Assembly (NCBI GenBank): GCA_017992455.1
Contig: JAGOOP010000014.1
Coordinates: 1 to 34,259, forward strand
DNA length: 34,259 nucleotides
From: Candidatus Omnitrophota bacterium
GTDB lineage: Bacteria; Omnitrophota; Gorgyraeia; Gygaellales; Profunditerraquicolaceae
Direction of reading: 5' to 3'
Numbering within the stretch: the stretch's first letter is position 1; each line of letters begins with the position of its first letter. The translations under genes and the position numbers were made by a program. The notes under the pieces were generated by a model. That model was not told the DNA's origin and searched no databases. It was given only the letters and a program-made list of their open reading frames with translations. Positions 1 through 34,259 of this stretch are shown in pieces.

Positions 1-60
1 CCGGTCCCTGCGCGGTACGTATACGTGGTCGCTCCGGTCCCGGGGAAAACAACATGCTGA
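1..60 (+). CDS. Possible 3' end of an upstream gene
   Basis: Frame 1 is open from the window edge to a TGA at 58-60 and gives only 19 residues, ending in VVAPVPGKTTC. The stop overlaps the ATG at 54 of the next gene, the kind of junction seen at many other places in this window, which is the main reason to suspect a real upstream gene. The fragment is too short to assign to a family, and the other two forward frames are also open here, so this remains tentative. Confidence 0.25.
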   Translation, partial: PVPARYVYVVAPVPGKTTC

Positions 61-422
61 TCCGCCGTTTGAAGGAATGCCCCGAATTCATCGCCGGCGA
101 CGGGTCTATTCTGCGCGAACTGCTTCACGCGGACAAAGGGCCGTTCGCGTTCCGTTACAGCCTCGCGCATGCCCGCGTGAAGCCGGGCGCGGCGACCGCC
201 CCGCACGCGTTAAAGACGTCGGAGGTTTATTATATCCTCGAAGGCCGCGGCCGCATGCATATCGGGGGAGAATCCTCGGTTGTTTCCGCAGGCGATGCCA
301 TTGTGATCCCGCCGCGCGCCGTGCAGTATATCGTCAACACCGGTGCGGCGGACCTCGTTTTTCTGTGCATCGTTGACCCTGCGTGGAAGAAAGAAGATGA
401 ATCCATCGGGGAAACGGCGTAA
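54..422 (+). CDS. Cupin-domain protein
   Basis: A 122-residue single-domain cupin. Motif 1 is recognisable around residues 45-65 (PGAATAPHALKTSEVYYIL, then EGRGRMHIGGE) and motif 2 around residues 79-96 (GDAIVIPPRAVQYIVNTG). The family folds into a beta-barrel that often holds one metal and serves as an enzyme or a sensor of small ligands; the substrate cannot be read from sequence. The metal site looks incomplete: the second histidine of the usual HxH is a leucine, and the motif 2 histidine is a glutamine, so metal binding may be altered or absent. The ATG at 54 is preceded by a modest GGGGA. A promoter follows the gene, so it probably ends a transcription unit. Family confident, function unknown. 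Confidence 0.85.
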   Translation: MLIRRLKECPEFIAGDGSILRELLHADKGPFAFRYSLAHARVKPGAATAPHALKTSEVYYILEGRGRMHIGGESSVVSAGDAIVIPPRAVQYIVNTGAADLVFLCIVDPAWKKEDESIGETA

Positions 423-440
423 AAATTCTTTACAAAGATA

Positions 441-468
441 TTGACATTGCGGGCGGTTTTAATATAAT
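441..468 (+). promoter_or_regulatory. Sigma-70-type promoter of the AdoMet decarboxylase gene
   Basis: A perfect TTGACA at 441-446 and a perfect TATAAT at 463-468 are separated by 16 bases, in a locally AT-rich patch between two genes. The predicted transcription start, about seven bases past the -10 box, is at or within a base or two of the ATG at 475, so the mRNA would be leaderless or nearly so. Confidence 0.75.
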
Positions 469-474
469 AAATCC

Positions 475-918
475 ATGCCAAAGGAAATGACGATCGACAG
501 CATCGTTGCGGAACGGCCGGTTCGCCTGCAAAAGCAGCGCAAGACGCAGGCTTTCGGGTACGAACTTCTGCTCGATCTGTACGATTGCAAAAAAGGCGCA
601 TGCGACGACCTGGCGTTATGTTATAAATTCCTTGACGAATGCGTGCCGTACCTGGGCATGGAGAAGCAGGCGCCGCCGAGCATATTCTTCACCGACGCGA
701 GCCGGTTCCCGGACAAGGCCGGGTTATCGGGCTGGGTGCCGCTTGTCGAAAGCTCGATCGTCATTCATACGCTCAGCGTCAAAGATTATATCTCCATCGA
801 CGTATATTGCTGCAAGGAATTCGATATAGAAAAGGCAAAAGAGTTCGCGCGCAGGTTTTTTTCTCCGGGGCGCATGGATGCCCAGTATGTTCTGCGCGGC
901 CTCGATTATTACCGGTAA
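475..918 (+). CDS. speD: S-adenosylmethionine decarboxylase (SpeD/SpeH class)
   Basis: Pyruvoyl enzyme that decarboxylates S-adenosylmethionine to supply aminopropyl groups for spermidine synthesis. The 147 residues match the small bacterial class. The self-cleavage site is ES at 92-93, with S93 the predicted pyruvoyl precursor; H98 and C113 lie 5 and 20 residues downstream, the same spacing as Ser63, His68 and Cys83 of the Thermotoga maritima enzyme. The residue after the cleavage serine is usually His and is Ser here (ESSIVIHT), a small departure. An in-frame ATG at 487 is an alternative start, but AAGGA at 481-485 is only one base from it, too close to act as a normal ribosome site; the promoter position fits leaderless translation from 475. 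No spermidine synthase gene is in the window. Confidence 0.8.
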   Translation: MPKEMTIDSIVAERPVRLQKQRKTQAFGYELLLDLYDCKKGACDDLALCYKFLDECVPYLGMEKQAPPSIFFTDASRFPDKAGLSGWVPLVESSIVIHTLSVKDYISIDVYCCKEFDIEKAKEFARRFFSPGRMDAQYVLRGLDYYR

Positions 919-933
919 GAAAGTCCGTCCTTA

Positions 934-1296
934 ATGGAAAAGATAGATTGCAATAAGTGTCCGCAGCAAAGCACGTGCTGTCAGACCGGCGCGTGGATAG
1001 ACCTCGAAGAAGCGAAACGGATACTCAACTCGGGACATACATTCCCGGGTTGTTTTTTTGAGTTCGAGAAAGATGATGATTATCCCTCGGGTTTCCGCGT
1101 CGGCACCAGCCTCGGCGATAATCCCTGCACGTTCCTTACCGAAGACGGGCTGTGTTCCATCCATAAAGTCAGCTATGACTTGAAGCCGGCTTCCTGCAAA
1201 GCGTTCCCTCTGGAAAAAGGCAAACCGGCCCCGTACCTCGACGAATTGTGCTATCTGATCAGCAAGAATAATCCGCTGCAAAAAACCAAGGTCTGA
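934..1296 (+). CDS. YkgJ-family cysteine-cluster protein
   Basis: A 120-residue protein that opens with a cysteine cluster (CNKCPQQSTCCQ, residues 6-17) and has further cysteines in CFFEF, NPCTF, LCSIH and SCKAFPLE. This is the pattern of the YkgJ/UPF0153 family, proposed to bind zinc or an iron-sulfur centre; its biochemical role is not established. The C-x-A-F-P segment near residue 90 is typical of the family. The start ATG has no strong ribosome site (GAAAG at a distance). It lies 15 bases after the decarboxylase gene and is probably co-transcribed with it. Confidence 0.75.
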   Translation: MEKIDCNKCPQQSTCCQTGAWIDLEEAKRILNSGHTFPGCFFEFEKDDDYPSGFRVGTSLGDNPCTFLTEDGLCSIHKVSYDLKPASCKAFPLEKGKPAPYLDELCYLISKNNPLQKTKV

Positions 1297-1317
1297 GGCG
1301 GATATCCGTTCAGGCAT

Positions 1318-1821
1318 ATGCACAAAATAACCGCGTCCTTCTTCATATGGTTCTGTGTCTGCGCGCCGGCGGCGTGTGCGCAGATCGGCGGCTCTGTCGA
1401 GGGTTTCAAGACAGGGAAATTCGCGCTCGCCGAAGGGTTCAATCTCCACGGCTCCTACCTGATCACCGACGATCCCGTGCACCAGGGCAGATATGCATAT
1501 AACTTTTTTACCGCAGACAACAGGTACCGGATCCAGCTCATCGCGGATAAAAAGGGGAGAAACATCGTTTTCGAGTATTTTTTCTATCCCGCAGACGATG
1601 ACCCGATGGCTGCGATGAAAGACGGCTCTATCGCCATTGCGTTCGTCTCTCAGGCCTCGGGCACGGAGGTCGGGCCTGAGGAATTCGTCTCCCTCGTGTC
1701 CGAAGCCAACCGCGGACGCCCGAACATCAAATTCACGAAGATCATCAAAAGATATACCGTTAGCATGACGCGCCACGATACCGACATACTCAAGGGCTGG
1801 AGCATCGGCATTCGCAGATAG
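1318..1821 (+). CDS. Exported protein of unknown function
   Basis: 167 residues. The first 20 form a plausible Sec signal peptide: MHK, a hydrophobic stretch (ITASFFIWFCVCAPAA) and an A-x-A-like cleavage site before QIGG. The mature part is predicted to be mostly beta (alternating hydrophobic stretches such as RYRIQLIADKKGRNIVFEYF). I do not recognise a family. It ends two bases before the adenine glycosylase gene, and both are likely in the same transcript. Start codon choice rests on the signal peptide, since only a weak CAGG precedes the ATG. Confidence 0.7.
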   Translation: MHKITASFFIWFCVCAPAACAQIGGSVEGFKTGKFALAEGFNLHGSYLITDDPVHQGRYAYNFFTADNRYRIQLIADKKGRNIVFEYFFYPADDDPMAAMKDGSIAIAFVSQASGTEVGPEEFVSLVSEANRGRPNIKFTKIIKRYTVSMTRHDTDILKGWSIGIRR

Positions 1822-1823
1822 CT

Positions 1824-2630
1824 ATGGTTTCAACGGCTTCTTTCCGCAGGGTTGTGTACGGCTATTATAAGAAGAACAGGCGCGATATGCCCTGGCGCAG
1901 GACGCATGACCCGTACCGCATCCTGGTATCGGAGATCATGCTGCAGCAGACACAGGTCAGCCGGGTGACGGAAAAGTATCGCGAATTCATCCGCGCGTTC
2001 CCGACGATCAGGTCGCTTGCGCGCGCGCCGCTGCAGGATATATTGAAGGTCTGGCAGGGGCTCGGGTATAACCGGCGTGCGCTTCTTTTGCAGAAGCTGG
2101 CGCGCATCGTAGTCTCGCAATATGAAGGCAGGGTCCCGGATGAACGGTCCGTTTTGCGCAAGCTGCCGGGCATTGGCGACGCCACTGCCGGAGCGCTGTG
2201 CGCGTTCGCGTTCGATAAGCCCGTTGCGTTCATCGAAACGAACATCAGGGCCGCATACATACATCACTTTTTCAGGAACCGCACAAAAGTGAGCGACAGC
2301 GAGCTTATGCCGCTGGCGGCGCGGACGATCGATGCAGCGCATCCGCGCGAATGGTATTACGCTTTGATGGATTACGGCTCGTATCTGAAACGCGTTTCGG
2401 CAAATCCGGCGCGCCGGAGCAGCCATTACGCAAAACAAGCCCGTTTTGAAGGTTCAGACCGCCAGGTTCGCGGCCGCATCCTGAAGATATTGCTTTCGGC
2501 ATCGCCGGCGACTGTGCGGGATCTGTGCGCGTTCACCGGCGCGGACAGAGCGCGCTGCAACAGGATCGTGACAGGCCTGTGCAAAGACGGGTTGATCAAG
2601 CGCCGAGGTGCTGTATGTATGATCGCCTGA
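1824..2630 (+). CDS. MutY-like adenine DNA glycosylase lacking Fe-S cluster and Nudix domain
   Basis: Helix-hairpin-helix GPD superfamily glycosylase, by similarity an enzyme removing adenine mispaired with 8-oxoguanine. Seen: MPWRRTHDPYRILVSEIML at 22-40 with catalytic-type E37 followed by QQTQV, exactly as in MutY; hairpin LPGIGDATAGAL at 114-125; and the region that carries the second catalytic acid, which here reads FIETNIR with E138 where MutY has Asp. The Fe-S loop (four cysteines in MutY and Nth) is absent, replaced by NPARRSSHYAKQ and FEGSDRQVRG. At 268 residues it also lacks the Nudix-like C-terminal domain; the last 60 residues look like a winged helix. I recall similar Fe-S-free relatives in candidate phyla. 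Strict MutY activity is inference. Confidence 0.8.
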   Translation: MVSTASFRRVVYGYYKKNRRDMPWRRTHDPYRILVSEIMLQQTQVSRVTEKYREFIRAFPTIRSLARAPLQDILKVWQGLGYNRRALLLQKLARIVVSQYEGRVPDERSVLRKLPGIGDATAGALCAFAFDKPVAFIETNIRAAYIHHFFRNRTKVSDSELMPLAARTIDAAHPREWYYALMDYGSYLKRVSANPARRSSHYAKQARFEGSDRQVRGRILKILLSASPATVRDLCAFTGADRARCNRIVTGLCKDGLIKRRGAVCMIA

Positions 2631-3406
2631 GGATATGCGTTGCGGCCGGGATCATCGCCGCGTGTTCCGTCGCTGCGGCAGCGGCCGCGGCCGGCCTTGA
2701 ATTACGCATGATAAAGATAGCCCGCGGCAACGGCGCGTCCATCTGTTCGACCGCGCAGTCTGCGCTCAGCCCGGACGGCAAGATGTCGTTCGACAGCCGG
2801 ACCTCGACGCTGGTCGTGGTGGACAGGCCCGATTACCTGCCGCATATCGAGGAACTCGTCGCTTCACTTGACGTCAAGGCGCCCATGGTCAGGATGGCCG
2901 TGCGCGTTATGGAGGTTACGGATGAGTTCGTCAGCGCGGCAGGGATCCGTTCGGCCCAGCTTATCTTTCCGCGCGGCTCGTTTTCCCGCGTGCAGGGGCT
3001 GATCGATTCAAGGACCGGCGCATCGACCCGGTCCGAGATGACGCTGACTGCCGCGAGCGGCGCTCCTGCGCAGCTGCAGGTGAGCAGGGAAGCGCTGTAC
3101 GGCACAGCCGCGGTCGATGGCCCCGGCGGCGCGGTTACATATGTCCGGAGGCGGCAGACCGGCGATTTCCTGGATGTGCTGCCGGTGGCCAACTATGACA
3201 ATACCGTGACCATCAAGATCATGCCCCGGCGATCGACCGTCGATGAGCAGGGAGAAATATCGGAGAGTTCCGTGCTGACGCAGGTAACGCTGCACAGCGG
3301 GGATACGCTGGCGATCGGCGGCCTGACGACCCGGACCGAAGGGCAGAAAAGCGCCCGGTCAAGCCGCCGCACCATGATGTTCCTCACCGCCGACATCCTT
3401 TATTGA
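2615..3406 (+). CDS. Short secretin-like exported protein
   Basis: 263 residues from the ATG at 2615, chosen because GAGGTG sits just upstream (2605-2610) and because a signal peptide follows ([20 protein letters not shown], then an alanine run). The gene starts inside the end of the glycosylase gene (16-base overlap). Residues about 30-100 resemble an N1-type secretin domain ([20 protein letters not shown]), and the C-terminal half carries secretin hallmarks: [14 protein letters not shown], a TVTIKIMPR strand and [13 protein letters not shown]. Full secretins form outer-membrane pores and are usually over 400 residues; this one appears to have only a reduced secretin domain. No pilus or type II secretion genes are adjacent, so a pore role is uncertain. 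Confidence 0.7.
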
Positions 3407-3413
3407 TGTTGTC

Positions 3414-3941
3414 ATGACAAAGATCGAATGCGCCCTCGGCGATATAACAACCGTGCGCGTTGACGCGATCGTCAATGCGGCCAACACCACGCTTCTGGGC
3501 GGAGGCGGCGTTGACGGCGCCATCCATCGCGCAGCAGGGCCTCAACTGCTTGCCGAATGCAGGACGCTGGGCGGCTGCGAAACCGGCAATGCGAAGATCA
3601 CCAGAGGATACGGCCTGCCTGCGAAATTCGTCATCCACGCGGTCGGGCCTGTGTGGCGCGGCGGCACGCACGGGGAGGACCGGCTTCTTGCAGACGCCTA
3701 CGGCAATTCCCTGCGGCTTGCCGTCGAGCACGGCATTCAGAGCATCGCGTTCCCCGCCATATCGACCGGCGCATACCGGTTCCCGTTCGACTCCGCAGCT
3801 TCCATCGCGCTGTCAACGACGAAAGATTTCATTGAACGGAATCCTGCTGCGCTGGAACGCGTGATATTTATTTCGTTCTCCGACCGCGGTCACCAGGCCT
3901 ATCTGCGCCTTTGCAAGCAGTATTTCCCCTCATCGTGCTGA
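3414..3941 (+). CDS. Macro-domain protein (O-acetyl-ADP-ribose deacetylase type)
   Basis: 175 residues of a single macro domain of the MacroD/YmdB kind, which removes the acetyl group of O-acetyl-ADP-ribose and can hydrolyse ADP-ribose esters. Diagnostic features are the start [20 protein letters not shown], the [14 protein letters not shown] phosphate-binding loop (residues about 28-41), the IHAVGPVW segment and [13 protein letters not shown] near residue 115. The length is normal for the family. A sirtuin gene 1.6 kb downstream makes O-acetyl-ADP-ribose, so the two could belong to one chemistry, although they are not in one obvious operon. No clear ribosome site precedes the ATG. Confidence 0.9.
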
Positions 3942-3962
3942 CCATATCCCTGTAAAGACTGA

Positions 3963-3991
3963 TTGAAATATTGCCCGTTTGGCTGTAAAAT
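3963..3991 (+). promoter_or_regulatory. Candidate promoter before the membrane-anchored protein gene
   Basis: TTGAAA at 3963-3968 and TAAAAT at 3986-3991, 17 bases apart, each one base from consensus. The predicted start of transcription is near 3998, only about seven bases before the ATG at 4005, so the AGGTG at 3995-3999 would be partly outside the transcript. This is a second near-leaderless arrangement in the window. Confidence 0.5.
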
Positions 3992-4004
3992 ATCAGGTGC
4001 CAAT

Positions 4005-4625
4005 ATGATACCGTCAGACGCCATACCAATAGCCGCGGCCGCGCTCATATGGATGTTTATTCTTGTCGACCTGTCAAACCGCACGCGAAAGGTCAGGCAA
4101 AAGCTTTTCCTTTTGAAACAGCAGGTCCCTGATTCAGTGCTCGCGGTTTTTTTCGTATCCTGCGGCCTCAAGGGCTCGGTATCGGGCGTTCCCTTTTCGA
4201 TAACGGTCACCCCCGGCGGCAACAGGTCAAGCCCGAAGATCGTCATCGCCTGTGCCCGCAAGACGCCGTTCAAGCTCGTGATCCTGCGCAATGAACCTCA
4301 ATCCGACTTTTTTGCCCGGCTGGCGCATATCCCTGTGCTGAGCGCGGTCAGGAAGACCAACGATCCGCATTTCGATACCCGTTTTTGCATCTATTCGCAT
4401 AATACGACGGACGTAACCGGATATTTTTATAACTCCGCCCGCAAGGCCGCGGTACAGAAAATATTCGATCTCGGATACACCGTGCTGGAATTCAAGGGCG
4501 CTGCGGTCACTGCCCGGAAACATGAATATGACGCGGAGCAGGACCTGCAGGCGGATGTCCTGAAAACAGCGCTTGATAAGGTCATCGTGCTTGCCAAAGG
4601 ATTCAATTCGGGAGCGGCGCAATGA
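4005..4625 (+). CDS. Membrane-anchored protein of unknown function
   Basis: 206 residues from the ATG at 4005; an in-frame TTG at 3963 is less likely because it lies in the -35 box. One N-terminal transmembrane segment (IPIAAAALIWMFILV, residues 7-21) is followed by a basic stretch (NRTRKVRQK), suggesting an inner-membrane anchor with a cytoplasmic C-terminal domain. The rest alternates beta and helix and contains no motif I recognise. The last codons overlap the start of the deaminase gene in an ATGA junction, so the two are translationally coupled. Confidence 0.65.
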   Translation: MIPSDAIPIAAAALIWMFILVDLSNRTRKVRQKLFLLKQQVPDSVLAVFFVSCGLKGSVSGVPFSITVTPGGNRSSPKIVIACARKTPFKLVILRNEPQSDFFARLAHIPVLSAVRKTNDPHFDTRFCIYSHNTTDVTGYFYNSARKAAVQKIFDLGYTVLEFKGAAVTARKHEYDAEQDLQADVLKTALDKVIVLAKGFNSGAAQ

Positions 4626-5101
4626 GCGATACGAACGGTGCGAAATTCATGGCGCTGGCTGTCAGGGAAGCGCGCAGGAACCTGATCTCGCTCGAGGGCG
4701 GACCGTTCGGCGCCTGCATCGTGAAGAACGGCAGGGTCGTTTCCGTCGGCAGGAATACCGTGTTGAAGGACGATGCCAGCTGTCATGCCGAGATAAACGC
4801 CATCCGCGCAGCGTCCCGGAAGCTGGGGACCTACGATCTTTCCGGCTGCCGCATATATTCGACGACCGAACCGTGCCCGATGTGCTTCAGCGCGATCCAT
4901 TGGGCGCGCATCGGCAGGGTGATCTACGGGACAACGATCGCCGACGCGCGCAGGATCGGGTTCAATGAACTCGCCATCAGCGCGCGGGCGATGAAGCGCG
5001 CGGGCAAGAGCCCGGTCAGGATAACAGCCGGTTTCCGTTGCGCGGAATGCCGCTCATTGTTCGACGATTGGCTGCGGCTGCCCGGCAGGAAGGTGTATTG
5101 A
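4622..5101 (+). CDS. Nucleoside/guanine deaminase (CDA superfamily)
   Basis: 159 residues with the zinc-dependent deaminase signature: H55-A-E57 (CHAEINAIR) and P-C85-P-M-C88 (TTEPCPMCFSAIHWARI). The region after the second motif (VIYGTTIADARRIGFNEL) resembles Bacillus GuaD guanine deaminase more than TadA, and the size is right for GuaD. The reaction would be guanine to xanthine in the cytosol, but base specificity cannot be settled by reading. It overlaps the preceding gene by four bases. Confidence 0.85.
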   Translation: MSDTNGAKFMALAVREARRNLISLEGGPFGACIVKNGRVVSVGRNTVLKDDASCHAEINAIRAASRKLGTYDLSGCRIYSTTEPCPMCFSAIHWARIGRVIYGTTIADARRIGFNELAISARAMKRAGKSPVRITAGFRCAECRSLFDDWLRLPGRKVY

Positions 5102-5114
5102 TCAAGGAGGTCGC

Positions 5115-5270
5115 ATGAAGATCGGCCATCTCGATGTGCAGATATTCAAGATCAAAAACCGCCGCGGCTATGCCGCCGTGTGCTGTGATCACCTGACCGA
5201 AGGCGGCACGCAGCAGGAAGCGTATGACCGCATGGTCAAGGCGATCCGGCGGACCGAGCGCAGGAAATAA
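5115..5270 (+). CDS. Small HicB-like protein, 51 residues
   Basis: The ATG is preceded by a strong AAGGAGG at 5104-5110, the best ribosome site in this part of the window, and a 51-codon frame follows to TAA. The protein has the rhythm of a HicB partial RNase H-like fold: a first beta strand (VQIFKIKNRRGYAAVCCDHL), then a turn and helix matching the HicB G-x-T-x-x-E-A pattern (EGGTQQEAYDRMVKAIRR). HicB proteins are usually antitoxins, but no HicA partner is adjacent. Coding status is well supported by the ribosome site and spacing; the HicB link is by pattern only. Confidence 0.65.
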   Translation: MKIGHLDVQIFKIKNRRGYAAVCCDHLTEGGTQQEAYDRMVKAIRRTERRK

Positions 5271-5292
5271 CGGGCAGGCAGGAGGCGGGTGC

Positions 5293-5529
5293 ATGAGGTA
5301 TATCATTGCGTGTATCGCGGTATGTTCGCTGGCCGCAGGCGTCGCGCTCATCAGAGCGCCGGCGCGCGCCGTCGAATTGCAGAAGCGGTTCTATCTGTCG
5401 ATCAACTGGCGCATGGAGCCGGTCGATTATGCCCGGGAGCTGCGCAATACGCGCGCAATGGGCGTATTCCTGATCGTGTTCGTTATCGCGTCCCTGTGCT
5501 ATGCTGCGGCGCGCGGGATCCTCCCGTGA
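5293..5529 (+). CDS. Small two-helix membrane protein
   Basis: 78 residues from the ATG at 5293, with AGGAGG at 5280-5285 seven bases upstream. Two transmembrane helices bracket a polar middle: residues 2-20 (RYIIACIAVCSLAAGVALI) and roughly 57-76 (MGVFLIVFVIASLCYAAARG). The centre reads FYLSINWRMEPVDYARELRN, a conserved-looking block I have seen in small membrane proteins of unknown role. Its stop overlaps the GTG start of the sirtuin gene. Confidence 0.65.
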   Translation: MRYIIACIAVCSLAAGVALIRAPARAVELQKRFYLSINWRMEPVDYARELRNTRAMGVFLIVFVIASLCYAAARGILP

Positions 5530-6311
5530 AGCCCGTTGGCGGATGCGGTATCGATAGAGATGCGATACGCAAGACCGCTTCGCTTTTGCGCAAAGCGCGC
5601 AGCGTGCTGTTCATAACGGGCGCGGGCATTTCGGCTGATTCCGGGCTGCCGACATACCGCGGCATCGGAGGGCTGTATAACGATCCGGCTACGGATGACG
5701 GCATCCCGATCGAAACCGCGCTTGCCGGCAGTACGCTTGCTTCTCATCCCGGGGTGACATGGAAGTATCTGGCGCAGATCGAGGAGCGCTGCCGCCATGC
5801 CCGGTTCAACAGGGCGCATGAGGTCATTGCCCTGGCGCAGGAGCGGTTCGACCGCGTGTGCGTGCTGACGCAGAATATCGACGGGTTCCATCAGGCCGCG
5901 GGGTCCGCCAATGTCATCGACATACACGGGGACCTGCACGATATTTATTGCACCGGGTGCGGCTGGAGGACGAGGGTCAGGGATTATTCCCGCATACGGA
6001 TCCCGCCAACGTGCCCGGATTGCGGCGCGATCGCCCGTCCCGATGTCGTTTTCTTCGGCGAAACGCTCGCCCCGGAAAAATACGAGCGCCTGACGCGCCA
6101 GTGCCGCGAAGGGTTCGACGCGTATTTTTCCGTCGGGACAACGAGCGTGTTCCCGTATATCGCCGGGCCGGTCGTCGAGGCCGCCCGGGCGCGGAAGCCC
6201 GTTGTCGAGATCAATCCCGGCGATACGGCTGTGTCCGGATATGCCGGCATACGCCTGCGCGCGGGCGCGGCAGCCGCGCTTGACGCCGTATGGAGCGCAT
6301 ATACCGCATAG
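5526..6311 (+). CDS. NAD-dependent protein deacylase, Sir2 family
   Basis: 261 residues from a GTG at 5526 that overlaps the preceding TGA. The reaction removes acyl groups from lysines using NAD+, giving nicotinamide and O-acyl-ADP-ribose. Motifs in order: GAGISADSGLPTYRG at 32-46 (NAD binding), TQNIDGFH at 115-122, catalytic H134 in IDIHGDLHD, and a zinc site with C142, C145, C163 and C166. The length is typical of bacterial sirtuins. The frame is open further upstream, but those residues read as out-of-frame translation of the small membrane gene, so the GTG is preferred. Confidence 0.9.
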   Translation: MKPVGGCGIDRDAIRKTASLLRKARSVLFITGAGISADSGLPTYRGIGGLYNDPATDDGIPIETALAGSTLASHPGVTWKYLAQIEERCRHARFNRAHEVIALAQERFDRVCVLTQNIDGFHQAAGSANVIDIHGDLHDIYCTGCGWRTRVRDYSRIRIPPTCPDCGAIARPDVVFFGETLAPEKYERLTRQCREGFDAYFSVGTTSVFPYIAGPVVEAARARKPVVEINPGDTAVSGYAGIRLRAGAAAALDAVWSAYTA

Positions 6312-6314
6312 GAT

Positions 6315-6560
6315 GTGATAGATATGATACAAAAATGCCCCGGTCAGGATTCCCGGAACCTGAAAGTCGAGATCGTCAGGTGCCCCGCGTGCGGATATAA
6401 GGTCGAGATATTTTCCGATGAATTGCGCGTTCGGTGCCCCCGGTGCAAACGGTCCGTGATGCGAGAGAAACTTCCTTCATGCCTGGACTGGTGCCCGTAT
6501 GCCAGGGAATGCATGCGCGGCCCTGACCGGTACGGCGGCAGAGAAAGGAAACAGCCATGA
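6315..6560 (+). CDS. Zinc-ribbon protein of unknown function
   Basis: 81 residues from GTG 6315, or 78 from ATG 6324. Two CxxC pairs (CPACGYKVEIF and RCPRCKRSVM) form a likely zinc ribbon, followed by a second cysteine group (PSCLDWCPYARECMRG). The PSCLDWCxYAxEC phrase looks familiar from other uncultured bacteria, but I know no function for it. It begins three bases after the sirtuin stop and ends in an ATGA overlap with the next gene, so it sits inside a polycistronic unit. Confidence 0.65.
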   Translation: MIDMIQKCPGQDSRNLKVEIVRCPACGYKVEIFSDELRVRCPRCKRSVMREKLPSCLDWCPYARECMRGPDRYGGRERKQP

Positions 6561-8638
6561 GCGTGATCCGGCACATTTCACAGGGCCGAAGGATCCTGGT
6601 CTTCCCGGGTGTCGTTGTTTCGTATCTTTGCTACATCGCTGCCGTTTCGTATGCGGCTGAATACGTCCTGGCTGTTCCTATGGTCGCGACGCTGTTGATA
6701 GAGCCGTTGTTGTTCTCGTATATCGCAGGCAGGTTCTTTATCGACGCCGTCGATCCCGCACGGCTGCCCGAGCATTGGCGCATACGCTGGCGTTTTTTCG
6801 CGCCGTTTTTGGCGATATTCGGCGCATTGTTCCTTGCAAGTATCGTCGGCCAGGCCATTTATTTCCGTTTTATGTATCGCGATGCCGGCGTTTCGGCGTG
6901 GGTGCTGGCGTTATACGGTTTTTTGTCCGCGCTGGTCATTTTCTGGATGACGGCGGTGATTTTCATGCGGGGCAATGTTCTCAAAGGGCTCGGCGCTGCG
7001 CTGCGGCTCATGCGGGAAAATCCTGCGCCTGCGGCGTTGTTCTTTCTGGGATATTTCATATTCGAAATATTCCATGAATTCTTCGGGTTCGGCTCGCTTA
7101 AAAGTTCTCATGCAATCCCGTTCTTTGTCCTCCATGGCGCGTATGCGGCTTTCGACCTTTATGTGAGCAGGATAGCTGTTTCGCTTGCGGCCGGATCGCG
7201 TTTCCTGCCTGACGCCAACGCCACGCTGGACGGATATATCGCGGGTGAACGCGCGCGCGGCCAGGTTCCGGACGAAGCGCGCCAGAAGAGGCGCGCGAAT
7301 GTCTGCCTGTTACTCGGCGTTCTGTCAATGATCCCGGGTGTGCACTGTTTCGCAGCTGTCCTCGGATGGGAACGGTTCCGTCATCAGCAATACGGCAGAT
7401 TCAGGTCGGTCACGGGGTTCATCCTCGGAGTTTTCTTCACCGTTCTTTATTGCAGTGCAATCATGGGCAATATGCTGACGCGCGAACGCAGGGCAGAGCC
7501 CCCCGCGCATGTTTCGAGCCTCGAGCTTTATCTGAATGATCCCGCAACGGCAGTTCCGGTCAGGCAGATCATCCGGCAATTGCGATCCGGCCGCAGGATC
7601 GATCATCGCGCCCTGGCTGGCGAGCTTGAAGCGATGAAAGAAGACCGCAGCCAGGCCCGTTATTTTGCGCTGGGCCTTGCGCACGGGTATGCGTATAACG
7701 CGCAGGAGTCTCTGGCGGCGTTCAAAAAATGCCTCCAGCTGCCGGCCTGGAGCCCCGAGGCGCTGTTCCATATCGGCAGGATACATCTTTTTCAGACGCA
7801 CGATTTTTTCGAGGCGCGCAATTATCTGGCCCGGTTCCTGAAATACCATCCGCAGGACAAAACCGCCCTGCGGTATATAAGCCTTATCGACAACCGCGTT
7901 GCGTGGGACAAGAACTGGATCATCAGCCTTTTATCGGTCATCGCCCTTTTGACCGCCATTACCTGCCATGAATACGGCCACAGCTATGCCGCGTATAAAT
8001 GCGGGGATCCGACGCCCCGGGACGCCGGAAGGCTGTCGCTGAATCCCATTGTCCATCTGGACCTTTTCGGCTCGATCATCCTGCCTGCATCGTTGATCCT
8101 CAGCCACAGCGGCGTCATTGTCGGCTGGGCAAAGCCCGTGCCGGTCAACCCGGATAATTTCCGCAACCCCGGACGGGATACCGCATGGGTATCCGTGATG
8201 GGGTGTTTTACGAATTTCAGCGTCGCCATGGCCGCGACCGTCGTGCTTGCGCTCGCAAGCGCCGCCGTCGCGGTCTTTGTCCCGGATTTCGTATCGCTCC
8301 ACTGGCTTTATCCTGCGGGGGTCATTTCTGCCGCGGGAGTGCCGTTCGCAAAGATCTGGATCTACGGGTTGATCTTCATAAGCCTGGTGATCATGATCAA
8401 TATCGCCATAGGACTATTCAATCTTATCCCGATCCCGCCGCTCGACGGTTCATGGATCATCGAGCGGAGATTGCGGCCTTTGCTCAAAAACCATTATAGC
8501 GCGTATCAGCAGTTCTCATTTCTTTTGATCCTGATCCTTTTATTCAGCGATGTTATCGACGTTGTCATCGGATCGGTCCTGAACGCGTATTTCGTGTACC
8601 TCCAGGTGGTCCTGGGGCCTGCGCTTAATCTGACGTGA
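6557..8638 (+). CDS. Membrane fusion protein: multi-TM domain, TPR, M50 site-2 protease
   Basis: 693 residues in three parts. Residues 1-305 contain several transmembrane segments, ending in one resembling DUF4190-like pairs (LLLGVLSMIPGVHCFAAVLG). Residues about 360-450 look like tetratricopeptide repeats (ARYFALGLAHGYAYNAQESL, EALFHIGRIHLF). The C-terminal part is an M50 intramembrane metalloprotease: zinc motif H471-E-Y-G-H475, the GRLSLNPIVHLDLFGS segment, and FNLIPIPPLDGS with D630 as the third ligand. M50 enzymes cut membrane-embedded substrates, often to release regulators. The active site looks complete. The domain order is unusual, since stand-alone M50 proteins of this type are about 200-250 residues. 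Confidence 0.85.
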   Translation: MSVIRHISQGRRILVFPGVVVSYLCYIAAVSYAAEYVLAVPMVATLLIEPLLFSYIAGRFFIDAVDPARLPEHWRIRWRFFAPFLAIFGALFLASIVGQAIYFRFMYRDAGVSAWVLALYGFLSALVIFWMTAVIFMRGNVLKGLGAALRLMRENPAPAALFFLGYFIFEIFHEFFGFGSLKSSHAIPFFVLHGAYAAFDLYVSRIAVSLAAGSRFLPDANATLDGYIAGERARGQVPDEARQKRRANVCLLLGVLSMIPGVHCFAAVLGWERFRHQQYGRFRSVTGFILGVFFTVLYCSAIMGNMLTRERRAEPPAHVSSLELYLNDPATAVPVRQIIRQLRSGRRIDHRALAGELEAMKEDRSQARYFALGLAHGYAYNAQESLAAFKKCLQLPAWSPEALFHIGRIHLFQTHDFFEARNYLARFLKYHPQDKTALRYISLIDNRVAWDKNWIISLLSVIALLTAITCHEYGHSYAAYKCGDPTPRDAGRLSLNPIVHLDLFGSIILPASLILSHSGVIVGWAKPVPVNPDNFRNPGRDTAWVSVMGCFTNFSVAMAATVVLALASAAVAVFVPDFVSLHWLYPAGVISAAGVPFAKIWIYGLIFISLVIMINIAIGLFNLIPIPPLDGSWIIERRLRPLLKNHYSAYQQFSFLLILILLFSDVIDVVIGSVLNAYFVYLQVVLGPALNLT

Positions 8639-8651
8639 AGAAGGAGGGGCT

Positions 8652-9599
8652 ATGGGAATGTTCTCGAGAAGGCAATTTCTGAAGCTGGCGGCAGCCGGTA
8701 TCGGTTCCGGGGCGATACTGCATGTTCTGTCCCGCTTCGGTTTCGCGCAGGCAGCGCGCGCGTCGAACGGCCGCAAAAAGCGGGCGATCCTGACCGATCA
8801 CGATCTTTCTGCGGTCAGGGGAAAGGACCCGGCTGCCATGGCGCGCAAGGCGATCGAGGCGCTCGGCGGCATGGGGCGGTTCGTGTCGCGGGGATCCGTC
8901 GTGGTCGTCAAGCCGAACATCGCCTGGGACCGGGCGCCTGAGACCGGGGCGAATACCAATCCCGATGTCGTTGCGGCCATCGTCGAGATGTGTTTTGAGG
9001 CAGGGGCCAAACGGGTCAATGTGTTCGATAATACGTGCAATACCGCTCAGCGCTGTTATGTGACAAGCGGTATCAGGCGGGCCGCAGAGGCAAAGGGAGC
9101 GCGGGTGTATCATACGGATAACTGGAATTGCGTGAAGGCGCAATTCCCCTATGACAGCCCGATGGAGGGGTGGCCCGTGTTCCGCGATGCGCTCGACTGC
9201 GATACGTTCATCAATGTGCCGGTGCTCAAGCATCACGGCCTGACCGGGCTGACCCTGGGGATGAAGAACCTGATGGGCGTCTGCGCGGGCTCGCGCGGCC
9301 AGATACATTTCAACATCGGCAGAAAGCTGGTTGATATCGCCGACTTCATCAAGCCGGAGCTGACGGTGATCGACGGGTACCGGTATCTGCAGCGCAACGG
9401 CCCCACGGGCGGGAATCTTGCCGACGTGCAGGAGCTGGGCGCGCTTATCGCCTCGCCCGATATCGCCCTGGCGGACGTGTACGCGGCGCGGCTGGTGGGA
9501 AAAGACCCGGATTCCATTCCGTATATCGCAAACGCGATCGAACGGGGGTTCGCGAGCGCGCATTACGCGCACAAAGACATCGTCGAACTGTCCGTTTGA
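8652..9599 (+). CDS. Tat-exported DUF362 protein
   Basis: 315 residues. The N-terminus is a Tat signal: SRRQFLKLAAAG followed by a hydrophobic stretch and an alanine-rich cleavage region (FAQAARA). The body is DUF362, recognised by VVVVKPNIAWDRAPETGANT, the FDNTCNTAQRCY region and PVLKHHGLTGLTLGMKNLMG. DUF362 proteins are poorly characterised and often sit with ferredoxins. AAGGAGGGG at 8641-8649 is a strong ribosome site; ATG 8658 is a possible alternative start that would still keep the twin arginine. Together with the next two genes it forms a redox module, presumably acting on the periplasmic side after Tat export. Confidence 0.85.
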   Translation: MGMFSRRQFLKLAAAGIGSGAILHVLSRFGFAQAARASNGRKKRAILTDHDLSAVRGKDPAAMARKAIEALGGMGRFVSRGSVVVVKPNIAWDRAPETGANTNPDVVAAIVEMCFEAGAKRVNVFDNTCNTAQRCYVTSGIRRAAEAKGARVYHTDNWNCVKAQFPYDSPMEGWPVFRDALDCDTFINVPVLKHHGLTGLTLGMKNLMGVCAGSRGQIHFNIGRKLVDIADFIKPELTVIDGYRYLQRNGPTGGNLADVQELGALIASPDIALADVYAARLVGKDPDSIPYIANAIERGFASAHYAHKDIVELSV

Positions 9600-9609
9600 T
9601 CCCCGAAGA

Positions 9610-11145
9610 ATGAAAAGACTTGTCGTCGCGCGGCGTATCTCGCAGTCATTTTTTCTGTGCCTTTTCGTGTATGTGCTCTGGTCCACGACATATCCGCTCA
9701 CGGGCGTTATATCCGCGCAGGCGCTGTTCAAGGCGGATCCCCTTATCATGCTCGCCACCATCGTGAGCGAGCGGATCATTCTGCCGGGCGCGGTCTGGAT
9801 GCTGGCCATGGCGGGGCTGACGATCGTTTTCGGAAGGTTTTTTTGCGGATGGATGTGCCCGCTCGGCACGTTGATCGACCTGGCAGGGAGCCAGCGGAAG
9901 AACAGGCATGTATCCGACGCGGCGAATGCGCGCCTGCGCACGGCAAAATACTGGATACTCGGTAGTATCCTGATAGCGGCCGTCGGGGGCATACAGGCCG
10001 CCTGGTTGTTCGATCCGGTGGTCATCTTCGGACGGTTCGTTTCGCTGAACCTGATCCCGGCAGTGACATTCCTCCTTGACACCGGTCTTGCGGCAATGAT
10101 CCGCGCGTTCGATCTCTACGGCCCGGTGTACGATCTGTACCGGTCGCTTAAAAACACGATCCTGGGCGTTCAGGCGCGGTATGTCGCAAACGCCGCTGCC
10201 GTGTTCGCCCATGTGCTTGCCATCGTCATCGCGGCAGACCTGTTGAAACGGTCATGGTGCAGGGCGGTATGCCCGCTCGGCGCGTTATACGGCTTGATGA
10301 GCAGGTTCGCATTGCTTGAGCGGTCGGTGACAACGTGCACGCACTGCAAAAAGTGCGCCGCTGACTGCCGGATGGGCGCGATCCGGGCCGATGCCGGTTA
10401 TGTAAAATCAGAATGTATCCTGTGCATGGATTGCGTATATGACTGCCCGTCTCACGGAACGCGGTTCGGCTTCAGGCGCAGAAGGGCCGTTTCTGTCGAT
10501 AGCGCCGGCATCAGCCGGCGCCAATTCCTCGTTCTGGGCGCGCTTTCGCTCACCTCATTGTTCGGTTTCCGGGTCGTATATCCCGATCGCCCTCAAACCG
10601 GGCGCAGGCGCGTCATCAGGCCTCCGGCGTCGCTTGAGGAAAAGGATTTCCTGGACCGCTGCGTGCGGTGCGGCAATTGCATGAAAGTGTGCGTGACCAA
10701 CGGATTGCAGCCGGCGTTCCTGGAAGCGGGGATATCGGGGATATGGACACCGCATCTGGTGCCCGAGATAGGGTATTGCGAGTATCATTGCACGTTGTGC
10801 GGAAATGTCTGCCCGACCGGCGCCATTCCGCGTCTGACCGAAGAGCAGAAGCTCAAGACCAGGCTGGGCATTGCCAGGATAGACCGGTCTTTATGCCTGC
10901 CCTGGAAAAAGAAGCAGGAATGCATCGTATGCGAGGAACATTGCCCGACCGCGCGCAAAGCCATACAACTGCGCGCAGTTGTCGTCGACGGCAGGGAATT
11001 ATTGCGGCCGTATATCAACGAACATCTGTGTATCGGCTGCGGTATATGCCAGGCAAAATGCCCGGTGCGGCCCGAACGGGCCGTCAGGGTGTATCCGGTG
11101 AAGGTAACGCATGGGGCCGCAAAAGAAGGAGAACATGAAAAGTAA
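9610..11145 (+). CDS. NapH-NapG-like polyferredoxin fusion, membrane-bound
   Basis: 511 residues from ATG 9610. The first half is NapH/MauN-like: several membrane helices with two conserved CxxxCP motifs, CGWMCPLGTLIDL and CRAVCPLGALYGL, then two 4Fe-4S motifs (CTHCKKCAADC, CILCMDCVYDCP). At about residues 302-320 a Tat-type motif appears inside the protein (ISRRQFLVLGALSLTSLFGF). The second half is NapG-like, with four more cysteine motifs (CVRCGNCMKVC, CTLCGNVCP, CIVCEEHCP, CIGCGICQAKCP). Such proteins pass electrons from membrane quinol or cytoplasmic donors to exported partners. The upstream DUF362 gene and the downstream DUF362-ferredoxin gene are likely partners. The last 11 bases overlap the next gene. 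Confidence 0.85.
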   Translation: MKRLVVARRISQSFFLCLFVYVLWSTTYPLTGVISAQALFKADPLIMLATIVSERIILPGAVWMLAMAGLTIVFGRFFCGWMCPLGTLIDLAGSQRKNRHVSDAANARLRTAKYWILGSILIAAVGGIQAAWLFDPVVIFGRFVSLNLIPAVTFLLDTGLAAMIRAFDLYGPVYDLYRSLKNTILGVQARYVANAAAVFAHVLAIVIAADLLKRSWCRAVCPLGALYGLMSRFALLERSVTTCTHCKKCAADCRMGAIRADAGYVKSECILCMDCVYDCPSHGTRFGFRRRRAVSVDSAGISRRQFLVLGALSLTSLFGFRVVYPDRPQTGRRRVIRPPASLEEKDFLDRCVRCGNCMKVCVTNGLQPAFLEAGISGIWTPHLVPEIGYCEYHCTLCGNVCPTGAIPRLTEEQKLKTRLGIARIDRSLCLPWKKKQECIVCEEHCPTARKAIQLRAVVVDGRELLRPYINEHLCIGCGICQAKCPVRPERAVRVYPVKVTHGAAKEGEHEK

Positions 11146-12208
11146 GGTTTTTTTCGCGCCCGTATCAGCGGCGGATACCGAGTCTTCGACAGCAATGAAG
11201 CTGGAGGCCTTGATACGCAAAAGCCCTTTTTCCGCTACGATCGGCTCCGGGGACGATGTCATTCTGAAGCTGCATTTCGGCGAGCAGGGAAATAAGGGGT
11301 TCGTGAGGCCCGCGTATGTGGCGAGGATCGCGCAGGCCGTGCGGGATGCCAAGGGCGAGCCGATCGTTTCGGACAGCAATACCCTGTACCGCGGCAGGCG
11401 CATGAATTCCGAAGATCATGCGCGTCTGGCGTATGAACACGGGTTCACCCCTGATGCCCTGAACGCCCGCGTCGTTATCCCGGACGACACCCGGCCCCAG
11501 AATGTCAGCAGTATCAGCCTGAACGGCGAATATGTGAAAACCGCCAGGATCGCGCGCCTCTACGCCGATGCCGGCGCGATCATCGGGATCGCGCATTTCA
11601 AAGGCCATCTGATGACCGGTTTCGGCGGGGCGCTGAAGAACCTGGGCATGGGATGCGCGACGAGGGAGGGCAAGCTGTTCCAGCATTCCGACCTGGCTCC
11701 TATCGTCGTCATTAAAAAATGCGCGGGCTGTAAGGCGTGCGTGGCCGTGTGCCCCTCCGGCGCGATCACGATGAAGAACAACAGGGCAGTGGTCGACAGC
11801 GCAAAATGCATCGGCTGCGCAAGCTGTATCCCTGCGTGCACGTTCAAGGCGATCGATCTTGACTGGCAGGGGGGCGGAATGCTCATACAGGAAAAAATGG
11901 CCGAATATGCGCTCGCGGTCCTTTCGGGAAAACAGGGAAAGGTCTTTTTTTTCAATTTTCTGATCAAGATAACCAAGGAATGCGATTGTATCGCCAAAGA
12001 CGATCCGCGCATCGTGCCGGATATCGGGATCCTTGCGTCGAGCGATCCGGTCGCGGCGGATCAGGCGAGCTATGACCTGGTTACTTCCGGAGCCGGAACC
12101 GACATACTCAGCCGGCTGCATCCGCATCGTGACGGCGCCAAACAGCTGGCGCATGCGCAAAAAATAGGGCTCGGAAGCAGGGAATACGCACTGGAGACGA
12201 TCGCGTAG
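11135..12208 (+). CDS. DUF362 protein with 2x[4Fe-4S] ferredoxin domain
   Basis: 357 residues from ATG 11135, chosen because AAGGAGA is directly upstream; an in-frame ATG at 11111 adds eight residues. The DUF362 domain covers most of the chain (LKLHFGEQGNKGFVRP, VSDSNTLYRGRR, AHFKGHLMTGFGGALKNLG). A bacterial ferredoxin domain is inserted at about residues 188-238 with CAGCKACVAVCPSGAI and CIGCASCIPACTFKAI. No export signal is seen, unlike the Tat-exported DUF362 protein two genes upstream, so the pair would lie on opposite sides of the membrane with the polyferredoxin between them. That topology is inference. Confidence 0.85.
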   Translation: MKSKVFFAPVSAADTESSTAMKLEALIRKSPFSATIGSGDDVILKLHFGEQGNKGFVRPAYVARIAQAVRDAKGEPIVSDSNTLYRGRRMNSEDHARLAYEHGFTPDALNARVVIPDDTRPQNVSSISLNGEYVKTARIARLYADAGAIIGIAHFKGHLMTGFGGALKNLGMGCATREGKLFQHSDLAPIVVIKKCAGCKACVAVCPSGAITMKNNRAVVDSAKCIGCASCIPACTFKAIDLDWQGGGMLIQEKMAEYALAVLSGKQGKVFFFNFLIKITKECDCIAKDDPRIVPDIGILASSDPVAADQASYDLVTSGAGTDILSRLHPHRDGAKQLAHAQKIGLGSREYALETIA

Positions 12209-12210
12209 GC

Positions 12211-13716
12211 ATGGCGTTCAATTTCATAGAGATCGAAAAGGAGAAGAGCCGCAGTATTGCCGTGTTTTTCGCTGCGGTCGTGCTGTTCTATTTTATCGGC
12301 GTGTGGCTGGCGTGTTTGTGCGTGTTCAGCGCAGGCGCGTCGCTGACGCGCGGGCGGTTCGTTATCTTCTTCCCGCAAGCGGCCATGACGTACTGGATAC
12401 TGGCGATGTCCTTTTTGGTCGGTATCCTTCACTGGCTGTTTTCCGTGCATAATCTGATCGAGCGGATCTCTGCGGCGGCGGGCGCCCGGCCGATCGACCG
12501 TGAGGACCGGTATCATCTGTATCTGAGCAATATCGTCGGCGAGATATCGGTTGCCGTCGGCGGCAGGCACATCGAGCCGCGGGTCATCCCCGAATCCGGT
12601 CTCAATGCGTTCGCGATCGCCGATTTCAGCGGCCGCGCGGTCATCGGCGTTACCGAAGGTGTGTTGTGCCGGTTGAACCGCAGCCAGATCGAAGCGGTTG
12701 TCGCGCACGAAGCGGCGCATATCGTGAGCGGGGATTGCCTTGCCGCGACCGTGACGAGTTCGCTCGCCGAGATCTACGAAGAACTGTTCGCTTCGGCGAC
12801 GAGGGACAACGTTTCCGAGGGGGGACAGAATTTCAATCCGCTCTCTGTGATCATGTTCGTCGTCTTCGGGTTTGTCCACGGCCTCGGTACCGTGCTGCGC
12901 ACGTTCGTTTCGCGCGAACGGGAATACCGCGCCGATGCGCTTGCGGTGCGCCTCACGCGCAACCCCGCCGCGCTGGCGGAAGCGTTATATCATTTGAGCA
13001 GCCACTGGCGGGGCGAAGGGATGCGCGGCGACCGGTTGTCCTCGATATTCATGGTCAATCCCCGGTTCGATCCGCTGGACGAAGCTCAGGGCGTTATCGC
13101 CGACCTTTTCTCGACGCATCCTCCGGTCCGGGCCCGGATCGCGGTCCTGGCTGATATGGCCCATATGACCGACGACGAGCTCGACCGGATGATCAAAGAG
13201 CATCGCCGCGTGTCGCCGGTGCTTTCGCGGCGCGTGGGCCATACCGCGAGTGCCGCGCCCCTGAGCCTGATCGCAGGCTCTGCTTCCGTTGCGGCATTGG
13301 CAGGCCATACGGCGCGCAATGCATGCCCGAAATGCGCCTCGAGCCTCATGCAGCAGGATTACGAGGGCGTTCCGGTATCCGTATGCGCCCGGTGCGGCGG
13401 CGTGCTTGTCGATCAGGACCGCCTGACGCGCATCCTTTTCCGCCAGGACGTTGAATACAGCGAGGGGTTGCTGCGTGTATGCGCCCGCGCCCTGGAGCGT
13501 TTCAAAGAGTGTCGTGTTCTGCCCAGGATCGAGCCGCGCAATGCCTGGGTCATCACGTGTCCTGAATGCGGGGAAAAGATGCGCAGGGAATTCTACGCAT
13601 ATTCGTACGCGGTCGAGATCGACCGCTGCGTTCGATGCAAAAAAGTCTGGTTCGATAAAGACGAACTGGAGATACTGCAATATCTGTTCGAACATAACAA
13701 AGAGCTGTTTCGCTAA
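12211..13716 (+). CDS. M48 (HtpX-like) membrane metalloprotease with C-terminal zinc ribbons
   Basis: 501 residues. Two N-terminal transmembrane helices (about 20-45 and 58-80) precede an M48 peptidase domain with zinc motif H166-E-A-A-H170 and the downstream REREYRADALAV segment that supplies the third ligand, plus the FSTHPPVRARI motif typical of HtpX. Such proteases degrade misfolded membrane proteins. After residue 370 there are two added zinc-ribbon units: one with C372 and C375 and a CARCGG pair, and one with CPECGEKMRREF and CVRCKKVWFDKDEL, resembling the zf-TFIIB type. HtpX itself has about 290 residues, so the tail is an extra module. The gene begins three bases after the preceding stop. 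Confidence 0.85.
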   Translation: MAFNFIEIEKEKSRSIAVFFAAVVLFYFIGVWLACLCVFSAGASLTRGRFVIFFPQAAMTYWILAMSFLVGILHWLFSVHNLIERISAAAGARPIDREDRYHLYLSNIVGEISVAVGGRHIEPRVIPESGLNAFAIADFSGRAVIGVTEGVLCRLNRSQIEAVVAHEAAHIVSGDCLAATVTSSLAEIYEELFASATRDNVSEGGQNFNPLSVIMFVVFGFVHGLGTVLRTFVSREREYRADALAVRLTRNPAALAEALYHLSSHWRGEGMRGDRLSSIFMVNPRFDPLDEAQGVIADLFSTHPPVRARIAVLADMAHMTDDELDRMIKEHRRVSPVLSRRVGHTASAAPLSLIAGSASVAALAGHTARNACPKCASSLMQQDYEGVPVSVCARCGGVLVDQDRLTRILFRQDVEYSEGLLRVCARALERFKECRVLPRIEPRNAWVITCPECGEKMRREFYAYSYAVEIDRCVRCKKVWFDKDELEILQYLFEHNKELFR

Positions 13717-13724
13717 AGCGTCTT
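13713..13724 (+). repeat. CTAAAGCGTCTT motif copy before glgC
   Basis: The 12-mer CTAAAGCGTCTT, followed by C, overlaps the stop of the M48 gene and lies directly before the AAGGAGG of glgC. The identical 13 bases occur at 30184-30196 before cysK, and the inverse complement of the 12-mer occurs at 30061-30072. It may be a relic element end or a shared control site. Confidence 0.5.
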
Positions 13725-13737
13725 CAAGGAGGACAAG

Positions 13738-14967
13738 ATGAAGAATGTGCTGTGCGTTATTCTGGGAGGGGGAAGAGGGACCCGGCTGTATCCGTTGACG
13801 AAGTACCGGGCAAAGCCGGCGGTGCCGCTTGCAGGAAAATACCGGCTCATCGATATTCCGGTCAGCAACTGCCTCAATTCGGGGCTGCAGAAGATATTCG
13901 TGCTGACGCAGTTCAATTCCGTATCGCTCAACCGGCATATTTTCCGCGCGTATAAATTCGATACGTTCTCGCAGGGGTATGTCGAGATCCTTGCGGCAGA
14001 GCAGAACATGGAGCACGGCGACTGGTTCCAGGGATCGGCGGACGCGGTGCGTAAATGCCTGCGCCATCTTTCGGACCCGCGCATCGACTACATCCTCATC
14101 CTTTCAGGGGATCAGCTGTATAAGATGAATTTCATGTCCATGCTCAACTTCCATTTTGAGAAGCGCGCCGACATCACGATCGCCTGCAATCCGGTCGAGC
14201 TCGAAGAGACAAAGGACCTGGGGATCATGGGGATCGATAAATCCCGGCGCATACGGCGTTTCATCGAGAAGCCGGCGCATAAGAAGGAGATCTCCGGCAT
14301 GGAGATCGAGGCAGAGGGGAAGAAAAAATACCTTGCGTCCATGGGCATCTACGTTTTCAGGAAAGACGTGCTTTTCGACATGCTGACGTCCTGCGATAAA
14401 GCGGACTTCGGCAAAGAGGTCATCCCCGACGCGATCGGCACGAGGCGCACGTTCGCGTACGTGCATTCCGGTTACTGGAAGGATATCGGATCGATCCCGT
14501 CGTTCTACGAAGAGAACATGGCGTTTACGTCCGCCCGGCCTCCTATCGACCTTTTCGACGAGAAATGGCCGTTCTTCACCCGTCCGCGGTATCTGCCGCT
14601 TTCGAAGATCCGCGATGCATCCATCAAGGATTCCGACATCGCCGAAGGAACGGTCATCACCTCGGCCGCCATCAGCCGTTCCATCATCGGCCTGCGCAGC
14701 AGGATCGGCGCCGGCTCCTCCGTCGAGGATTCGATCCTCATGGGCAACGATTATTACGATAATTCCCGCAATGCGCCGGTTCTGGGCATCGGCAAGAACT
14801 GCGTGATCAAGAAAGCCATCGTCGACAAGAACGTGCGTATGGGGGATAATGTCAGGATCGTGAACCGGGAAAAGCGTGTTGACTTCGAGAACGAGCTGTG
14901 CGTGATCCGCAGCGGCATCGTGATCATTCCCAAGGCAGCGGTGATCCCGTCAGGGACGGTCATTTAA
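13738..14967 (+). CDS. glgC: Glucose-1-phosphate adenylyltransferase
   Basis: 409 residues. Makes ADP-glucose from glucose 1-phosphate and ATP, the committed step of bacterial glycogen synthesis. Visible: the N-terminal nucleotidyltransferase loop ILGGGRGTRLYPLTKYRAKP, followed by the sugar-binding segment IDIPVSNCLNSGLQKIFVLT, GDWFQGSADAVRK, the ILSGDQLYKM motif, SMGIYVFRKDVL, and a C-terminal left-handed beta-helix (IIGLRSRIGAGSSVEDSILM). The wording of the N-terminal part is closer to cyanobacterial and plant enzymes than to the E. coli one. AAGGAGG stands ten bases before the ATG. No glycogen synthase or branching enzyme gene is in view. Confidence 0.95.
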   Translation: MKNVLCVILGGGRGTRLYPLTKYRAKPAVPLAGKYRLIDIPVSNCLNSGLQKIFVLTQFNSVSLNRHIFRAYKFDTFSQGYVEILAAEQNMEHGDWFQGSADAVRKCLRHLSDPRIDYILILSGDQLYKMNFMSMLNFHFEKRADITIACNPVELEETKDLGIMGIDKSRRIRRFIEKPAHKKEISGMEIEAEGKKKYLASMGIYVFRKDVLFDMLTSCDKADFGKEVIPDAIGTRRTFAYVHSGYWKDIGSIPSFYEENMAFTSARPPIDLFDEKWPFFTRPRYLPLSKIRDASIKDSDIAEGTVITSAAISRSIIGLRSRIGAGSSVEDSILMGNDYYDNSRNAPVLGIGKNCVIKKAIVDKNVRMGDNVRIVNREKRVDFENELCVIRSGIVIIPKAAVIPSGTVI

Positions 14968-14975
14968 AAATTAGC

Positions 14976-15004
14976 TTGCTATGCGCGGTAAAATTTCATA
15001 TAAT
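14976..15004 (+). promoter_or_regulatory. Promoter for the alpha-glucan phosphorylase gene
   Basis: TTGCTA at 14976-14981 and a perfect TATAAT at 14999-15004, 17 bases apart, in an AT-rich gap between glgC and the phosphorylase gene. It implies that glucan breakdown can be transcribed separately from synthesis. The predicted start is near 15011, giving a leader of about 26 bases. Confidence 0.6.
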
Positions 15005-15036
15005 ACGTTGCCACGGACAACAAAAGGGGTTTGCGC

Positions 15037-17046
15037 ATGCCCGGAAGGCAATTACTGACGGAATTCCTATCGCTGGTGCAGGTGGACGGTTTCGAGGACG
15101 TGTTCATCAATGATATCGTCCACGATAAGTTCTTCGGCATGCCGCTCGAGCCCATCATCGCTGCGGAAAAACGCCTGCGCGACCCTGCGTCCCGGTCCAT
15201 GGCGTATCTGTCCATGGAATACGGGCTTGCCACGAGTTTCTATAACAAGTTCACCGCGACCAAGCCCCTCCATTACAATAACAGGATCCAGGAAACCGAG
15301 GTTTTCTCGAATTTCCGCCTCGCCGATTATTTCTTCACTCTCAAAGCGGATTCCATCATAGACCTTCCTATATATAGCGGGGGGCTCGGCGTCCTGGCCG
15401 GTGATACGGTCAAGACCATGGCGGATTATAAACTGCCGGCCGTGGCCGTCGGCATGTTATGGAATACCGGGTATTTCAGGCAGAAGTTCTGGTTCAAGTA
15501 CGGCCAGATGCCCGAAGCCATGCACTGGGACCTGTATTCGTATCCGGGGCTCATACCGCTCAAGAATAAGATCAAGATATCGCTCAAGAACGAAGAAATC
15601 TACCTGCGTCTGTGGAAATATTACGTGTACAGCTATCAGCATGACGCGGTGGTGCCTTTGATCCTGCTTGATTCGAACGCCCATGAGAACATCGAGAAGA
15701 ACCGGCGCCTGACCGATCAGCTCTACCGCAGCGACAATAACTGGATCAAGATTATGCAGCGGGTGATCCTGGGAATGGGAGGGGTCGCGGCGCTCAAAGA
15801 GCTCGGCTATCCGATCGATCTGTTCCATCTCAACGAAGGCCATGCCGTTTTCGCGTTCGTCGAAAAAGCCCGCGGCCTGCCTGCCGACGGCATCAGGGAC
15901 CTCAAGAAGCATTTTGTCTATACCTGCCATACGCCCGTGGATGCGGGCCATGACCGTTTTCCGTCGGATGAACTGCGCCGGATATTGAAACGCGAGGATT
16001 TCGAGGTCGCCGACACGTTCGGGAGGGACAAGGGAGGGGTCATCAACCTGACCCTGTTGTCCATGAACATCGCCTCGCGCATCAACGCCGTTTCGCACAA
16101 CCATCAGAAGGTCATGCACATACAGTTCCCCAAATACCGGGACCAGATACAATACGTGACCAACGGCGTGCATCCGCATACGTGGATGTCCGACCGGTTC
16201 AAAGGGGTCTGCGAGCGTTTTTCAAAGCATTTCGGGGACGTCAAAGCCAACCCCATGGCGCTTGCCCGGGCGGGGGAACTGCGCGCGGACAAGGGGTTCC
16301 GCCAGGCGGTATGGGAGGCCCATCAGGCCAACAAGCAGGACCTCTGCGATCTGCTGGGGAAATGGAAGTTCGACAAGAACGCGTTCACGATCTGCTGGGC
16401 GCGGCGCGTTGCGGCCTATAAGCGGCCGAGCCTGATCCTCCAGGACGTCAAGGCGCTTATCGAAATGGGGAAAAAGTACGGCCCGCTCCAGATCATTTTT
16501 GCGGGCAAGGCGCATCCGAGCGACAATCTCGGATTTACGTTCATCAACGAGATGCTTGACCGGGTCGATGAGCTGACGGATGCGTATGACCATCTGCGGT
16601 TCGTCATGCTCGAGAATTACGAGATATCGACGGCCAAGACGCTTGTGTCCGGCGTGGACGCGTGGCTGAACAATCCCCTGCCGCCGTTCGAGGCGTCCGG
16701 CACCAGCGGCATGAAAGCGATCCTCAACGCGGTGGTACAGATATCGACGATCGACGGGTGGATCGCCGAGGCCACCGATATGGATATCGGAAAGCTTTTC
16801 GGATATGTCAATGAGGAAGGATCGATCGGCAACGAGCATGATCTGCACATGCACTCCGATTCCGTGATGCTCTATAAGGCCCTTGAAGAGATGGTCGGGA
16901 TGTATTACGGGGCCAATAAAAAGGGGGTCATGGACGTTTCTTCGGCATGGATCGACCTCATGATCAACTGTCTGGCTGCGTCGGCGCAGTTCAATACCTA
17001 CCGCATGCTCGACCAGTATAAATCCATTGTCTGGAACATATCATAA
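15037..17046 (+). CDS. glgP: Alpha-glucan phosphorylase (GT35), short form
   Basis: 669 residues from ATG 15037, preceded by AAAAGGGG; an in-frame TTG at 15031 is less likely. Releases glucose 1-phosphate from storage glucan using phosphate and pyridoxal phosphate. Key parts: MAYLSMEYGLATSFYN near the N-terminus, YSGGLGVLAGDTVKTMADY (the glycine-rich active-site region), HLNEGHAVFAFVE, YTCHTPVDAGHDRF, NGVHPHTWMSDRF, and the PLP loop EASGTSGMKAILN with K560 the predicted Schiff-base lysine. Classic phosphorylases exceed 800 residues; this belongs to the shorter alpha-glucan phosphorylase branch. Neighbour glgC supplies the opposing direction of glucan metabolism. Confidence 0.92.
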   Translation: MPGRQLLTEFLSLVQVDGFEDVFINDIVHDKFFGMPLEPIIAAEKRLRDPASRSMAYLSMEYGLATSFYNKFTATKPLHYNNRIQETEVFSNFRLADYFFTLKADSIIDLPIYSGGLGVLAGDTVKTMADYKLPAVAVGMLWNTGYFRQKFWFKYGQMPEAMHWDLYSYPGLIPLKNKIKISLKNEEIYLRLWKYYVYSYQHDAVVPLILLDSNAHENIEKNRRLTDQLYRSDNNWIKIMQRVILGMGGVAALKELGYPIDLFHLNEGHAVFAFVEKARGLPADGIRDLKKHFVYTCHTPVDAGHDRFPSDELRRILKREDFEVADTFGRDKGGVINLTLLSMNIASRINAVSHNHQKVMHIQFPKYRDQIQYVTNGVHPHTWMSDRFKGVCERFSKHFGDVKANPMALARAGELRADKGFRQAVWEAHQANKQDLCDLLGKWKFDKNAFTICWARRVAAYKRPSLILQDVKALIEMGKKYGPLQIIFAGKAHPSDNLGFTFINEMLDRVDELTDAYDHLRFVMLENYEISTAKTLVSGVDAWLNNPLPPFEASGTSGMKAILNAVVQISTIDGWIAEATDMDIGKLFGYVNEEGSIGNEHDLHMHSDSVMLYKALEEMVGMYYGANKKGVMDVSSAWIDLMINCLAASAQFNTYRMLDQYKSIVWNIS

Positions 17047-17047
17047 T

Positions 17048-17803
17048 ATGCGGTCCCGGTATATCATCCCGGCGGTCCTGTCCTTGTTTGTATGTTCCTG
17101 CGCCCGCGCGCCGGTCGTGCCGAGTACGCCGTATGCGGCCGGCCCTGCCTACCCCGGCTCCGCGCCCGCGATCCGCCAGGACCTGTATCATGTCGTCGGT
17201 CCGTCGGAAACCCTCTGGCGCATCAGCAAGATGTACGACGTCACGATAGACGATATCATGGCCGCCAACAGGCTGACGAGCAGGGAACGCCTTGACCGGG
17301 GCCAGCGCCTTCTGATACCGCATGCGGCGCCGCTGCGGCCGGTCATCGCGCTGTACCCATCCTCGAAATGGAAGTATATCATCATCCACCACAGCGCCAC
17401 GGACGAAGGCACAGCCAATTCGCTGTTCGATATCCACAACCGCAGGGGCTTCGACGGCCTCGGGTATGATTTTATCATCGACAACGGCACCGGCGGAAAG
17501 AAGGACGGCCAGATCGAGGTTTCCGGCAGGTGGATCAAGCAGATCGACGGCGCCCATTGCCGGGCCGGAGGCATGAATCATCAGGGCATCGGCGTCTGCC
17601 TGGTGGGCAACTTCAGCAAAGAGCGGGTTTCCCCCCGGCAGATGGATTCTCTCGTGTACCTCGTCGATCTGCTCGGCAAATACTACCATATCCCCCGAAG
17701 CCGCATACTCGGGCACGGCCAGGTCCCGGGCGCGGCGACCGAATGCCCCGGTTTACGGTTCCCGTGGAGCGAGTTCCGGGCAAAACTGCAGGCGGCGAAG
17801 TAA
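17048..17803 (+). CDS. LysM-domain lipoprotein, N-acetylmuramoyl-L-alanine amidase
   Basis: 251 residues from ATG 17048, two bases after the phosphorylase stop. Signal peptide of lipoprotein type: MRSRYIIPAVLSLFVCSC with C18 as the likely lipidated cysteine. After a Pro/Ala linker comes one LysM peptidoglycan-binding repeat at about 46-91 (YHVVGPSETLWRISKMYDV, ending LLIPH). Residues about 107-245 are an amidase_2/PGRP domain: IIIHHSATDEG with zinc histidine, the GAHCRAGGMNHQGIGVCLVG core, and the GHGQVPGAATECPG segment with the further His and Cys zinc ligands. It cuts the amide between MurNAc and L-alanine, most likely from an outer-membrane anchor facing the periplasm. Confidence 0.88.
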   Translation: MRSRYIIPAVLSLFVCSCARAPVVPSTPYAAGPAYPGSAPAIRQDLYHVVGPSETLWRISKMYDVTIDDIMAANRLTSRERLDRGQRLLIPHAAPLRPVIALYPSSKWKYIIIHHSATDEGTANSLFDIHNRRGFDGLGYDFIIDNGTGGKKDGQIEVSGRWIKQIDGAHCRAGGMNHQGIGVCLVGNFSKERVSPRQMDSLVYLVDLLGKYYHIPRSRILGHGQVPGAATECPGLRFPWSEFRAKLQAAK

Positions 17804-17808
17804 ATCAC

Positions 17809-17891
17809 AGGGACGGTTCTCGAAAACATAGGGACGGTTCTCGAAGAGAACCGTCCCTATGTTTTCCCCTATGTTTTCGAGAACCGTCCCT
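17809..17891. repeat. Palindromic AGGGACGGTTCTCG repeat element
   Basis: AGGGACGGTTCTCG occurs twice in forward orientation (from 17809 and 17830) and its inverse complement twice (ending at 17859 and 17891). The inner pair, 17822-17842 and 17846-17866, forms a perfect 21-bp stem with a three-base GAA loop. The outer pair, 17809-17829 and 17871-17891, is also a perfect 21-bp inverse complement and partly shares bases with the inner one. It follows the amidase gene and could act as a transcription stop or mRNA stabiliser. I recall GGGACGGTTCT words dispersed in many genomes near REP-associated (Y1) transposases; no such gene is in the window. Confidence 0.85.
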
Positions 17892-17932
17892 ATGTTTTTC
17901 AATAAGAGCGTCTTTATTTATCGCTTATCTTG

Positions 17933-17941
17933 TGGTATACT
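17933..17941 (+). promoter_or_regulatory. Extended -10 promoter of the small leader unit
   Basis: TGGTATACT at 17933-17941 is an extended -10 box (TG, one base, then TATACT) in an AT-rich patch after the palindromic element; TTTATT at 17913-17918 is a weak -35 at 17 bases. Transcription would begin near 17948 and reach the terminator at 18024-18047, giving an RNA of about 100 bases. Confidence 0.5.
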
Positions 17942-17977
17942 ATGAGAAATCGAGGGTCAGCTGCGCGAGGAGTGGCT

Positions 17978-18022
17978 ATGGCTCAAGCCGCGTTGAAGGC
18001 ACATAAACGGTGTATTGCATAA
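17978..18022 (+). CDS. Possible 14-residue leader peptide
   Basis: ATG at 17978 is preceded by GAGGAG at 17967-17972 with five bases between, a near-ideal ribosome site. The frame encodes MAQAALKAHKRCIA and stops at 18020-18022, two bases before a factor-independent terminator that lies in front of the receiver-AraC gene. This layout (promoter, ribosome site, short peptide, terminator, regulated gene) is that of a leader/attenuator, but the peptide has no run of one amino acid that would name a signal. It could equally be a small RNA of about 100 bases (17948-18047) that only happens to contain an open frame. Confidence 0.4.
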   Translation: MAQAALKAHKRCIA

Positions 18023-18023
18023 C

Positions 18024-18047
18024 CCAGGGAACAGCCCTGGTTTTTTT
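18024..18047 (+). terminator. Factor-independent terminator before the receiver-AraC gene
   Basis: Stem CCAGGG (18024-18029) and CCCTGG (18035-18040) with loop AACAG, followed directly by seven T residues (18041-18047). It is 15 bases upstream of the next start codon, so it must be read through or be conditional if the preceding promoter drives that gene. Confidence 0.75.
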
Positions 18048-18062
18048 ATTGAAAGGCGGCAT

Positions 18063-18821
18063 ATGCCGGATACGATACTGATAGTCGATGACGATGCGGA
18101 GTTCCGGTCCGAGCTGCATTCCGCGCTGGACTGTTACGACGTGATCGAGGCCGCGAGCGGCAAAGAGGCCATGTATCTGCTGCGCAAGCCGAACCAGATA
18201 GACCTGGTGCTTCTTGACGTCATGATGCCCGGATCGAACGGGACCGATGTCCTGCGGGAAATGAAACGGTATTCGCCGAGGCTGGCGATCGTGATGCTGA
18301 CCGGGTACAGCTCCAAGGACGTCGCTGTCGAAGCGTTGAAGGGGCATGCGGACGAATATATCGAAAAGCCGCTTGATATCGATAAGACAAAGGAGATCAT
18401 TGAGCGGCTGCTTCAGGCGCGGCGCGGCGAATCGGATGCGGCCGCGTGCGGCCGGGACGGCAAGATCGGCAAGGTCAAGCGTTTCATCGAGCGGAATGCT
18501 CAGAAAAAGGTAACGCTCAAGGATGCGGCCCAGGCGGTATTCTTGAGCCCGAAATATCTGAGCAGGATATTCAAGCAGGAAACCGGCATGGGTTTCAACG
18601 AATATAAGCTGAAATTAATGATCGAACGCGCGAAGGACCTGCTTGCCGGCACGGGTTTTACCATCAGCCAGATCTCGGACCGGCTGGGGTATCAGAACGC
18701 TGAATCGTTCATACGGATATTCGAAAAAATGACCGGGATGGCTCCGACCCGGTTCCGCATTCAATGCAGGCTTCGCAAGCAGAGGCGCCGTCACCGCGTT
18801 CCCGCACGCAAACGCGCGTAA
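18063..18821 (+). CDS. Response regulator, receiver plus AraC-type DNA-binding domain
   Basis: 252 residues from ATG 18063, with GAAAGGCGG just upstream. The receiver domain (1-120) is complete: acidic triad D9-D10-D11, phosphorylation site D52 in LVLLDVMMPG, T80 and K102. Residues about 140-235 are an AraC/XylS double helix-turn-helix (LKDAAQAVFLSPKYLSRIFK and ISQISDRLGYQNAESFIRIF). It should bind DNA when phosphorylated, most likely by the PAS kinase encoded seven bases downstream. The C-terminus ends in a very basic tail (RKQRRRHRVPARKRA). Whether the leader unit upstream controls it is an open question. Confidence 0.9.
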   Translation: MPDTILIVDDDAEFRSELHSALDCYDVIEAASGKEAMYLLRKPNQIDLVLLDVMMPGSNGTDVLREMKRYSPRLAIVMLTGYSSKDVAVEALKGHADEYIEKPLDIDKTKEIIERLLQARRGESDAAACGRDGKIGKVKRFIERNAQKKVTLKDAAQAVFLSPKYLSRIFKQETGMGFNEYKLKLMIERAKDLLAGTGFTISQISDRLGYQNAESFIRIFEKMTGMAPTRFRIQCRLRKQRRRHRVPARKRA

Positions 18822-18827
18822 ACGGAA

Positions 18828-21533
18828 ATGAAAAAACACGAGAAGAACGGCTGGTTCCGGGTCAGTGACCATTCCGAGCTTATCAGGGAGCTGACGACGC
18901 TTCTCGACGTCGAGCGGGACACCATCATCATACGGGACATGGAAGGCAGGATCGTTTTCTGGAACCGGGGAGCCGAAGAGGTGTTCGGCTGGACACGGGA
19001 ACAGGCGGTCGGACGCATGTATCGCGACCTGAAAGAGGTCCGGTATCCGTGTCCCGAAGCCGATATCATGCGCGAACTCGGCGCGAACGGGCGGTGGGAA
19101 GGGGAGATCTCCTACCTGCCTGAAGGCAGGCCTGCGGTTATCCTGGAAAGCAGGCTGTGCGTGCAGAAGGACAAAAAAGGGTCGCCGGTGGCGATCCTGG
19201 AAATAGATAACAATATCACGGGCCGCAGGAACGCGGAAGCGGCCTTGCGCGCCAGCGAAGAGCATTACCGGTTCCTTGCCGATAATATATCGGACCTGGT
19301 CGGCATCATCTCGCCTGAAATGCATTTCACCTTTGTCAGCAATAACGCATCGCGCATCGTGGGGTTCACCGCGGAAGAGGTGATGCGCAGGGACCTCAAG
19401 GGTATGCTCACTCCCGCATCATTCGAGCGGGCGCGGCAGATCATCGCCCGCCAGCTTGCCATGGACCGCGAGCCCGGTCAGGACCCCGACCGTTCTTTTC
19501 TCATCGAGGCAGAGATCGATTCGAAGAACGGGGTCCGCCGGCTTTTTGAGATGAAGGTGAATTTCATGCGCAATGCCGACGGCGCAATCACCGGGCTTCT
19601 GGGCATCGGCCGCGACATCACCGACCACAGGACGATCGAACGGGCCCTGCGGGAGAACGAGGAGCGGTATCATTCGTTCGTGAGCAATTTCCCCGGCATC
19701 GCCTACCGCGCTTTGATCGACGGAACGGTCCTGTTCTTCGAAGGCCGTGTCGAGGAGATCACCGGGTATACGGGCGGGGATTTTACGGCCGGTACCGCGG
19801 CGTGGCAGAAGATGATATTCCCCGCTGATTGGCAGAGGATCGAGCCTTCCTGGGAGCAACTGCACACCGTGCCCGATACTTCCCTGGAGCGCGAATACAG
19901 GATCATCCGCAAGGATGGGCAGGTACGGTGGGTCCGTGAGCATATCCAGAATAAGAACGGCGATGAGGGGAGGCCGGAGTTCGTCGAAGGGATCATTTAT
20001 GATATTACCGACCGGGTCAGATCGAACGAGGAACAGATGTGGCTTGCGTCGTTCCCCGAACTGGACCCGAATCCCGTGGTTGAGGTTTCGGTTGACGGCA
20101 GGATCTATTATATGTCCCCGGCGGCGCTTGCACGGTTCCCCGATATGGAAAGCAAAGGCGCCAAACATCCGTACCTGGCCGGTTTACGGTGGGTCAGTGA
20201 CCGTATCAGGGACGATAAACGGCAGTTCTTCGACCGCGAGGTCGATATCGACGGCAAGTGGTATGCCCAGAAGATCTTTTCCGTTGAGAATAACATGCGC
20301 CTGCGTATCTACGGCGCCGACATCACCGAGAGCAAGCTCATTGCCCAGCGGCTGCGCGCGGTCAACCAGCAGCTCATGGATATCATTGAATTCCTGCCGG
20401 ATGCGACGTTCGTCATAGACCGGCATAAACGCATTATCGCCTGGAACCGCGCGCTTGAAGAGATGACCGGAGTGAAGAAAGAGGATGTCATCGGCAAGGG
20501 CGAACACGAATACGCTGTCCCGTTCTACGGCAAGCGCCGGCCGATCATGATCGATCTTATTTTCAAAGCGGACAAAGAGATCGAGTCCCGGTATACCTAT
20601 GTAAAGCGCGCGAACAATTGCCTGGTTTCCGAGGTTTTTGTGCCGCGGCTCAATAAAGGCAAAGGGCTGTTTGTCTGGGTCAAGGTCGCTCCGCTGTATG
20701 ACGAGAACGGCGTTATCGTCGGCGCTATCGAATCCGTGCGCGATATAACCGAACACAAGGAAGCGGAGGCCATCCTGCGGCAGGACCGGCAGGTATTCGA
20801 GCAGATGGTCAAGAGCAAGACCGAGGAATTACTGCGCGTTCAAAAGGAACTGGCGGATTCGAAGCATCTTTCGGAGATCGGAGCGCTTGCGGCCACCATC
20901 GCGCATGAACTGCGCAATCCGCTCGCCGCGATCAGGACTGCCGCATACAATATCCGCCGGAAAGCGGAGAACGTCAAACTGACGAGCCATCTCGATAATA
21001 TCGACAAAAAAGTCCTCGAGAGCGACCAGATCATCAACAATCTTCTGTCGTATTCGCGCATCAAGACGCCTCATTTGGAACCGGTCAGGATCCACACGAT
21101 CCTCGAGGAATGCCTGAAAGCCGCCGCGGACCGTTTCCCGAAATACAAGGTCGAGGTTCGCATGAAATGCACCTGCAAAAAGGACGACGTGATACGCGCC
21201 GATCCCGTGCATATGAAAGAGCTGTTCAATAATATCCTGAACAACGCGTATGAAGCGTTCGCCGAAAAGAAAGGCGTCATCAGCATCAAGGCGGATTATA
21301 AGCCGCGCAGCACGTATACCGTTTCATTCAGCGACACCGGCGGGGGGATCAGCCCGGATATCCTTGAAAAGATATCCCGGCCGTTCTTCACGACAAAATC
21401 AAAAGGCACGGGGCTCGGATTGACCGTATGCCATCAGCTGGTCGCCTTGCATAACGGCTCGATGCAGATCAAGAGCGATCCGGGTAAAGGCACCACGGTC
21501 ATTGTTGTCATTCCGACGGGGGACGGGGGATGA
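18828..21533 (+). CDS. Cytosolic multi-PAS sensor histidine kinase
   Basis: 901 residues without transmembrane helices, so a soluble sensor. About five PAS domains in a row can be read: roughly 10-130 (IIIRDMEGRIVFWNRGAEEV), 140-265, 280-395, 400-510 (more divergent) and 515-645 (FVIDRHKRIIAWNRALEEM), several ending in the D-I-T motif of PAC segments. A helical linker leads to the dimerisation domain with phospho-accepting H693 in HELRNPLAA, then an ATPase domain with N box (ELFNNILNNAYEAF), G1 (DTGGGI), F (RPFFTTKSKG) and G2 (GTGLGLTV) motifs. All catalytic motifs are present. The signal is unknown. It overlaps the next receiver gene in an ATGA junction, so that receiver is a likely phosphotransfer partner. 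Confidence 0.93.
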   Translation: MKKHEKNGWFRVSDHSELIRELTTLLDVERDTIIIRDMEGRIVFWNRGAEEVFGWTREQAVGRMYRDLKEVRYPCPEADIMRELGANGRWEGEISYLPEGRPAVILESRLCVQKDKKGSPVAILEIDNNITGRRNAEAALRASEEHYRFLADNISDLVGIISPEMHFTFVSNNASRIVGFTAEEVMRRDLKGMLTPASFERARQIIARQLAMDREPGQDPDRSFLIEAEIDSKNGVRRLFEMKVNFMRNADGAITGLLGIGRDITDHRTIERALRENEERYHSFVSNFPGIAYRALIDGTVLFFEGRVEEITGYTGGDFTAGTAAWQKMIFPADWQRIEPSWEQLHTVPDTSLEREYRIIRKDGQVRWVREHIQNKNGDEGRPEFVEGIIYDITDRVRSNEEQMWLASFPELDPNPVVEVSVDGRIYYMSPAALARFPDMESKGAKHPYLAGLRWVSDRIRDDKRQFFDREVDIDGKWYAQKIFSVENNMRLRIYGADITESKLIAQRLRAVNQQLMDIIEFLPDATFVIDRHKRIIAWNRALEEMTGVKKEDVIGKGEHEYAVPFYGKRRPIMIDLIFKADKEIESRYTYVKRANNCLVSEVFVPRLNKGKGLFVWVKVAPLYDENGVIVGAIESVRDITEHKEAEAILRQDRQVFEQMVKSKTEELLRVQKELADSKHLSEIGALAATIAHELRNPLAAIRTAAYNIRRKAENVKLTSHLDNIDKKVLESDQIINNLLSYSRIKTPHLEPVRIHTILEECLKAAADRFPKYKVEVRMKCTCKKDDVIRADPVHMKELFNNILNNAYEAFAEKKGVISIKADYKPRSTYTVSFSDTGGGISPDILEKISRPFFTTKSKGTGLGLTVCHQLVALHNGSMQIKSDPGKGTTVIVVIPTGDGG

Positions 21534-21922
21534 GCGCGCGGATCCTGCTGGTCGATGATGATGAGGAGATCTGCGAGGAGATCGGCGGTCTTCTCAAAGA
21601 TACGGGGTTCAAGGTCGCGTCCGTCCATGAAGGCCGCGCCGCGGTCAAGCTCCTCGATGAGAAGAAATTCGACCTTTTGATCCTCGACCTGAAGGTCCCC
21701 GGGATCCCGGGGATCGATATACTGCGCCATGTCAAAGGCAAACGCATGCCCCTCAAGGTCCTCGTGGTGACCGGCAAACCGGTGAAAGACATGTATGAGA
21801 ACGACGATTCGGCCATACCCGACGATCCGGAGCAGTCGGAACTGCTTCATCTGGCAGACGGGTTTGTCGGCAAACCGTTCGACGTGGAAATATTGCTCGC
21901 CCGCATCAAGACGCTCCTCTAA
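21530..21922 (+). CDS. Single-domain response regulator with an acidic insertion
   Basis: 130 residues, a receiver domain with no output domain. The acidic cluster (LLVDDDEEI), phosphorylation Asp in LLILDLKVPG, Thr in VVTGKP and Lys in FVGKPFD are present. The distance from that Thr to the conserved Lys is 34 residues instead of about 22, because of an acidic segment (YENDDSAIPDDPEQSE) in the region of helix 4. That face normally makes partner contacts, so specificity may be changed. The start overlaps the stop of the PAS kinase gene and follows a G-rich ribosome site, indicating coupling to that kinase. Confidence 0.88.
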   Translation: MSARILLVDDDEEICEEIGGLLKDTGFKVASVHEGRAAVKLLDEKKFDLLILDLKVPGIPGIDILRHVKGKRMPLKVLVVTGKPVKDMYENDDSAIPDDPEQSELLHLADGFVGKPFDVEILLARIKTLL

Positions 21923-22097
21923 AAAGGCATCGTGTATCCCCCCAGGTAGAAAAAAGTCAGTAAAAAGGAGAATCCCCCCATCGACGAAAACCGGGCCGTG
22001 TTTATAATATTATTGCGGGAGAAAAGATGAGTGCGCCGATGAGCCGGGCACGTTATGGGTTTGTTCCTTTATAATCCCGCCGAAAAAAGGATTGCAC
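21923..22097 (+). other. Intergenic region with C-tract repeat and possible promoter
   Basis: 175 bases between two receiver genes. ATCCCCCCA occurs twice in direct orientation (21936-21944 and 21972-21980), 36 bases apart. TCGACG at 21981-21986 and TATAAT at 22003-22008, 16 bases apart, form a weak promoter candidate. A 15-codon frame (22027-22074, MSAPMSRARYGFVPL) with GGGAG at 22017-22021 follows, and a second TATAAT at 22070-22075 overlaps its stop but has no -35 partner. No terminator is evident. Confidence 0.4.
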
Positions 22098-22487
22098 ATG
22101 ACTGCAAAGCGGATACTCGTGGTAGACGACGATGCCGAGTTCCTGCAGGAACTGCAGGAAACGCTCCATTTGAGCGGCTATGAGGTCGACTCTCTTGATA
22201 AGGCCAATTCAGTCGTGCGCTTCGCTGCCGATAAACATCCCGATCTTATCCTGCTGGACCTGAAGATGGCAGGTATGACGGGTTTTGAGGTCATCAAGGG
22301 CCTGCGCCGTACGCCGCAGACGTCGAAGATCCCCATCATAGCCATGTCCGGGTATTTCAGCGAGCGCCAGGACTGCACGCTCTTCGATTTTTTTCAGATC
22401 AAAAAATGCCTTGAAAAGCCGTTCCATCCGCTGGACGTCATATCCCATATCGAAAGCACATTAAAAGATGCCGCCATCTCGGCCTGA
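22098..22487 (+). CDS. Single-domain response regulator (paralog A)
   Basis: 129 residues from ATG 22098, with AAAAAAGGA six bases upstream; an in-frame TTG at 22092 is less likely. Complete receiver site: VVDDDAEF, phospho-Asp in LILLDLKMAG, Ser in place of the usual Thr (IAMSGYF), and Lys in CLEKPFHPLDV. No output domain. It is clearly related to the receiver at 23612-23989: both share VDDD-x-EF, ETL-x-LSGYEV, LDLKM, GFEV and a KPF-x-PLDVI ending. The two flank the degenerate kinase gene, as expected from a local duplication. Confidence 0.88.
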   Translation: MTAKRILVVDDDAEFLQELQETLHLSGYEVDSLDKANSVVRFAADKHPDLILLDLKMAGMTGFEVIKGLRRTPQTSKIPIIAMSGYFSERQDCTLFDFFQIKKCLEKPFHPLDVISHIESTLKDAAISA

Positions 22488-22536
22488 ACCGCTTCCGTGC
22501 GCATATCCTGTCCGCCGCTTTGCCGCAGGGCTCTGC

Positions 22537-23595
22537 ATGAATGACCTGACCAGGAGCTTTCTTAAAGGTTCGTTAAAGAATCTGATGAAGATGCTCGAAG
22601 CGGGGGCAGGGGCTTTGTTCCTGTTCAATCCGGACGCCGGGTCATTGGTGCTGGAATCTTTTCTGGGCGGCTCTGCCGACAGGGGGGGGCGGTTCTTCAG
22701 GCTCGTGCGCAGGCCCTGTATTTCCATTCCGCTGTTTGCCTCCGGGGAGTTTTTTGGTTTGATCAAGATCGGGACGCGGCCGGACGGAACCCCGTTCTCT
22801 GCGCAGGACCTGCGTTTTGCGAACGCATTGTGCGGGCATATATGCAGGATCGTCGAGGATCAGACGCGTTTTACCTGTCAACGCAGCGGCCTCGATCGCG
22901 CCATACAGGAGAAGAGCTCTCTTGAGAAATTCGCCGTTGTCGGCAGCCTTGCCGCCGGCATTGCGGGCAGGGTCAACAGTCCGCTTGACGGAGCGCTTCG
23001 GTACGCCGGCCTTGTCCGGGCTCACCTGGACAACGATGAGCGCCGTAAGGAATATCTTGCACTGATCAAACAGGGGCTTGAGCGCATAGCGGATATCACC
23101 GCATCGCTGGCAGGCTTGTACGGCCCTTCCTGCGGCTGTCCGGACCGTGAGGGATCCGTTGATATCCATCAACTGATCGATGAGGCGGTCGATGTTTTTT
23201 CTTCCTCATGCAAAGACACGATCAGGATCATTGTTCAGTATGACGGGCCGCTGCGGGTCAGGTCCGACCAGGCCGTGCGCCATGTTTTTACCAATATCAT
23301 CAAGAACGCGATCGAGGCCATGCCGGACGGAGGGACGCTGACCATTTCTTCGGAGGTCAAGCAGGCGGGGCTGCGGATCGTTTTCCAGGATACCGGCAGC
23401 GGCATAACGGCCGAGCATCAGCGGAAGATCTTCGAGCCGTTCTTTACGACAAAGCCCGAAGGCGCGGGCAGCGGGTTCGGCCTGGCGTTGTGTAAGGATA
23501 TCGTAGAACGTTATGGAGGACGCATCGGCGTAAAAAGCGCACCCGGACAGGGAAGCGCGTTTACGATCCTTTTCCCCAGGTCCATGCTCGCATAA
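22537..23595 (+). CDS. Histidine-kinase-like protein lacking the phospho-accepting histidine
   Basis: 352 residues from ATG 22537; an in-frame ATG at 22468 would add 23 residues and overlap the previous gene by 20 bases, and neither start has a strong ribosome site. Residues 1-115 look like a small GAF-type sensor domain. Residues about 130-195 are the dimerisation helix pair, but where related kinases read AHEINNPL this one reads A-G144-R-V-N-S-P-L: the histidine is Gly (codon GGC at 22966-22968) and the next Glu is Arg. The ATPase domain is intact, with TNIIKNAIEAM (N box), DTGSGI (G1), FEPFFTTKPEG (F) and GSGFGLALCKDIV (G2). It may bind ATP without autophosphorylating, or work with another kinase as a heterodimer. 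Confidence 0.85.
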   Translation: MNDLTRSFLKGSLKNLMKMLEAGAGALFLFNPDAGSLVLESFLGGSADRGGRFFRLVRRPCISIPLFASGEFFGLIKIGTRPDGTPFSAQDLRFANALCGHICRIVEDQTRFTCQRSGLDRAIQEKSSLEKFAVVGSLAAGIAGRVNSPLDGALRYAGLVRAHLDNDERRKEYLALIKQGLERIADITASLAGLYGPSCGCPDREGSVDIHQLIDEAVDVFSSSCKDTIRIIVQYDGPLRVRSDQAVRHVFTNIIKNAIEAMPDGGTLTISSEVKQAGLRIVFQDTGSGITAEHQRKIFEPFFTTKPEGAGSGFGLALCKDIVERYGGRIGVKSAPGQGSAFTILFPRSMLA

Positions 23596-23611
23596 AATAA
23601 CAGGGGGTTTT

Positions 23612-23989
23612 ATGTCACGAGGACGGGTGTTGATCGTCGACGACGATAAGGAATTCAGGGAGGAGCTGAGGGAAACACTTGACCTGTCCGGCTATGAAGT
23701 CATCGAGGTTGAGGACGCCCGCGTTGTGCAGGATACCGCCAGCCGCACGAGCCCCGACGTGATCGTCCTCGATCTGAAAATGGACGATATGAACGGGTTC
23801 GAAGTGGCGGAAGAGTTAAAGCGTTTTACCACGACCGTCGGCATTCCGGTCATCGCCATGACCGGTTTTTTCAGGGAAGACGAGCATGCGCCGCTTATGA
23901 ACATCTGCGGGATCACCACATGCATCAAAAAACCCTTCAATCCGCTTGACGTCATCGCCGCGATCGAAGCGGCGATGCGCGGGCGCTGA
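23612..23989 (+). CDS. Single-domain response regulator (paralog B)
   Basis: 125 residues; a G-rich ribosome site (AGGGGG) precedes the ATG. Receiver residues are complete: VDDDKEF, phospho-Asp in VIVLDLKMDD, Thr in IAMTGFF, Lys in CIKKPFNPLDV. There is no output domain, so it signals through a partner or acts as a phosphate sink. Strong resemblance along the whole length to the receiver at 22098-22487 points to duplication, with the kinase-like gene caught between the copies. Confidence 0.9.
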   Translation: MSRGRVLIVDDDKEFREELRETLDLSGYEVIEVEDARVVQDTASRTSPDVIVLDLKMDDMNGFEVAEELKRFTTTVGIPVIAMTGFFREDEHAPLMNICGITTCIKKPFNPLDVIAAIEAAMRGR

Positions 23990-24000
23990 TCTCTTTTTTA

Positions 24001-24029
24001 TTGCCTTAGAAATCCCGCCGCGATATAAT
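24001..24029 (+). promoter_or_regulatory. Promoter of the diguanylate cyclase gene
   Basis: TTGCCT at 24001-24006 and a perfect TATAAT at 24024-24029 with 17 bases between. A second TATAAT at 24037-24042 lacks a suitable -35. AGAGGAGGG follows before the ATG at 24058, so the leader is about 20 bases. The cyclase can therefore be transcribed apart from the receiver-kinase genes upstream. Confidence 0.6.
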
Positions 24030-24057
24030 AATCCATTATAATCTCAGAGGAGGGCGC

Positions 24058-24960
24058 ATGGAACGCGAGAAGATCATTGTCGTTCAGGCAGGCCCGTATG
24101 TCAGCAAGACGATGAATGAAAGTCTCAAGGATTACGATGTTTATAACCTGGAATCATACGATAAGGCGCAGGAGCTGTACAAGAGCGGGAAATTTCATAC
24201 GATCGTGACGGAACTCGATCCCAAAGAAGGCAATGCGATCGAAATGGTCACCAAGCTTCAGGCCCATGACATCGATGTCCCCATTATCGTGGTGACCACG
24301 CATGATTCAGTCCCGGTCGCGGTGGAGGCCATGAAAGCAGGGGCGTACGATTATATCACTACGCCGTTCAATCTTGACGAGCTGCAGCTCGTGGTCCAGC
24401 ATGCGCTCGAGCGCAAACGGCTCAAGGAAGAGGTCAAGGAAAAGAGGCATTTCCAGGAAATGGCGATCATGGACGGCCTGACCATGATATATAACCGCGC
24501 GTATTTCGACGAATTGATCCGCAGGGAAGAGGACCGCGCGCGGCGGTATCCGCAGAAATTCTCGCTGCTCATGATCGATCTGGACGATTTCAAGAAATAC
24601 AACGATTCCTACGGGCATCCTGCGGGGGACTCGATCCTGAAACATGTCGCCCAGCTTTTTCAAAGGACGATCCGTACCTCCGACTTTGTCGCCCGGTACG
24701 GCGGCGAGGAATTCGTCATCATTACCCCTCATACGGATAAGATCCACGCGTCGGTCCTTGCCTCGCGGCTGTTGTCGATGGTCAATAAATCCATCATCCA
24801 GGTCGACGAGAAGACGCCGCTTTCGGTGACGGTCAGCATAGGGCTTGCGACATTCGGCGACGACGCCTCTGCGAGGGATGCGCTTATCCAGAGCGCCGAT
24901 AAAGCGCTGTATCAGGCAAAACAGCTGGGTAAGAACCGGGTATGTCTTTTTGGGACATGA
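24058..24960 (+). CDS. Diguanylate cyclase with degenerate receiver domain
   Basis: 300 residues with a strong ribosome site (GAGGAGGG). The C-terminal GGDEF domain makes cyclic di-GMP from two GTP: G215-G-E-E-F219 active site, and R206-T-S-D209 five residues before it, the inhibitory product-binding site, so feedback control is expected. The N-terminal 120 residues have the receiver fold pattern (VPIIVVTTHDSVPVAVEAMK, AGAYDYITTPFNLDEL), but the acidic pair is Q10-A11, the phospho-Asp position reads Glu (E52 in VTELDP), and the conserved Lys is Thr (T102). It cannot be phosphorylated in the normal way and may be locked by the Glu or respond to something else. Confidence 0.9.
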   Translation: MEREKIIVVQAGPYVSKTMNESLKDYDVYNLESYDKAQELYKSGKFHTIVTELDPKEGNAIEMVTKLQAHDIDVPIIVVTTHDSVPVAVEAMKAGAYDYITTPFNLDELQLVVQHALERKRLKEEVKEKRHFQEMAIMDGLTMIYNRAYFDELIRREEDRARRYPQKFSLLMIDLDDFKKYNDSYGHPAGDSILKHVAQLFQRTIRTSDFVARYGGEEFVIITPHTDKIHASVLASRLLSMVNKSIIQVDEKTPLSVTVSIGLATFGDDASARDALIQSADKALYQAKQLGKNRVCLFGT

Positions 24961-24973
24961 TCATTCGCCATCG

Positions 24974-25801
24974 ATGACCGGAGACCGGCCTGCGGACGTT
25001 CTTTACCGGCAGTGGGATGCGGCCGGGGCAAAAGCCGCGCTTCTGCTCGTCCATGGTCTCGGCGGGCATGCGGGCAGGTGGGAGCCGCTTGCAGGGTACT
25101 TTTGCCCGCGGGCCGTCGCCTCGTATGCGCTGTGCCTCCGCGGCTTCGGCGACAGCCCGGGCGTCAAGGGGCATATTGATTCCTTCCGCACGTATCTCTC
25201 CGATATAGAAACCCTCGCCGGCATTATCAGCCATGAGCGTCCGCATTGTCCCATATTCCTGCTCGGTGAAAGCCTGGGCGGGCTTATCAGTTATCGTATG
25301 GCAGCGCGCGGGGGCGCGGCCTTCAGCGGATTGATCTGCCTGGCGCCTGCGTTCGCCGATACGCTGGAAATCGGCGCTTTGACGCGCTGTGCCATTTTTG
25401 TTTCGTCATTGTTCCGGCCGCAGACGCAATTCACCATGCCGTTCTCGTTATCGTCCTGCAGCAGGGACGAAGAGATGGTAAAGCTTTTTGAAGCTGATCC
25501 CCGGGAGCACCGGTTCGCAACCGGGAGGCTGCTTATTGAAACACTGTATGCGCAGCGCGCGGCGCGAAGGGATGCGGCCCGGGTGCGCATTCCCGTGCTT
25601 TTCTGCCTGAGCGGACGCGATGCGATCGTCAGCACCGATGCAAGCATGCGGGTCTTCGAAGCGCTTCAAACCCCGGATAAGGCGCTGAAGGTATATCCGG
25701 AGATGTATCACGCGCTTTCGATAGACCGCGGCAGGGAAGAGGTTTTTGAGGACATACATGCATGGATACGGGCGCATATGAACCGGGGGAACGGCGTATG
25801 A
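24974..25801 (+). CDS. Alpha/beta hydrolase, monoacylglycerol-lipase-like
   Basis: 275 residues from ATG 24974; the open frame continues upstream only as out-of-frame cyclase sequence. It has the Hydrolase_4 (serine aminopeptidase S33/monoglyceride lipase) pattern: LLVHGLGGHAGRWEPLAGYF, the nucleophile elbow GESLGGLIS, the acid in SGRDAIVS, and the His in MYHALSIDRG. Monoglyceride lipases release glycerol and a fatty acid. That reading is supported by context: its stop overlaps the glycerol kinase start in an ATGA junction. No signal peptide, so cytosolic. No good ribosome site is visible. Substrate is inference. Confidence 0.82.
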   Translation: MTGDRPADVLYRQWDAAGAKAALLLVHGLGGHAGRWEPLAGYFCPRAVASYALCLRGFGDSPGVKGHIDSFRTYLSDIETLAGIISHERPHCPIFLLGESLGGLISYRMAARGGAAFSGLICLAPAFADTLEIGALTRCAIFVSSLFRPQTQFTMPFSLSSCSRDEEMVKLFEADPREHRFATGRLLIETLYAQRAARRDAARVRIPVLFCLSGRDAIVSTDASMRVFEALQTPDKALKVYPEMYHALSIDRGREEVFEDIHAWIRAHMNRGNGV

Positions 25802-27300
25802 AATATATTCTTGCGATCGACCAGGGTACGACCGGCAGCAGGGCGGTGATCTATGACAATGCCGGAAGATGCGTCGTCAGCGCATACGAGGAGTTCAGGC
25901 AGTATTTCCCCGCGCCCGGATGGGTCGAGCATGATCCGCTGGAGATATGGCAGAGCGTCAGGAACTCGGTCAATAAAGTCGTGCGGCAGGTCCCGCGCTC
26001 GTCGATCCTTGCCGTCGGGATCACGAACCAGCGCGAAACCGCAGTGGTCTGGGACCGCGAAACGGGAAAGCCCGTCCACCGCGCGATCGTCTGGCAGTGC
26101 CGCAGGACCGCAGAAAGATGCCGGGCGCTGAAGAACAGGCCCGGGGAGAGCGCGTTTTTCAGGGAGCGGACCGGATTGCCGATCGACGCGTATTTTTCCG
26201 CGACGAAGATCGAATGGATCCTGAAGAACGTCAAAGGCGCTGCGCAAAAAGCCCGCTGCGGCAGGCTTTGCTTCGGAACGACCGACAGCTGGGTTTTGTG
26301 GAAATTGACCGGCGGCAGGTCCCATGCGACCGATTATACGAACGCATCCCGCACCATGCTTTTCAATATCGTCAGCCGCTCGTGGGATCGCGGCATCCTT
26401 AAGAAATTCGGCATTCCCGTTGATATGCTGCCGGAAGTCCGGCAATCCTCGGGCATATTCGGATATACGGATGAGTCAACAACCGCTTTGCCTGCCGGTA
26501 TTCCCGTCGCCGGCATCGCCGGAGACCAGCAGGCGGCGTTGTTCGGCCAGGCGTGTTTCAGCCCGGGCACGATCAAGAACACCTACGGCACGGGCGCGTT
26601 CATGCTGTTGAACACGGGCGCCCGGCGCATCAGGTCGAAATACGGCCTCATCACGACACTTGCATGCGGCAGGGACGGAGGCCCGGTGTACGCGCTCGAG
26701 GGATCGATCTTTATCGCAGGGGCAGCGGTCCAGTGGCTGCGCGACGGACTGAAGATCATACGCACTGCGGCCGATTCCGAGCCGGCAGCCCGCTCGGTCC
26801 CCGATACCGGCGGCGTGTATTTTGTTCCCGCGCTTGTCGGCATGGGCGCGCCATACTGGGATCCCGGATGCCGGGGGACCATAACGGGTATTACGCGGGG
26901 AACGACCGCGGCTCATATCATCCGCGCAGGGCTTGAAGCGATCTGCTATCAGGCCCGGGATGTGCTTGAGGCAATGCGCCGCGATTCGGGGCTTGCGGTC
27001 AGCCGGTTGAAAGTCGACGGCGGCGCTGCGAAGAACGATTTTCTGCTCCAGTTCCAGGCGGATATCATTGGATTACGCGTGGTCCGGCCCGTCGTCATCG
27101 AGAGCACGTCGCTGGGCGCGGCATATCTGGCAGGCCTGGCAACAGGGTTCTGGAAGGATACGGCGGCGATCACGCGATGCTGGCGCAGGGATAAGGATTT
27201 CAGGCCGCGCATGGCGCGCGCCCGGGCCCGGTCTTTGTATGACGGGTGGCGCAGCGCGGTCGCCAGAACGTTGTCAAGCACACGAAAGGCCGCATGGTGA
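25798..27300 (+). CDS. glpK: Glycerol kinase
   Basis: 500 residues from ATG 25798, the normal length. Phosphorylates glycerol to sn-glycerol 3-phosphate with ATP in the cytosol. Recognised from AIDQGTTGSRAVIYD at the start, the WVEHDPLEIW segment, ITNQRETAVVWDRETGKPVH, GTTDSWVLWKLTGG, AGDQQAALFGQACF and NTYGTGAFML (ATP site), and VDGGAAKNDFLLQFQADI (the FGGY signature region). GGGGGA lies before the start. It overlaps the upstream lipase-like gene and the downstream dehydrogenase gene, giving a compact glycerol operon. No glycerol facilitator gene is in view. Confidence 0.96.
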   Translation: MKYILAIDQGTTGSRAVIYDNAGRCVVSAYEEFRQYFPAPGWVEHDPLEIWQSVRNSVNKVVRQVPRSSILAVGITNQRETAVVWDRETGKPVHRAIVWQCRRTAERCRALKNRPGESAFFRERTGLPIDAYFSATKIEWILKNVKGAAQKARCGRLCFGTTDSWVLWKLTGGRSHATDYTNASRTMLFNIVSRSWDRGILKKFGIPVDMLPEVRQSSGIFGYTDESTTALPAGIPVAGIAGDQQAALFGQACFSPGTIKNTYGTGAFMLLNTGARRIRSKYGLITTLACGRDGGPVYALEGSIFIAGAAVQWLRDGLKIIRTAADSEPAARSVPDTGGVYFVPALVGMGAPYWDPGCRGTITGITRGTTAAHIIRAGLEAICYQARDVLEAMRRDSGLAVSRLKVDGGAAKNDFLLQFQADIIGLRVVRPVVIESTSLGAAYLAGLATGFWKDTAAITRCWRRDKDFRPRMARARARSLYDGWRSAVARTLSSTRKAAW

Positions 27301-28745
27301 AAACGCGCGATGTGCTTATCATAGGGGGCGGGGTTACCGGCACGGCGATCGCGCGGGAATTGTCGCAGTACCGCTGCAGGGTCGTTCTGTGCGAAAAAGA
27401 AGAGGAACTCGCGTTCGGGGTCTCGAAGTCCAACAGCGGCATTATCCATCCGGGAACGCAGAACCCTCCGGGTTCATTGAAAGGCAGGTTGTGTGTCGAG
27501 GGTAATGCGTTGACACGGGTTATCGCGCGCGAGCTCGGCGTGGATTTCAAGCAGGTCGGCGAATTGATCGTCGCGTTCGGGCAGAACGATATGCTCCGCC
27601 TTGAGCAGATACGCAAAGACGCCGAGGCGCTCGGGGTCAAGGGTTTGCGCATGGTCGATCGTACGTGGCTGCGGGCGCATGAGCCGAACCTGAACCCCGA
27701 TATTCCCGCCGCATTGTACGCTCCCAGCGCCGGGATCATCAGCCCGTACCGGTGGGTGTATGATCTTGCGCAGAACGCGATGCAGAACGGGGTTGAAATA
27801 TTGACGCAGACGCGGGTGTCGGGTATTGCGCGCACCGGGGATGGGCATGAGCGGCCCGGTTTTCGCGTTATGACCGATACGCAGGAATTCGCGGCGCGGT
27901 TCGTGGTCAATTGCGCGGGGTTGTTCGCGGATGAGGTCGCCCGCATGGCAGGGATCGTTGATCTTTCCATAAAGCCGCGCAAGGGAGAGGAGTTCATCCT
28001 CGACAGGAAAAAGGAGCATTTGACCAACCATCTCATTTTCCCGCTGCCGACGCCGACGTCGAAAGGCGTGCTCATGATCAAGACGTCCGACGGAAATCCG
28101 ATGATCGGACCGTCCGCGCAGGACGTCGATGACAAAGACGATCTTTCGACGACCGCGGAAGGGCTGCGCAAGGTCCTGGCGGACGCGCGCAGGCTTGTCC
28201 CTTCGGTGAACGAACGGGATATCATCGCGTATTTCGCGGGCCTGCGTCCCGCGGCGGGTGACGATTTTATCATACGCCATGAGGATGCGGCGCCGGGCAT
28301 GGTCACGGTGGCCGGCATCCAGTCCCCTGGTTTGACGTGCGCGCCGGCGATCGCCCGGATGGTCGGGCGGATATTGAAAGAGCGGGGTTTGAGCCTGCGA
28401 AGGAAAATGTTCTTCCGCAGGTATCGCAGAGAGATGAACCATTTATTCTCCATTCCGCTGCCGAAAGCAGAGCGGCTTGTGCGCAAGGACCGGGCGTACG
28501 GCGACATCGTCTGCCGCTGCGAAATGGTTTCCGCCAAAGAGGTGTCGGATGCGATCGCGCAGGGCGCGACCACCATGGACGGGATCAAGTTCAGGACGCG
28601 CGCGCAGGCAGGCAGGTGCCACGGAAGCTTTTGCACTGCGCGGGTGATGAAGATGCTCGCGCAGGAGACCGGCAAAAAGGTCACGGAGGTCACCAAGCGC
28701 GGGAAAGGTTCGGAGATAGTGCTCAGGGATACGGCGGATGATTAA
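27294..28745 (+). CDS. glpA: GlpA-like FAD-dependent glycerol-3-phosphate dehydrogenase with BFD-type [2Fe-2S] domain
   Basis: 483 residues from ATG 27294; GTG 27297 is one codon shorter, and GAAAGG at 27284-27289 could serve either. The N-terminal FAD-binding motif is DVLIIGGGVTGTAIAREL. The DAO-type body follows (KSNSGIIHPG, GELIVAFGQ, ISPYRWVYDLAQNAM, AGLRPAAGDDF). The last 90 residues form a BFD-like cysteine domain: CRCEM, then GRCHGSFC. This is the anaerobic GlpA type, which oxidises glycerol 3-phosphate to dihydroxyacetone phosphate and passes electrons to partner flavoproteins. The next two genes are the usual companions of this type. The classical GlpC membrane anchor is absent. Confidence 0.88.
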   Translation: MVKTRDVLIIGGGVTGTAIARELSQYRCRVVLCEKEEELAFGVSKSNSGIIHPGTQNPPGSLKGRLCVEGNALTRVIARELGVDFKQVGELIVAFGQNDMLRLEQIRKDAEALGVKGLRMVDRTWLRAHEPNLNPDIPAALYAPSAGIISPYRWVYDLAQNAMQNGVEILTQTRVSGIARTGDGHERPGFRVMTDTQEFAARFVVNCAGLFADEVARMAGIVDLSIKPRKGEEFILDRKKEHLTNHLIFPLPTPTSKGVLMIKTSDGNPMIGPSAQDVDDKDDLSTTAEGLRKVLADARRLVPSVNERDIIAYFAGLRPAAGDDFIIRHEDAAPGMVTVAGIQSPGLTCAPAIARMVGRILKERGLSLRRKMFFRRYRREMNHLFSIPLPKAERLVRKDRAYGDIVCRCEMVSAKEVSDAIAQGATTMDGIKFRTRAQAGRCHGSFCTARVMKMLAQETGKKVTEVTKRGKGSEIVLRDTADD

Positions 28746-29712
28746 GAAAGACCTGGTCATCGTCGGCGGCGGGCCTGCCGGCATGGCAGCGGCGCTCGCC
28801 GCGCATGAGGCGGGCGTGCGGGATATACTGCTTCTGGAGCGGGACCAGTATCTCGGAGGGATCCTGAATCAATGCATCCATACCGGATTCGGCATATACC
28901 ATTTCAAAGAGCTTTTGACCGGGCCCGAATACGCGGGCAGGTTCATCTCTGCCGTCGAGCGAACGCGCGCCATTGACGTGAGCCTCAGGTCGTTCGTGGT
29001 CAAATTGACGCCGGACCGGGTGCTGACGTTCCTGAGGCCCGGCAGGATGGAGACCGTTCGGGCACGGGCGCTCGTCATGGCAACGGGCTGCCGCGAGCGC
29101 ACGCGGGAGATGATCCATATACCCGGCACCCGGCCGGCAGGGATCTTTTCAGCGGGACTTGCGCAGAAGCTTATCAACATCGAAGGGTTGATCCCGGGCA
29201 GGGAAGCGGTCATCATCGGTTCCGGGGACATCGGGTTGATCATGGCGCGCAGGCTGACGCTGGAGGGCGCGAAGGTGAAGGCGGTCATCGAGATCCAGAA
29301 AGCGAGCCGCGGCCTTATGCGCAATGTCGTGCAGTGCGTGCAGGATTTCGATATTCCGATGTACTTCAATCACCGGATATCGCGTATCTGCGGGTCCCGC
29401 AGGGTTGAAAAGGTAGCGGTGGTGCGCGTGGACGAACAGGGCAATGACGTGGCTGGATCCGGTTTCGAGATCGGGTGTGATACGATCCTGGTGTCGGTGG
29501 GATTGATACCCGAGAACGAGCTTATCGAGATGGCAGGAGCCGGGATCGAGCCTGCGACGAACGCGCCTGTGTCGAGCGCGTTGAACACCACGTCTATCCC
29601 CGGCGTGTTCGCGTGCGGGAATTGTTACCGCGTGTATGATCTTGTCGATTCAGTGACCAAAGATGCGCAGGAATGCGGCCGGATGGCTGCGCAATTTCTC
29701 AAGGCATCATGA
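28738..29712 (+). CDS. NAD(P)/FAD-dependent oxidoreductase, glycerol operon partner
   Basis: 324 residues. Two dinucleotide-binding motifs: LVIVGGGPAGMAAALAA at the N-terminus (FAD) and AVIIGSGDIGLIMARRL near residue 160 (NAD(P)H). A middle segment (MATGCRERTREMIHIPGTRP) and the end (GVFACGNCYRVYDLVDSVTK) are typical of the flavoprotein found beside GlpA and DUF1667 in Thermotoga and Firmicutes. It is thought to carry electrons from the dehydrogenase, but its acceptor is not shown by the sequence. It overlaps the previous gene by eight bases and the next by four. Confidence 0.85.
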   Translation: MIKKDLVIVGGGPAGMAAALAAHEAGVRDILLLERDQYLGGILNQCIHTGFGIYHFKELLTGPEYAGRFISAVERTRAIDVSLRSFVVKLTPDRVLTFLRPGRMETVRARALVMATGCRERTREMIHIPGTRPAGIFSAGLAQKLINIEGLIPGREAVIIGSGDIGLIMARRLTLEGAKVKAVIEIQKASRGLMRNVVQCVQDFDIPMYFNHRISRICGSRRVEKVAVVRVDEQGNDVAGSGFEIGCDTILVSVGLIPENELIEMAGAGIEPATNAPVSSALNTTSIPGVFACGNCYRVYDLVDSVTKDAQECGRMAAQFLKAS

Positions 29713-30080
29713 AAAAAGAATTGATCTGCATAGAATGCCCGAAAGGGTGTACAATGGCCGTTGAGGTCGAGAACGGCAAAGCGGCCCGTGTCAGCGGCAA
29801 CATGTGCCCGAAAGGGGCTGAGTATGCGGCTGCTGAGATCGAGGATCCCCGGCGCATATTGACCGCAACGGTTCTATGCGAAGGGCTTGATATCCGCATG
29901 CTGCCGGTCAGGACCGATACGCCCATTTCGAAGACAGTGATCATGCAGGCAATGGATGCGGTCAGGAAGATCAGGGTGGATCGCCCGGTCAGGGCAGGCG
30001 ACGTCATCGCAGATGACTTTTTCAACGCCCGCCTCATCGCCACCCGCACTACCAAATACCAAGACGCTTTAGCTATATAG
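29709..30080 (+). CDS. DUF1667 protein
   Basis: 123 residues from ATG 29709, which overlaps the preceding TGA. Cysteines near the N-terminus (CIECPKGCTM) and NMCPKGAEYA fit DUF1667, a small protein that regularly accompanies GlpA-type dehydrogenases and may bind a metal centre. The body carries LTATVLCEGLDIRMLPVRTD and VDRPVRAGDVIADD. The last codons (from 30061) lie inside the palindromic element, so the final residues QDALAI and the stop may have been supplied by an insertion. Confidence 0.88.
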   Translation: MKKELICIECPKGCTMAVEVENGKAARVSGNMCPKGAEYAAAEIEDPRRILTATVLCEGLDIRMLPVRTDTPISKTVIMQAMDAVRKIRVDRPVRAGDVIADDFFNARLIATRTTKYQDALAI

Positions 30081-30195
30081 ATGCGGGACAATGGTTTACA
30101 ATTTAATTCTTTTTGATCATATTGAGACCAAAATATCACGCGGGTGGAATTAAATTGTAAGTTATTGTGGTGTAATCGGTTATCTAAAGCGTCTT
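30061..30195. repeat. 135-bp nested palindromic element (MITE-like)
   Basis: Outer ends are a perfect 12-bp inverted repeat: AAGACGCTTTAG (30061-30072) and CTAAAGCGTCTT (30184-30195). Inside is a perfect 14-bp inverted repeat: TTACAATTTAATTC (30096-30109) and GAATTAAATTGTAA (30147-30160), with 37 bases between. The element is much richer in A and T than its surroundings, starts inside the DUF1667 gene and ends 16 bases before cysK. It encodes no protein. It could be a non-autonomous mobile element, or a folded leader RNA or operator region for cysK. The outer motif also occurs at 13713-13724. Confidence 0.7.
30095..30123 (+). promoter_or_regulatory. Weak candidate promoter for the cysK operon
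   Basis: TTTACA at 30095-30100 and CATATT at 30118-30123, 17 bases apart. The -35 overlaps the left inner arm of the palindromic element, so transcripts would start near 30130 and include only the right arm. The -10 box is poor (4 of 6), so this is tentative. Confidence 0.3.
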
Positions 30196-30211
30196 CTTCA
30201 GAGGAGGAAGT

Positions 30212-31138
30212 ATGGCTCGCATATTCAACGATATCACGCAGACAGTTGGTAATACTCCGCTGGTCAGGCTGAACCGCATTGTCGAGGGGGCGTATGCGGC
30301 TGTTCTGGTCAAGGTCGAATCTTTCAATCCGGTGTCGAGCATCAAGGACCGCGTCGGCATCGCGCTCGTCGAAGACGCACGTCAGCGCGGGGTGTTGAAG
30401 CCCGGGTCCGTCATCATCGAGCCGACGAGCGGCAACACCGGCATTGCCCTGGCGTGCGCCGCTGCGGCAAAGGGGTACCGTTTGATCCTGACCATGCCCG
30501 ACACTATGTCGATAGAGCGGCGTCAGCTCCTGGCTGCATTCGGCGCCGAGATCGTCCTGACCCCCGGGGGCGAAGGCATGAACGGCGCGATCAAGACCGC
30601 AGAATCGCTTGCCGGTTCCATCCCGAATGCGGTCATGATGCGCCAGTTCGAGAACCCGGCGAATCCCCGCATACACCGGGATACGACCGGACCTGAGATA
30701 TGGAAGGATTCAGGCGGCAGGATCGATTTTCTGGTCGCAGGCGTGGGCACCGGCGGCACCATTACCGGAGCCGGGTCGATGCTCAAGAAGAAGAAAAAGT
30801 CATTGAAGGTCATCGCGGTCGAGCCTGACGCGTGCCCGGTTCTCTCGGGCGGGAAATCAGGGCCGCATCATATCCAGGGCATCGGCGCCGGTTTTATCCC
30901 GAAGGCGCTCGACCGGAGCATCATCGACGAGGTCATCCGCGTAACGGACGGCGACGCGGCGGAAACGAGCCGCAGGCTCGCAGAGTCCGAGGGGATCCTC
31001 GCCGGTATTTCGGGCGGCGCCGCTCTGTGGGCAGGGCTTCAGGTCGCCGGGCGCATAGAGAACAAAGGCAAGACCGTTGTCGTCATACTGCCTGACAGCG
31101 GGGAACGGTATCTTTCAACAGGGTTGTTCAAAGACTGA
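30212..31138 (+). CDS. cysK: Cysteine synthase A (O-acetylserine sulfhydrylase)
   Basis: 308 residues with AGAGGAGG before the ATG. PLP enzyme joining O-acetylserine and sulfide to make cysteine. Seen: the TVGNTPLVRLNRI start, PLP lysine K45 in NPVSSIKDRVG, the substrate loop PTSGNTGIALA, the phosphate-binding GTGGTITGAG, and GISGGAALWAG near the C-terminus. Length normal. It heads a run of closely spaced genes (thiM, hydE-like, mnmA, lemA) that share sulfur and cofactor themes. The palindromic element directly upstream may influence its expression. Confidence 0.95.
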   Translation: MARIFNDITQTVGNTPLVRLNRIVEGAYAAVLVKVESFNPVSSIKDRVGIALVEDARQRGVLKPGSVIIEPTSGNTGIALACAAAAKGYRLILTMPDTMSIERRQLLAAFGAEIVLTPGGEGMNGAIKTAESLAGSIPNAVMMRQFENPANPRIHRDTTGPEIWKDSGGRIDFLVAGVGTGGTITGAGSMLKKKKKSLKVIAVEPDACPVLSGGKSGPHHIQGIGAGFIPKALDRSIIDEVIRVTDGDAAETSRRLAESEGILAGISGGAALWAGLQVAGRIENKGKTVVVILPDSGERYLSTGLFKD

Positions 31139-31150
31139 AGGAGCTTGTTC

Positions 31151-31978
31151 ATGGCCAAAGAAAAAATTTCCGCATATGATATCCTGGCGCGCGTGCGCCA
31201 GGTCAAGCCCGTCGTGCATCATATGACCAACTGGGTCACGATCTACGATTGCGCGCATATCGTCAAGGTTCTCGGCGCGTCCCCGGTCATGGCGCATGCG
31301 CCCGAAGAGGCGGCTGAAATGACGCTTATTGCCGGAAGCCTTGTTTTGAATATCGGCACGCTCACCACCGGCATGATCGAGGCCATGAAGATATCGGCGC
31401 GGACCGCCAACGAAAAAGGCACCCCGGTCGTCCTCGACGCCTGCGGCGCGGGCGCCACGTCGTTCCGCGACCGCAAGAGCTTCGAGCTGCTGCAGGCCGC
31501 GCATATCGATATCCTCAAAGGCAATGCGTCGGAGATCGCGCGTTTGTGCGGCGAGGCCGTCAGGACAAAGGGGGTCGACGCGGCAAAGGTCGCAAAGGAC
31601 ATGGCCGTGCTTGCGGGCCAGTTCGCCCGCAGGTATAAGTGCGTGGTCGTGGTCACCGGTCCCGAGGACATCGTGACCGACGGAGAAAAAGGATGGATCG
31701 TCAAAAACGGCCATCCGATGATGGGCAATATCGTGGGCTTCGGCTGTATGGCCGCATCGGTCATCGGCGCGTTCGCGGCGGTCGAGCAGGATCTTCTCAA
31801 GGCGGCGGCAGCAGGATTGGCATGCTTCGAGATCGCGGCCCAGGCGGCGGCGAAGTCGGCAAAGGGGCCGGGCACGTTCAAGGAAAAGTTTTTCGACAGC
31901 GCGTATCTTCTGGATAAGAAGACGGTCAGCCGCATGCAGAAGATCGAGCCGTTGAAACGCACACGGGGATCACGGTGA
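31151..31978 (+). CDS. thiM: Hydroxyethylthiazole kinase
   Basis: 275 residues from ATG 31151 with AAGGAG at 31138-31143; an in-frame TTG at 31145 is less likely. It phosphorylates hydroxyethylthiazole in the thiamine salvage pathway. Family marks: VHHMTNWVTIYDCAH near the start, SLVLNIGTLT, TPVVLDACGAGAT, ILKGNASEIARL, VVVVTGPEDIVTDG and NGHPMMGNIVGFGCMAASV with C199. The usual T-G/A-x-GC reads VGFGC here, a mild deviation in the ATP/anion-hole region. The stop overlaps the next gene in a GTGA junction. No other thiamine gene is in the window, and I see no TPP riboswitch upstream. Confidence 0.9.
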   Translation: MAKEKISAYDILARVRQVKPVVHHMTNWVTIYDCAHIVKVLGASPVMAHAPEEAAEMTLIAGSLVLNIGTLTTGMIEAMKISARTANEKGTPVVLDACGAGATSFRDRKSFELLQAAHIDILKGNASEIARLCGEAVRTKGVDAAKVAKDMAVLAGQFARRYKCVVVVTGPEDIVTDGEKGWIVKNGHPMMGNIVGFGCMAASVIGAFAAVEQDLLKAAAAGLACFEIAAQAAAKSAKGPGTFKEKFFDSAYLLDKKTVSRMQKIEPLKRTRGSR

Positions 31979-32970
31979 CGAAAAAAGACGTCCTGGGGGC
32001 CTTGCTCGAGCATGACCCCGCAGCGATACGCCGTTTGTTCGCTGACGCCGACCGCATGCGGCAACAGCGCGTCGGCAACGCGGTCCATCTGCGCGGCCTT
32101 ATCGAGTTCTCGAATTACTGCAGGCAGGATTGCCGGTATTGCGGCCTGCGCAGGAGCAACCGCAGGGTCCTGCGGTATCGCATGGCGTACGGGCAGATAT
32201 TCGACGCCTGTAAAAGAGCCGGGGATCAGGGTTTGAGGACGATCGTCCTGCAGTCCGGAGAGGATCGTCATTACCGGATCAGGGACCTGTGTGCTTTGAT
32301 CGAGGATATCAAAAAGTTCGATGTGGCGGTCACTCTGTCTATCGGAGAATTGACCTTCTCCCAATATAAGCAATTAAAGGCCGCCGGCGCGGACCGGTAT
32401 TTATTGAGGTTCGAAACTTCGGATCCGAAACTGTATGCGTCCCTGCGGCCGGGCCGCACGCTTTCTGCGCGGCTGCGTTGTCTTGCCTGGTTGGACAAGC
32501 TCGGCTATGAGGTCGGCTCAGGCATTATGACCGGTCTGCCGGGCCAGACTGCAGGCAGTATCGCGGATGACATATGCCTGTTCAAGGACCTGGACCTGGA
32601 TATGATCGGTATCGGGCCGTTCATCCCGCATCCGCATACGCCGCTGGCCAGCGCCGCGCCGGGGTCTCTCGGACTGGCGCTCAAGGCAGTGGCATTGACC
32701 CGGCTGATGACCGGGGATACGAATATCCCCGCAACGACAGCGGTCGGGACCATCGATTCCCGCGGCAGGCAAAAGGCGCTGGGCTGCGGGGCCAATGTGC
32801 TTATGCCCAATATCACCCCTGCGCAATACCGCAGGTCATACGAAATATATCCCGATAAAATATGCATCGCCGAGCAGGCGTTCGTCCGGGGCGGATCTGT
32901 CGAACGCATGATGCGCAGGCTCGGCCGCACGATCGCCGCAGGGCAGGGGTTCAGGCGGAGGAGGCGATGA
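31975..32970 (+). CDS. hydE: HydE-like radical SAM enzyme ([FeFe]-hydrogenase maturase family)
   Basis: 331 residues from a GTG at 31975. The radical SAM cluster motif is C49-x3-C53-x2-C56 in SNYCRQDCRYCGLRRSN. The rest follows Thermotoga HydE closely as I remember it: RTIVLQSGED, VTLSIGE, GADRYLLRFETSDP, IMTGLPGQT, IGIGPFIPHPHTPLA, NIPATTA and CGANVLMPNITPAQYR. HydE helps build the diiron subcluster of [FeFe] hydrogenase. The second, non-essential Fe-S cluster cysteines of Thermotoga HydE are missing at the C-terminus. HydF, HydG and hydrogenase genes are not in the window. It sits in overlap between thiM and mnmA, so a different substrate is possible. Confidence 0.85.
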   Translation: MTKKDVLGALLEHDPAAIRRLFADADRMRQQRVGNAVHLRGLIEFSNYCRQDCRYCGLRRSNRRVLRYRMAYGQIFDACKRAGDQGLRTIVLQSGEDRHYRIRDLCALIEDIKKFDVAVTLSIGELTFSQYKQLKAAGADRYLLRFETSDPKLYASLRPGRTLSARLRCLAWLDKLGYEVGSGIMTGLPGQTAGSIADDICLFKDLDLDMIGIGPFIPHPHTPLASAAPGSLGLALKAVALTRLMTGDTNIPATTAVGTIDSRGRQKALGCGANVLMPNITPAQYRRSYEIYPDKICIAEQAFVRGGSVERMMRRLGRTIAAGQGFRRRRR

Positions 32971-34061
32971 AAAAGAAAGTTCTCGTCGCTATGTCCGGAG
33001 GGCTTGATTCGTCTGTGGCCGCGTACCTGTTGTTGCGCAAAGGATATGATGTCGCAGGCATTACCATGTGCCTGGGCCTTCATCACGCCGCCGGCGCCAA
33101 AAAACGGACCGAGGATATTGGCGCGATCGCCGACGCGCGCCGGGTCTGCCGGATGCTCGGCGTCGCGCATTATATCATGGATTGCAGAGCGCTCCTGCGC
33201 AGGGAAGTCATCGACGATTTCGTTGCAGAATATGCCGCGGGCCGCACGCCGAATCCCTGCGTCCGATGCAACCGGTATCTCAAATTCGGCGCGCTCCTCC
33301 GGCAGGCCCATGCGCTTGGTTTCCCGTATCTGGCAACCGGCCATTACGCAATGCACGGGACGTATCAACAACAGCCGGTGCTCAGGCGGCCGAAAGACCT
33401 GCACAAGGATCAGACATATTTTCTGTACGGCATCCCGAAGCAGGCATTGCGCAGGGTCATATTTCCCCTCGGACGCCTTACCAGAGACGAAGTGCTGCAT
33501 ATTGCGCGCGCGGCGCGCCTGCCCGCGGCGGATAAGCCGCAAAGCCAGGATATCTGTTTTATACCGGGCAAGGATTATGCGCGGTTCCTCGCGTCCGAAG
33601 GTTACCGGAGCACGCCCGGCGATATTACTGACGATCGCGGCGTCATCCTCGGAAAGCATAAGGGCATTATCCATTATACGATAGGCCAGCGCGGCGGGTT
33701 AGGCATCGGTTCTTCCGAGCCACTGTATGTCAGGGATATCGATGCGCTTCGTAACAGGCTCGTCGTGTGCGGCCGGAAAGGCCTTGCAGCCGGCGGATTG
33801 ACCGCCGGGCACGTGAATCTGCACGTACACAAGCTTCCGGCCAGGGTGTCGGTCAAGATCCGCTACGGCCATGCGGCAGTGCCGGCACGGGCGCGTGTGC
33901 GCAACGGAAACCTTACGGTGATGTTCGACCGGGCGCAGGATGCCGTGACACCGGGGCAGTCGGCGGTCTTGTATGACCGCGGCGCGCTGCTGGGCGGAGG
34001 GGTCATCGAACGCGTTATTCGGACGGGCGGTCATAACCGCACAAAAAGGAGGCAGGCATGA
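32967..34061 (+). CDS. mnmA: tRNA-specific 2-thiouridylase
   Basis: 364 residues from ATG 32967, preceded by GGAGGAGG and overlapping the previous stop. It installs sulfur at position 2 of wobble uridine 34 in tRNAs for Lys, Glu and Gln, using ATP and a persulfide relay. Seen: PP-loop [14 protein letters not shown] (9-22), [17 protein letters not shown] with C101 the probable first catalytic cysteine, [19 protein letters not shown], and SQDICFIPG with C197 the second. Length and motif order are normal. Its stop overlaps the lemA start. Confidence 0.95.
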
Positions 34062-34259
34062 TAGGATGGCTTTTTTTAGCGCTGGTCGTTGCGTTCGGGT
34101 TGTGGCTGGCAAGTTCGTATAATCATCTCATCGCGCTCAAGAACGAGGTCCTGAACGGCTGGAAGCAGATCGACGTGCAGTTGAAGCGCCGGTACGACCT
34201 TATCCCGAACCTCGTCGAGACCGTCAAGGGCGTCATGAAATTCGAACAGGATACGCTGA
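34058..34259 (+). CDS. lemA: LemA family protein, 5' part
   Basis: The first 67 codons of a gene cut by the window edge. AAAAGGAGG precedes the ATG, which overlaps the mnmA stop in an ATGA junction. The N-terminus is one transmembrane helix ([17 protein letters not shown]), then the LemA core: [20 protein letters not shown] followed by [19 protein letters not shown]. LemA proteins are inner-membrane proteins with a helical cytoplasmic or periplasmic bundle, of unclear role and often next to M48 or TPM-domain genes. Confidence 0.9.

Follow-up and report, generated by a model that had tools for sequence, protein, structure and literature searches.

A histidine kinase-like protein with a kept ATP site and a glycine in place of its phospho-accepting histidine, encoded between two paralogous receivers in Candidatus Omnitrophota

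Among the signalling genes of a 34,259-nucleotide stretch of DNA from a Candidatus Omnitrophota bacterium (contig JAGOOP010000014.1 of assembly GCA_017992455.1; hereafter, the window), one encodes a histidine kinase-like protein, here called HKL, which stands between two stand-alone receivers, RR2 and RR3. By its sequence HKL is a pseudo-histidine kinase, with the phospho-acceptor His missing and a glycine (Gly144) at its place in both species of the genus. The reading that we favour, with moderate confidence, is that of a retooled pseudo-histidine kinase, which would tune RR2 and RR3 by binding or sequestration, by dephosphorylating them slowly, or by both; the PAS kinase of the same cluster would supply the phosphate.

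The initial annotation placed the gene at 22537-23595, an open reading frame translated into 352 amino acids (P0001). Frame and translation are confirmed, but the start probably lies at 22468, since the only other genome of the genus available for comparison (G001) has an ATG there and an ATT at the codon matching 22537. The gene would then span 22468-23595 (plus strand, as all window features below), encode 375 amino acids and overlap RR2 by 20 nt. It comprises a truncated GAF region, a degenerate DHp and an intact HATPase_c or CA domain (23266-23595) with its N, G1, F and G2 boxes. In Pfam searches, the HATPase_c match reaches 95-97 bits, the sixth best of the 20 HATPase matches in its own genome (G000). 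The HisKA match stays at 14 bits, under the 26.9 cut-off, as expected with a degenerate DHp; the GAF matches are partial and also under cut-off, and no PAS domain is matched in the protein. A DHp-CA profile scores HKL at 208 bits, and the profile scores, together with fold matches to histidine kinase structures, give it the DHp plus HATPase_c architecture of this family. The GAF core counts 19 residues in the alignment versus 54 in the homologs, with the 35 missing residues falling between two strands. In the AlphaFold model, the CA domain is confident (pLDDT mostly 82-98), the two long DHp helices less so, and the GAF remnant is of low confidence; the best fold matches are ordinary histidine kinases such as ZraS and KinB, with DivL ranking lower. 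Among homologs with a named source, the best (L013, 31% identity) comes from a Candidatus Omnitrophota record.

The degenerate H-box of HKL occupies positions 22966-22980, in a region that reads VGSLAAGIAGRVNSPLDG. As the initial annotation had described, codon 22966-22968 is GGC and gives Gly144 where the phospho-accepting His is expected, and the following codon, AGG, gives Arg145 for Glu. To these changes at H and H+1 we add one at H+4, where codon 22978-22980 (AGT) encodes Ser148 in place of Asn. In an alignment with 47 other histidine kinases, positions 144 and 148 are His and Asn, respectively, in at least 90% of the rows; a Ser at H+4 is not confined to HKL, being present in 7 of a sample of 200 His-bearing kinases. 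The first DHp helix holds no genus-specific substitute His, and His 163, 211 and 249, common to both species, are found in many His-bearing homologs as well. The retention of four ATP-binding motifs, claimed from the sequence at the outset, holds fully: HKL keeps all 13 columns that are invariant among the 48 histidine kinases, which include N253 and N257 (N box), D285, G287 and G289 (G1), P301 and K306 (F region), and G311, G313 and G315 (G2). Within the GxGLGL motif of G2, the Leu is Phe in HKL and Ile in the G001 ortholog. Compared with bifunctional HisKA kinases, which carry His, an acidic H+1 and Asn or Thr at H+4, HKL departs from the pattern in its DHp and conforms to it in its N, G1, F and G2 boxes, the replaced Leu apart.

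Whether the glycine is fixed could be checked in G001, so that the Gly form is known from two genomes. The locus has the same order there (RR-AraC, PAS kinase, RR1, RR2, HKL, RR3, RR-GGDEF, hydrolase, glpK and glpA, the names of the last three taken solely from similarity to the window). Its HKL shares 66% identity with that of the window and has an H-box reading GIVGQINSPL. H, H+1 and H+4 are all altered in both species, and the Gly codon is GGC in both genes, with different neighbouring codons. Between the two, dN is 0.25 and dS about 1.7, which is saturated, giving by NG86 count a dN/dS of about 0.15 or lower. The dN by domain is 0.16 for CA and 0.23 for both DHp and truncated GAF; judged from these values, purifying selection is acting on all domains, with RR3 and RR-GGDEF much more conserved still (dN about 0.05). 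No stop or frameshift interrupts HKL in either genome. The genus pair has retained 46 of the 67 columns that are near-invariant among the 20 His-bearing homologs of our first alignment, and the losses fall on GAF (9/17) and DHp (9/22) versus CA (3/28). The corresponding Fisher test (18/39 vs 3/28, p = 0.003) is a guide only, as columns are non-independent and the pair has a common ancestry. The shared Gly, the low dN/dS and the uninterrupted frames support the earlier suggestion that a new role was selected for, as opposed to decay. That suggestion was to be given up if relatives had His at this site and the gene itself frameshifts or stops: His-bearing orthologs do occupy the same locus in related genera, but the gene is free of such lesions.

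The receivers flanking HKL are RR2 (22098-22487) and RR3 (23612-23989), which share 49% identity over 123 amino acids and are paralogs, as first noted; a more distant stand-alone receiver, RR1 (21530-21922), is 30-31% identical to either over 77-79 amino acids. The DD, D, T/S and K residues of the phosphorylation site are intact in all of them, and not in the neighbouring RR-GGDEF protein. The tight packing of RR2, HKL and RR3 (a 20-nt overlap and a 16-nt gap) and a promoter-like TCGACG-16-TATAAT upstream of RR2 (21981-22008) are weak evidence for a single transcription unit. The conserved first gene of the cluster encodes a response regulator with an AraC-type DNA-binding domain (18060-18821; the frame opens at 18015 and the start is approximate), followed by a multi-PAS histidine kinase with its His present (18828-21533; AATIAHELRNPLA). 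Downstream of RR3 lies a diguanylate cyclase (GGEEF) with a pseudo-receiver (24058-24960), in which DD is QA, the phospho-Asp is Glu and the Lys is Thr. These changes are the same in G001, and many homologs in the class share the Glu at the acceptor position.

In the class at large, a typical cluster comprises RR-AraC, a PAS kinase whose H-box resembles AATVAHELRNPLA, a single RR3-like receiver and, in many cases, RR1, RR3 being the class-wide type of the ancestral cluster, and it has no HKL. The combination of HKL, RR2 and RR3 was seen only in the window genus and in two further genomes, G036 and G040. In G039, of the same genus as G040, the cluster (L208) has a single RR2-type receiver and lacks HKL and RR3, which may have been lost together; the HKL module is thus dispensable in a relative. 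In G036, the c-di-GMP gene after RR3 (L133:8131-9798) encodes a GGDEF-HD protein, weakly matched by PAS as well, in place of the pseudo-receiver GGDEF protein of the window.

Homologs of HKL were searched in 108 genomes of the family, 128 of the order and a sample of 384 in the class. The closest are GAF kinases of about 400 amino acids, with about 34-44% identity over GAF-DHp-CA. Nearly all those whose neighbours were checked adjoin an NtrC-like regulator of about 475 amino acids, one of which Pfam confirmed as receiver-sigma54-HTH, and we derive HKL from a GAF histidine kinase of this sigma54-regulator-linked family. Pairs of this family (for instance L012, L093-L107, L121-L122 and L306-L325) differ from HKL in that their kinases have His and Glu in all cases read, a full-length GAF where that region is present, and no place between receivers. 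Across the class, 40 of the 43 homologs read have His-Glu, including all 39 outside the receiver locus. The three others all belong to the locus, namely HKL of the window (GR), its G001 ortholog (GQ) and that of G040 (HQ), whereas the fourth embedded ortholog, from G036, is HE; another 20 homologs read across the class gave no further Gly form. The G036 and G040 orthologs share with HKL the locus and the position between RR2 and RR3, but they keep the His, and in G036 also a full-length GAF.

In the tree, the four embedded proteins form one group (support 90/81), within which those of G036 and G040 are sisters (91/81); a like sister relation, with respect to G001, holds for the paralogs that G036 and G039 have outside the locus. 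The stem branch of HKL measures 1.57 changes per column. The G040 protein, with Asn at H+4, is predicted to be kinase-dead, because E to Q at H+1 abolishes kinase activity in CrdS. Given the G036-G040 sister topology, the H+1 acid would have been lost twice, whereas a G040 protein sister to the window genus would imply a single loss; its branch is long (1.55) and its composition odd, which leaves the double loss at likely. Within the receiver locus, kinase function has probably been lost, perhaps twice, with the ATP site kept.

With the acceptor His absent, autophosphorylation on His would be lost, and no phosphotransfer could pass through the DHp of HKL itself. Judging by its CA domain, its DHp helices and its locus, HKL has most likely kept the ability to dimerise, to bind ATP and to dock on RR2 and RR3; the docking would follow from adjacency and history, and the retention of the ATP residues suggests that the binding of nucleotide is important. 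In the favoured reading, ATP or ADP occupancy would fix the conformation of HKL, and HKL would adjust the supply of phosphorylated receiver, sequestering it and/or dephosphorylating it slowly. The PAS kinase upstream would provide the phosphate; the class-wide cluster has a PAS kinase and an RR3-like receiver but no HKL, so that a kinase other than HKL is available. RR1 to RR3 have no output domain themselves, and the signal would be passed on through the RR-AraC regulator and through c-di-GMP from the adjacent cyclase. Of the two modes, binding is slightly favoured over dephosphorylation, because the phosphatase residue at H+4 has changed from Asn to Ser in both species, although a weak phosphatase activity is possible. 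The three roles put forward by the initial annotation (phosphatase, partner to the PAS kinase upstream, or decoy) are not told apart by the sequence, although the change at H+4 makes a strong phosphatase less likely.

A less probable but still sizeable alternative, which narrows the favoured reading, makes HKL a dedicated phosphatase, devoid of kinase activity and acting mainly on the RR2~P and RR3~P produced by the PAS kinase. Its best precedent is CrdS, whose engineered kinase-dead variants H371A and E372Q resemble HKL at H and H+1. With H371A, the half-life of CrdA~P is 2.6 min, versus 53.5 min without enzyme, and E372Q, G, A and D all retain phosphatase activity, so that only the kinase needs the H+1 acid, and the phosphatase can largely dispense with the His (PMC3510030); a review (PMC12632262) likewise treats the His as non-essential for the HisKA phosphatase. 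In PleC of Caulobacter, as cited in PMC3510030, loss of the His abolished both activities. The G040 form, with HQ and Asn at H+4, would be just such a kinase-minus, phosphatase-plus protein. The CrdS phosphatase, however, requires Asn at H+4, with Thr partly active, Ala, Gln and Asp inactive, and Ser not reported (PMC3510030), and Ser is what both species have. A hydroxyl residue does remain there, and an EnvZ chimera in which the corresponding Thr is changed to Ser stays functional in vivo (PMC4723039), but it has been argued that pseudo-histidine kinases do not in general serve as phosphatases (PMC12632262).

Somewhat further down, we place a reversed flow of information of the kind known from DivL, the pseudo-histidine kinase of Caulobacter (PDB 4q20), which is inactive as a kinase and as a phosphatase but binds DivK~P and has control over CckA (PMC4211667). 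The DHp-CA core of HKL would sense RR~P and control another kinase allosterically, in the simplest case the PAS kinase encoded in the same cluster, and a kinase and stand-alone receivers do adjoin HKL too. Both proteins have a histidine kinase fold with a replaced acceptor (Tyr in DivL, Ala in Magnetospirillum, Gly in HKL) and a stand-alone receiver in their network, and 4q20 matches HKL by sequence (E 2.4e-14, over the CA part only) and by fold. However, DivL has several PAS domains, binds ATP weakly and works without its ATPase domain, whereas HKL has a truncated GAF and no PAS domains, a conserved ATP site in what is its best-conserved part, and a different kinase lineage. The likeness would be limited to the DHp-CA fold, and membership of HKL in the DivL family, with its multiple N-terminal PAS domains, was rejected.

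HKL could also be one subunit of a heterodimer, its intact CA domain phosphorylating in trans a His supplied by the partner kinase, which we consider unlikely. The CA domain is indeed the slowest-evolving part of the protein, and the paralogous kinases ChrS and HrrS can pair (PMC9491836). Yet identity to HKL is only 27-35% for its closest fellow kinases in G000, making mixed dimers improbable; at 30%, a pairing with the PAS kinase is less likely. For a closer GAF-kinase paralog, L012 of G001, no counterpart turned up in G000, whose completeness is 88.8%.

That HKL is a redundant gene under relaxed selection or in early decay, as the long stem branch, the GAF deletion and the absence of HKL from G039 might suggest, is quite improbable and was rejected on the dN/dS and the open frame, with the CA motifs intact and the Gly common to two proteins at 66% identity. 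A sequencing or assembly error, imaginable in two genomes that are probably metagenome assemblies in many contigs, was likewise rejected, the same residue occurring in both amid different codons, and an ordinary kinase phosphorylated elsewhere is hardly more credible, with no new conserved His in the first DHp helix.

Other His-less kinases were met in these searches. The genome of the window has a second one (L291:8569-10557, on G000:C16), with a coiled-coil-like N-terminus and VTGMSQQIMNPLG (H to Q and E to Q); its orthologs in G001 (SQQV) and G036 (GQQM) are likewise His-less, and most of the more distant homologs are HE. Two His-less Paenibacillus kinases (L061:2446-3537, AAGTANIILNPLA, and L055:5837-6928, VAGTANIILNPLA) adjoin matched ones. 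We also noted a HATPase-like match inside a 14,085-codon open frame (G000:C41:7128-7427) and a GGDEF-like match inside one of 70,450 codons (G017:C2:82013-82552); such giant frames are consistent with the phylum Omnitrophota.

Pseudo-histidine kinases are already a recognised kind, the His being missing in 722 of 76,471 HisKA domains sampled, or 0.9% (PMC12632262). Kinase-dead proteins that still signal include ChrS of Corynebacterium, in which the opposite part is broken, a laboratory-evolved frameshift in CA with DHp and His kept (PMC9491836). What makes HKL unusual is that an intact CA domain, a trimmed sensor and His-bearing orthologs at the same locus come together. As a more speculative proposal, which we rate as doubtful, two genera would have lost kinase catalysis independently (E to Q in G040; H to G with E to Q or R in the window genus) with the ATP site kept, giving an ATP-gated receiver-binding protein that cooperates with the pseudo-receiver diguanylate cyclase; if true, this would be a two-component island operating partly without phosphotransfer. 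Few His-less HisKA proteins, themselves about 1% of these domains (PMC12632262), have a traced origin. For HKL, the evolutionary series is unusually clear, comprising the family of origin, an ortholog that bears His at this very locus, an HQ ortholog and the form without His, which makes the order of loss (sensor, H+1, His and H+4) and the purpose retained directly testable.
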